A stretch of 64,000 nucleotides of DNA from positions 64,976,108 through 65,040,107 of the forward strand of contig CM037782.1 in NCBI GenBank assembly GCA_021229015.1, given 5' to 3'. Positions 1 to 64,000 of the stretch are shown piece by piece (position 1 is the stretch's first letter; the number at the start of each line of letters is the position of its first letter). A model generated the notes under the pieces. The model searched no databases, was not told the origin of the DNA, and saw only the letters and a list, made by a program, of their open reading frames with translations. Source of the DNA: Solen grandis. Its lineage: Eukaryota > Mollusca > Bivalvia > Adapedonta > Solenidae. A program made the translations under genes and the position numbers.

Positions 1-124
1 GTTTGTTCATATTTTGTTTGCAATGTTCATAGAGTTCAATAAAAGGCTAAAACTGATTTGATTTCTTGTTGTTTATCTTACACATTAACAATTGTGATAT
101 ATTCCCTCTCGAATATAGTTTGAT

Positions 125-140
125 GGCCCTGAAAAGGGCC
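125..140 (-). terminator. Histone-type 3' stem-loop of the RING gene
   Basis: Read on the minus strand this is GGCCCTTTTCAGGGCC, a perfect 6-bp stem with a TTTC loop, the form of the replication-dependent histone mRNA 3' hairpin. It lies 36 bases after the stop codon of the RING gene. About 13 bases further on (111-97) comes a purine-rich stretch, TTCGAGAGGGAATAT, in the place of a U7-snRNA-binding histone downstream element, then ACAATTGT. The same order follows three plus-strand genes in this cluster. That it directs histone-type processing is inferred. Confidence 0.8.
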
Positions 141-176
141 GTTTTTTGGGTTTTTGTGATCCTGAATTACTCGGAG

Positions 177-440
177 TCATCCTACTAACTCTGAATAATC
201 AGGGTCAAACCATATGCCATAATAGGCTGAGCGCACTGTAGGCCCATGTTTAGCGAAAACACAGGCAGGCCAGGCATACACTTGATAGGGTGCCCTACAA
301 AACGGGCACTTCTGAAGCCGTGCGAAGCATCTGACGCATACAATGTCCTGACATTGACACTGGTTTATGTGATATATATCCTCCTCCCTCTCCTCTAAAC
401 ACACACCACACTTTTCGAACCAGAGTTTTTGTTCGGACAT
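177..440 (-). CDS. Small NOT4-type (C4C4) RING-finger protein
   Basis: An 87-residue intronless open frame. Eight cysteines (C11, C14, C28, C30, C35, C38, C45, C48) are spaced x2-13-1-4-2-6-2, with PFCRAPY after the last pair. This is the all-cysteine C4C4 RING pattern best known from the CNOT4 E3 ligase, with a shortened sixth spacer. The domain fills residues 10-52 and the short tail is not recognisable. A TATA-like TATATAAG lies about 34 bases before the ATG on the minus strand, so the leader would be only a few bases long, and a histone-type hairpin follows the stop. An E2-binding or ubiquitin-ligase role is inferred from the fold alone. It shares a divergent promoter region with the gene at 690. 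It could be host-encoded or come from an integrated DNA virus or transposon; nothing here decides. Confidence 0.72.
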   Translation of the reverse strand: MSEQKLWFEKCGVCLEEREEDIYHINQCQCQDIVCVRCFARLQKCPFCRAPYQVYAWPACVFAKHGPTVRSAYYGIWFDPDYSELVG

Positions 441-689
441 TGTGATTTCATCCTTCTTTTTAAAAAAAAAACACTTATATAGTTATGAAAAAAAGTAGGT
501 CAGTAGGTCAATCCATCCCCAAATGTCAAGGCCGAAGACAATGCTATCCAACTTAGGTCAAGGTCGAACTTGATTCATTGGATGGAAATTACATTCTCTG
601 ATTGGTGTACGCTAACAGTAGAAAGTAGGTCAATCCGCCTCAAGACTATAAAAGCACACTGCATCGTATCATAATCCTACTATCCAACC
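441..689. promoter_or_regulatory. Divergent promoter region with duplicated GTAGGTCAATCC motif
   Basis: The 249 bases separate the RING gene (-) from the Q/P-rich gene (+). A TATATAAG box for the minus gene lies at 474-481 and a TATAAAA box for the plus gene at 647-653, followed by GCACACTGCATC. AAGTAGGTCAATCC occurs at 623-636, with a partly duplicated form at 493-514. The block from 493 to about 575, including GGCCGAAGACAATGCTAT and AGGTCAAGGT, recurs at 1810-1873 before the third plus-strand gene. Repetition before two genes suggests a shared control element; the factor is unknown. Confidence 0.6.
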
Positions 690-1163
690 ATGGAAAGCTA
701 CGTAACTTCTGATATCGTTAACAACGCCATACAGGCTGCTGATTTGTATGAGCTGACGACAGCTGCTAACCAGGCATCAGTGTCGTACACTCCGACTCCG
801 ATATACCAACCCAGCTACCAACCAACGTATCAACCTCAGCCTCCACCACACCAGCAGCAACCAGTACAGCAACAACAACCAGTGCAACAGCAACCGGCAG
901 CGCAGCCAGTAAATAATGTTGGACAATCTATTCTGAGGGAACTCAAAGAGGTGAACAACAACCTCATCAAATTGCAAAAGAGAATGGTAGAAGTGGAATG
1001 CCGTATCAAAATGAAAACAGACAAGCTGGTGGTGCCTATCACTTTCACTCCGGAAAATGTGGAAGCATCCAACAAACGTCCGCATGATGGTGGATCCCAT
1101 TCTAAGACTGGACTTGGAGCCCATTGTAAAGACATACAAAATTGCAAAAAGAGTAAGAAGTAG
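690..1163 (+). CDS. Unrecognised Q/P-rich coiled-coil protein with basic tail
   Basis: A 157-residue intronless frame; the ATG sits in a good context (ACCATGG) about 37 bases after a TATAAAA box. Residues 1-30 are mixed. Residues 33-78 are low complexity, rich in Y, Q and P (repeats such as YQPSYQPTYQPQ and poly-Q). Residues 80-110 form a charged amphipathic stretch (LRELKEVNNNLIKLQKRM) likely to be a coiled coil. The C terminus is basic and ends KKSKK, a possible nuclear signal. I do not recognise the family. The low-complexity arm plus coiled coil suggests a self-associating or scaffold protein, which is inference. A histone-type stem-loop begins 16 bases after the stop. Open frames on the other strand here are shadows of the low-complexity repeat. 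Confidence 0.65.
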   Translation: MESYVTSDIVNNAIQAADLYELTTAANQASVSYTPTPIYQPSYQPTYQPQPPPHQQQPVQQQQPVQQQPAAQPVNNVGQSILRELKEVNNNLIKLQKRMVEVECRIKMKTDKLVVPITFTPENVEASNKRPHDGGSHSKTGLGAHCKDIQNCKKSKK

Positions 1164-1179
1164 AGAAGAAAAAAACAAC

Positions 1180-1230
1180 GGCCCTTTTCAGGGCCAACCC
1201 AGATGTCTCGAAAGGACATATTTTTACAAT
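1180..1230 (+). terminator. Histone-type stem-loop, purine element and ACAATTGT
   Basis: 1180-1195 reads GGCCCTTTTCAGGGCC, followed at once by AACCCA, close to the ACCCA that follows histone hairpins. About 12 bases later is TCTCGAAAGGACAT (1206-1219), a purine-rich core placed like a histone downstream element, then ACAATTGT at 1227-1234. There is no AATAAA between the stop codon and the hairpin. Confidence 0.82.
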
Positions 1231-1263
1231 TGTCAAACCAAGTAAATAAAAGTATCAAACGAA

Positions 1264-1560
1264 ATGAATTCATGCCATTCGTTTTCAGACTGTGCTATGG
1301 ATAAGTCACATATAACTATCGACTGCATATCTGACATGGACAAAATAGAAGCCCGACGCCAACGTTCGCTTAAACTACAAGCCCGATACCAACGTACGCT
1401 TAAAATAACAACAACACTCAGGAGTATCATAGACAAATTGAGTGCATGTTACTTTCATGAACTATACTACGATGATATCTTAAATATCATTGAAGCACAT
1501 TTCATCACCATAGAACATGTTGAATACCTGCTGAAGAAAACTCATAGACAAATAGAGTAA
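1264..1560 (+). CDS. Unrecognised 98-residue basic helical protein
   Basis: An intronless frame of 98 codons; a second in-frame ATG at 1297 would give 87 residues. A TATA-like TAAATAAAAG at 1241-1250 lies about 14 bases before the first ATG. If that box is used, the second ATG is the more plausible start, since transcription would begin near 1272. Residues 28-50 are strongly basic with a repeated motif (RRQRSLKLQARYQRTLK); the rest is predicted helical with no Cys or His cluster. No family is recognised. The gene lies between two histone-type 3' ends, so it has its own transcription unit rather than sharing a messenger with the gene at 690. It ends 24 bases before its stem-loop. Confidence 0.55.
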   Translation: MNSCHSFSDCAMDKSHITIDCISDMDKIEARRQRSLKLQARYQRTLKITTTLRSIIDKLSACYFHELYYDDILNIIEAHFITIEHVEYLLKKTHRQIE

Positions 1561-1584
1561 CCACTACTCTGTGAAAAAAACAAC

Positions 1585-1637
1585 GGCCCTTATCAGGGCC
1601 AACCCAAATGTCTCGAAAGAGAATATACCTCAATTGT
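1585..1637 (+). terminator. Histone-type stem-loop with TATC loop
   Basis: 1585-1600 reads GGCCCTTATCAGGGCC: the same 6-bp stem, but loop TATC in place of TTTC. AACCCA follows, then TCTCGAAAGAGAATATA at 1611-1627 (a purine-rich GAAAGAG core) and CAATTGTC. The loop change with an intact stem argues for a maintained RNA structure rather than a fresh duplication. Confidence 0.8.
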
Positions 1638-1931
1638 CACCATTATTTTCAAATTCCATTCAAATTTTTTTTTCATTAAAAATATGATCCAATGTTTTAT
1701 AAAAATGTTACAAAAATGTTACAAAAATGTTACAAAAAAAAGTCATCACTACTACAAATTCGGCTTGAATTTTTTTTAATTTTACAGCAATTCTGATATG
1801 TCAATACAAAAGTAGGTCAATCCACCCCAATGTAAGGCCGAAACAATGCTATAACTCAGGTCAAGGTTAAACTTTCAAGGCTATAAAAGCGCACCGCATC
1901 AAGCATTCGGTCATATTCTCGCTGCACAACC
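1638..1931 (+). promoter_or_regulatory. AT-rich spacer and promoter of the third plus-strand gene
   Basis: 1640-1800 is AT-rich with three copies of an 11-base unit, AAAAATGTTAC, near 1700-1735. The promoter block follows: AAGTAGGTCAATCC at 1810-1823, GGCCGAAACAATGCTATA, CAGGTCAAGGTT, then TATAAAA at 1882-1888 and GCGCACCGCATC, matching the GCACACTGCATC after the TATA box at 647. The ATG is 44 bases after the TATA box. Confidence 0.6.
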
Positions 1932-2237
1932 ATGGAACAAATTCAGCAACTGAATGAATTTATCCACGAATTGATGGGGTTGATCGAACGACAACGCAAT
2001 GAGTGGAGACAACAGCAAGACCATATTGCAGAATACCATCTGGTTTTGTCAAACATGGTACATCAGATGATTTAAATATGCTCATGGAACATCAGGAGAT
2101 GTTGAGACAACACAACAAGATGAAGATGAAGATCATATGTTCATAGAACAACTTACAACGATGTCATCGTAATCAGTGACGATGAACACGATGTCACTGA
2201 AACCAAGCACGATGTGGACAATGTCACCGAAATCTAA
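1932..2237 (+). pseudogene. Broken small gene: helical N-part and SUMO-interaction-like acidic tail
   Basis: The frame opens at ACCATGG with 47 codons rich in Q, E and L (likely helical) and stops at 2073. Beyond it the coding signal moves between frames: a helical stretch in the next frame (about 2077-2130), an acidic DEDEDH stretch in the third, then back in the original frame an acidic tail from about 2154 containing DVIVISDDE. That motif has the form of a SUMO-interaction motif (hydrophobic core followed by acidic residues). The tail ends at TAA 2235-2237, 14 bases before the stem-loop, as an intact gene of this cluster would. At least two indels are needed to explain this; they may be true decay or assembly error. 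The first 47 codons alone could also be a real micro-protein. Confidence 0.5.
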
Positions 2238-2251
2238 AGAAGAAACAAAAC

Positions 2252-2304
2252 GGCCCTTTTCAGGGCCAACCCAAATGTCTCGAAAGGACATTTTACAATT
2301 GTCA
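2252..2304 (+). terminator. Histone-type stem-loop of the third plus-strand gene
   Basis: 2252-2267 reads GGCCCTTTTCAGGGCC, followed by AACCCAAATGTCTCGAAAGG and then TTTTACAATTGTC. Hairpin, spacer, purine core and palindrome match the unit at 1180 almost base for base. Confidence 0.82.
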
Positions 2305-2317
2305 TTTTTACAATTTT

Positions 2318-2515
2318 ACATAAATCTGTTTTCATATATAGTACCATTCGGTACTATAGATTCTGTTTTCATATAGAGTACCATTCGGTACTATAGATTC
2401 TGTTTTCATATAGAGTACCATTCGGTACTATAGATTTGGTACCATAAGTACCAAAAAAAAAAAATTTATGGTACCACGGTACCATAAAAAAAAAAATTTA
2501 TGGTACCTTGGTACC
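2318..2515. repeat. Palindromic tandem repeat with GGTACC-centred arms
   Basis: Three copies of a roughly 37-base unit (TTTTCATATAGAGTACCATT and CGGTACTATAGATTCTG) each carry an internal inverted pair, AGTACC...GGTACT. They are followed by two larger foldbacks in which ATTTATGGTACC and GGTACCATAAA flank poly-A stretches. The block ends near GGTACCATAGTGCC at 2511-2524 and directly follows the small-gene cluster. Confidence 0.75.
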
Positions 2516-4200
2516 ATAGTGCCACCCTATACTACTTACATGGACTCATTACATTTCCAAGCCATTACTTCCAGACATAAATAATCAAATTTAGGTAACA
2601 TTATCATGCTATAATAACACCTTATAGCTAACCGATATACAGACAGGAAATAAAAGTACACTACCGTTTATTTAACAAGGATGGGGGCATTTTAGATGCC
2701 TATGTTATGCTGATCACAAACGTCCGCTGATAATGTCCACCTATCTATACAAGATGTCATTAATAATATAGATGGTAGTGTTGTCTTAAAAATACGTCCC
2801 TGACACACATTATCTGATAATAACCGCTTAAGTTTAGTTATATCTGACAGGTGATATCCAGCTTTTAAGTCATAAACTATGACATAAATATATATGCAGA
2901 GTTTAGCAAACCTCGCTAATCTTTAGGCATTTCATTTTGGCATTAAATCCTGTATACGGTATGACCATGTGTGATTTTTATTTGTAAATTTTAAATAGTA
3001 GTGCAATTGCCGTCTAGATACCGTTGTATTAAAACGGGCCTCATTTCTAAGTAGTGCGCCCCGGCTCGATTCAGTATATTAATAAAATATCAATTTTCGA
3101 TTCAGTTTAGGTACACGAGTGAGGTAGAGTGGTCACCAGTATCGAACATTTTGTACTTTATAACATGCAAATTACATAATACCTGGTTAAACCTTTACTA
3201 TTTTAAGTTATTACCAGACACTGGTTCAACAGTAATTTACCGTCAACTTTCGTTCTCAGACTTCGATCATATGTTGGAATGGCAGTTAACTGTAAAGGTC
3301 ACCGGTAAATAGTATTAATATCATGATTTTATCAATATTTCTTTCTTCCTCATTCTCATAGTCGTAACAAAGTAGACTATCAAAACAGTGATCTGTGTCT
3401 AATTATTGTAATTGCCATTGTATTTGCTGCTAAACACAGGAAAATAGATACCGGGCTGGTTTATAATTTGACTAAGTATGATATAATGCCACTTGTCCAT
3501 GGTGCGATACCACAGTGAGGCAGTATTATATCAGTTCAATGCAGACAAAAGTCACCAACTGAATAAAATATGTTGTTGTGATATCTGAAACAAGCAAACA
3601 AACAAACGTACATCGATAATTATTGCTTTATTATATAAAAGTCCGTTAATATGAAAATGATTAGATGAAGAAAAAATGTTTACTCTTAAATGGTCCGTTT
3701 TTAAATTGCATGAAAACCGATGCTTTAGATATGAGGGAACACACGATTTCGATTCCTTTTTTATTCGCGTACAACTCTTTCGTACAAGGAATTCATACCT
3801 TACTATAATTATTTGAATAGATAACACACAGACTGACCGGTATAATAGAATAGTGTCGTAAAAATCATTTTCGGTGCATAGAAGCGTGTTTGATTGCAAT
3901 TCCTTCGGGCAGTTGTTGGCGTATATCCGCAATGTACGTTAGGAAAAATAGACGTTCCAAAACTGAACATTAACCATATTTTGGCCGTGTTCTCTTTTTC
4001 TATGTAACATTGCGTTAGGCGCGCTTCTTTTGCCATATATCCACACAACGTAATCAGCTTGAGGGCAATGTAGTCTAAGTCGAACAAACCATCGCATGAA
4101 TTCTTTATTGATTTTTATTGTTTGAGCAGAAATTGAAGATACACTGTCATATTGCTGCATTTATTTTCAATGTTACCATAGCAAACAAAAGAAACTAAAT
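2516..4200. other. AT-rich stretch without a recognisable gene
   Basis: Both strands were read. The longest open frame (3552-3932, -) has no recognisable motif and no coding character. I see no tRNA, exon or transposon end that I can support. Confidence 0.4.
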
Positions 4201-4212
4201 TAAACTAAAGAA

Positions 4213-5303
4213 AGTTGATGATGATTACAATGGTGATGATGATTACAATGGTGATGATGATTACAATGGTGATGATGATTACAATGGTGATGTTGATTAC
4301 AATGGTGATGATGATTACAATGATGATGATTACAATGGTGATGATGATTACAATGGTGATGTTGATTACAATGGTGATGATTACAATGATGATGATTACA
4401 ATGGTGATGATGATTACAATGGTGATGTTGATTACAATGGTGATGATGATTACAATGGTGATGATTACAATGATGTTGATTACAATGGTGATGATTACAA
4501 TGGTGATGATGATTACAATGGTGATGATTACAATGGTGTTGATTACAATGATGATGATTGAAATGATGATGATGATTACAATGGTGATGATTACAATGGT
4601 GATGATGATTACAATGGTGATTATTACAATGGTGATGATGATTACAATGGTGATGATTACAATGGTGATGATTGAAATGATGATGATGATTACAATGGTG
4701 ATGATTACAATGGTGATGATTACAATGGTGATGATGATTACAATGATGATGATTACAATGGTGATGAAATGATTATACATGATGATGAATGATGATGATT
4801 ACAATGGTGATGATTACAATGGTGATGATTTACAATGGTGATGATTACAATGATGATAGATATTACAATGGTGATGATTACAATTGATGATGATGATTGC
4901 AATGGTGATGATTACAATGGTGATGATTACAATGATGATGATGATTACAATGATGATGATTACAATGGTGATGTTGATTACAATGGTGATGATTACAATG
5001 ATGATGATTACAATGGTGATGATGATATGTGATTGATTACAATGGTGATGATGATTACAATGTGATGATGATTACAATGGTGATGATGATTACAATGGTG
5101 ATGATGATTACAATGGTGATGATGATTACAATGGTGATGATGATTACAATGGTGATGATTACAATGGTGATGATGATTACAATGGTGATGATGATTACAA
5201 TGGTGATGATTACAATGGTGATGATGATTACAATGGTGATGATGATTACAATGATGATGATTACAATGATGATGATGATTACAATGATGATGATGACTAC
5301 GAT
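4213..5303. repeat. 1.1 kb minisatellite of GATGATTACAATGGT units
   Basis: About 70 units of GATTACAATGGTGAT type alternate between 15 bases and 18 bases, with occasional 12-base and substituted forms (GTTGATTACAAT, GATTGAAATGAT). Because unit lengths are multiples of three and contain few stops, long open frames appear on both strands; they are artefacts of the repeat. Order is irregular, as expected from replication slippage. Confidence 0.95.
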
Positions 5304-6404
5304 GGTCCCTATATACCAAAACTGCAATGAAACTCGACGTAAACTACCATCTGACACACTCTACCTACCAAAGTGCCCGGTGCTTTGACCAAAAAAAATG
5401 TGTTTTAAAACGTAAAACAATTGACATAGCAAAACATTGCATCTGTTGCAATTCTAGTTTATTATTACGTCATATAATCAGCATATGATGTTAACACGCG
5501 ATCTCAATGTGTAAAAACAAATTTAAAAATAAGTACGACACCCAAGGTCGAATATATTTAATAGTCACACCATGAGTTTTAAAAACGTCATCATAAATAC
5601 GGAGAATTGTTTGAAAAACTTAATCAGTTTCCACCTGTAACGGTCTGATTGTAATTGTAAGCTTATGATATTTCATTGATTTACAAACACGTGTTTTGCA
5701 GTTATTTTGTTACTGTTGTTTTAATCGGACATCTTTTCTATAAGAAAATCTCGCCGGTTACCTGTACGTTTAACATCACCATTGGTAAGAATGAGAAATT
5801 TGTGAAAGATTGTTTATACCTTGCTATAATTAAGCATCGTTTACTGGTCTTGAATCTGGACTTCTATATGTTGTTATATGTGGGATTCAAGATAACAGAC
5901 AACCATGTTGTAGTAATGGATTGGACATTATTATCGCTGTCCTCCTCTGTTTATCAGGAGATGATAAAGCTGCACTGTCAAGTATTCAATTATCTGGTTG
6001 GACTTTAAAGAAAGTAAACATGATAAAATGTGCGCATTAGAGTGATTTAGAATTTTTAAAGATGACAAAAAATGTCAAATATCACCAGCATGTAGATTTC
6101 AAAGTTGTATATTATATATTATTATTTGTAAACCATTGTTTGTTATCATTACGGTGCTTGGGTTAGCTGTTTGACGGGTGCGTATTTGGATCAATCTTTA
6201 TTTTGATTATCTAAGTAAACCACATGCAACACGGGGAATCTCATACTGCTACTTATTATTACTGTTATTAAACAAAGTAATTTATATTAATATAACAATT
6301 AAAGTGACGTCTAAGTTTGCGCATGTGCCATACGCTACTTTAATTTGACAAAAAAATCACGCAAACGTAACCCTAATTTGAACATTACATGCAAAAGTCA
6401 TATG

Positions 6405-6408
<4 letters not shown>

Positions 6409-6456
<48 letters not shown>
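6409..6456. repeat. (TA)n microsatellite
   Basis: An uninterrupted alternating TA run of about 46 bases. Confidence 0.95.
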
Positions 6457-6458
<2 letters not shown>

Positions 6459-6544
6459 GATTTTCATTATGACAACAATACGTATTTCTTATACTGCAAA
6501 AAAAAGTTAAAATATAATAAATAAAAAAAAGTTAAAGAAAAAAA

Positions 6545-6610
6545 AGTACTCTACTGGGATTCGAGCCTTCAGCCTTTACCACGCCAATCAGACGCTATAC
6601 CACTACTGTA
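6545..6610 (-). repeat. tRNA-derived SINE head or tRNA pseudogene
   Basis: On the minus strand GTGGTATAGCGTCTGATTGG resembles an A box and GGCTCGAATCC a B box, about 30 bases apart. The acceptor arms do not pair into a full cloverleaf, so a SINE or tRNA relic is likelier than a working tRNA. Confidence 0.5.
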
Positions 6611-8975
6611 TTTTGCTTTGGTGAGGTCATCATTTTTTTTTTCGTGAAATAATTGTTGGCTTATGCTGAAAATTCCAGCCAGTCATGGATCGAAATATTT
6701 CTGCATAAGATTGCGAATTGTCTCCTGCGTATTATTTTTTTTTTTCGTTACAGTTTATTAAATACGGTATCTCCAGCATCGATTTTCAACACATTCGTAT
6801 TCAATTTCGACTTCCATAACGCAATCAAACAGAAATAAACATGAACATTGTCATCATTTAGTGGTAAGATAGAATACACATTTTGGACAAATTTCTCTGT
6901 GGAGTAATAAAGAGGGAATCTATAAATATAAAATGTCTAAATATAGCCCCGAATTGCTATCCGATTCAAAAGGTGTGCTTCTTTAGAACAGCGTTGCAAG
7001 CAACCATGTACAATCAAAGCGCTCAATGCGCTAGGAGACGGCAGCCTTATTAATAGGAAAAAAATGTCATTCTTAATTAGTGATATAATAGAGACAAAAA
7101 GCCACATGACGCAAAAAAACAACAACATACACTCTCCTGCAACTATAGTCGGTAGTAAGACAATCGAATTCGCACTCTGTTTGTTACAAAACAATCCGGA
7201 ATTAGGGTCATGGACCTGACTGTATGAACCTTAGAAGTACGTAGGTCATTCCGTAGGACCCGATTTATATACATTATCTACTGTTACTTAAGTGTAGAAT
7301 TTGACAAGGTACTTGACCGTTTTAGATACTTGAATGTTTGTTTCTTTTTCAAAGTTTTAAAATGCTCTGGGAGTAACCTAACTCGATTTCATGCAAAATT
7401 ACGCGTGTAGATCTTCAAGTATGTAAACTGGGTTGTTGTTCTGATTTATAAGTGTGGATTTTTATAAAGCAAAATAACACGTTTACAAACAATAGCATAT
7501 GAATAGCGGTTACGGTTATGAATAAAAGGCCTGCGTAACATATTCCATTCTTATTCGTAAGTGCAGAATCGCAATGCGTGTATCTTGTCGTGGAAAATAT
7601 GCAAATAACCAAGGTCAGCGATTCCTGGTACGCGTTTGTAGATACTAAAGACTTGCTGCCGTCTAAAAATGACAATTCAAGTCACGTGACATATCTCTTA
7701 AAACAATTGGTGAGTTTGTGAAGTTGACGATAGCGCGTTGGTCACATTGGCTCGTGAGGTCGATTTTAGGTCGATCCATATATAACGTTTTGGTTATGAA
7801 CAATGTGATCTTGTCCGATGATATAATTTTTAGCAAATGCTCTGTGATTCTCACTCAGGATTTGGAAAACGACCGCTTAATACACTATGCTTACAAACTA
7901 ATTGCGCATGACGCGCCGTAAGTAATTCGACCTATCAATTACATATGTAAAGTATAAGAAAATACGTGATGATGATTCGAAACCGAAATCAGCTGTTTTA
8001 ATTTATTGTTATATGATATATTCCCAGGCGATCAGATCAAATCGACTTGCTCAAACAAGATCACCAAATTCCTAACCATCCTCTATCAGATGCTGTATCT
8101 GTCTTGCACACGACACCTTCCTGACATCACTTCCCCGGTGGCCCGTTGTGGGTTTATGTGGGGGAGGGATGGAAGAGGTGGGTTAGAATGTGCGCCTCGG
8201 AAGCGGTAGGAAACGTGCCCCGCCTGCGACATATTATTGTCGTTAAAATCTGCTGTTTGATGTTTAACATATATAAAATGTTGATCTAGTTTCAGGACTG
8301 ATTGGTGTCAATATAATTTTGAGCGGGTGTGGTATCATGCATGGTACTGAAATGCGCACGTGTCGCTAAAATTAGCAATAAAAGGAGGGTATACAGGTGG
8401 AATATTGAGGGTCTAAACGGCGTAAATATTGGAGGATTTACGTGTATTTATCAATTTATGTTATGTATAACGGATTTCAGATTATTTTCCCAAATTAAAA
8501 ACAATAATCTCTCTTTCTCTCTCTCTCTTTGTTTCTCTTGCGCGCGTGAGCGCTACAACTATTCACAGTAATGTTAATATAATCTGGTTCTACTTAGTAC
8601 TATCACTGAGGGAAATACTTTACTATATGTATATAGCAATTACAACTTAGAAGTATAATTGTACATACTTTATACATGCATATAAACACTGACATGATGT
8701 TTATCCCATCTCCTATGATTTACTTAGTCTCTGACTACGCTGTCACTTTGCAGTTTGATGTAACAAATAGAAAATAATTGAGATTAAGCTCAAATTATGA
8801 GTTATCTCATTAAAATTTTGAACTAGCGTAAATTACATTTGTAATGGACGCATAGTACTGGTCCAACACAGAAATTAACAGTTTAGTAAGTAAATTGAAA
8901 AATGATAATATTCATAGATCTAATATTAAACTATTACTGTTCATAAAAATGTAACTGTTACATACTGCGTCTCAT

Positions 8976-9075
8976 NNNNNNNNNNNNNNNNNNNNNNNNN
9001 NNNNNNNNNNNNNNNNNNNNNNNNNNNNNNNNNNNNNNNNNNNNNNNNNNNNNNNNNNNNNNNNNNNNNNNNNNN
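8976..9075. other. Assembly gap of 100 N
   Basis: Exactly 100 N, the usual placeholder for a join of unknown length. The leftward sushi-protein gene loses its 3' exons here. Confidence 0.98.
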
Positions 9076-9371
9076 GGGTAGTATAAGGCTACATGCAAAG
9101 CATGACGTAATCATCTGTCCTCTCAACAAGCTCCGCCCATGAAGTCCTAAGACCATATAGGCAGCACTCACGAATCATTTTATGCGATATATTTTTCAAA
9201 TTTTGAACGAAATGCAAGGATTTCATTGGACGATTAAGCAGGACAAACTGTAAGTATTGATGTCGTACTATCTATAATCATTCGTCTCATGTAGACAAAA
9301 GAAAAAAATAAAAAAAAATCCCATGATGACAACAATACTTGCAAAGTGAAAAGTTTACTTACCTAACATAC

Positions 9372-12321
9372 CCACGCACCGGAAGTTGATATCCGTCCAT
9401 TTTCCGTCCATGCACGATACAGAGTTATCCCCCTCTAACGTCTTACCGTCTGTGCAGGTATATGTTACCTTATATTTGTGCGGAAACGAAGTCATTTTGC
9501 CATTATATTCGGATGACTTGGCTCCGTCTACAACGCGAGGGGATCCACATCTCTTGAACTCTGAAGAAATTGAACAAGATATATATTTTAGGAAAGATAT
9601 GAGATGGTGATGGGGTTTAATGGGACGGTTATATGATGTAAAAAATAAGCGAAGATAAAAATCGTCTCTTCCTACGCGATCGGCGGATTAAACATTTTTG
9701 TAACGAAGCGGACATTAACCGTCTGTCAGTCATACGCAGACAGTAAAACAAAGACTTTAAAAAAGTCCCAGCCGGAGAGGAACTCACGATCCCTTGCATA
9801 AGAAACCTGTGTGACTCTCTTCCCGACTGAGCTAATTCGACAGTTTGACAGTTCACATTTCACTAATTTACTGTATTAACTATATTAAACGTTCAATTTT
9901 ACGGTAACATATTAATACAATAAACATTACGCATTACTTATCCCACACATAATGTAATAAACAAACAACCATGTATCATTACATTATCATTACAAGCTCA
10001 ATACAGAAGACATGATGTCCACTGCCCAGACCGACAAGTGAAGCGATAAGTAGGTCATGATTTTGGTGAATATTCTTGAATTATTAAGAATTCATATTCA
10101 TATTGCTAAGGAATAATTCAAATCTTTTGATATGCTCTCAGTTTGCATATAGTTTATTTCCATAACTGTCATGTGAATTTAGATGAGATACAGTCAGGGT
10201 CTGTTATGGTCTGACATATGCATGGTCTACATATGGTCTGACATATGCATGGTTTACTTATGGTCTGACATATGCATGGTTTACTTATTGTCTGACATAT
10301 GCATGGTTTACTTATGGTCTGACATATGCATGGTCTACTTATGGTCTGACATATGCATGGTTTACTTATGGTCTGACATATGCATGGTTTACTTATGGTC
10401 TGACATATGCATGGTCTACTTATGGTCTGACATATGCATGGTTTACTTATGGTCTGACATATGCATGGTTTACTTATGGTCTGACATATGCATGGTCTAC
10501 TTATGGTCTGACATATGCATGGTCTACTTATGGTCTGACATATGCATGGTTTACTTATGGTCTAACATATGCATGGTTTACTTATGGTCTGACATATGCA
10601 TGGTTTACTTATGGTCTGACATATGCATGGTCTAGGATTTAATATATGAATTTGATTATTTTATATGTATTTGACTTGATAAGGACAATGTATGGATCCA
10701 GATCAATTTAGACTTTAGTAATTTAAGCTGTAATTTTAGCTGCATTATTATTTTTGGGTCTTTGATATGTTTGGTAAGTTGGTATTACTCAGTATACCAT
10801 AGAAGAATCAGATCTAGATCTATTTAGAGTTTTTGAAAAATGTATTGATAAAAAGCACATCAATGGTTTTGTTATTTTCAGGTTTTCACCGTTATGGTTA
10901 ATAAAGTTTGATGACGCTTTCTGCTGGTTAATTTCAACCTCGTAAGGCAGCATAAGTTACGTTTACGAAAATAGCGTTTTCCCGAGTAATGTGACCAACA
11001 CTTGCCGGGTTTATCTGTCAGGAAACAAAGACTTCAAAAACACTAACGAGAAAGATTTTTTTTTTTTTTTTTTTTTTTAATTTGAGCTGCTTTTAAGAGC
11101 AGTGATTTCTTTGCTATTTACAAACCCCTTCGGTTATTGTATACACATTTCTTTAGCGAAAGGTAAGAAGAGAAAATTTAGCCAATGTGACAAGAATATT
11201 AAAATTATTATTATTTTAATTATCAGTTAGAAATATATAAAAAGAAATAATTCTAATGAGTTTTGTCAGTAATGTTTTATTATAATAGGCTGAGAGTATT
11301 TTTTTCTTTTGAGTGGATTTTGAATATATCCCATCGAGAACCCTACTCTCTCATTTTGTGATATTTTTTATATCCACTCAAATTAAACAATTTTCATTTT
11401 TTATGCTAAGTGCTGACGAAATTACGGAACTGTTTTGTGTATTTTATCCTTTTGACACTTTGATGAAAGCCAATAAAGAAAAGGGAGGTAACTAGTGAAT
11501 ATCTGAATTCTACGAATCCCTTTACATTGTATATACCTCCTATATATCTAAACAAATTAGTTCCCGCTGAGCTATATCACTCATACTATGGGTGATGTGG
11601 AATTTATCTCCCTGTTACAATACAGTATTTTCGCCAGTTAGCATAAAATATAATCGCATATTTTAACGTTGCTGCTAAACAAAAGTACGGAAAAGTATCG
11701 TTTGGAACTCAGGAGACTGACTCGTGAACTAACATAGGTTTAATAACAAAAATTAGATATTAGATATTTTACGTTTACAGTTTGGTAGTGAAGGCGACCA
11801 GGTTCCTCTCTTACACACGCTCGTGTATTGACGCTGCAAAATATCTCCGACGAAGTCTTTCTTACACGAGATGAAGATTAAAGTCATATGGTTTACCATT
11901 ACCCCCGACGATAGGTTTTCCGTTTTTCCACGCAGTCGGTATTCAGCCCGGCTGAAAGCTGGACCTGTCGGGATCGCACATTTCTGATATCCTGAAATTA
12001 TGGAACGACTGTGTTAAAATAAGACATGTTTAAATCTGCCTGTAAACTGCAAAACATATCATTGTCTTAAAGCGACCTGATGATGTAGAAAAAGGAATTG
12101 GCCCCGTTGCCCAAATGACCGCCGGATGAGTCCTTTTATGAATCGTAAAAATGACTTCTAACAAAGAGTTTGTGTTCAATACAGGTATATATGTCTACAA
12201 GCTAGGCTGCCTGATGTGGAAAGTTTGAGTGTGTCTTGGTATTTCAACCACCAACGTCCTCAGTACGAAGCGGTCGGATAAATGAACCAGAAAAGAAGGG
12301 ACCTGTACTCAAACAGTGCTC

Positions 12322-12355
<34 letters not shown>

Positions 12356-15300
12356 GTACCGGATTAAAGAATCAATCGCATCAACAAATAACGGATTAAC
12401 GAATCAATGGCACAAACGAATACCAGATTAACGAACAAACGAATTTAAAAAATACCAAGGAAAAAAACATTGGATGAACGAAAAACGAATCAACAAAATA
12501 GAAATAAATCAATTACATGTATATTAACGAGTATCGGGGAAAATGCTTAACGACAAATAAACTTGCGGTACTTAGCAGAAAACCTTTTTAAGCAAATGGA
12601 TATACGACTTCAAAACAAATATTCATTTAACCTCAAAAAACAAATATTCATTGGCCCCACAAAAAAAATTCTTTGACCCTAAAAAACAAATATTCATTTG
12701 ACTCCATTAAAAACAACAAAACATCCTTTGACCCCCCCAAAACAAAACAACAACAACAACAACAACAACAAATATTCATTTGACACCACAAAACAAATAT
12801 TCATTTGACCCCACAAAACAAATATTCATTTGACCCCATTAAGCAATCACCTTGATCACTGTACAAGTCGTGCTACTATTAAACTTTATACTTTGTATAT
12901 TCATTGGCCTTCGTTTTTTATTTTATTTGTTTCAACGGAAACGGTTGTTTGGCACGGAGAAGGTTCGAGCATTATATGCTATATATGACTTGAATACAAG
13001 TGATCTAGGATTTTAAAATCTTTTCTTTTATGCCAAGTTTTCTTAAACGCCTTCGGTGTTCTTTGTGCAAAAATCAAAATGGTGCTAGGTCAAAATCTTA
13101 TATCAATACGCTTATATATTTCATTATCTAATGATGACCATCAATACATCAGTATTTCATAGACAAATCTATTTCCGGGATAGACTGACATTTCTTTACA
13201 TATCACATAGTTAAAGACCTAAACCCGAAGATAAGCAACTCAAATAAGCGTGTGAAGGAAATCTCGTACACCCTCGGCGCCACCGCGATATTGTACGAAA
13301 AAGCCGGTGCGCTTGTACTGAAGTAACTACTGCACAGGGTTGTGTTCCGACCCCATTTGAAAGTCTGGCTGTCTTTATCCATTAAGTATATGCAATGTAA
13401 AAACAGTCAAAAATCACGATGATCATCTACAGCATTAGGTGCACGTGAAGAGCATGACATATGGACAAATTCATAGCTGATTGTAACTGCTTGCATACGG
13501 CGGGCATATTAAGTGAAAACATCACCGTGACCTTTCTATCTACAGCCTCCAAACTTCACAGGTGCATGCACCTTGGTCATCTCTATCCGCCAAGTGACCT
13601 TGACCTTCAAATGACATTGACCCCCAAGGTCTAAGGCCCCTGCGGGGGCATGGCTTTCATTCGAAGTTAGATCTTGCTGTTACTCAAAATAATCCTCTTT
13701 AATGTGATTATGCCCAAGTTTGTATTAGATTATACTTAAATGGCATAAAGCGTAGCAGGGATTGTCCCGTCTATGTGATAATTGTTAATGACTTCGAGAC
13801 ATTTGTAGTGCTGCCACACTGCTTCATCATGCCACAGACACCCAGTCAAACTATTCTGACACCGGGCAAACTAGTCCTGGAAATACCTTTATATGCTGAA
13901 TGTCAAAGCAAGGGATCACTACTAGTACTATTTTTTACGACTTTGGTATGTCGCGGCCGGGGATCGAACCCACGACCTTTCGATTCCAGGGCGGACGCTC
14001 TAACCATACGGCAACCGGGACCGGAATATATCCTTACACTTAAAATATACGTAGATAAATAAAGTCACTCCTTATAAAAAGGTCGTTATGGGGAGGAAAA
14101 ATGCATTAAAAATATACCAGTACAAACATAAACGCTGAAGCATTATTTTCACTATTTTCGTCATATAGGCAATATCTGCCGAAGTACTGGCAAGGATTAT
14201 CTTTTTTTTTCTTCATTAATATAACTACACGTATTTCGTTCCTGAGAAATTTCCCTTCCAACCCTTAATCACTCGTAAGGACCTTATTATCCCCGGCGCA
14301 GGGCGGCAATATATTACAATCGATTAAGACAGAAACTTTTTACTCCCGCACCGCTGACATGATAGAAAAACAGGTACTTTCTTAGTCGGTCGCAGAAAGA
14401 TAAACATATTAGATTGCCGGGAACAAGCTTTGGGGTTTTCCCAAAGTTTCTGCTTTGAACGCTGGGAAATATGGACTGTGTTAGAGGCTACCGGAAGTAT
14501 ATGTTGCTAAATGGTCCTAGACTGGTAGACGCATAATTGGGCAGATTCGATTGGAGTACGCTCTTTTGTTCTTTGCATTCTCTTTTAGTGCAGCTTATTT
14601 TATTTTTTTCTTATCGGCAAGTACATGTAGTAGCTTTATAGCTTTAATTACTTTTTCACGAAAACTAAGCATAAATTATGTTGAAAGAAGACAACAGCTC
14701 AAAAAGGAAACTGTTGTCGTTAATATACATGTTTTATGTGGTCAACACCTGATTAATGTATGTACAGCAGTTATTAATTTAGCTTCCAATTTCACCAAAT
14801 AGGGAATCAGTAAGCTTTGATAACATTTCCCAGTAATGAATCTCTCTTGAACTGTAAGTACTTCGACATATAATTTCCCTTTACGTCAGTGTAACTTTCT
14901 GTTCACTGGGCTTACGGCGATCCCTAGCATTTTTGAAATACTAATATTTGTATTGACTGCTTTTGGAGTAAACAAGATCTCACGGTTCTACGTATAAATG
15001 TTCACAAGAAATTATTCTTGATATAAAAACAATGAAATTTAACGCTAGCAAAGACTATTGATGTTAATGTATTTGATAAAGCCTGAGAGCATTTGTTAGA
15101 AAAATATTCTTATTATATATTGCATATTATATAAATGTACATGTATTACTTTTTTTCCTTTTCAAAGTCAAATAAAAACGTAAAAAATATATACATTAAT
15201 GACTTTATTGCTTTAGGGGCCAAGTGGCTAAGAAATTGTGGGGCCTACGTGGCCGAGAGGGTAAAGTCGCTGATTTTAACACTAACTCAGCCCGCCACCG

Positions 15301-15920
15301 CTTAGGTTCGTATCCCGGCAGGGTCTTTCGGATTTAAATGTGAAAAAACCTTCCAACTGGCTTGCGGTAGGTCGGTGGTTCTACCCGGATGCATCCGTGC
15401 ATTCGGGGTCTTCCTCCATCTGTAATTAGCTGGACGTCACTATATGACTGAAATACTGTCGAAGCGAAGGTAAACTCAAATAGTTATGTCAAGTCAAGAA
15501 ACTGTGCAGATGTTTGCAAACTATTGCTTTCTCGTGTTAACTTGTTAAAGGTATTTTACACCTCTCATAGGAAATTCGCCTAATACAAGACAAACAAAAC
15601 AATTAAAAAAATACAAAAATATGTATCGGGGGACCGCATACGTTTCTTTTTTTCTAAAACTTAGCTAAATAAACAACTTGCCGCAATATACACGTGTACA
15701 TGTATATGTGCCGATATATTATCTTATTTAACAGCGAGTAAAAACATTGTATCATCTTTTTTTCCAGCTCTTAAAAAATCTAAATTCTATTAATATCAAA
15801 ACTACTGACACATTAAAACAGGGATCCCTCATAGAAATAGTATATTATGTACATACCCTCTCCTTCCGGGAGTACCGTGAGAACAAAATAGCAGACAATT
15901 AATAGATAAGATATCCCCAT
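9372..15920 (-). CDS. Secreted protein with two sushi (CCP) domains, 3' end lost in gap
   Basis: Three exons were placed by frame. Exon 1, 15920-15857, encodes MGISYLLIVCYFVLTVLPEG, a classic signal peptide, and ends in phase 1 at GTATGT. Exon 2, 11991-11773 (phase 1 to 1), encodes one sushi domain: C-AIPTGP, then ISC, SVC and GTWSPSLPNC, four cysteines with the conserved Gly-Trp-Ser-Pro. Exon 3, 9560-9372, encodes a second: RCGSPRVVDG, TYTC, SVSC, GKWTDINFRC. Its donor GTATGT is in phase 1, so more exons should follow, but the contig ends 300 bases further on. Sushi domains usually mediate protein binding in complement-like, adhesive or matrix proteins. No indel disturbs this gene. It is divergent from a signal-peptide-like exon at 16281 on the plus strand, so the two may share a promoter. 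The exact function is unknown. Confidence 0.75.
9735..10060 (-). repeat. tRNA-headed SINE (family E), minus strand
   Basis: Minus-strand head with B-box-like GGATCGTGAGTTCC and anticodon-like region GAAGAGAGTCACACAGG. The body shares ACATTACGCATTACTTATCC and GAAGACATGAT...AAGTAGGTCATGA with the copy at 45115-45775, which has a large internal expansion. Confidence 0.6.
10207..10634. repeat. 27-base minisatellite, about 16 copies
   Basis: The unit is TATGGTCTGACATATGCATG plus GTTTACT, with C/T variation in the tail and rare substitutions. A period of 27 keeps one frame open (LWSDICMVY repeated), but there is no support that it is translated. ACATATGCATG gives each unit an internal near-palindrome. 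Confidence 0.95.
11306..11393. repeat. Foldback MITE fragment (TTTTGAGTGGAT arms)
   Basis: TTTTGAGTGGATTTTGAATATATC on the left is answered by TATATCCACTCAAA on the right. This is the same family as the better foldback at 55904-56034. Confidence 0.55.
12323..12840. repeat. Low-complexity block: (CAA)n and imperfect 24-base units
   Basis: A (CAA) run at 12323-12356, AAC-rich imperfect repeats (ACGAATCAAT type), a second (CAA) run near 12750, and several copies of CAAATATTCATTTGACCCC between 12610 and 12840. The block lies inside the first intron of the minus-strand sushi gene. Confidence 0.75.
13490..13675. repeat. Dispersed repeat ending in GGCCCCTGCGGGGGCATGGC
   Basis: Shares CTCCAAACTTCACAGGTG, CACCGTGACC and the terminal GGGGGCATGG block with the longer copy at 36530-37170. 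A known coding content is not apparent. Confidence 0.6.
13790..14022 (-). repeat. tRNA-headed SINE (family D), minus strand
   Basis: The minus strand begins with a tRNA-like head (GGTTAGAGCGTCCG, then GGTCGTGGGTTCGATCCC). The body shares CCAGGACTAGTTTGCCCGGT and the CATGATGAAG...GGCAGCACTA core with the copy at 24880-25130. Confidence 0.7.
15239..15482 (+). repeat. tRNA-headed core SINE (family A), full-length
   Basis: The head GTGGCCGAGAGGGTAAAGTC (A box) and AGGTTCGTATCCC (B box) resembles a class II tRNA. A shared core, CTGGCTTGCGGTAGGTCGGT and TAATTAGCTGGACGTC, and the tail ACTGAAATACTGTCGAAGCG follow. Four other copies are in this window (16826, 27995, 28547, 46728). Confidence 0.85.
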
Positions 15921-16280
15921 TGTTTTAACGCCTGACAAACCTTCCCACACGCATCTCATGTAATTTCAAAATTGAATGTGAAAATGAAGAAAAATGAAAT
16001 CGGGGTCACCATCTGAAACACTAGGACATATCCGGTTATGTATAATTCAAGTACCAGGAAATGGCAATTCACGTCCTTTTGGCATAAGAGGCTGACTTGC
16101 TGTAATTAAGTGCTTTCTATGAAAGAGCACTTGTTCGGGACTTCGTGGAAGGAAGACCGTGATTGGTTCATGCGATGACCTTAAACTTCTAGAAAAAGTT
16201 TTTTTTTTGATACCGAATGTTAGTCGGAAGGATACAACTTTGGCATGCATACACACGCTTGAGTATCCCTGGATTTCATA

Positions 16281-16325
16281 ATGGCGTCGACTATTTACAG
16301 GCTTTGTTTTGGCATAGTTTTAATG
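16281..16325 (+). CDS. Signal-peptide-like first exon, plus strand
   Basis: An ATG at 16281 opens 15 codons, MASTIYRLCFGIVLM, and meets a strong donor GTAAGT in phase 0. The short hydrophobic run fits the start of a signal peptide. It lies 360 bases from the oppositely directed signal-peptide exon of the sushi gene. It may be the first exon of the astacin gene whose first supported exon is at 30737. That would put the DUF6589/RecQ pair inside a 14 kb intron, and the phases (0 here, 1 needed at 30737) require at least one unseen exon between. It could equally belong to another gene or be chance. Confidence 0.35.
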
Positions 16326-16825
16326 GTAAGTCAACATTTCATATTTTCGTGATTATTGTGTCACAAGACTTAATAGTATTTCAAAAACTTTGTTGTTTAA
16401 TAGTGCTCTAACGCAGATGGTTGTGAAATATTTAATTATAACTTTTACCAGTCCCTTTCGATGTTTCAGTGTTGGACCAGTACTTTATGTCTACAGAATT
16501 AATGAAAAACTCTAGCCCTAGCGGGGTTCGAAACACCAGCATGAAGATTAAGAGTATTAGGAAATATTTCTGTATTATTCACTAATACGATAACGAATAT
16601 CAGCAGTAGCTGTTTGTAGTGGCTTTAAGAGCTGCGTAGGAAAGTAGACATCTCACGAGACTGAGAATCGGGCGAGATGTCAAATTTTCCTACGCAGCGA
16701 GCAGCAAAATACATATTTTTCCTTTTATTATTTACCTATAATTTTTCAAGACACAAGAAGTCAGGTTATTCGTACAAGTTTTAATCAGTGTATCAAGTAT
16801 CAAGTTTTGTCAAGAAATCAAAACC

Positions 16826-17016
16826 CCTCACCGCGTGGGTTCGAATCCCGGCAGGGTCATTCGGATTTTCATGTGAGGAAGCCATCCAGCTGGCTTGCGG
16901 TAGGTCGGTGTTTCTACCCGGATGCCTTCGTGCATTCGGGATATTCCTCCACCTGTAATTAGCTGGACATCGCTAAATGACTGAAATACTGTCGAAGCGA
17001 CGGTAAACTCAAATAG
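16826..17016 (+). repeat. Family A SINE, 5'-truncated
   Basis: Starts inside the tRNA head at CTCACCGCGTGGGTTCGAATCC and runs through the core to GTCGAAGCGACGGTAAACTC. Confidence 0.8.
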
Positions 17017-17547
17017 TCACGCCAAGGCAAGCCAAATCAAGAAATCAAATACTTATCAATGACGGATGAAATTACTACAGGCTTGCATGATTAGGTATTA
17101 GGTACAACGTATCGAACATGTAAAAAGAGTACCGCCGAAAGTAGTCGGCATGATTGTGTTACGTCAGACCGTAATACCACAGTTGGAACCATAAGTGTCA
17201 CTGTCATAAGCAAACTCTACACAGTGATCTCCCTTGCAAGCAAAAACTGTAAGGGGAGGTAGCTACTGCGGCGGAGTTTGTGTCATACATTGTGCCCGCA
17301 AAATAAACCGCTACGCTATCTTATCTGTGCACTTTCGCTCAAAGAATCATGGGAAATGAACTACTTTCAACATGGCCGCTCCCATCGCAAAATGTCGGAA
17401 CTTCTATGAAAGGATGATTTATTTTTGCTGCTTATGCCTAGCCCGGACATGGATAAGTGTAAATAGCGAAAGAAATGATAGAGTGTACACGAAATACCCT
17501 TATGGTTAAAGTTAGTTTGAAATTTGTCTTGATTATGATATTTAAAC

Positions 17548-20500
17548 ATGGCTTCAAGTTCAGCTACAACTGAACCACCAATTGTGACACCTGTAAAAGT
17601 GACAAAATGCTGCTTGACATGCAACAAAAGTTCTGTTGGTCACATTCGCAACCTGAGGAACGTTGCTATGAAATCAATATATGGTGGCATTTTCGGGTGC
17701 TTTGATTTCGATGAGTCTCAAACAAACGAAAAACTACTCATATGCGATTCATGTATCAACACAGTGAGAAAAGTGATCGAAATGCGAGAAGTGATCAAAA
17801 TGAAAACCATGCAATTTAGTGGGCAACAGGAAACCCAGAAAAGGTTAATTTTACATTCAGTTTCTCCTGCGGCCAAAAAACTGAAAGACATTACAAATGT
17901 AAATCCAGTCAGTAAATCCTCTAGGAAGAAATTGTTTGTGCCTAGCAGTAAAACACAGGAAGTGGATGTTACTGCAAGTAAGCCAAATACCGATCATCAG
18001 TATATTTCATCAACTAAACAGAATTTAACAGTAAGAGAAATTTACCATGCACATCACCATAAGATAATGCAGAAAATTGATATTGAAGAGGAACATATGG
18101 CTGTCATCACTAATGCTGGGTCACTACCTGTGGACATTTTTTTAAAGAAAATCATGGAGATTGAAGCAATTAATGACAGACTCTGGCAATTATTTCTTCT
18201 CAGAGTATCATCTGAGTTGGATGAATTGTGTAGAAAAAACAAGCCAAGCGTTTTGAGAAGCAAAGTCACTGAACTGGATCCTGGAACCTTTATAAGGGAA
18301 ATTCTACAAGAAATACACAGACGTTGTCCAAGAGTTCTTGACTTTCTTCTCACAATGTGTACTCCATTACACCTGGAACTACCAGATGACTGTCAAGCTA
18401 TTGCCACAATTTATGCAATTGCAATGTACATGAGGAATCCACAGTTGATTGGATTTCAAAAATTGGTTGGCACAGCTTGTGTGAGATACAACTCAGGAAA
18501 TGGGGTAGGTAATCTTCATAACCTTATTGCATGTCCCCCCATCCTTTTTTTTTTTACTCTTCAAATAAACTAAAGGTATTCTTTTGAACTGGGATTGCCC
18601 ATATAAAGTTCAGAGTTAAAAGTTAAGATATGAAATATGACTGAAACCACTTGTTTGACATTTGTAATACATGTAGCAGTATGACCAGTTCAAGCTGTGT
18701 TCAGCAGAGGATACAAAATGAAATCTAATCCACTTTCAATCACCCTTGCCATCTTTATTTTTCTTAGGTCTAACTCATTGCTTGTTTACAACAGTCAATG
18801 TATGCCCAAAGACAACAATAAAAAAATTAATTTCAAAACATTGAATGCAAGCTACAATAAATATCTAAGCATTTTTTTTACTCATTTATTTCAGTTACTT
18901 GGCTTCCTTCACAGCTTTGGTATATGTATACTGAGAAAGGAAAACTACCAATGTTGGATGAATTGGGTAAAATCAATGGATTTGGCGTATCCAGTGCAGT
19001 GCGAAATGGTTGTACCATGAAGATAACTGTGGACAATATTGATGGTAGAATCAAGGCTTATCAGGTATTCTTTTTAAGCTTATAAAAAACCATGCATTGG
19101 TTAAAAATAAATATAAAATAAATTAATTAAAAACAGTAAATTGACATCATTGTATCTAATTTGTAATCGCTTGCTTAACTCTCATACTTATGTAGTGAGT
19201 TTTATTTTCATTGCCACACATTTTAAAAGAATTTAAGTCTTATTTTCTGTCTATACTCAGTTATTTTTTTTAAGAAAATCAATAATGGCCTTCCTGCTGG
19301 CTGACCCTTTGACAATTTCTTAATCATTGTCTTTCTATGTTGGCCTTCCATCTTAAACTACATCCCAATTGTTAGAATGACTGAGATGCTGCCTGTGGGA
19401 CTTTTTATCCTTCTAAAATAAAGCTGTCATGCATTTATATAATTATTTTGTATAAAAATAGAAAAATCTTATTTTGATAATCTGTTTATTTTTTATTTAT
19501 TTATTTATTTTTTTTACTATTTTAGGTGCGTCTTGGAAGTGGTAATAGGGATTTCCACTACACACATTGGTCTGTTTTAATTGACCGTGTAATGCCAAAT
19601 AGACCAGGCTCATCTCCATGTACAGCCAGGATTGTCAACATTGATGGACCAGATCCAAGCATTTTCTTTGTGTCGAAGGAAGAACAGGCATCCCTGAGGT
19701 AGCAAAATGGAATCAAATGTAAATAAATTGAGACTATTTTTAGTTCATACAGCATTTGCACCTGGTAAACATAAAAGCATTTTGTAGAGAAATCAAGTTG
19801 CGATTTCTTTTTCCTTTGATTCAAATTATAGATATGTTTGCAGTGCCTAATCTTCTTGAATGTGAAAAGAGACACTTTTATCAGTTGGTATGTTATTTTT
19901 ATCCATAATGGCCAGATTCCTTTATTTCAATAAATGATTAGACACAGATATACAGTAACTTTATATTGGAAGACTAAAACATGTGATATTTTTGTATTCC
20001 CCCCCCCCCCCCCTTCCAATGGTTCACTTTAGGTGTTTAATCTAAAGACAAAAATGACTGAGAGAGATGTGGTTTACAATAGCATCATTCACTGAATCAT
20101 TTCTTTTTCTATCAGGCTAAGTTATACCTGGTTAATTGAGAGAATCTTGGTTGAGGAAATACCAGCCATGACCATGTTCAACATACCTGCAATAATGGAA
20201 CATAGGTACAGAAACATTGTGGACCGACCATCCCAAGTATTCCCAATGTTTGTAAGTATTCCAATATACTAAATCACTGAGGAATGATGACAAATGAGTC
20301 TGCTGATTGAATATTTCAACAATTTTCAAATATCATTCTGATATGGCAAGAATGAATAGATGTTTTATCATCATTCTACAGTCAGCTCTCTTTACAACAA
20401 CTGTATTTATTTCAGTTATTTTTGCTGATGTACAGAATATGAGCATAGAAAGATAATGCAATTAAGTTCTCAAGACTTCTACTGTTATAAAGAAAATGCT

Positions 20501-23500
20501 GTCATAATCAGTGCTATTGTAAAGAGATTTACCTGTATTCTATTAAATGTAATTACGAAATTCTCATATATCATATTAGCTTCAATTTGAAAGACAAACC
20601 ATAATGTACTAAATGAAAATAATGTGTATATCTGGTATGAAAGGCAATTTTTCATGGCTTCCAATATAACCCTAAGCTTCACTTTTTTAATTGTATTTTG
20701 AAAATTTCTATTTATATTTTCACACACACTGGATAGTAGCTTTAAAAAATATATCCCTTAAAGCTCCTGGGAGACTAGGAGTTCATGGGACCTCGCATGC
20801 TACCACTGAACCATGTCTGATTTTTTCTGAACTTAAATAACACAAAAAGCTATCCACAGTCAAATTTCTTTGAATATGAAATAATTATCAGTTATTTTTT
20901 ATGTAAATACATTATAACCATCAGGTGAATCATGAAAGATCCAAAGTCATTGCCAAACTGTGTCCAGATTATGCAAACATGCTGGAGACTTTAAGATCTT
21001 TTTATGTATCTGCTGGGAGAGGTACCTGTTTAAAAAAATATTTTTTAGAAAAATCTTAAGTTTCAAATGTAAATGCACTGTATTGATGAGATTGAAAATG
21101 CATTTCTTCTAGTGTTTTTTCTCCAAACAAATCATGCATTGATACTTGAAAAAAAAATAACTGAGACTTGATTATCCAAAAAATAAAAACATTGAAAACA
21201 GTGCATATTACATTATATTTTATTTAGTTTAGCATGTTGTTCAATGGTATTTTATGTTGGCTTAATGGCTTTTCTGGCATTGGATAATGCAGGAAATTGC
21301 CGTAATTAATATTTTTAGCTTATTTTTGTTTGCTTCTAATACTTTTCTCGCCACTGCATCAGTAAGTAACTGATGCCTTTGCACATTTTAAGGTTGTTAT
21401 TGCTCTATATCAGTAGTAACTGATAAGCACCTTTCCATTTATCTAGCTGGACTGGACTGTGTCAGGCAATTTTTTTTATATCTAAGTCATCATATGAGGA
21501 TCCAGCAGTTTCTCTTGGTGGGAGAGGTATTTTGACGGGGATATATTGTTCTATTTTCACCAAAAACTCTGATAACCTGTCTGGATCAACACATGATCAC
21601 TATTGTTTGTGGGCAGACCATACTGGAAATCCTGAATTTTGGTAACAATTTTAAAGCAAGAGGTATACAGAGTTCTTTCAGCTCAATTTTATTGACTGTG
21701 TGTGTGTGTGTGACTGTGTGTATGTTTGTATTTAACCAACACATGTAAATGCTCCATTGATATAAAGGATTAGAGGCCAATTTTGGTCCTAGGCCACATT
21801 CATAAAGCTCCATAGGATTCTCCATAAAACCTAGATTTTCCTTACAGATTTCCAATAGTTTTACATATAACACACCTTAGGATATTTTTCAAGTTAAGGA
21901 ATTATTTCCCTTAAAACTGAGGCGGATTTTTGAATATTGCCAGAGGAGTTGAATATGGTAATTATAAATACTGAATGACAGAAATTACTTTTTTTGTATG
22001 TCATGTTAATGCATTCTTAAAGAATTTATTTTACCATTGTAGTGCTGAAAGCTGTAGATGTAGAGAGATGTAAGCAATAGTGAAAATAATACTCATTCTA
22101 TGTCATGTGTTCCTACAAATTTTTGAAATGTACAACATGTTATTATTAATATTTATTTATCCTGTTAAATGGATGTAGCATCTTCCATAGATTCAGGTCA
22201 TGGGTTTGTTTCCCATTTGTGGCATAACAGTTATTAACATAGTTACCGTTCCTTTGCATAGAACTAAGGAAATTACGGGTAGTTCGTGTACACTTATTTA
22301 TTTTACAATCAATTTGGAAAACAAGTTCTAACAACTTAAAATAACCACTCTCAACGGTTCCTGCATTGGACCAGTACTAAGCGCCCAGGAAGGTCAGTAA
22401 AGATTCTTGCCCAGGACAGGGTTTGAACCCACAACCATGGATCTGTGTTCGGATAAGTTACCTCTGGACCACGGTGTGTGTATTCTAAGAACATTTTACC
22501 CCTGTGTAAGGATAATGTGACTTGTCTTATCATGCCACATGTTTGCAGCATGTCAGCACTTTATTTGTCTCAGTAAATAAATTAATTACTGGCAGTGAGA
22601 TGTGAAACCCAGTAAACAAAAAACAAACTATTTTTGATAGAATATACATGTGTATATATTTATTAAACACTAAGAAAGTATAAATATGCACAAAATAAAT
22701 TTCTCAGTTTATTATCTGTCGTGGTATGTACACAGTTGAGTAAATATTGATTACTGGTATGAAGTTTGCAGCATTAATACATTTTCTAAAATTATTGTGC
22801 CAAACTGATATCAACTATCATATTATTAATTTTAAATAATTGTAATGGTTGCACTTGTGAACAAAAGCTGTTCTGGGGAATTGTATTAGGCATTTGAATT
22901 GAGGTACATGTAGCTTTCATTCATATATTGAAAATCTCTTATTACATCAGTGCTATGTATCTATTCATAGTAGACTGTTATTCAGCAGTGACTGCCAAAA
23001 CAGGTTTGACTGTACATGTTTATGTTATCAATCTCGTTATTTCTGCTTTATTATAGACTATTCCAAGTTGGTGCATTACCAATAGATAACAATTATATTA
23101 AAGGCATTCCACATTCATAGTAAATATTGAAATATAAGGCAATAGAATATGCATATAAAACTTCTTCACACTGAAATTCAGGCAGCCAAGACATGGTGTA
23201 TGAGCAAATGTTTTTAGCAGTCTGTATGAATTGATTTTAATTATTTTGAGTAGTATGAAGACTTTTGTATATCATAAAATAAGAAATTTATAAACACAGA
23301 CTGTACATGTTTTTTATACTGGAATTAGACAGTAAAATTTTCTATTTATTTTTAGGAGAGGAATTTGAAAATACTGTGACCATTCCTCTAGGTGGTGACC
23401 AGTTGACCAGAACTACATTCGAGTCAGCTCGTCAATTGGAGCTGGTACTCACTCAAGGTCTGAACGGTTTGACCAATTCACAACAGTGGTGGAGGAAATG

Positions 23501-26500
23501 TTTCATGTGCAACAAGACCTGCTAGAGGTAATAAATGACTTAATGTTAAATATTGTGACACATGCCTTTATAGGGTAATGGTGTTCTTCCTCCCCTTTAC
23601 CTAGATTAGTGTCAAAATCTTGCCTGATTACACTTGCTTTTTTTGCTTATCACAAACGTCACAACATGCTGATGAATCAGATCTGTCACTTGGTTTGTAT
23701 CCAAAGTACTCCAACATAACTTCTCTCATGCACTTCGAGTCATTCTTGCAGTACTGAATTATGTTCTTCTCAATGCCAGGTCGATTGCTTCGAATGTCTG
23801 AACCATTATAATACAGAATGGATCTGCTTGGTAAACCATCACGCCCTGCTCTACCTGTCTCTTGGAAAAACTTTTCAATTGATGTTGGTGGTTTGTAATG
23901 AATAACACAACGAATGTTGGGGGCATTCAATCCCATTCCAAGAGCTACAGTTGCAAAAACGATTCTTATCCTAGATTTTTCCTTGCACAGCTCTGAAACT
24001 ATAAACTTTTTCATTCTGTCGGTATAATTCTGATGATATTGTGCAAATAATCTATTTTCTGGTATTTGTTCACCAATGTATTGGTTTTGTCCCATTTCTT
24101 TTTCAAAAAATGCATATGCATAGCTAATTACATGCGTGTCTGTATACATTATTGTAATAGGAAAACTGAGTTTTTTGTTTAGGAGTTCATTTAACATTGG
24201 CGGGAGAATTTCGTCCAAATGTTCCTGAGTACCTGTAGGTGGTCTTATACATTTACTGTATTTGATGTTGAATCTGTCTGGATTTCTTGACACAATTTTT
24301 GGATCCTTCATCTTCAGGCTTGCTATTATCTCAACCTGAGCTTTTGGTGAGGCTGTGGCCGTAAACACTAACACTGGGATGTCTGGAAAGTGAGCCAACA
24401 ATTGCTCTCCTATCTTGCTGAAGTCCTTTCGAAATTCTGAGCCCCTGTAAAATAAAAATATTAAATGTTTCAGAAAATCATCAAGAAGTATTACAGACTG
24501 AAAAGTGCAAGGATTCATGGGACTTTAGCAAACTACAGAGCCATCTTACATAGAACCAATGTGAATGGCCAAGTGAAGTCAAATGGCTATGAGTCCCACA
24601 AAGATTTTTGTTAACAGTTACCAGGTAGATATTTTTCAGTTCAGGCTAGTGCACTCAAGTTGTATTCTGGGACTAGCGTTTCATTTTGTGTGCAGAATAA
24701 TGCATGGTTGTAATGTTCGTAACCTAATTTGGAAATCATAGGCCTGATTTTCAATTACAAAGCGTCTGAATAATCCTGCCTTATAGTCTATACAATAGTA
24801 AATAGTTTTCAATTTTAGCTTTTGTTTGTTTTGTTGGGTTTAAAAGTCCCACTGACAGTATTTCAGTCATTTGGAGATGATGTCTACTTAAGACAGATAT
24901 AGTGCTGCCACACTGTAGTATCATGCCGTAGACATGTGGCATGATACCACACTCAGTCATGTTATTCTGACACCGGGCCAACCAGTTGTGCAACTTCCTT
25001 TATCTGCTGAGCGCCAAGCAAGGAAACTATAACACTTCCATTTTTTACGACTTTGGTAAGTCATGGCAGGGAATCGAACCCCAACCTCCCGCACCCGAGG
25101 TGGACACTCTAACCACAGGGCTGGTATTTTAGCTTTTGTGAAATAATTTTAAATAAACGTTACCAAAACGATATATGCAATGTCTGTAATGTCTTTAAAT
25201 TTATGTCAGTAATGTCTTTAAATTTATGTCAGACTGCCGAAACCATAACCTTTGAAAATATGTAAATCAACCATCCTTTTCACTTTAGGGGCCTTATCAT
25301 TGAACTGGCTTGTGAAACCTTTGGGTTGAATAACAAGATGGAACTGCTAGATCAGCTACCACAAAACTTTAAAAAACATGGAGCAAAAAACGGCGACAGG
25401 AATGGCTAGATGACAAAGTTCAACCCATTGTGGACCTATTACTCTGTCCATACTCTGTTCCAAGTAATGAGGACGTTCGACTGCGCTTGATCCACAGGGA
25501 TGTTCCCTATGATGTTAGTGTTCCTGCCAGACACCGTGGAGAAAGTGTTCAAATTCAGATTGACGGTAATTATCAACAAAATTTATGAATGCTGCGAGAT
25601 TACATAGCCTTTGAAAGACACAAGTAATCTGTTGAAATTATTTTTAGTCTTGCAACTTGTCTGATCCCAAGTTGAGTATTTAAGCAATTTAACTGTTAAT
25701 AATATTATGAGAGCTATGTGTAAAGTGGGGTGTTGGGAGATTCAGAACTTCAATCTGTCTCCAGTGGCCAAGTGATCAGAGTGTAAGCCTGGGGAAGCAG
25801 GAGGTTGCTGGTTCAGTCCCCACAGTGACATACAAAGCAGGCAAGGAAATGATATGATATACCTCTCTTGATTTTCACTCAGTAGATAAGTTCCGGACCA
25901 TTAAGCTGGTTTGAGTATAATGTGACGGGTGTGGTATCATGCCACATGTCTTAGTTATGATACTGCAGTCTGGCAAGATATCTGATGTAGATATAGTCTC
26001 AAAATTACTGGAATATTGTTGTTTGAGAACAACAATCAGATCATAAAACTTTAGCTGTAAATAGATTCCACTGTCTAATATTTTTATAAGAGTTTGTTCT
26101 TTACATGAAAAACTGTATTCTTTGATTATGCACATGTGTAATAATTCTTTTATTTTTTTATTTCAGGAGAGCCAATTCTTATCAAAGTTCCAGAACAAAG
26201 AGAAGGTCCTGTAGATCCAAGTGGGGACGATCTATATACATACAGTCTCAGCCTACTGAGGGCTGCTATGTACTTTACAGTGTTTCAGTATACAATCAAA
26301 TCAGGTGACATAGACACAATGACAATATTATTGAAGAGGTTTATTCCTCTCTTCATTGGCTTAACATCCTATAGATCAAAGTATGCTATTGAGTGCATTA
26401 ATTTTCTCACAAAAACTGAATGCGTACTATCGGAATATGAGAGTGTCCGAGTGAAACTTGGGGCCTTTGTTAATAAGAAAGGGCAAGCTGGTAAGAACAA

Positions 26501-26885
26501 GCCAGCTGACATGCAGCAAGAAAACAACATTAAACTGGTCAAAAATGTCATCAGGGGTCTTGGGGCAGGAAAAAGTGACAAAGCAATGGAGCGATCATCC
26601 AAAGCTGCCCCTGTTGTCAGTGAACTAATAGCAGTTATGAATAAGAAGGATGGCAAAAAAGACAAACATTCACAGAAATCATCAGCAGATGACATGGCTT
26701 TGCTTGCTACAAGAATGAGAGTCCTTCATCCATTCAAGCAAGAGGGGAGAAAATTTGCATCATTAAAGGATCTGCATGCAAATGTTCTTACAACTGTAAA
26801 TAAATTCAAATTATTAGAATTTATTGTCCGTCACAGTCGTCGTGCAATCAACAGATATGTGGTTGAAGAAGAAGACGTTGACTAA
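17548..26885 (+). CDS. DUF6589 protein with N-terminal zinc finger, nine exons
   Basis: Exons by frame and splice sites: 17548-18504, 18915-19064, 19526-19698, 20116-20251, 20925-21021, 23356-23527, 24474-24624, 25289-25565, 26167-26885; about 944 residues. Residues 22-69 hold two CxxC pairs (C22/C25, C66/C69), a likely zinc finger. The rest matches the DUF6589 layout: VDNIDGRIKAYQ (exon 2), PLGGDQLTR (exon 6), then EEMFH, ARIHGTLANYR (exon 7), and the C-terminal GDIDTMTILLKRFIPLF and FVNKKGQAGKNKPADMQQEN (exon 9). Three one-base losses are needed to keep frame: exon 6 near 23446, exon 7 near 24605 (a T run) and exon 8 near 25390 (an A run). Everything else is open and junction phases agree. 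DUF6589 is uncharacterised; the DNID, GDQLT and E-rich positions could form a D-D-E set, which is inference. It is interleaved with the antisense RecQ-like gene. Confidence 0.8.
22340..22545 (-). repeat. tRNA-headed SINE (family C), minus strand
   Basis: The minus strand reads GTGGTCCAGAGGTAACTTAT, then GGTTGTGGGTTCAAACCC, TACTGGTCCAATGCAGGAAC and a tail GTTAGAACTTGTTTTCC. The tail is shared with families B and C elsewhere (33265, 37200, 51211, 63498). Confidence 0.7.
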
Positions 26886-29710
26886 AAAGTCTTGGGACCT
26901 CATAAGAATGGATGTTGTACATGTGTAGCACATTTTTAGTTTGAATTTCTTTTCAAATTCTAATATTCATATTAGAGCTGAGTACAAGGGCACACAAACT
27001 ATAAAATTCATTGTCATTGCATACTGTTCCATAAGTCGCCTTTGGTTTCATATGTAGTAGAAAACAACAACCTGCTGAAATTTCTTATTTTTTATAGAAT
27101 TTGTAATTGTGAATTTTTTTTACCATTTGGCTGACCTAGTGGATATATTCTTTGTATATAACATAAATCACCACACTTAGGCATTTGCATTGTGTTAATA
27201 TCCCCTTCCTGAGACCAACCCTACTACCCATTTGGTCTGTATTTCACCTTTGTTGGAAAAGCTATTGACAGATGCGATAATGGCTGTACATGTATTTATT
27301 GATTATTGAAACGGAAAAAAAAATTGGGTTTCAGAACAGGGGGTCTCTGGTGCTCAGCCACCATATTTTGCTTGATGTTGTGATATGAGAAAAGTGTAAA
27401 TTTTATCAAAGCAACATTTGTTAATCTCAACCGATAATATTGTTGATTTCATGTAGAGATTTTTTACACAATTATGTTAAATTATTTTATTTTAATGAAT
27501 TTGGTAAATGCCATCAGCTATGATTATTCGTGGTTTTAGGTGGAATAATTATAGAATGATTATAGAATGACAATATCTATAATTTGACAAGCTCAGCATT
27601 GAACAAAAAGATTACACAAGTAAAATTCACATTAAGCAACAGAAGCATATAACAAAGTTAAGTTTGCCATCAGCTATGATTATTCGTGGTTTAAGCAGTC
27701 AAGTTAAACCCGTGTTTTATTAAAAGTCAGTTTTTAATATTACCAATTTTAATTAGCAATTTTTATGATAAACCCTTGTTTAGGGACCACCTCCATTAAG
27801 CAGTCTTGTTCTTTTGAATCATTTCTTGAAGAAGATTTTACTGCATACTTCTTTAATTCACATTTTGAATGGTTGTTAACTAGAATCATTAACAAAGTTT
27901 ATCATATAATTTTTGCATGTTTTATTTTTTTATTCATAACACTCTCTTTTCAAAAATAACAAGCCAAAATAAGGTCAAAGAGTGAGAGGTCCTGGAATGA
28001 TTTGCCTCTGTAACGGTGAGGGTTTAATAGTTTTCTTTACACTCACTCAGCACCCAATGGTGTCGGTTCGATTCCATGCAAGGTCATTTGGATTTACATG
28101 TTGGGAAGCCCAACAACTGGCTTGTGGTTGGTTAGTGGTTCTACTCAGATGCTATTGAGCATTTCGGGTCTTCCTCCACCTGTAATAAGCTGGATGTCGC
28201 TATATGACTGAAATACTATCCCAGCTACAAGAAACTCAAAAAACTCATCCTCTACCCTACTGAAGCTCCTATGGGTACAGTATCAAATTCACTTAAGCAG
28301 CACTGCACTTGTTTTGTGAAGATAATTGGAAGTGCAAATGGTACATTGTTATCTTCAAACAAGTTAAAACATCATAAGTTACATGTCCGTCTATGGACAG
28401 AACAATAAATACTTGGGTTATTTTTGTTGAGGTCATTTTGAACACTTGACTTGGTAAACTAGACTTTCTTTACTCAACTCGGACACTCTTCCAAGTCACC
28501 ATAAAGTTTGTCCCAGTTTACATCTCTAGAACATACATCTGTTGGGGCCACTGTGGGCTAGCGGTTACAGTCATGGACTACAAGCGCCACATCGCTGTGG
28601 GTTCGAATCCTTGAAGGGACTTTGAATTTTTCATGTGAGGAAGCCTTGCAGTAGGTTGGCGGTTTCACTGTTGCCTCTGTATACTCAGGGTCTTCCTCTA
28701 CCTGTAATTGAATAACTGGATGTCCCTACAGGAATGATATAGTGTTGCAGCAACAGTTAACACAACAACATACATCAGTCTGTCACATTACTTTGCTTAC
28801 ATACAATTCATATTTAATTATATCAAAAAAACTTTGTGTTACTGCTGAAAAACTGTATTTCTAAACACTAATTAATAATATACCTCGTGGTTTTACAAAG
28901 GTTTGATTTCCCTCAAAACTGGAGGTAATAAAGACCAAATTGGAGTAATAATTATAAATTCCCACACAAGGTCTTTAAGATCACTGATACTGTCATGAGT
29001 TTCTCCACCAAGTAAATGACTATTAAGTCAGTCCTATAGAAAGAAAGAGAGAGAGAGAAACATGCCCTTTCAAATACATACTCTGAAAAAAAAATCTGAA
29101 GTATCAGAATCTGAAAAAAGTACAATACCAGGTAAAGAAACTAAATCTGCCAAATTTACACTTACCACTCCAATATCATATGTGCCTCATCAACTGCAAT
29201 GCATGATAACAGTTGTTGAGTTTCCATTCGACGGAGAATATTAGTCCCATGTTTGCTGCTAAGCAAGGCCTCTGGGTGGGCATATACTAATGGGTACTTC
29301 CCAGATACAACGTCTTCCAGAGGCACATTTAATACTCCGACCTCCGACACACACTCATCGTCACTGGTGTCAGAATCATGATCTTCGCCCTCTGGTCTGA
29401 CTGTCTGGGCAGATTCTCCAGTGAAATCTAGATAGCAAGCATTTACACCAAGCTTTTGTAAAGAGTTGATTTGGTCCATCATTATGCTGTTCAGTGGCGT
29501 CAGAATCAAACACACAGAATGCATCAGATCATACCTTTCTTTCAGTACGTATGGTGCCAACTGGTAAATGAGGCTTTTTCCATAGCCAGTAGGCAATATG
29601 GCCATTGTGTCTTTTTTCTCAATAATGTTTAGTAGGCATTCCATTTGAGCATCCTTAATAGGATGCAGAAATCCCAAACTTTTAGCGACTCGTCTGACTG
29701 TATCCGCCAT
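23628..29710 (-). CDS. RecQ-like DNA helicase, two exons, 453 residues
   Basis: Exon 1, 29710-29166, and exon 2, 24444-23628, join in frame to give one undamaged 453-residue protein. The helicase motifs are in order: Q22 of motif 0, Walker A ILPTGYGKS (38-46), motif Ia LTPLNSIMMDQ, DEAH at 174-177 directly at the splice junction (ILEW|GSEFRKDF, the RecQ EWGHDFR position), TATAS (motif III), VALGMGLNAPNIRCVIHY (motif V) and QETGRAGRDG (motif VI). A short Cys tail (C-x-EVM...ACCDVC) fits the RecQ zinc-binding region. There is no winged-helix or HRDC domain, so it is shorter than BLM or WRN. An acidic insert (GEDHDSDTSDDE) precedes motif II. 3'-5' helicase activity is expected from the family. 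The single 4.7 kb intron contains three exons of the opposing DUF6589 gene. Confidence 0.88.
24880..25130 (-). repeat. Family D SINE, minus strand
   Basis: The minus-strand tRNA-like head GTTAGAGTGTCCACCTCGG and GGGGTTCGATTCCC is followed by the core shared with 13790-14022 (GACACCGGGCCAACCAGTTG on the plus strand). It sits in a DUF6589 intron. Confidence 0.75.
25760..26010 (+). repeat. Family D SINE, plus strand
   Basis: Head AGTGGCCAAGTGATCAGAGTG and GCTGGTTCAGTCCCC, then the shared core TGTGGTATCATGCCACATGT and GATACTGCAGTCTGG. Located in the intron between DUF6589 exons 8 and 9. Confidence 0.65.
26886..27990. other. DUF6589 3' flank inside the RecQ-like intron
   Basis: AT-rich, with no further exon recognised. 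A direct duplication of CCATCAGCTATGATTATTCG occurs at about 27510 and 27667. No clear polyadenylation site can be singled out. Confidence 0.4.
27995..28233 (+). repeat. Family A SINE, diverged
   Basis: Contains GTCGGTTCGATTCCATGC, CAACTGGCTTGTGGTTGGTT and ATATGACTGAAATACTATCC, in family A order. Confidence 0.75.
28547..28770 (+). repeat. Family A-related SINE
   Basis: Head GGGGCCACTGTGGGCTAGCG and GTGGGTTCGAATCCTTGAAG, then TTTTTCATGTGAGGAAGCC and TCTTCCTCTACCTGTAATTG. The end after the core is diverged. Confidence 0.7.
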
Positions 29711-30018
29711 TGTTATTAATAAGCGAAAGTAAAAGTATAGCCGATGGGTTGCAATCTATTGTACGTGGTTTGCTTATTTGATAGATCAATTTCTGCTAGG
29801 ATTTGTTTTAAAAGTTTTTCTGTATGAGATTTTGTTTGGGATTTGTCCGAACTGAATTATTTTCACGTAAATAAACAACGGATTATTTTGCTGCGTAATC
29901 TTTCGGTGTAATCAGGCGCGCATGTAGAAAAAGCCAAAATCGGCTCGGTGATGCGTCAAAGTGTAGAGGTTAGACGAGGAGCGTGACGTCACCTCTACAT
30001 TGTAGAATGTGTGTCATA
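29711..30018. promoter_or_regulatory. Upstream flank of the RecQ-like gene
   Basis: No clear TATA box upstream of the ATG at 29710 (context ACAATGG). A short inverted repeat, GTGTAGAGGT...ACCTCTACAT with GTGACGTCAC-like sequence between, lies at about 29961-30001. Confidence 0.3.
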
Positions 30019-30164
30019 AGATGTAGTTCCGCTACATTTCGGACCCCATGGCCTTTCACGGAGATAACCAATGTTTCCCAATGTTTCATTAGGATACCTT
30101 GGTTATCTTGGTAGAGTTTACGTGGTCCAAGACGTAGCGGAACCATTACAGGGACTTAACCTTA
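30019..30164. repeat. Foldback MITE, copy 2
   Basis: The left arm GTTCCGCTACATTTCGGACC and right arm GGTCCAAGACGTAGCGGAAC continue outward as CATTACAGGGACTTAACCTT. It is the same element as 47042-47199 in opposite orientation, with the first 17 or so bases of the left arm missing. Confidence 0.85.
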
Positions 30165-30634
30165 ATCTCTCGCGTTATAGTTGCATGTATTTGAGTCAGA
30201 AAGTAAAAGGTATGGAATGAATTAAATTTCACATACATGTTAGTATACATGTGAGTGTAGATAACTATATTCTCTCTAGATGCTGACAATCGAATTATCC
30301 CGGTCAGCCCTAGATGACATTCTGATTGACCTGACTTGAGTAAGTGTGTCTATACCTTTCTACTCTAATCGGTCTGTCCGTCCGTCTGTCTGTCCGCCTC
30401 AAGTCTAACGGCCCGTCCATTCGTACGTCCGACTATTTGTCTGTCTGTATACTTGCTATTATTTGCAGAATTTCCCGTTTTCGCCGTGGCAAGCGTACCT
30501 GTGTCATGTCAGTCAGTTGATTTCATTTAACATTTTCTCTGAAAATGTCCCGTTGAACTTTGCATAATTATCATGATAGTAAAATTTAAAAACATTGTAA
30601 ATCTTTATATACCTTCAGTGCTTTCCTAATACGC

Positions 30635-30668
30635 TTGCTCTCTCTCTCTCTCTCTCTCTCACTCTCTC
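30635..30668. repeat. (CT)n microsatellite
   Basis: TCTCTC run of about 28 bases followed by CTCACTCTCTCCCTC, 70 bases before the microexon at 30737. Confidence 0.9.
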
Positions 30669-30736
30669 CCTCTCACAATCAATCAATAAACCTAAATATC
30701 CATTTATCTGCACTTATTTTATTGTTATATTTACAG

Positions 30737-32512
30737 GGGATGGCTTCTTGGTTGGAAAATCCTTCGACGGTATTTCTTTTTGATTTTTTGTATTCAAAAT
30801 TACCCTATTCACATTAAGTTCAAAAATAGTTCAAAAGTTCCAACCTGAAAAAACCTAACACCGGTGTAGTCACTGTCTCACGAAACGTTTCAGCTTAACA
30901 AATACGAAGATTTTCAAGAGGAAAATAATTCAATAATTGCAACTGTCAAGGAAAAATCATAATATTTTGAAGCCACTTCATTGTAAACGTTTGTACAGCC
31001 GCCATATTGCTTTTCGACACATTTTTTTAAACCTCGTACAAATATGTCGCTTGCACAATCCTTTACAATGTAGTGACTTTAAAGTTCTAGATATTTGTAA
31101 AAGATTACCTCAATTGATCATTGTCAACTTGAGATTATTTTCATCTCAATCTTTTTGAAATCCCGATTCGACTTTTTATTGACCAGGAGAGCGGGAATGT
31201 TAAACATTTATTTATAGATTATACCCTTTCCTTTTGTTTAAAACCTTAAGAATGTAGAAATGAATAATTTAGAATTTTGGGTAGAGGAACATTTTAATTT
31301 GAGATATCTCAAGGTACGCAAATCTCATTTCGAGGAGTGAGAGCGGAACTGGGCTAAGTGCATGTATATATATGCATAAGCACTTAGCCTAGTTTCACTT
31401 TCACCCCTCGATTTGCAAACTTCATTAATTTCTTACGAAATAGCGGCATTCGCATGTACAGAAAAAACAAAACAAAAAAAACAACAACTGAATAACATTT
31501 ATTAAGCTAGCGTAACGTTAGTATAAAAATAAATCGACTTAAAACATCCGCATTGTACAATTTTCTAAGCTTGATTTCAGTTATTACCCATTAAGGAAAA
31601 GCTAAGTAGAATACGGAATCCCTATGGTGGATTTCCAGTTTGTTTTTTTCTAATCTCGTAAACAGGAAACATTATAGAGGTATTACGAAATAATATGCTC
31701 TGGGTATGGTAAGAATGATCGTTTCAATATAAGATTACGAAAATGTTTATTCTTTATCAATATTGTTTCATAATTACGAAATACATTTTGTAAAAAGTAA
31801 GTGTTTCTAATGAATGAATGAATCAATAAATCAATTTATATTGTTTCTTATTATTTTTATCATGTTCATTGGCGATTTTTTGTAAACCTTTCTTTGGTTG
31901 CTGCAACAATCGTACGGACTAATTATTTAAGCTGAAACAAATGGTTAAATGCAACTAGATCTAGCCGTCATATTTTTGATTTGCTGTTTTCAAAGAAATG
32001 ACATGAATTTATGTATTTTGATGACTTCTTGTTTCCTTAAAAAATCAATTTGTCAAAATTAAACCATAAAATAGAGGGCACATGTTACAGCTATTTCTTA
32101 TATTGAACAAGTATCCTTTTGGGAAATGAATTTTGTCACTCAATGTATATATAGCTAAAGAAGAAATGCTCACAATCAGCAGAACTCCAAGTGGGTTGAA
32201 AGTAAACCGAAAGCGCAAGTGAAAGTAAAACAACAATCCTGTTTCCGGATAAACACCCGTATATCAAGTCACTTCCCCAAGTTTCTCTTAAACATTTATT
32301 AACTTTTGACTCATGAAAAGTTTGATTCAGTAGACAGACATACATACTTACAGACACTATTGATATTACAGATCTAGATATTGTCTTGGTCACTTTTTGT
32401 TTACAATTTTCAGATCTCTATGAAGTCAGTATTGGGGGCAAGACCTACACACGTGTGGAGCTGGACATTCTAATAGAGGAGGGGAGAAGGGCGCAAGTAT
32501 ATCAGATGTAGG

Positions 32513-32546
<34 letters not shown>

Positions 32547-32552
32547 TTCTCC

Positions 32553-32591
<39 letters not shown>

Positions 32592-32620
32592 TTCTTCTTC
32601 TTCTTCTTCTTCTTCTTCTT

Positions 32621-32684
<64 letters not shown>

Positions 32685-32692
32685 TTCTTCTT

Positions 32693-32738
<46 letters not shown>

Positions 32739-32746
32739 TTTTCTTT

Positions 32747-32785
<39 letters not shown>

Positions 32786-32809
32786 TTCTTCTTCTTCTTC
32801 TTCTTCTTC

Positions 32810-32863
<54 letters not shown>

Positions 32864-33885
32864 TTCTTCTTCTTCTCTCATCATCATCATCATCATCATC
32901 ACTCATCATCCATCATCATCATCATCATCTATATATCATATCTCATCTTCTTCTTCTCTCTTTACTTGAAAATTTCCTGAAACAAGAATGGAAAAAATCT
33001 AAAAAGTTAAATATTACTAAGCAGTAAGTATTTGTCAAGTAATATCAAACCTGGTGTTGTTGTTGTTGTTTTGTTCTAGAGATGAAAACTTCCCTTCACG
33101 TCGTCGAAGAAGTGCCATAAGAGACGAGCGGTTCAGATGGACGCATAACAGAATACCTTATAAAATAGACGACACTTTCTGTGAGTATGATCATACAAGC
33201 GCTTACTTAAGGCATTGTTGTTACTGAATGTATTTTAATTGTTTCTGTGTGAAAGGACTTTAATTTGAACACAGTCGTCCAGTGGTAACGTACCCGACTA
33301 CGGATCCGAATGTTGCTGGTTTGGACCCGTTGTGGCATTGAGTATCCATGGACCTCCCATGCGCAAAGTACTGTTCCAACTTAAGAACCATCGAGAAAGA
33401 TTAGTTTTAGTTGTAAGAATGTGTTGTTCAATCAACGTAAAACAATGAAAGTTTAAACTGATAAAAATTAAAACAATTTATTAATCAACCGAGAATCCGG
33501 TAAGGATTTAAACTAGTCGATTATTCACTAGTGTTGCAAATGTTCGAAATGACGTTTCTAAAATTCTAAAAATTTGTCATTTTTTCAGCTGCCGAAGAAA
33601 AGCTGACAATAATGAGCTCGATGGAGCACTGGATGCTGGGCACTTGTCTTCTATTTGTCCCCGCATCTGATCAGGAGTTCAGTTACATTAAGTTCACCAA
33701 GAAGGACAGGTAGAAACTACGTCACGTTATTGGTGGTATTTTTGTTGTTTACCGTCACAGCAACAGCAAAATTTAACGATACATGAATGTTATATTGTTC
33801 AGTAATTTAAGAAATTCCGTCATTTGGATGAACACTTCTTTTCGATGGTTTAATTAATGAATGGTTCAGTGACATTAATAATCAA

Positions 33886-33920
<35 letters not shown>

Positions 33921-36900
33921 CGCCTGACATTGTGAAGTAGAATTTGTAGTTTGAATCAGGGTCAGGGTTTGGATTAGGGTTATTGTTTGCGGGCATTGTT
34001 TGGTTTATTTCTGGGACTGGAAATATAGTTAGCTTTAATGTTGAATTACATTCCGAGGTATACCTTGGAAAATAATACCTCGCTATGATATCCTACAAAC
34101 AAAAAGTCGAGGTACAAACCGCAGCAGTGATGTATGAGTCACACATCGGATAAAATGTATGCAATACATTGAGAGGTAGAAAACTCATACCTCGGTTCGT
34201 CTTTTTCAGTATTGGGGTTAGGCTAAGGGTCAGGGTTAGGGTTAAGGTTAGTTTATGTATTTTGGTTTTGGAGATGCAATAATATACAAACCATATAAGT
34301 GAGGTATGGGTTTCACATACAATACTTCTGTAAGATAGGTAGACCAAACTCTCTCTATGCGTGTATAGCTATGTCATTTCATTATGTTAGTTCCTAACTT
34401 ATATTCTCCAGGTGCTACAGTCTGGTTGGAATGAATCAAGACGAGCAACTGATTGTTTTATCAGAGAGCTGCGCTAAGCAGGTGAAACACACTTGGATAT
34501 TTACACATTTAAACTTAAAATGTATAACCAAATGAAACTCACTTTGTCAGTCCAGTCTGTTTTCACAAATCCACATTACACAGATCATGAGGGGTGTGTT
34601 ATACTGCAGAAAGAATATCGAGATTTATTACTTTACAAAGTCCATGAGGGGTGTGTTATACTACAGAAAGCATATCAAGATTTATTACTTTACAAAGTCC
34701 ATGAGAGGTGTGTTATATTACAGAAAGCATATCAAGATTTATTTCTTTACAAAGTCCATGAGAGGTGGGTGTGTTATATTACAGAAAGCATATCAAGATT
34801 TATTACTTTACAAAATCCATGAGGGGTGTGTTATACTACAGAAAGCATATCAAGATTTATTACTTTACAAAGTCCATGAGAGGTGGGTGTGTTATACTAC
34901 AGAAAGCATATCAAGATTTATTTCTTTACAAAGTCCATGAGGGGTGTGTAATACTGTCGAAAGAAAACTCCATTGTTTTACATATCTTTTGATGTTCAGA
35001 ACATAATATTCATGACGTAAAGAGTTTATTTCTGTAACATTTGAATATCGTACTGATGAAGAAATTTTTTTAAACGTTGACAGTTTCTGAATGGGTATTT
35101 CTGAAATAGTTCATTAAACCAGGGTCTTTAAATACACGTACCTGTATATAAAGAGACCCTGATTAAATGCAGAAAAAAAGCCAGATTATTTTGCAGCTTT
35201 TGTTTGGAGATATGACAAAAAGTTTTCATGTGTCATATAAATACATCGATCATCCGCCAACAATTCAATAACGATATATGTTGTACGGAGGCACTCATGA
35301 ATTTGACGTTGCTTAACATAAAAAGCGCCTCTTCTATGAGCGAGCGTTTCTCTAATGCAACGCACATCAGGGGCGTGTTGCTAAGATAAAGTGTAATTTC
35401 GATTTCTACATGCTCTATGTTTTTTTTTTTTTTTTTTTTTTTTGGGGGGGGGGTAGGGAAAACTGTTTTCAAGATGGCATCTAACGTAGAAAACATTTAT
35501 ATTCTATTAAAACAAATATTATTCTGCAGGATTTAGCAGAGGATCCCTGCATTCGACTGGCACATGAACACTTACTTTTATAACTCCAAACGGAACAAAC
35601 ATTCAGTTTTTCCACAATAAACGAGCAATTCAGAATTATCCATTCCTAATCTGAAAACCATAAACCTTGTCGGCCATTTTTGTTTACCATGAAGCGCGAG
35701 ACAGTTTTGAAGAATACCTTCCCCTGCCTCAAAAACTTATTTTTGCAACATCCGGTTAAAATTTGCATACAAATCCAGTGAAAACTTTATCGTAACTTAT
35801 TGAAACTCTCTGTGTGTACATACATGTACTCGTATCGTCCTTTTTTTTTCAGAGAAGTCTCGTGATCCACGAGATAGGTCACGCGATCGGGCTTTTCCAC
35901 GAGCAGTCACGATTCGATAGGGACGCCTACGTTGATATCATAGAAGAAAACATCAGGAACGAGACTCACGATGAGATTTATAATTTCGACAAGCGCAACT
36001 GGGAAGAGACATCGAACTTCTCCACACCCTACGATTATGCCAGTATTATGCATTACGGAAAATCAGTGAGAGGGCCTCTTTACTATTCTAATTATATTCA
36101 TCAAATGTATCGACTGAAAACTACTTCAGTTGCTGTTACTTTCAACTCTTTACTTCCTTTTTTACTTCTTTTCATCTTGCTATACTGCTAAGTCTAGATC
36201 ACGGCTACATTTACTGCTGTATTATTCAGACGAATAAATACGCTTTCTTAGGTCAAATGTCAGAGTATTACCTTTCACTTTTAAAAGTAATTGAGTATTC
36301 ATAAAAATGGCCGAGTAATTTCCCATCTGTTTCTCCATCAGTTACCATTATATCTTCCTTTTATTTTCACGACTGAGTGTTCAAGATGTAACATAATCCA
36401 CCGGGGGTTGTGGATTCGAACCCCGTCGGAAGCAATGGTGTTTTCAAAACCTTAGAAATGTGTTTATTTTAACAAGATCACAATTAATCCAAACAAATTT
36501 AGTTGTATACTTGATGGACGGAGAACTGTTTATCACGGGGCGGGGAATTTGGCCTGTCTGTTTGTCTGTTTGTTTGTCACAAAACGTTAACCTTGACCAT
36601 AACACGGAAGTCCTTCCCATGTATATTCATCTTGATGAGCTCTACCCACCAGACTCCCACTTAGAGGTAACTGGTCAAAGGTCACCGTGACCCCCAAAAG
36701 CAAATATTAAACTTGGCCACATTATGAATGTGCTTCCATCCATAACCTCTGAAATTCACAGGTGCATGCAACTTGATGAGCTCTACCCGCCAGAACCCAC
36801 TTAGAGGTCACGGGGACAAAGGTCAAGATCACCGTGACCAATAATACCAAATATTAACCTTGGGCACAGTATAAATATGCTTCCATTCAGAATCTCCAAA

Positions 36901-39900
36901 CTTCACAAGTGTATGCCCCTGGATGAGCTCTACCCGCCAGATCCAACAAGAGGTCACGGGATCAAAGACCAAGGTCACCGTGACCCAACATAGCAAATAT
37001 TAACCTTAGCCACATTAGGAACGTGTTTCAATCCATAACCTCCAAACTCAACAGGTGTATGCACCTTGATGAGCTCTACTCGCCAGTTAACCTTGGTCTT
37101 AAAATAACCTTGACCCCCCAAAGCCTAAGGCCCCCCTCGGGGGCATGGCGTTCATTCAAACGCAACACTTGTTTTCTTTATGTTTTCATGAGATGCATTT
37201 CCATGTTCAGGTGGTAACATGTCTGGCTGTAGACCGAAGGTTGTGGGTTTGAACCCCATTGGGAGCAAGGATTTTTCATGACCTTCCCAGGTGCTAAGTT
37301 CTGGTCCAACCCAGGAATCGCTGTGAGGGATTAGGATAAATTGTTAAAACTTGTTTCCCAATCGACGTAAAAAAATAAATTTAAAGTTCGGGTCATGATT
37401 TAGATCTTTAAACTACATATGTCTAATGTAATGTTTTTTGTCCGAAACATAACCTTTTTATTATTAATTAACAATTTGTATTCAAAACCCCGGGAACATT
37501 TTTCTTCTTGTGTGTGTGTGTATTTTTTGCATACTTTGCACCCCCCCCCCTCCAAGATTTAAAGCCCCAGTTCCTTTTAGCTTAGAATTTACAAGGAAAA
37601 ATATATTTTTCAAAAATTCGAAATAGCAAAACCTCAAATGATGATGCTTGATTAATCTCTTAATGTTTAATGAAACCCACATAATGAAATATTTAATGAA
37701 AGAATACGGGGAATCCCTCGGAATCCGTAGTTGTTCAGACAGGGCAATGTATTGAAAAAAATTGGCGGAGCGTATTCTAAAACATACTGTTCAGTAAATT
37801 CACGGATGTCTCGGGGTACATATGGTGTTTCAGAAGTTCATGGACTTTTGTTATAGCTTGGATAAATCTTGATACAACGTAGTAGAGGAGATATGAAGAA
37901 AACCCCACGGACTTCTGAAAAACCCTTTTATGTTAAGTTTATGCTGACGCTGTTTAAGCTTAATATAGAACGAGACAGTCACAACCTGTAATTTTTCCTG
38001 TAAATTATATATGACCTTTTCTAAACAACACTATGTGTTTCAGTTTTTTACAAAAGACAAGAAAGCTGGACTTCTGACCATAATACCTAAAAATATATCA
38101 TACCTTGATATCATCGGAGAAGCGACAAAAATCAGTTTTTGGGATGCTAAAATGGTGAATGACATGTATAAATGTTCCGGTAAGTTCCCCTCGCTTCCTG
38201 TCCGTGCGAATGTCTATAATGAATTTGGGATTAAGGTTAATAGGCTGTGGAATATTCACGGGTTATTTATTATATATCATAAAAAAAACACCAAAAAACA
38301 AAAAACAACAACAACAAAAAAAACAGATACTCTTTAACAGCTTATTTCATAAAAAAAGGGCAATATGCCTCTGATTATTACAAAACATGGCAAAAAAAAA
38401 AATCATATAGAGGATGTTTTGTTTGTTTTGAGTTATAGAATATTTCTCATCAAAAAGTGATACAAATTTAATTAATATCTTTACTACTGCTACTACTGAT
38501 GATGATATTGATGATGATGATGGTGACAACAAAAATGACGACGATTTTACTACTGCTACTACTGATGATGATATTGATGATGATGATGGTGACAACAAAT
38601 ATTAAATAATCACTATATACATTCTCAAATTAAAGCCGGCTGTAAGGAGAAACAGTTTTCCCGAGGGAGGGTTCCTTGGACGGCGCTGCGAGTGTCTGTG
38701 TCCCGGCTCGGACCTGGAACCGGTTGTGCGATGTTAACATGCCAGGTACTTAACATTTCCATGTCAATATTAAAATTTGTTAGTCAAGTGTACTTAAAAC
38801 AGGCTTATCATATATCAGGTAGCAAGAAAAGAAAAGACATGGAGAAAGAGATACCGTACGGAAGGGAGAGCCGAGGAAAAATGCAATTGGGGTGGGGGAG
38901 AAAAAATCACATGCTGCAAGGATGGGAGAGACAAAATAGATGACAAATCAGGAGGAAGGAGAGCTGATGACAAGATATCCTGCGAGGAAAAGAAAGAGCT
39001 AGGAAAACGCGAGTAAGGAAAATCAGCCTTCAAGGAAAGTGGAGGATGAGGCAAAAGACAGATTACAAGAAAAGATGAGACTGGGGAAGAGGGAAAGGTA
39101 ATGACAGTCATGCTACACGGACGGGAGGTATTTAGTAAAATTTGAGTAGAGAAAGACACGGTGCAAGATGAGGTGTGGTGAGGAAAAAGACAGGCCGCAA
39201 GGTAAACAGTTGCAGAAGAGAAAGAACAACCATTCATGAACAAATGTGATAATTGTATATTTTTTTGTTTACGTATCTAGATACTAAAGTACGAGCTGCT
39301 GTTTCGTGTCGGATTGGCGTCGTCTTTCGTCACTTCAGGAAAAAAATAAGGGAAAGGATGGATAAAAAGTTTATTAATAAAATATTTTGCCGAACTACCT
39401 AACCTATTTTTTTTATATGTGAGCGGAAACATACATTTTTTTTGCCTTATGAAGAAGATATGTTCAATGGTTCGCGAGTCCTGTTAAATGCCGTAAAATC
39501 CCAGGCATGCGCATTAACAAGATACGAGTACTCTTTATTTTTTTAGGCCAGTGCCAGGACAGGCCTGCTGACACAGGGATGTACGATCACTACACGAGAC
39601 AAGGAGAACTGTTGGACGAAACCAGGGACTTTTTTCCTGACGGGACCGAGTTATTGATCGTTCACAAGTTAGAGTTGGGTTGTGATTACCTGGAGAAGGA
39701 TTGGATATACACATGCCGACACGGGAAGTGGGAGGGGAAGCTTCCACCTTGTATACCAGGTAGTGTAAAATCATTAATTTTCGTTGACATTAAATTTCGT
39801 TGATACATATATTTATGGATTCATGTTCTAGAATACTCAATGTTTTTAAATGAGCTTTTTTCGTGGGGCTTAATATTCGTGGATAAAACTCTCCACGAAA

Positions 39901-42900
39901 TAAAAAAAAAATGCCCCACGAAAATTAATGATTTCACAGTAGTGTGACGTCAGAGCCCACTTACTTTTCTGATATATATTGTTTACATTATACACCTGAC
40001 TCGAATTCCTCCAATAATACTTAGCACTAATTAATACTTAATTGGTTGAAACACATTCCAACATTCCTGTATTGGAAATGTAAACTAAACACAAGTTTTA
40101 CTATATGCGAATACATATGTGTTTCAGTCGGATGTGAAATTGACTATTTATGGTACCTGAATTATAATCTCTCGGCGACCGAGGAGCAATATCTGAACGA
40201 GTCATTTATTAGATACGATGAAAAGGTAAGTATTATTAAGAGCCTCCAAGTCAATGGATGCTTTCATCTGCACTGACTGACATCTGAAGGACCATGATTA
40301 TAATTCAGTGGTGTATGGATTACCTCAACTCGTCATTATGCATCAAAAATTTAAAATATTAAAAAAGGCTTTCGCCCCTGCAGCGGGCCGAAAATCTATT
40401 GTTACATACGAAGGCGATGGCTGTGGGTTCGAACAAAACAGGGTTTAGTATTTTGTATGGTCCTTACAGGCTAAAAACATCTTGGTGAAGAAGGGATAGG
40501 GCTAAGAAAAAAAATTAAATTAGCAAATCCTTATGATTGAAATAAGTTAAGACTTATAATTGTTTACTTTTCCTGCAGAAGAAGTATCGAAAACAAAATG
40601 TGTTTTCTTGGGTTTTACATGTTTTGCTTCAAAAATGGATTTCATGAACAGATGAGTATACATGTTTTGCTTCAAAAATGATTCATGTTTCTCGTATTTG
40701 GGTTCTTGAACTCCGACTAGTTTTTTTTTTTAATTCAAACCTAGGCTTCTTAAACTTCGGTTTCTCGAACCCCAATTTCTCGAATTTAAACTTTGGTTTC
40801 TCGAATTCAAAACTTCGGTTTCCTAAACTTTAGTTTTCGAAACTTCGGAATTCAATAATCTGTATTGACATTGTTCGTTTGTTTTAATTTAGCCCTACGC
40901 TTTAAATAGTAGTTCAGTTATTTGAAAACCATGTTTACCCAAGACAACTGTAATTCTGTCTCACAAGGATTTCTTTCCATGGAAAGAGGCATTATACCAA
41001 AACCAATCTATTATCATAAATCAGGACCTATCAATCCCAGAACTCTCCTATATGCAGTGCGCTAAGCAAGGGCATGCCGGAACCGATTTGGGACCACTTG
41101 TGTATGAACCAAGTTATGATTTATGATCGCCAGGCGGACTTTTTATACACTGTCGCCATTTTGGGTCAAAGGGGATGTTTCATCCTGATGTTGGAGAGAT
41201 ATATGTAGTGTATGAAAAAACTTTAGCCTTTTTGGTAAAATATACTGGGGTGGCGCTGGGGGTGAAGAAACGCAGGTAACCGAATGAATTTCCACCTCAG
41301 TTTTTTAGGTTTACTGATCTCCAAATATCATCCATGCCAACCTTGGTCTTAAAGGAGTCGTTCTTCTTGTCTCGCTTTTTGTGTTTTTAATTCCTTTATT
41401 AACAAAATTTGAATATCCTTTTAGTCAGCCCTCAAACCCCAAAACCGACGCAAATGCTTATCCTGTGTTTTTCCTCATCAGTGATAAAAAATCAATATAA
41501 TATATTTAACTCAAAACATCAGTAACTATAAATTCACACTATTGTGCGAACATTCGACACGAAAAAACATTTACATGTACAGTCAAACCTTTCTTCAGCA
41601 GTCAGACAAGGGAACAAAGTAATATGGCCGCTTAACCAAGGTGGTCGCTAAAGAAAGTCAACCGTATAAAAGATGCTAATTAGGTGATATTAAAATGGCC
41701 GCTAAATGCTTAATACAGGTGGTCGCTTATACAGTTTTAACCGTATGTTACATTACCATGGTAACGGCTTAACCAATCAAATCCCAGTTTTCAATAAGGT
41801 CTGTTTTATGAATACATGAAGTCGTTTCTTAGTCTATTTAAGTTATATTTGGCCCCAAAGGGGTTCGGACAGATCCGCAGTCGGGTATGATACCACTGGC
41901 TCACGGCGTCCTAAATTACTCCTTATAATATATTGATTCTGACATTTTTTGGGTTATTCCTTGATCGGTTTAATACATCTGTCCTGTTTATTTTGTTCTT
42001 TTATCCGGTCTAAATTTTACAGATGCTTACTTCTTGGTTTGTCCTTCAGTATTGCGAATTGTTTTAACCTGGACCATACGGCATTCGAGTACATTCTAGC
42101 AGAAGGAGAAGTGATAGACGGTGTTGGTAATGTAAGGATTGACGAAGAAAGTGAGGAAACCATCCTTCTAGAGAATGCTGTAGTTTACTCTGGGACAATA
42201 GTGAGTAACCTCAGACATGTAGACTCTAAAGAACCCCATCGGGCCCCGTGTTCTCGGAAATACTTAAGTACGATCTCAGGCTCAAATTTGAGTATCACAC
42301 TCAGATCCCCATTGAAACCAACAAGCATATTTAAAGTTTGAGTATGAAAATCATTCTTAAGTACCATTTTAATTTTCGAGAACACGGGGCCAAATGTTGT
42401 ATTATCTATTTATGGAATAATAGGTTTCCACATGCAAAACATTTTTTTTCTAAATTGTTCATCGCCGCAAACAACAGAGGCAGCCTTGATACATATCATG
42501 CTTGATTAAATTCTTTTATTTTTTTACAAAATCTATCTGTCGGCCACAGAGTGTGGCCAGTACTTTGCGCTTGGAAGGTCATGACAGATTCTTACCTGAA
42601 AAAGGTGTGTACCTACAATTTTCGAATCCATGGGGTGTGTGGGGGGAGGGGGGGGGGGGGGTAACTAACATATGGATTCAAATTGGGAACTGCTTCAAAT
42701 CATATGCAGCTGGTACTTCATATGTTGCTGTAATTCAACACCATTCAAGGAAATATTTAAAATTTTGTAAAAAAAGACGAAGTTTAAGAAATATGCAGTT
42801 CGTGCGAGTATACACTTAAATATTATATGACTGGGCAAATTTTTAGCTTTCACCTATGAAAAAAAAAATTCATTGACAAAAAACTGAATGGCTACATACA

Positions 42901-45900
42901 CGTATGTGATGAATGGGCTACCTAAAGTTTCAAATTCAATCAAACAAGAAGGTCATATTTTTTCATACATGTGGTGCAATGCTGAACTCTCTTTCGGAAA
43001 GAACTTGAAATGCTGAATGACGAACTTTAGGCACTTTAGACTGTCCTTGGTCTTTTGGCCGAATTGGCCTGTACTCAGATATTTTTGCCGGAGAACAATG
43101 AAATTCAAAGACGAGTGTAAACTAGAATCGGTCAATTCGCGAGCGCTTTTATGAATCTTGTCAAAGATTGCTTGATTGCCTTTTAGAAATGTAAGGAAGT
43201 GTGGAAGTTTTGTTTTTTCGCGGCTGAAATACGATGCTAAGGCTGATGCTATATTCTGAAACATCTACATTATACTAATAAATCGTAATTCTTACTCTCC
43301 AGGTTGATCTGTCAAACAAAGTTAAAAGAATAAACAAAAATGTTCAAATAAAAACGTTCAGAAGTATCAGTTTCCTTGAGATAAGTGATTATAAGCTTAT
43401 CATTTTTAATATTACGATCCGTCTTATTTTTCTCTTAGGCCAAAAAAAAAAGCAAAAAAAAGCCCCGTTTCTGTTCTCCATCCAGAAAAAAAGAGGGGTA
43501 GGTAGGTAGGGATATGTTGTTTTTCCCCCTCCGAATGATGCGAAAAAGTAAAAAAAGTAAAGGAAAGATCTTTCAAAGACGGAAATGTAAAAGAAAAAAA
43601 AAAGAAAAAAAGAAAAAGAATCACGGCTGGCCGTGAAAAAGGGTCGGTCGGGAGACCAGAAACGGAACTACATTGTATTTTTTTCCTTTTATTTGCCTTC
43701 TTGTAAAACGATTAGTATAATGATCATGTTTAAGTTGCTCAAAGATAAATTATAGAAAACAACAGGAAGACACATTTAAAACAGAAATCCTTTTCTTATA
43801 TCAATATATCAGTATGTTAAAAAATTCCTGTAAAATCTTAACCTCAAGTTGGCTCAAATAAGTGTGGCCTCAACTGTACACTTTGGTGCATGCCCTGGGT
43901 CATAACGTATTTCGTGGCAGTCCTTGCAGCATTCAATTTGATGGCGGATATAGGATTTTTTTTTCTTTCTTCAGAATCGCAGTTGATAAATTCCGAAGGC
44001 CTTAGGCATTGGAAAATATATATCATACTTTATTTTTACAGATGACAGTTTTCTTGAATTATATATGTATACACAAGTATAGAAAAATGAAGCATATATT
44101 GTTAGATGGAGATTGATGCACTTGTTTGCATGATTGCATATTGAACGCATCGCGGTTATTTCGGGGCTTCTACCAAGGCTCTGTCCTTTGGTACTATCTC
44201 TTGTTATTTCTGTATTAATAAAACAACAGAATAATAAAATTTCGAGCACCTTTTTACTGACGTTTATTTCACTATTAAGAGTATTATGAAATTATATTTG
44301 AATTACAGGAAATAATTCTATTTTTTTCTAGATCACCGCTCGCTGTAACTATGACTTGATGGAAACAAACATGACTTGTGACGTCATTGACTGGGACAAT
44401 GAGCCTCCGTCATGTACAGGTAATTTCTCTCCAGGGATCCAAAGATAATCTCAGAGGGGGTCCACTTTCTGCTTATATATTTTTCAAACCCCTCTGGATC
44501 AGTGATTATATAAATGAATGAGTAGTAAAATGACTTGATACGAAAACATTCTCCTCGCGGCGTACCCTCCAATTCTCCTCTACCATATACATGATAAACA
44601 CAGCCTCCTTTACAGTACTCCATATACGGGCCTCAGCAATCATACAGACAGTACTTGACTCATTTCACCGCCACCTTGCAATTGGTTTCACAGTTCTGAA
44701 ACGTTCAAGACATGTATACATATACTCTGTTAAAATGTTTGAATTGCATTACTCATAAAAGAGATATGAGATCGAATGAGATACATACATGTTTGGTTTT
44801 AATCGGTACCCAAAAAAATATGCATACTGCCCCCCCCCATCTTTCTCTTTTTAACTGTTTGCCCCTTTAATCTAACCGGTCTAGCACAGGACCTTTAGTC
44901 AAAAATATGATAAATAAATTCGACCTCTCTACATATTATCTAAAATAAAATATGTTGAGATCTCGATATTTTCTTGAACCATTATCGTTGTCCTGTGGTC
45001 TATGATTTAAATAAAAAGGAAACAGATACAACGGAAAATAATAAATGTATAAAAACTCGTATTGGGCCTACTATACATATATAATCTAACTACATGTACT
45101 TCCGAAAAAAAAATTTAAAAAAAGATGTCCAAGCTGGAATAGAACTCACGTCCCATTGCAGAGAAAAATACTGAGCGGGCACTCTTAACTCCACTACCGT
45201 AAGCCAGTTTTAATTATAGATCTCAACACTCTCAACTTCACTACCGTAAGCCAATGTTAATTATAGGTCTCAACACTCTCAACTTCACTACCGTAAGCCA
45301 ATGTTAATTATAGGTCTCAACACTCTTAACTCCACTACCGTAAGCCAGTTTTAATTATAGATCTCAACACTCTCAACTTCATACCGTAGCCAATGTTAAT
45401 TATGGTCTCAAACTCTCAACTTCACTACCGTAAGCCAATGTTAATTATAGGTCTCAACACTCTCAACTCCACTACCGTAAGCCAATGTTAATTATAGGTC
45501 TCAACACTCTCAACTCCACTACCGTAAGCCAATGTTAATTATAGGTCTCAACACTCTTAACTTCACTACCGTAAGCCAATGCTATTTTAGGTCTCAACAG
45601 CGCAGCACTACTGACCAGTACACAGTCCGACATTAACTATACCAAACGTTCTTCATATTACGGTTGCATATTCATAAGATATACTTTACACATTACTTAT
45701 CCCACACACAATAATTAATCAACCATGTATAATGGCAAGATCAATGTAGAAGACATGATAAGTAGGTCATGACACGCGAAACTATTTAAAACAAACACAA
45801 ATCACTTACATGTATATGATAGCCCTAAACAATCACATAGAAAAATATCGATCACTGAAAATTACTACAATCACGGCTTTACATTCGACTGCAATACCAA

Positions 45901-48900
45901 TTTGCACATGCGCTAACGGAAGTGAAATCCCATTTTAATTGGACATATTAATATATACGAGCGTATAAACACTACTTGTTAACAGTAATACATATTCAGT
46001 ACTGAATACCGTCCAGAAAAAATGAAACTCATTACATTTATAACTGATATGATCAATTTTACAAATCTCACGTTATCTCGCTGTCACATGATCATACGCG
46101 TAACTTATCGGGAGCTTCTCTTGACTTGCTCTTTACTTACATCAGAGGTGCAGATCCATGTTAGGTTATTATGTCTCTAATAAAACTCAATCAAATTGGA
46201 CGAAATACTCAATTATTTTCAAATTGATTTTTTTTCTCACTTAATTAATTGAGATCTGAAAAGAGTAAGATGGTTACTCAATTGAATTTGAAAAAATTAT
46301 ATATTACCAATTTACAAAATGTATGTTTATGGTTATACGTCATAAACAAATTGATGTTATGTGATATGCTTGATGCTCAACAAACGGAGTTTAAAGAAGA
46401 AGAAGAAGAAGAAGAAGAAGAAGAAGAAGAAGAAGAGAGAGAGAGAGAGAGAGAGAGATCTGTGATTTTATTTATATAAGTTTGGTCAATTTTTGAGACA
46501 AATGTTGATTTCTGTTTCATGGTACAAAGAACGTCGGGAATGTCCATTGATCGAGAATGCAACAGTGCAAGGATCGTTCTACGCAGGCTACACTGTTCAC
46601 TGCATAGAAGGGTATGAGATGATCGATGCCTTCTCTAATCAATTTGATTGCACCTGGGATGGAAACTGGTCACCTTACGACCCAGTGTGGTCCAAGTGAG
46701 TTTCTCATGAAATTGTTGTTGTAGTTGTATTGGGGTTTACCGTCGCTGCGATAGTATTTCAATCATATAGCGCGACGTCCAGCTTATTACAGGTGGAGGA
46801 AGACCCCGAGTGCACAGAGGTACCCGGGTAGTACCACCGACCTACCGCAAGCCAGCTGGAAGGTTTCCTCACATGAAATATCGAAGTCCCTACCGGGATT
46901 CGAACCCACAGCGGTGAGGGGCTGAGAGATTTAGTCTACGACTGAAACAGCTCGGCCACGGCGGCCCCTCAAGAAATTTTAACATTATTATAGTAATTTT
47001 GATGAGTTGATATGCTATAGACAAAAAAGTTTACCAGCGTTAAGGTAAAGTCCCTGTAATAGTTCCGCTACGTCTTGGACCACTTATCCTCTACCTAAAT
47101 AACCAAGGTACACTAATGAAACATTAGGAAACCTTTGTTATCTCCATAAAAGGCCATGAGGTCCGAAATGTAGCGGAACCATTACAGGGACTTTACCTTG
47201 AACAGCCCGAGTTACCCGGTTTTATAATACTTCTGACTGGATTGCAGGACCAGTGGATTAACGGGGCGCTTCTTAACCTTGTAAATGAATCCGATTCCAC
47301 AGTACTCACCCACAGTGATCTCCCTTGCATCCCCACTAAGCGCCTATAATTGTAAAGGGAAGTAATTATTGTGTAGGCGTTTGAAAGCTACCCTTACCGT
47401 TATGCATTTTAGCTCATCTGAGCACAGCGTACTCATGGTGAGCTATTAGGATCACCCTGCATCCGTTGTCCGTCGTCGTGCGTCGTCAACAATTTGCTTT
47501 AAACGACATCTCCTCTGAAATCGCTAGACGGGAATTTGATTTAAACTTGGCCGGAATGATCCTTGGGTGAACCATCACAGAAGTTGATAAGAATAAAATT
47601 GATCCATGTAGAATTCAAATGTACACTTTAAAAATCATCTTCTTCAAAACTACTGGCCAGATTTCAAAATATTTTACTCTAGAATTTCCTTGGGTAAAAC
47701 TCTACCAAGATTGCTAAAATTATCCCGATCCGTAAAAAAACATGGCCGCCAAGGGTGGGGCTAATTTGCCTTCTATGTATTTAGTGTAAACTTTAAAACG
47801 ACATTCCTCTGAAACCGCTAGACAGAATTTGATTAAACTTGGCAGGAATGATCTTTGGGTGAGATCTTTGGTTGCTAAAATAAATTTGATACACGCAGAA
47901 CTCTGTTTGCCATGGCAACGAAAAAAAAAAAGAAAAAAAAAGGAAAACTTTAATAATCATAATAATCATCTCATTCAAAACTACTGGTCAGATTTCAAAA
48001 TGTTTTAGTACAGATGTTTCTTGGGTAACCCTCTTCCAAGATTGCTAAAATTATTCCAATCCATTAAAAAAAACATGGCCGCCAGGGCAGGGCTAAATGT
48101 CTTATATGTAAAAGTGAAAACTTTAAATACATCTCCTCTGAAACCATTGGACAGAAATTGATTAAACTTTGCAGGAATGACCTTGGGTAAACCATTACAA
48201 AAGTTGCTAAAATAAACTTGATCTATGTAGAACTCTGGTTTGCCATGGCAGCAGAAAGAAATGAATAACGAAACTTTAAAAATCATCTCCTTCAAAACTA
48301 CTGGTCAGATTTCAAAATGTTTTTAGTACAGAATCTTGTTCCTTGAGTAACCCTATACGCAGGTAATCCAGGGCTTCTTTGGTTTCTTGTTTTTAAAAAT
48401 AGCTTTTTAGACAGGAAAAAAAGAAGAGAAAAACAACAACAACAACAAAACAGTTGCTGTACTAAATTTTGTGTACAATTAATCCTTTGTAAAGCATTTC
48501 TTTCCAGAAAAGTGCGTACTATTGGATGACTACACTAGTTCCTTCCTGTACAACTTAATGGGCGTGTCCTTGTCAAGGCGCTCGATCATTCAGCACGGGG
48601 GGAAACCGTGCATGTCAAGTGTACTGGGTCGAGGATGTCGCCCTACTCTTCCATCACGTGCCAGTTCGGCAAATGGTCCACCACGGACGGGTTTCTTCCG
48701 ACCTGCAAAGAAGGTAGATCTTTCCGTAGTTAAGAGTTTAAACTCAGCTGACCTCAGTGATTCGGTTCAATAAAATGCTTCTAAATTCTCCTATTGTTAA
48801 GGTAAGTCAGCCCTTCCTCAGTAACCCGTAAAAGTCCATAACGTTAGCGTTTGCTTGCTTCCCTGTTGCATCGTAGAGTATAGAGTACAAGTAGGGAACC

Positions 48901-49673
48901 AAAACCATTACGATTGCAAGCGTTATGGTTCACTGAACGCAGCTGTAGGGTTCAGGCGTAAATGCGCATGCGTCCGTAGACGCGTAAAGTGCACTCGTTC
49001 ATGATGACGAAGTCATAACTTCCTCCGCCATTTACATATATCAATCCACATTTGCTGCTGTAAGCTAGTACTATCATATACATATCAAAACTAGTTCAAA
49101 GACACCGCGCCTTTTGAAGAACGAATTAGATCAATAATTTCAGAATATTTTAGTAACAAGTATTCAGCGGGTTAAACGTCTACTTTACATGTCATTTTGC
49201 CAAATATACCCAGCTTAAAGACGTTTGGTTCAGAGATTTTTAAAATGTGCTCTAAAAGGTCCCTGTAAATCGGTCTTATTTCGATTATTGTATGTCTTTA
49301 AATATATTCATCTATTAAATCTGAAAAAAGTCATTAATTTATGGGGATTTGATTGACGAAGAACTAGTATTATCAAATTATTCGTCGCGACGTTCCATGG
49401 TGTACAAGTGTTATACGAAAATATGTGTTTCCCACTCGATCAAGTCATCATGTATACACGTCCTGATCGTTTCCATTTTTTTTTCTTTTTGTAGTGACCT
49501 GCGGGCCACCACCTCTCGAGAACGTGAAATATAGGCCAGTACAGGACCAGTACATGTACCAGTCTTTTGTACTCCCACAAAGATGCCACAATAAAGCTGA
49601 CGAGTTTGAAGGTGCCGGAATATTACGTGTGGGAGCGATGGGAAGTGGTCTGGGTCAGCAAGATGTATACCAT
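30737..49673 (+). CDS. Astacin metalloprotease with EGF-like and six sushi domains, partial
   Basis: Exons: 30737-30769 (33-base microexon), 32414-32507, 33080-33180, 33589-33709, 34412-34481, 35853-36065, 38044-38179, 38636-38745, 39547-39759, 40128-40225, 41025-about 41107 (tentative), 42050-42200, 44332-44419, 46530-46695, 48508-48713, 49495-49673. The propeptide ends at a furin-like SRRRRSA; the astacin domain follows (FRWTHNRIPYKID). Its zinc motif HEIGHAIGLFHEQSRFDRD is complete and the Met-turn is SIMHYG. An EGF-like module (CECLCPG, CDVNMPG) and sushi modules come next, for example GKWEGKLPPC, DWDNEPPSC, QFGKWSTTDGFLPTC and GSDGKWSGSARC. One-base indels break 38636 (two), 41025, 46530 (loses the last sushi Cys), 48508 and 49495. 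Expected secreted and Zn-dependent, with sushi modules for target binding. A splice at 49764 would give an immediate stop. The signal exon is not certain. Confidence 0.8.
31332..31411. repeat. 80-base foldback around GGCTAAGTGC arms
   Basis: CGAGGAGTGAGAGCGGAACT and GGCTAAGTGCATG on the left pair with CATAAGCACTTAGCCTAGTT and TCACCCCTCG on the right, with a TATATATA centre. Probably a small MITE in an astacin-gene intron. Confidence 0.7.
32514..32960. repeat. (TCA)n/(TCT)n compound microsatellite
   Basis: About 440 bases of alternating TCA and TCT blocks. It begins only 6 bases after the splice donor of the exon ending at 32507, so the intron is almost pure repeat at its 5' end. Poly-Met and poly-Asp frames on the minus strand are artefacts. 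Confidence 0.95.
33265..33450 (+). repeat. Family C SINE, diverged
   Basis: GTCCAGTGGTAACGTACCCG and GTTGCTGGTTTGGACCC head, GTACTGTTCCAACTTAAGAA body and TTCAATCAACGTAAAACAAT tail. Confidence 0.65.
33886..33925. repeat. (GT)n(GC)n microsatellite
   Basis: A GT run passing into GCGCGCGCGC. TTAGGG-like imperfect repeats (GGGTTAGGGTTAAGGTTAG) follow at 33960-33990 and 34210-34260. Confidence 0.85.
34584..34945. repeat. 57-base tandem repeat, about six copies
   Basis: The unit is CATGAGGGGTGTGTTATACT plus ACAGAAAGCATATCAAGATT and TATTACTTTACAAAGTC. Period 57, with some units lengthened by GGTGGGT. Open frames across it come from the period being divisible by three. Confidence 0.9.
35640..35790 (-). 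repeat. Dispersed repeat shared with 50010-50135
   Basis: Its reverse complement contains TTTTCACTGGATTTGTATGC, AACCGGATGTTGC, GGTATTCTTCAAAACTG and CATGGTAAACAAAAATGGCC, in the same order as the plus-strand copy at 50010-50135. Confidence 0.7.
36530..37170. repeat. Mollusc-type tandem element with 100-120 base units
   Basis: Four imperfect units each contain TGATGAGCTCTACCCGCCAG, GGTCACGGGG and AGGTCACCGTGACC. The block ends in CTAAGGCCCCCCTCGGGGGC, the terminal hairpin also present at 13640-13660. GGTCACCGTGACC is itself a palindrome. Confidence 0.75.
37200..37380 (+). repeat. Family C SINE
   Basis: GGTGGTAACATGTCTGGCTG and GTGGGTTTGAACCCC head, TTCTGGTCCAACCCAGGAAT body, and AACTTGTTTCCCAATCGACG tail. 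Confidence 0.75.
38482..38601. repeat. Two-copy direct duplication of a GAT-rich unit
   Basis: ACTACTGCTACTACTGATGA through GATGGTGACAACAAA occurs twice with a period of about 66 bases, directly before the EGF-like exon. Confidence 0.85.
39763..39939. repeat. Foldback MITE abutting a splice donor
   Basis: GTGTAAAATCATTAATTTTC on the left and GAAAATTAATGATTTCACAG on the right are inverted repeats. The left arm starts 3 bases after the exon that ends at 39759. Related ends occur at about 63918 and 51778. Confidence 0.75.
40695..40860. repeat. Short tandem repeats of TTTCTCGAAC type
   Basis: At least seven imperfect copies of CTTCGGTTTCTCGAA in about 160 bases, resembling degenerate transposon-end sequence. 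Confidence 0.65.
41570..41760. repeat. DNA-transposon fragment (CAGTCAAACCTTTCTT end)
   Basis: Contains ACAGTCAAACCTTTCTTCAG, GGTGGTCGCTAAAGAAAG and GGTGGTCGCTTATACAG, a duplicated internal motif. Related fragments appear at about 58125-58165 and 63330-63480. Confidence 0.5.
42242..42391. repeat. 150-base foldback MITE
   Basis: Arms GGCCCCGTGTTCTCGGAAAT and ATTTTCGAGAACACGGGGCC; internal CTTAAGTAC repeats in both arms. It lies 41 bases after the donor of the exon ending at 42200. Confidence 0.85.
45115..45775 (-). repeat. Family E SINE expanded by a 47-base tandem array
   Basis: The tRNA-like head (minus strand, near 45120-45185) and the body (45640-45775) match the copy at 9735-10060. Between them about nine copies of a 47-base unit (CTACCGTAAGCCAATGTTAA plus TTATAGGTCTCAACACTCTC) fill 45187-45600. 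One unit (45380-45420) has lost several single bases relative to its neighbours. Confidence 0.75.
46396..46465. repeat. (GAA)n(GA)n microsatellite
   Basis: GAA repeats pass into GA repeats just upstream of the sushi exon at 46530. Confidence 0.95.
46728..46970 (-). repeat. Family A SINE, full-length, minus strand
   Basis: The minus strand starts GGGGCCGCCGTGGCCGAGC, then GTGGGTTCGAATCCCGG, TCCAGCTGGCTTGCGGTAGG, TAATAAGCTGGACGTCGC and ends GACGGTAAACCCCAATAC. Confidence 0.88.
47042..47199. repeat. Foldback MITE with about 35-base inverted repeats, copy 1
   Basis: The left end AAGGTAAAGTCCCTGTAATA is answered by CATTACAGGGACTTTACCTT; the arms run inward to the GGACC/GGTCC pair. Full length 158 bases. 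Copy 2 is at 30019-30164. Confidence 0.9.
47411..48370. repeat. AGCTCATCTGAGC element with about 300-base tandem units
   Basis: It opens with AGCTCATCTGAGCACAGCG and GTCGTCAACAATTTGCTTTA, as does the element at 58651. Three imperfect units follow, each with CTTCAAAACTACTGG, CAGATTTCAAAAT, ACATGGCCGCCA and ACATCTCCTCTGAAACC. Confidence 0.8.
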
Positions 49674-50009
49674 GTGAGTTCTTGTATTTACTACTGAAGC
49701 AGATCACAGGTGACATTAACTAATAATTTGATTTTAACTATATGTGTGCATTGCCTCTATCACTACCCATCTACAGGAGCATGGTCACCCAGAGTAACCA
49801 TCCGTGGATGTGAAAAATGTACAGGCAATAGCATCACGAACGGCATTGAACCTATATTTAGAATTATATAACCTACGTTTAAAATTTCTTTTTTGTATGT
49901 GCCGTCACATGACCGATCGCATTTATTCTGTGCGCATGCGCTAATTTCACAGGCTGAATTTCGAACTGGGGCAAGTTGCATACACAAGTAGTTTCAATAA
50001 GTTTCGATG

Positions 50010-50135
50010 TACTTTTCACTGAATTTGTATGCAACCGGATGTTACCAAAATAACTTTCGTGACAGAGGAAGGTACTCTTCAAAGGTGCCTCGCGAAGTAA
50101 CATGGTAAACAAATATGGCTGACAAGGTTTTGGAG
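50010..50135 (+). repeat. Dispersed repeat shared with 35640-35790
   Basis: TTTTCACTGAATTTGTATGC, AACCGGATGTTACC, GGTACTCTTCAAAGGTG and CATGGTAAACAAATATGGCT, antiparallel to the other copy. It is near the end of contig 2. Confidence 0.7.
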
Positions 50136-50251
50136 TTTCATAATCGAAATGGATATTACTTAAATGCTCATTAAATGTGACATTAAATGTTTTGCTTGTC
50201 GTTTCTGTTTAGATTTATAAAAATAGTGTTCATATGCCATTTAAATGCACT

Positions 50252-50351
50252 NNNNNNNNNNNNNNNNNNNNNNNNNNNNNNNNNNNNNNNNNNNNNNNNN
50301 NNNNNNNNNNNNNNNNNNNNNNNNNNNNNNNNNNNNNNNNNNNNNNNNNNN
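50252..50351. other. Assembly gap of 100 N
   Basis: Exactly 100 N. The 5' exons of CCDC180 and any terminal exon of the astacin gene may be missing here, and the two genes need not be true neighbours. Confidence 0.98.
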
Positions 50352-50465
50352 CTTAAACATAATAACAACAAAAACAGTTAAATATGATCAAAATATATAA
50401 TGAGCATTGTATACTGAATGAATTGTTAAAAAAATTTGATATCTATTGTTTCTTGACCTTTCTAG

Positions 50466-53400
50466 GATATGCTGACCTTTACACTTGAGGGCCTAAATGA
50501 CCTATGGGTGGAGGTTGAAGGTCACTCAGTGCTGAGGCAGAGTGGATACAGCAACTGGACACCACACTGACCAAGATTGAAGATGACCGTATGGACATGG
50601 TATGGTGATCAGCAGTGTGAAAGTGTCTGATTATGTTACAGAAATTTTTACATTTGCTAATGTATTCCATCTTTTGTTAAATGTTATCAAGACATTTGAA
50701 GTGCATATTTCTTTAAGCTCTTTTTGAGACGCAAATATTAAAATGTGAATTATGGTGCTAAGCTAGATCAGGTTTTAAACCGGTAACCCTCACTTACATG
50801 CAAGTTACAGGGCATGTACTGATACTGACTGAGCCACTAGTCTGCTCACACAAAGCTCTCACGGATATGGTTTAAAATATAAGCCACTACATTTAATCTC
50901 AATGGCATTTTTTTAAATGGATAAGAAATACTGCATCTGCAAAACATATTGATTTACCAGTAATTCCAGTTTTATAAGTAAATTGTATGCTTGAAAACAA
51001 AATGCTGTAGGAAGATAAATGTTTACAATTGTCTCTTGATTAACTTCGTGATAGCATTCATGAATCTACAAGAAAAAAAATAAAAGTTTAAGATTATCAT
51101 CATAAAAAAAAATATTGGAAGGCACCATTTAATTATACCCTGCTTCACAGAAGTAGGGGCTATATACAAATCACCCATGTCACTATCACATCACGACACG
51201 ACACTGGATAGCCTGATGCCTGGATAGCACAGTGGTAAAGCACCTCACTTCTCACCAGTGCGTCCTGGGTTCAATTCCTGGTCCGTATGTGAGAGGGTAC
51301 AGTGGTCGCCCGTCCAGACACATGGGTTTTCTCTGGGCTCTCCAGTTTCCTGTCACAAAATTGACCACAAATGTCGCCACCAGAGTTTTAGAGAGTGATT
51401 AATATAAGTTGTGAGAACTTGTTTCATAATCAATGTAAAATAAATAAAGTTTATACTTTTAAATATCTTACACTCATATTACATGAAGACAAGGCGGGAT
51501 GCACAGTTATTTATCATTGTTAGTGATAGTTCTAGTTTATGAGTGTTATGTGTATTAATTGTGTTACAGATTAAGGCAGTATTTAAGGACTATGCCAAGA
51601 TGCTGGAGAAGATAGCCCATGTTCTGGCTCCGGATCTCTTCCGCTTCATGGACAAGGAATCACAGGTCAGCCATTGTTTGAGATATCAGTCCAAGGAATT
51701 TAATTCATCATAGAATTATAAGATTATATTTTGATCATCAGCCACCATCAGAGTAAAGGAAGAAAATGTAATACTGCAAAATCAATAATTTCCATGGAGG
51801 ACACATTTTCGTTGATATCATTGATCACTTATATACAAATATGAACCCCAACAAAATCTGTTCATTTGTCAGACTTCATGTTATCTGGAACAAAAATCCA
51901 CAAATGGATATACCCATGATATTTCCTTTTGACATTATAACAAAATTTATTGTCAATAATGAATAATGCTTTTACAGTAGAATACTCATGACGTATAAAC
52001 AGAAATATTTTATTTGACACAGGTTAATCATAAATTTATCTATAAAAGCAGGCATAAACAAAAACCAAAAAATTAAAAAAAATTGAAAAATTAAAAATAA
52101 AAAATCTCCCTGTCTTTTTTTAATATTTTATTTCCATCGTGTAAGACAAGGAGCAGTTTTAGAATGTTGAAAGACAAGGGATGGTTCCTAAACTGTCAAT
52201 CAAGTCTGTTTACATTAACCGGCTTATCCAACCAGTATAAGTGCAAAGCTTGTGATGAAAGGCTGACCTACGATACTCAAAAGAGCATGTGCTTTTTGTT
52301 AGCTTGTCTGTTTCAAAGAAAAAGTCGAGCTGTTATGATCGCTGGGTCGTTGTTGTTGTTGTTGTTATCATCATTGTGGTCGTCTTACTCAAACACTTTT
52401 ACAGACGAGCATTGGCATATGCTTGCGGTGCTCTTGTTTGTGGTTCTGTTTGTGAGCATTTGTCCCAGGCAGGAATTGAAATTGTCAAAATATCAATTAA
52501 AAATTTGGAACCATCCTATCACCAGCCTCATCAAATCTTAGCCAAGAAGAAATGGGAAAAAAGTTACAGATTACATTGTTTGGTTTTTATTGTAGCTCAT
52601 CAATCAGACAGTGTTGAGTAACCGGAGAGCGTACGGAGATCTTTACGTGAGACTCATGTCGATGGACATCGAGCGGGAAAAGGCGCAACACACAGGCCTG
52701 GAAACGAAGAGTAGAGGACTGGAAAATGCTGAAAACAGAACTGGCGATACAAAAGTTCAGGTGGGTGGGGTTAATTTATTTTCAAGCTTAATTATCATTT
52801 TGTGTTATAAGTTAATTTTTAACTTACAAGCAGAAAATGCAGTCAAAACAAGTGAAATTTTATCATTTCACTTTAACATAATATCAATTTTTAAAATCAG
52901 TGAAATATCAAATATTATTTCACTTGAAAAGTAGTTAAATGATCAGATTATATTTTTTTACCAATATTATTGAATCACTCACTATTTTTTTCTTATATTT
53001 TCTTTTCGTTACAGAGAGTTCATGCACCAGGACAAGATAGTGGCTCCCCCTGGTGCCAGCAAGGTACTCCAGTTTATGCTGAAGGAACAAGAAGTCCTTA
53101 GTCACAAGCGGTTGGAACTCATCAATCAACTTAGGTGAGAAAAAAAAAACAACACATTATTCAAAAAAAGCTACACATTGTGTACTAGAATTTACCAGAC
53201 TATCTGGTGTAAAGGATAATATGATGGTCAAATGGGTATTGTTAAAACTACCAAAAAGTTATTTATGTAAATAAATAAAGGTGATAAATACTTAGGAAAA
53301 ATACGACATGCACTGGTCACTTTTAAAACCAAATAATAGGGTAAATGACCATATATACAGTGCAGCTCCATTACAATGCTATATTTGGGCAGGCCTAGAT

Positions 53401-53717
53401 GCCTGTTATATTGGATAGCATTAAATGTAAGAAACAAATCACAAACTAAAGATTTGGAGTCTATCTTAGACAGTATATTGGCTTTCATGTTGAAATGGTC
53501 CACATGATAATGGATCTAGACTGTAAATGCTTTGCTGTAAAGTCCAACATTAGAAAATGTTATTGTGTTAGATGTGAAGATGATGTGTGTATTGTGTATG
53601 TTACAGGGACCTTCAACCACCCTCCTCTACCAAGACTTCGGTCTACCACTGGAACAAGGGAGTCCAGGATGTGTCTCAGGAGATAGGTAATGGCTGTTTT
53701 TTGTGATGATGATGATT

Positions 53718-53749
<32 letters not shown>

Positions 53750-56700
53750 AACAATGATGATGACAATGATGATGGTGGTAATTATTGTGATTTTGATGAT
53801 GATGGCATTGATAGTGATGGTGATGATGATGATGATATGATTGGTGACATGGTATGATGAGGAATGATGATGTGTGAAATAGGTGATATGAGATTTAAGT
53901 TTCAATGTTTTTCTTAAAACCAATATTTTAAGAAGTAACCCTACATATTGGGCTGAATCTCTGAAAAAACTTCTTGAAAAAGGTATTCTGAGCATGGTAC
54001 TTGTCTGAGTTATTTAACATCTTTTATGGCTCTTTTGTTCAAGGTTATGATCCTATTTGGCAAGCATGTAAACTTTCTTTATTTTCTACTTTAGACTCAA
54101 CTAACCAACTACACCTGGGCTACCTCCACAAGGAGTATGAGGGCACCTGCCAGGAATGTCTTGACCAGATTGACACCATCAAGGTAGAGTGACCTCCCTT
54201 GGATTTTCTTTCTTTCTTTATTCCATATTTTTGTAATGTCCAAGTTGTCGTTTAACCCACAATAGTTTGTTACTTTCACCATTGTTAAGCTAATAGCCTC
54301 TCCCCTTTCTTAGGCTAATATACTGTCCCACAGAACGACAACTCCTACATTACTAAAAGAGGGAATAGGAATATTTTGATCAGATTGACAACATCAAGGT
54401 AGAGTGACCTCCCTTGGATTTTCTTTCTTAGGTTTTATAAGAATATCTTAAGGCAGAGTGGTGGCTCAGTGGTAATGCAATGGTTAAGGGGACTTCGCTT
54501 GTATCGGTGCTATACACCGGGCATGTTAAAGAACCAGGGGTCTATTTGAAACAAGCTAGGGTAGAGCACCCGGATTCATTGTATCTGCACCTGTTTCTGT
54601 GTGGAGGTCTACCTGTCTAGAGGTGCTAAGGGAGGGCAACCCTGACAGAAAAAGTCCAAGATAACTGAATCCAAAGGTGCCTTAAAGGTGTTTTCTGTCA
54701 AAAAATGCAGCACCATGCACAAAACACCAGAGCGTGAATGCAAACAACAACATAAGAATATCTTGACCAGATTTTTTTTCTCATTTCATTATACAGAAAT
54801 ATATGGGTACACTGTCCCTGCCTGTCCCATTTTACAACAAATTAAATATCTTTATGACTCCCCCCCCCCCCCCACACACACACACACTTTCACAGAACTT
54901 GGGTAATATAGGAATCACGCTTGCCACGTCCCGTCCTACACTCACATTACATGAAGACAAGCTTGGATACACCATTAGTGATTGTTTTAGATTGCCAAGT
55001 CTATGTAACAGAAATATTCATCACCTTAAGGGATAGCACTGGTTTGATTCCTTCTTCTCTATCCTCATTCTTTCTTTCTTTCTTTGATGATGACTGAGGC
55101 TTTCATCACCTTCAGTGGCATCTCTAGTTTATCAAGAGAATTTACAACCCATTAATCGTTTACTTCATATAGACTCAAATTGAAACATCGACACACAGAG
55201 CAAACCCAGATCAGACAGCACATACAGGAGCTGTCTCATCAGGGTCTCCTCTGTTTGCTCATACAATATTTTAGCTTAAATTCCATACAGTCTTCAGAGC
55301 AAACAAAATCCATTGTTTCATATACCATTTAAAGTTCAGTTAATTAATATTCATCATATAGATTTGTACATGAATATTCATGAAGTAAAGGGCTAAGCAT
55401 ATTGCAGTTATCTCAGTAATGAGCTCAGCAATAAATACAAATGCCATTGGGGTGTATTACATCAATGAAAAAATATCAACAAACCAAATGTTTTTTTAAT
55501 ATTTCATTTTCTGGTATTACAGAAAGAACTTGTGGATTCGGGCATTTGCTCAGAATCACGGGCCAAGACAGTGGTGGAGGAGTTTATGATCCCATTGGTT
55601 GGTGAACGGCAGCGTATATACGAGGAAAACTTGGAGACAATGGAGGTATGAATCTGCTGGTTACCATAGAAACATTAAGAAAAGTGTTGTCATGGGAAAC
55701 AAACCTGCAATTTTACTTTTTAGTTTTGATACACTACTGTATTACTTAATGTTAATGTTAGCAACTATATGTTGTAAGCAACACTTTGTCCACTTTAAAC
55801 AACATGTTTGTCTCTCTCCTCTTTTCTCTAGCTGTTAGCAATCATGTTTTTTTTTGTTTTGTTTTTTTTTTTATTGTTTTTTTTTAAGCAATGTATAGAG
55901 GATATTTGTTTGTTTTGAGTGGATATGGGTTATATCTCAACGAGTAGTGATACAATGTCATATATAATATATAATGTGAAAATTATATCACTTTGTGATG
56001 AGATATAACCCATATCCACTCAAAACAAACAAATTTTCTTTTTATTTTACTAACAGCTGTTACATTTCCTTTTTAAGTTAAAAAGTAATCCTGGCAGATC
56101 TATATCATCACACTGTGGGATATGGATTTTATCTCACTGATAGAACACAGTATATCATCAGTAAGCATAAAATAAATTTTTTATTTAAACCTTTGCCTGC
56201 AACCACATGCTAATGATTTTAGCAATCATATGTCTGTTATAAAGAACCATATTTCTTTTGTTTGCAATCATATGTCCATGTCAGCAATCATCAGGGTTTT
56301 CTTTTATTTACTTTCAAATAGAACCCAAGTGACCCCTTCATATTGATTTAATACAAATTTTATTTTTTGGAACCTATGTGTTGTTGGTGTCATTAAAAAA
56401 TTTTATTGAATTTTTTGTGTTGAATGATAAAGAGGAAATTCATAGCAAGAATTCTTGACAGATTTTCTTTCCAGTAAAATTTCTATAAAATGCCAATATT
56501 GTTCACATATGCAATTTTTCCCTCCAAAAATACTTAAGACACTTTTGAACATTTTGAGTGTTTTTCAGTTAAATCTAGAAGAAATATAGATTTTGTAACT
56601 TGAAATATATTTTTGTTCCTTCAGAAAAATCTAGAAGAGACCAACAACAAAACGTCAGAAGCGCTGAAATCGCTGTTCAAGTATGCCCAGGGTGCAGCGC

Positions 56701-59700
56701 ATGTGTGGGACGTGCATGAGATTGGTCTTGCCCGCCAGGAGAGGGCACTGCAGGAGAAACTGGAGCAGTGTCGTCAGCAGCATGATAATCAGAATCAGGT
56801 AGGAGCTTGCCTATTATGTACAGGTGCAGGTCATTACTAGGTGCTATACTGGAGATGCCTCACACAGTTCATAGGATGTCTTACAAATCTGAATTCTTGA
56901 CCTTATATATACTCATTTTTACACATTGGCAGACAGAGCAGATCCAGATCAGTCACCTCCTGTAAGAGTCTGTCTGATCAGGGTCTCCTCTATTTTCTCA
57001 TACAAGAGTTTAGCTCAGATTATACACAGGCCCCATTGTTGTACCAGTTCAGTAAATTGATATTCTTCAGGTCATAAACTTGTAATGAATATTCATGAAG
57101 TAAATTGATATTCTTCAGGTCATAAACTTGTAATGAATATTCATGAAGTAAATTGATAATTTCAGGTCGTAAACTTGTAATGAATATTTATGAAGTCAAG
57201 GGGTTAAGTCTATTTATTTAATTCAGATGATATATATTATCACTATTACTAATATTAATTTCTGTGACCAATTCAGATAATGAATTTATTACATTTTCTT
57301 TTTGTGTCACCTGCTGTAAGCAGAGATGACACATACGGATTACTTTTCCATCCTCTGTCCGTCTCTTTCTGTCTCACTTTTTTGTCAAGCTTCCAGAGAA
57401 AACTCTTGTTTAAAAACTAATCTAACTCTCCAGACTGTTTTTGAATTGTTTTCAGGACAAAGAAGCTCACCTGGACATTATAATGGACAGAATGCGACAG
57501 GACGCGACCGAGAAGAACCTCAAGGACAGCCTTACAAAGTCCCTGGAGATGTTGGAGAAAATCAGACATGCGTAAGTTTTGCATTGATTACACCCCGACA
57601 AATTAGTGTTTAAATTCTAGTGCAGTATACTAAATTCAGTCTGCTGGTCATTCAGTTGGTCGGTCGGTTGGCCAGCCGGTTGGTCAGTCTGTTCGTCGGT
57701 TCAAATGATTGTGGCACAAACTACTTCTTCAGCTTTGGAGATATTTCAGTGAAACTTGGCCTTGTGATCACTATAATGGGTAGTTTTAAATGTGGTATCG
57801 TGGGCTTGCTTATGAATAGTTACAGCTCTTTGAAATTTCTCTTCACATATTTTATATATTGAGTAGTTTATGGGGCAAATGACTTCTTAATGGAAATATT
57901 TCAATTATTTTTGAAAGATTTTTTTTTACAAGGTTTCTTTTGTGTCAGAGCAGTATGAGGGTTTTTAATCACCTTCAGTGATAGTTCTAGTTTTCTTCTT
58001 ATACTGTATTTCAGCTTATGCATACCTCATAAAAAGTCAAAAATTGTGTATTGATATATTTCTTTTAATTAGCAATGAGGTGTCTTGGCATTAATTAATG
58101 ACTAAATGATACAGATACACCTGCATAATTGGCCACCTGTACTAAGAAGCCAACCTGTATTAAGCAGACCATTTTATTTTTCCCCTGACAATAAGTCTGG
58201 CTTTGTCTGATCAGGGCCTTTTTTCCAGTTTTGAAGAAGGCGCCCTAGCCCATTTTGTGGGGATTTTTTTACCATGTAGATCAGTTATCATTAAAAAAAC
58301 TCCATAAACAGGCTTAAGATTATATATATACAGTGGAACCTCGGAATACTGAACCCCCTTGGGACCAGGTGAAAAGTTCGGTTTTCTGAGGTGTTCGGTT
58401 TTGTGGGGTTTCTTTCAAATATGAGTACAGTGTACATATACAGTGTTGCAGTGTATTAATTTACTCACTCACTATCTCCATCACTCACTCAATCACTCAC
58501 TCACTTAGTTTTTGTGTTCATTGTATTTGTTTCATTTTATTATTACTGTATAAATATTTTTAGTAATCTTAAAAGAATAAACAAATAAACATAAATTTCC
58601 ACTTTCATTTATTTCAACACATTATTCATTTTTTACCTTTATTATTTTTAGCTCACCTGAGCACAACGTGCTCATGGTGAGCTTTTGTGATCGCCTTTTG
58701 TCCGTCGTCCGTGCGTGCGTGCGTGCATGCGTGCGTGCGTGCTTCCGTCGTCAACAATTTGCTTTAAACAACATCTCCTCATGATCCGCTGAAGGGATTT
58801 TGACCAAACTTCACAGGAATCATCCTTATGATGCCCTCTATCAAAGTTGTACAAATTATTCAGATTGGTTAAAAAAGTAGGTCACAGGAGCTAAAAATAG
58901 ATTTTAAAAATGCAAACTTTGAAAATCTTCTTCTGCAAAACTGCAAGGCCTAGAGCTTAGATATTTGGTATGTAGCATCATCTTATGGGCCATTACCAAG
59001 ATTGTACAAATCATAGCCCTACGGTGATAAATGACCCCGCACCAGGGGTCACTTGTTTTACATAGAGTTATATAGGAAAATCTTTAAAAATCTTCTTCTA
59101 TGAATCCATAAGGCCTAGAGCTTAGATATTTGGTATGTAGCATCATCTTATGGCCATTACCAAGATTGTCAAATCATAGCCCTAGGTGATAAATGCCCCC
59201 GCAAGGGTCACTTGTTTACATAGATTATATAGGAAAATTTAAAAATCTTCTTCTATGAATCCATAAGGCCTAGAGCTTAGATATTTGGTATGTAGCATCA
59301 TCTTATGGTCCATTACCAAGATTGTTCAAATCATAGCCAAACGGTGATAAATGCCCCCGCAATAGGGGTCACTTGTTTTACATAGAGTTATATAGGAAAA
59401 TGTTTAAAAATCTTCTTCTATGAATCCATAAGGCCTAGAGATTAGATATTTGGTATGTAGCATCATCTAATGGTTCATTACCAAGATTGTTCAAATCATA
59501 GCCCTACGGTGATAAATGCCCCCGCACCAGGGGTCACTTGTTTTACATAGAGTTATATAGGAAAATCTTTAAAAATCTTCTTCTATGAATCCATAAGGCC
59601 TAGAGATTAGATATTTGGTATGAAGCATCATCTTATGGTTCATTACCAAGATTGTACAAATCATGACCCTATGGTGATAAATGCCCCCGCACCATGGGTC

Positions 59701-61891
59701 ACTTGTTTTACATAGAGTTATATAGGAAAAACTTTAAAAATCTTCTTTTATGAATCCATTAGGCCTAGAGCTTAGATATTTGGTATGTAGCATCATCTTA
59801 TGGTTCATTACCAAGATTGTACAAATCATAGCCCTACGGTGATAAATGACCCCACACCAGGGGTCACTTGTTTTACATAGAGTTATATAGGAAAATCTTT
59901 AAAAATCTTCTTCTATGAATCCATTAGGCCTAGAGCTTAGATATTTGGTATGTAGCATCATCTTATGGGCCATTACCAAGATTGTACAAATCATAGCCCT
60001 ACGGTGATAAATGCCCCCGCACCAGGGGTCACTTGTTTTACATAGAGTTATATAGGAAAATCTTTAAAAATCTTCTTCTATGAATCCATTAGGCCTAGAG
60101 CTAAGATTTTTGGTATGTGGTAGCATCTAATGGTTCATTACAAAGATTTTCAAAGTCTTTGCCCTACGGTGATAAATGAACCTGCACCCAAGACTTCTCT
60201 GAAACCATAAGGCCCATTGCTTAGATATTTGGTGTGTAGTATTGTCAGGGGTAAAATGTTTTAGATTAAGTTATATCAGAATCCTTGTCTCTTTAAAAAC
60301 CTTGACATCAGTTGAAGCAATGTTACTCAGGTGAGCGATTCAGGGCCATCATGGCCCTCTTGTTTTAAATAAAACAATACATATATACATGAACAGGGGT
60401 ACATTAAAAGCACAAACAAAGAACCTAAACAATTACAATACATGTACAGTACTGAACAAATTCTAATTAACACATTTAACTTCATTTACGTAATTAAATT
60501 CCGCCAGCGAAACCGTTGAGACCAAATGATGTCCATCATTAAAGGATTTAACCTTTTATTATCGTCGTTTCTAATTATCGCACCTCGTTTTCACTTTCCT
60601 ATTGATTACAGTAAACCCTTACAATAAAACATACCGTCCAAAACAGAATTGTGTTAACATGTTTGAAATTTGCCCTTTGTTACGGCACGTGCGAGGTTAT
60701 TCTGCTGACACCTTAGTGTAGCTTGTATACACAAATTACTGACAGTACACAATGTGCCATTTTATACCAGTTTGACACGCTGGACACTCGATTAGTCTAT
60801 ACGTGTGAACGTGTGAACAACTTTCAGCAGTTCGGTTTTGTGGGGTAATTTTATGTAGTTTAAGTGCATTTTGGGACAGGATAATCGTTCGGATTTCGGA
60901 ATTCCGAGGTTCCAGTATTCTGGGACTTTAAAAACATGAAAATAAGAAGGAAAAAAAATCGGGACCAGCATGATCGTTCGGTATTCCGGGAATTCTGGTA
61001 TTCTGGGGGTCCGGTTATCCGAGGTTTCACTGTTTATATTGTTTGCTGTTAGAAATGAAATAAGTAATATATAGGCCTTAGTGCAGATGTCACAGAACAT
61101 TGCTCTAGATAGTCTTCATGTGTAACTTAATTTTCCATGCTCTCTTAAAATGGAGTTAACATCGCCGACTTTGATTGAGGGGTTGGCATATTGACTGAAT
61201 ATTTTTTTAATTACTCTTAAAACACTTAAATGAGATTGGGAAAGATGACTTGATCAAGAAAATACCGTATCGTAGTCAATAATTTAGTTTGACTAGATCG
61301 TAAATCAGAGCTGTAACAACTTAACTAACGACTGTCTTTTGATTCTACCAGCAATTAAATAATAATATCTGAGGATATCTTTCATTAACTATTATATATA
61401 GTGATTTTATGCCCCTTTCCACCCCTCCCTTTCGTGCCAAATTGTTATACCTGAATTTCACAGATTGAAGTCAGGCCATATAGAAATTATTAGCTTTTTC
61501 TTGTCCTGTTGTCGTGTCCCTTTGTGTCACTTCTTGTTTTACAAAAGGTTGATTATTTTGTATAAAAAACTTTGAGAAACAAAATTGTAACTGTGCACAT
61601 ATTTACAGCATAAGTTCCATTGCCAATGATGTCCTATGTATCTCTTTAAAGTTTTTTTTAAGAGTTACACCCCATTTCTAAGCAGAAAATTAGTGTATCT
61701 TACTATTTTTTTATTGTTCAGTTATTGATAGCTCTAGTTTAATTAGGTTTTGTTTGGTTATTTCCAGGTATGAGATATTCCATAAGGATCAGAATAGCAT
61801 TGTGAAGCAGTACCCTGACATGGTGAAAAGTGAGCTGAAAAATTTCGATGAGGCACTCTGTCGACTCTTCCAGGTGGATAGAAAGAACCCA
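50466..61891 (+). CDS. CCDC180: CCDC180-like coiled-coil protein (DUF4455), interior exons
   Basis: Ten exons join with matching phases: 50466-50599, 51570-51665, 52596-52760, 53015-53134, 53607-53686, 54095-54183, 55523-55645, 56625-56798, 57456-57571, 61768-61891. The predicted chain (roughly 390 residues) is charged and helical and contains features I associate with the CCDC180 DUF4455 region: FTLEGLNDLWVEVE, KIAHVLAPDLFRFMDKE, LINQTVLSNRRAYGDLYVRL, REFMHQDKIVAPPGASKV and SVYHWNKGVQDVSQEI. CCDC180 proteins are long coiled-coil proteins of ciliated and flagellated cells. Both ends are absent: upstream exons fall in or beyond the gap, and the last exon ends in phase 0 at a GTAAGT donor. Exon 1 needs one restored base near 50530 and exon 3 has a net one-base gain near 52690; all others are open. 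The family call is from memory and rests on several separate motifs. Confidence 0.78.
51211..51450 (+). repeat. Family B SINE
   Basis: Head GCCTGGATAGCACAGTGGTA and CTGGGTTCAATTCCTGG, body GTGGTCGCCCGTCCAG and CTCCAGTTTCCTGTCAC, tail GAGAACTTGTTTCATAATCA ATGTAAAATAAATAAAG. A second copy is at 63498. Confidence 0.8.
53700..53870. repeat. (GAT)n imperfect microsatellite
   Basis: GAT repeats with interruptions, starting about 15 bases after the splice donor at 53686. Confidence 0.92.
54460..54680 (+). repeat. Possible tRNA-headed repeat
   Basis: GTGGTGGCTCAGTGGTAATGC resembles an A box; the rest (ACCGGGCATGTTAAAGAACC, CTAGAGGTGCTAAGGG) has no second copy that I could find in the window. Confidence 0.35.
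55185..55400. repeat. Dispersed repeat shared with 56925-57205
   Basis: Shares CAGATCAGACAGC-type sequence, TCATCAGGGTCTCCTCT, CTCATACAATATTTTAGCT and GAATATTCATGAAGTAAA with the downstream copy. Confidence 0.65.
55904..56034. repeat. Foldback MITE with TTTGTTTTGAGTGGATATGG arms
   Basis: The left arm ATTTGTTTGTTTTGAGTGGA TATGGGTTATATCTCA is matched by TGAGATATAACCCATATCCA CTCAAAACAAACAAAT on the right, with an AT-rich centre. Related fragments are at 11306 and 38400-38470. Confidence 0.9.
56925..57205. repeat. Dispersed repeat with local triplication
   Basis: Same family as 55185-55400; its end, AAATTGATATTCTTCAGGTC through GAATATTCATGAAGT, is repeated three times with a period near 53 bases. 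Confidence 0.7.
58331..61032. repeat. Non-autonomous pogo/Tigger-like DNA transposon
   Basis: The left end CAGTGGAACCTCGGAATACT and the right end (reverse complement) CAGTGAAACCTCGGATAACC are inverted repeats of the CAGTG-AACCTCG type seen in pogo-like elements. Subterminal GTTCGGTTTTGTGGGG occurs at 58400 and 60830. No transposase frame remains; a second repeat fills the interior. A clean TA target duplication is not visible on the right. Confidence 0.7.
58651..60365. repeat. Nested element with eight 165-base tandem units
   Basis: It opens with GCTCACCTGAGCACAACGTG and closes near CTCAGGTGAGCGATTCAGGG CCATCATGGCCCTC. The anchor TCTTCTTCTATGAATCC recurs at 59091, 59246, 59411, 59576, 59741, 59906 and 60071, after a first diverged copy at 58926: period 165, except one 155-base unit with scattered one-base losses. 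The layout recalls bivalve pearl-type (Helentron-like) elements with internal arrays of about 160 bases, but I cannot confirm kinship. Confidence 0.75.
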
Positions 61892-62907
61892 GTAAGTCCA
61901 CTTGAATAATCTCCCTTGATTTAAGTTTTATCTCCATACAGCAGTTACTTCCCTTATGATACAATAATCTCTACCGCCCAGCAAAACTCTTTGTGATGTT
62001 TGAAAATATAAGTTTGTGCTTAAATAATGAACCAAGTTTTTTGTGAAAATTATATGTTTTTTCCCTCCTTGGTGGTAGAGTTCTTTTCTACCTTGTAAGT
62101 GGAGACTGCAGGGGAAATTGACGTTATAGTTAATTTGGATTATCCCCCTTTGTAAATGTGTTATACCTGCATTATCTCCCTTTAGGTTTTAGTATCCCAA
62201 TAGCCATCAATTCCATCAAATGAATGCATATAACATCACAATATAAGCTAACAATGGAAATTAAAGGGGCAAATCAACAAGTTATATAGGCACATAAATT
62301 ATTTTGATTACCCCCCTTTATTTTGTTTTCATGAGTTATCTCCCCTGAAACAAAAAAATTGTGACTTTCTCCATTTTCTTACAGTGAAGTTTAGATTTCT
62401 TTACATAATTTGAAATAGATCATAGACGGCATCTTTCTGACATTGAATTCAGTTTTTTTTTACAGAAATTATATATTTTTTTTAGGCTTTAATGTTTACT
62501 TAAATATGATTATCTCTCCTGAATTTAAAAAACTTAAAAAAACTCTCGGTGAAACATTTTTGTTTTGAATGTCTTCAAAGTTTCATAAAAAAATTACCAT
62601 CCAGTGGCAAGATATATGGAATATATGGTTATGAGGTACTAATACTTTAAGCAATGTGTTTTACTTGCATTATTATCCTTGGTTAATTTGCTATTCTGTA
62701 ATAATCTTTCTTGGTGCTATTCTTGAAATATGTTTGCATTGTCTCCCTTTTCCTTTAATTGGGTTATATCATTCTGCAGATACAAAAGATGTATGTCTCT
62801 AGAAAGAGAGAGATTTTATTTAAAGGTTTACAAATTTTACTCCTGATTCCCTTAAGATTCAGCTTTATCTGGCAAGAAAATTGATATCTTTGACACCAAA
62901 ATATGTT
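61892..62907. other. Intron of CCDC180-like gene, AT-rich
   Basis: No exon recognised after 61891. The sequence is T- and A-rich with scattered TATCTCCCTT motifs. Confidence 0.4.
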
Positions 62908-62911
62908 TTAA

Positions 62912-63145
62912 CCCTTTCCCTCATAGAGGACACCATGAAAAGACCTATGTGAACAGCATAAAACCAGATCAGCCTGCGAGTAACTCGCAGGCTGATCAGG
63001 TTTTATGCTGTTCGCTGCTCCTCAGTGGTCTGGAAATGAAGATTTTGTAATTAAATTTGGCAAGGTTTAACTGTGGTTTTCTGCAGATCAGGCTTTATGT
63101 GGTACCTATTGAGTACGTCAAAATGAGTCTATATGAGGGAAAGGG
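62912..63145. repeat. piggyBac-type MITE with TTAA duplications and a long central palindrome
   Basis: TTAA at 62908-62911 and 63146-63149 flank ends CCCTTTCCCTCATAGA and TATATGAGGGAAAGGG. TTAA target duplication and CCC-starting ends are piggyBac hallmarks. Inside, GAACAGCATAAAACCAGATC and its near-complement meet at GCGAGTAACTCGC, a palindrome of about 62 bases (62953-63014). Confidence 0.85.
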
Positions 63146-63497
63146 TTAAATTCACAAATTTAGCATCTTTCACAGTTGCTATATTTAGAAGAAATTATAA
63201 CCAAGGTTACTAAATTCATCACATTTTAGTTGTGTGTTATCACATATTAATGCATTTTGAAATAGTTTTGTAATAAAATCTCTATATAAATTTTGACCTA
63301 CATTATGGATTTTCATATAAATCTGTAGTAAGCAGCCAGTCAGGAGAAAAAGAGGTGGTCACTTAGCTCAGGTGATTGCTATGTAGAGGTCAAATTTTTT
63401 AATGAAAATGCTTAAAGCTGCTTAAACCAGATTAACTGCTTAGTACAGATGGTCCCTGATTCAGGTTAATATACAGTTAACCCGTGGTTAAAACCTG

Positions 63498-63740
63498 CTG
63501 GTGCCTGGATAGCATAATAATAATGCACTTCACACATTGTTTCTTACCAATGTGCCTGGGTTCAATGTCTGGTCATGAGAGTATATATTTGTCGCCTGAC
63601 AAGTGAGTTTTCGCCAGGTTATTCCAGTTTTTCATCCACAAAAGTGACCTTAATTACCTCCACCAGAGCCATCAGAAGTGATTTGTACACGTTGTTAGAA
63701 CTTGTTTTGCAATCAGTGTAAAATAATTAAACATTCCTGT
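63498..63740 (+). repeat. Family B SINE, second copy
   Basis: GTGCCTGGATAGCATAATAA, GCCTGGGTTCAATGTCTGGT, then GTTAGAACTTGTTTTGCAAT and GTGTAAAATAATTAA as tail. Confidence 0.75.
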
Positions 63741-64000
63741 TGTAATGGTGACCTGTTTAAAGCAGCCAATTTTGTAGTTCCAGGAAAAGACATTTTCATA
63801 CATGTTAAGCCTCCATTTAATGACCACCTGCTCCTAGCAGTCACTTGTTCTTGTTCCCTTGACTGGCCTCTTAACACAGGTTTGTCTCTTTATAAAGAGT
63901 AAATATATACTATTAAGTCATTAATTTTCATTAGCATTGAATTTGGTGGAATCTGTCATGAAGTCAATTCCCTCGGTACATATTATTATATTTGTGGATT

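Follow-up and report, generated by a model that had tools for sequence, protein, structure and literature searches.

Host-type histone 3′ signals beside the accessory genes of a Polinton/Maverick element in Solen grandis

Why would small genes that encode no histone end in the hairpin of replication-dependent histone mRNAs? The question is raised by the first 2.3 kb of the window, by which we mean the whole 64,000-nucleotide stretch of Solen grandis DNA analysed here. An earlier note, made from the letters alone, had described four such genes there.

Histone-type hairpins and their match to host histone genes

The hairpins (h1 to h4) are 16 bases long with a 6-bp GGCCCT stem, and the loop is TTTC in three and TATC in h3. 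Searched with at most one mismatch, the pattern GGYYYTTWTCARRRCC matched four times in the 64 kb, each time with 0 mismatches and always within positions 125 to 2267, against a mean of 0.11 matches in 100 shuffles, none of which reached four. Perfect hairpins of the same form likewise numbered four, against a mean of 0.03 and a maximum of 1 in 60 first-order Markov simulations. When bases 1 to 6000 were scanned with Rfam, the four hairpins were the four best matches, all to RF00032 (Histone3), scoring 34.8, 31.7, 28.8, and 31.0 bits (E values of 2.3e-7 to 3.9e-5). The cut-off of 34 was passed by h1 alone, but because 3 of 11 RF00032 matches at host histone genes also fell under it (31.1 to 32.5 bits), the shortfall of h2 to h4 is not telling on its own. 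Moreover, h2, h3, and h4 represent a single duplicated module (88 to 92% identity over 48 to 75 bp), and therefore the four hairpins are not independent. We conclude that the four histone-form hairpins of the earlier note are real.

Hairpin h1 (125 to 140, minus strand) lies 36 nt past the stop of gene 1, and its downstream part (86 to 124, minus) has GAGAGGG at +14 and CAATTG at +30. The other three are on the plus strand: h2 (1180 to 1195) lies 16 nt past the stop of gene 2 and is followed at 1196 to 1233 by GAAAGGA at +14 and CAATTGT at +31; h3 (1585 to 1600) lies 24 nt past the stop of gene 3 and is followed at 1601 to 1637 by GAAAGAG at +14 and CAATTGT at +30; and h4 (2252 to 2267), outward-facing, lies 14 nt past the last stop of gene 4 and is followed at 2268 to 2302 by GAAAGGA at +14 and CAATTGT at +28. 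The purine-rich element described earlier was thus found as GARAG in all four cases, starting 14 nt past the stem rather than about 12, and the CAATTGT motif described earlier was found with CAATTG 28 to 31 nt past every stem. Across copies elsewhere in the genome, the GARAG distance at h1 was 13 in 10/18 and 14 in 7/18. There is no AATAAA between stop and hairpin, as had been claimed. An AATAAA at 1245, after h2, and an ATTAAA at 1675, after h3, are possible back-up poly(A) signals; no AATAAA follows h1 on the minus strand, or h4 before base 2600.

The histone genes of the host bear the same three-part signal. In each of the five types, a perfect hairpin is followed by a stretch of purines at +12 to +13 and then, at +29 to +33, by a sequence that agrees with AATTGTC in 6 or 7 of 7 positions. 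The corresponding places for the five hairpins of the element described below are +14 for the purine element and +29 to +32 for an AATTGTC-like motif, where the background for a match of at least 6 in a 6-position slot is about 0.01. The suspicion that the host histone pathway was being borrowed is therefore borne out for the signal, at nearly the same spacing. We note that the CAATTGT motif had been flagged as unexplained before the host histone genes were examined. TCGAAAGG and AATTGTC are candidate pairing sites for the 5′ end of the host U7 snRNA.

A Polinton/Maverick with the hairpin-bearing block at its right end

Polinton/Maverick elements are 15 to 20 kb long, with terminal inverted repeats of hundreds of base pairs that start with AG and a 6-bp target duplication, and they encode a protein-primed type B DNA polymerase, a retroviral-type integrase often with a chromodomain, a packaging ATPase, an adenovirus-type protease, and a double jelly-roll capsid protein. 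The hairpin-bearing block is the right end of such an element, of 16,965 bp (C6:64961679-64978643). The window starts inside it: both ends and the target duplication were located, positions 1 to 2536 hold the right part, and the remainder lies to the left of the window. The ends start with AGTAGT, and the terminal repeats are about 300 bp long. The right one (2240 to 2536) is 97.7% identical to the left end over 300 columns and contains h4 and a GTACC palindrome array. The array was considered as an origin of replication, an idea dropped given its place in the terminal repeat. The 6-bp target-site duplication is TACATG; its copy on the right occupies 2537 to 2542, and the same 6 bases stand left of the left end. 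Eleven copies, including that of the window, were tried for this duplication; the right end of the 11th was not found, and in 10/10 copies with both ends located the 6 bp were identical on both sides, two of the 10 sharing one site. Outside the window, at the left end of the element, another gene terminates in a fifth hairpin, which, like h4, lies in the terminal inverted repeat.

Other copies encode several of the expected core proteins. Pfam searches detected, all above cut-offs, a type B polymerase (DNA_pol_B_2, in fragments from two copies, with E values of 1.2e-14 and 1.5e-25), an integrase with a chromodomain (rve, 6.3e-13, and Chromo, 4.4e-9), and a packaging-type ATPase (Pox_A32, 4.1e-6); a protease-like gene matched Peptidase_C5 below cut-off (0.0046). 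Frames of 409 and 280 aa had no Pfam match; judged by eye, they are putative capsid genes. The guess at a virus or mobile element is thus made specific by terminal repeats, target duplications, polymerase, and integrase.

Exact matches to the hairpin number 1520 across the 1.32-Gb genome, against 0 for the reversed-pattern control. They come in groups of at most five, the left one standing about 14 kb from the others. A simple dispersed hairpin repeat lying away from genes had been named as a refutation; the hairpins are indeed dispersed, but with the whole element, and in the copies read they remain beside its genes. This candidate was rejected. A different, second repeat in the same genome, L068, has the same signal.

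None of 12 core-region frames has a histone hairpin within 150 nt. We assign an AATAAA at 38 to 43 (plus strand), facing gene 1, to the protease-like core gene as its poly(A) signal; in copy L057, this gene has an AATAAA 94 nt past its stop. Because the core frames read lack the hairpin and an AATAAA stands at the last core gene, the element has two classes of 3′ ends, perhaps early and late.

Accessory genes and hairpin conservation among copies

Gene 1 (177 to 440, minus) encodes an 87-aa RING-like protein; its matches to Pfam RING models (E values of 1.9e-4 to 0.018) are all below cut-off, and it matches the BIRC7 RING structure 4auq at 0.001. It is open in 16/20 copies with a pN/pS of 0.16 over 15, and we conclude that it is under purifying selection. 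Gene 2 (690 to 1163, plus) encodes a 157-aa Q/P-rich protein with a lysine-rich end and is open in 15/20 copies, and gene 3 (1264 to 1560, plus) encodes 98 aa (87 from the second Met) and is open in 14/20. No protein-level constraint was detected in gene 2 (pN/pS of 0.85 over 14 copies), gene 3 (1.21 over 13), or gene 5, at the left end outside the window (1.39). Single-sequence models of genes 1 and 3 (mean pLDDT of 37 and 59) were too poor for fold search. Gene 4 (1932 to 2237, plus) is frame-broken in the window copy, so that of the four small genes proposed earlier only genes 1 to 3 are open here; their open frames suggest that they are intronless. The 47-aa first piece of gene 4 has no similarity to gene 2, a later piece reads DVIVISDDEHD, resembling a SUMO-interaction motif, and other copies have longer open frames.

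Genes 1 to 3 gave no histone match at an E value of ≤1, and gene 5 gave no family at ≤0.01 (Pfam, genes 1 to 3 and 5). These genes are as nonhistone as was first stated, and histone relics were rejected. Protein database searches with genes 1 to 3 found no homologues (681 candidates in one search, none at ≤1e-3; 1 in another, none at ≤0.1), gene 1 had no match in viral contigs, and in PHROGs genes 1 and 3 had none while gene 2 had eight weak matches (best E value, 0.0068), taken as compositional. Hairpin scans of IMG/VR gave 2, 8, and 13 overlapping stretches, 17 in all with one match each; none of the 17 had GARAG or CAATTG within 60 nt, and we take them as chance matches. The hairpin with its downstream block had 0 matches in viral contigs and 0 in a genome contigs database. 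Between genes 1 and 2 lies a putative divergent promoter region (441 to 689) with AGGTCA repeats, CTGATTGG, TATAAAAG at 647, and, on the minus strand before gene 1, TATATAAG. A putative promoter module of gene 4 (1811 to 1900, plus) is 87% identical at 1811 to 1874 to 502 to 571 and has TATAAAAG at 1882; a database search with the promoter module had 0 matches.

Per-base conservation of each hairpin was taken among copies not selected by that site. h1 was identical in 15/15 copies (0.000 differences per base, as compared with 0.043 for the upstream sequence and 0.059 for the spacer), and its spacer has diverged from those of the other hairpins (5/14 identical) while the hairpin itself has not. 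h3 was perfect in all 16 copies, with TATC in 15 and TTTC in 1 (0.008 versus 0.088 upstream). h2 was exact in 14/19 copies (0.046 versus 0.049 upstream) and h4 in 13/19 (0.070 versus 0.074). We conclude that h1 and h3 are conserved beyond their flanks and that h2 and h4 are conserved no more than theirs.

Readings of the signal and comparison with known systems

The reading we favor, at a probability of roughly 85%, is that five accessory genes, located toward the two ends of a Polinton/Maverick, each use host SLBP/U7 3′ processing. In this scheme, the hairpin would be bound by SLBP and the GAAAGG-type element by base pairing with the U7 snRNP, and cleavage by CPSF73 between the two would yield poly(A)-less accessory mRNAs made mainly in S phase. 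With h4 inside the right terminal inverted repeat and the left hairpin inside the left one, each end would have an outward-facing terminator for its last gene. The absence of protein-level constraint in genes 2, 3, and 5, the flank-like conservation of h2 and h4, the TTTC and TATC loops in place of the TTTT of the four core host histones, and the possible poly(A) signals past h2 and h3 count against this reading. The host-type signal suggests that expression of the element's genes may be tied to the host's DNA-copying phase.

Alternatively, the signals could have been captured from host histone genes, spread by duplication, and become relics, with the mRNAs polyadenylated further on. The AATAAA at 1245, the ATTAAA at 1675, and the flank-like conservation of h2 and h4 are consistent with relics; however, h1 and h3 exceed their flanks, the h1 hairpin is unchanged beside a diverged spacer, and AATAAA is absent after h1 on the minus strand and after h4 as far as base 2600, which makes relics improbable. 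The variability of h2 and h4 would also suit hairpins that act in DNA as end-recognition or packaging marks and resemble histone hairpins by chance, as would the location of h4 and the left hairpin within the terminal repeats. Three other hairpins, however, are internal, in sense orientation, and just past stops, and the purine element and AATTGTC, which match host genes at histone-like spacing, are needless for a DNA mark; we regard this explanation as very improbable. Finally, the absence of homologues in the databases searched might suggest that the genes form an orphan cluster of the host and do not belong to a mobile element. We give this view next to no credence; it is refuted by the terminal repeats and target duplications, the polymerase and integrase genes, and the number of copies.

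If the favored Polinton/Maverick reading is true, it shows a way for a DNA-copying element to align expression of its genes with S phase and provides natural variants for testing SLBP and U7 requirements. Judging from sequence, we think it fairly probable that a Polinton/Maverick lineage makes a whole gene class as poly(A)-less S-phase SLBP/U7 mRNAs, with outward terminators in its repeats and ordinary 3′ ends on its core genes, as a replication-coupled early programme, and, because the L068 repeat has the same signal, that the histone pathway is perhaps a recurrent target of mobile elements. We know of no Polinton with accessory genes ending in the host histone 3′ signal, and literature searches listed no description of a Polinton, or of mobile-element genes, with a histone-type 3′ signal.

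The element resembles Polinton/Maverick elements of the adintovirus type in its AG-starting inverted repeats, 6-bp target duplication, polymerase B, size, rve-chromodomain integrase, packaging-type ATPase, and protease-like gene, and differs from them in having five accessory genes that terminate in the histone 3′ signal of the host, which in two cases lies within the terminal repeats. With metazoan replication-dependent histone genes (RF00032) it shares the hairpin, the GAAAGG-type purine element, and the AATTGTC-like motif, at a spacing nearly identical to that of its own host, whereas genes 1 to 3 have no histone match and the loops are TTTC or TATC rather than the TTTT of the four core histone types, H1 alone having TTTC. 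Reports on histone 3′ ends of Hydractinia and Lucina pectinata (PMC5011920, PMC6210712) likewise describe a stem-loop near the stop and a purine-rich element, the latter in L. pectinata in some genes only and at a varying place; there, the genes are histones.

Histone-type hairpins in the window and the genome

The earlier note had described four histone-type hairpins, h1 to h4, following genes 1 to 4, and a pattern search supported them as real: h1 (140-125, minus strand), h2 (1180-1195, plus), h3 (1585-1600, plus), and h4 (2252-2267, plus) were the sole matches within 64 kb with one mismatch allowed (shuffles gave a mean of 0.11). The Rfam Histone3 model matched all four, one of them above cut-off, and the minimum-energy folds of all four 56-nt contexts contained a 6-bp stem and a 4-nt loop, with a further helix in two and folding z-scores of -1.3 to -2.7. 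By coordinates, h1, h2, h3, and h4 start 36, 16, 24, and 14 nt downstream of a stop codon, respectively, and at each hairpin a purine element starts 14 nt past the stem and CAATTG lies at +28 to +31 nt.

An exact-match search of the 1.324-Gb genome gave 737 forward and 783 reverse occurrences of the hairpin, and a reversed-pattern control gave 0 and 0. Among the first matches listed, all on contig C1, many hairpins fell into sets in which h1 lies on one strand, h2, h3, and h4 lie on the opposite strand within roughly 2.4 kb, and a fifth hairpin follows about 14 kb past h1. At least six listed sets had five exact hairpins with the fifth 14.2 to 14.4 kb off, and in at least one five-hairpin set it was only 9.1 kb off.

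Per-site comparison, limited to copies with at least two other exact hairpins and retaining some bias because copies were picked by eye from the list, indicated that h1 was identical in 15/15 copies (difference of 0.000, against an upstream value of 0.043 and a spacer value of 0.059) and h3 was perfect in 16/16 (0.008 versus 0.088 upstream). Exact hairpins were present in 14 of 19 copies for h2 (0.046 versus 0.049 upstream) and 13 of 19 for h4 (0.070 versus 0.074 upstream), and the CAATTGT motif differed by 0.000, 0.030, 0.000, and 0.063 at h1 through h4. At 17 further loci, mostly outside full sets, 19 of 22 hairpins had GARAG, the purine element, at 13 to 16 nt, and 17 of 22 had CAATTG at 28 to 32 nt.

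A Polinton/Maverick carrier

Both ends of the hairpin-bearing element were located in 10 of 11 copies examined, the window's copy among them; the right end was not found in the eleventh. All ten two-ended copies start AGTAGT at their ends and have identical 6-bp duplications at both flanks, and because copies c1 and c15 have common flanks and duplication, the ten represent nine independent sites. The window's element spans C6:64961679 to 64978643 (16,965 bp), and its terminal repeats are 97.7% identical across 300 columns. The right repeat (window 2240-2536) contains h4 and a GTACC palindrome array, and the left repeat contains the fifth hairpin (C6:64961951, minus). The two terminal repeats thus carry a single hairpin sequence, as h4 on the right and as the fifth hairpin on the left, facing outward in both.

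Core gene content was read separately from four pieces, each out of a different copy. Matches above cut-off were a type B polymerase (E values of 1.2e-14 and 1.5e-25), an integrase with a chromodomain (rve, 6.3e-13; Chromo, 4.4e-9), and a Pox_A32-type ATPase (4.1e-6), and one frame matched adenovirus protease below cut-off (0.0046). Frames of 409 and 280 aa matched no Pfam family and look like capsid proteins by eye. We conclude that the element is a Polinton/Maverick. The mobile or virus-like carrier suggested earlier as a possibility is borne out by ends, target duplications, and core genes. A 173-aa zinc-knuckle (CCHC) protein gene near the left end (stretch L054:1155-1676, minus; 1.6e-15) had no hairpin within 150 nt, and the same held for all 12 core-type frames, this one included. 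A(A/T)TAAA was present at two of the 12, the zinc-knuckle and protease-like genes, and AATAAA at window base 38 is taken as the signal of the latter.

A different repeat carries the same signal at C1:45170826 and C1:45183603 (stretches L068 and L076, minus). Its frame ends HIGKDGVHLTVPGYRAVLRRIKSIP, followed by the same hairpin (Rfam score, 36.9 bits), ACCCA, a purine run at +12, and CAATTGTC at +32. The frame is SGNH-like by eye, and a 109-aa piece had no Pfam match at an E of ≤0.1. Elsewhere, the window holds a 1.1-kb (TGATGATGATTACAATGG)n satellite (4216-5306) and a RecQ-like helicase in two pieces (23628-24518 and 29162-29710, minus) with a DUF6589 frame between them (26268-26885, plus), perhaps another mobile element.

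Accessory genes and a proposed mechanism

Among 20 right ends, window included, open frames were retained by the RING-like gene 1 in 16, gene 2 in 15, and gene 3 in 14. Raw pN/pS over all pairs, with one duplicate (L034) removed, was 0.16, 0.85, and 1.21, respectively; gene 5, at the left end, was open in 10 of 13 pieces with a pN/pS of 1.39, duplicates kept in. All pN/pS samples comprise open copies only, in pairs of common ancestry. Because its pN/pS is 0.16, gene 1 is a maintained protein; genes 2, 3, and 5 evolve either without visible constraint or fast. By exact N-terminal words, the longest gene 4 frame was 119 aa in 2 of 19 copies, 72 to 82 aa in 3, 47 aa in the window copy, and none in 13, a search that misses variants, as other loci have prehairpin frames of 84, 95, and 116 aa. 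Within gene 3, a 30-bp unit is repeated 2.2 times (1342-1407).

TATA boxes are present for genes 1, 2, and 4. The two promoter regions (497-632 and 1814-1863) hold six AGGTCA half-sites, all plus, which resemble nuclear-receptor sites. Most likely, each of the five accessory genes is transcribed from its own promoter and the transcripts are processed by the host histone machinery, while the outward hairpin pair would halt transcription inside the terminal repeats. By this route, an element that replicates as DNA might acquire S-phase timing and become independent of poly(A). Element anatomy and likeness of the signal to the host's are the observed steps of this scheme; processing and timing are steps that we infer. 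The RING-like protein, together with a gene 4 motif that we take to be SUMO-interaction-like, may have an early role against host ubiquitin/SUMO pathways. Among the titles and abstract openings listed from the open PMC library, none described histone-type 3′ ends on nonhistone or Polinton genes.

Comparison with host histone genes

PF00125 had 37 matches in the host genome, mostly in a tandem array (C3:50914698-50956888) and a smaller array (C1:50505770-50516761), and 3′ ends were examined in two fetched stretches, L083 and L084, with H4 identified by its frame in L084. There, histone genes of all five types terminate in a perfect hairpin. The run that follows, of GAAAGG or GAAAAG type, lies at +12 or +13, and an AATTGTC-like motif, matching at 6 or 7 of its 7 positions, lies at +29 to +33. 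Rfam scores at histone genes were 31.1 to 37.9 bits, with 3 of 11 below cut-off, and the AATTGTC-like motif some 30 nt past the hairpins is absent from the Rfam consensus. Its occurrence at host histone genes indicates that the CAATTGT of the element is part of the host's histone 3′ region. We conclude that the element bears all three parts of the host histone 3′ signal. The histone genes and their signal suggest that the host is an invertebrate animal. Compared with the host genes, the element's five hairpins have the purine element at +14 and the AATTGTC-like motif at +29 to +32. Their loops are TTTC or TATC; host histone loops are TTTT in four types and GGTCCTTTTCAGGACC in H1.
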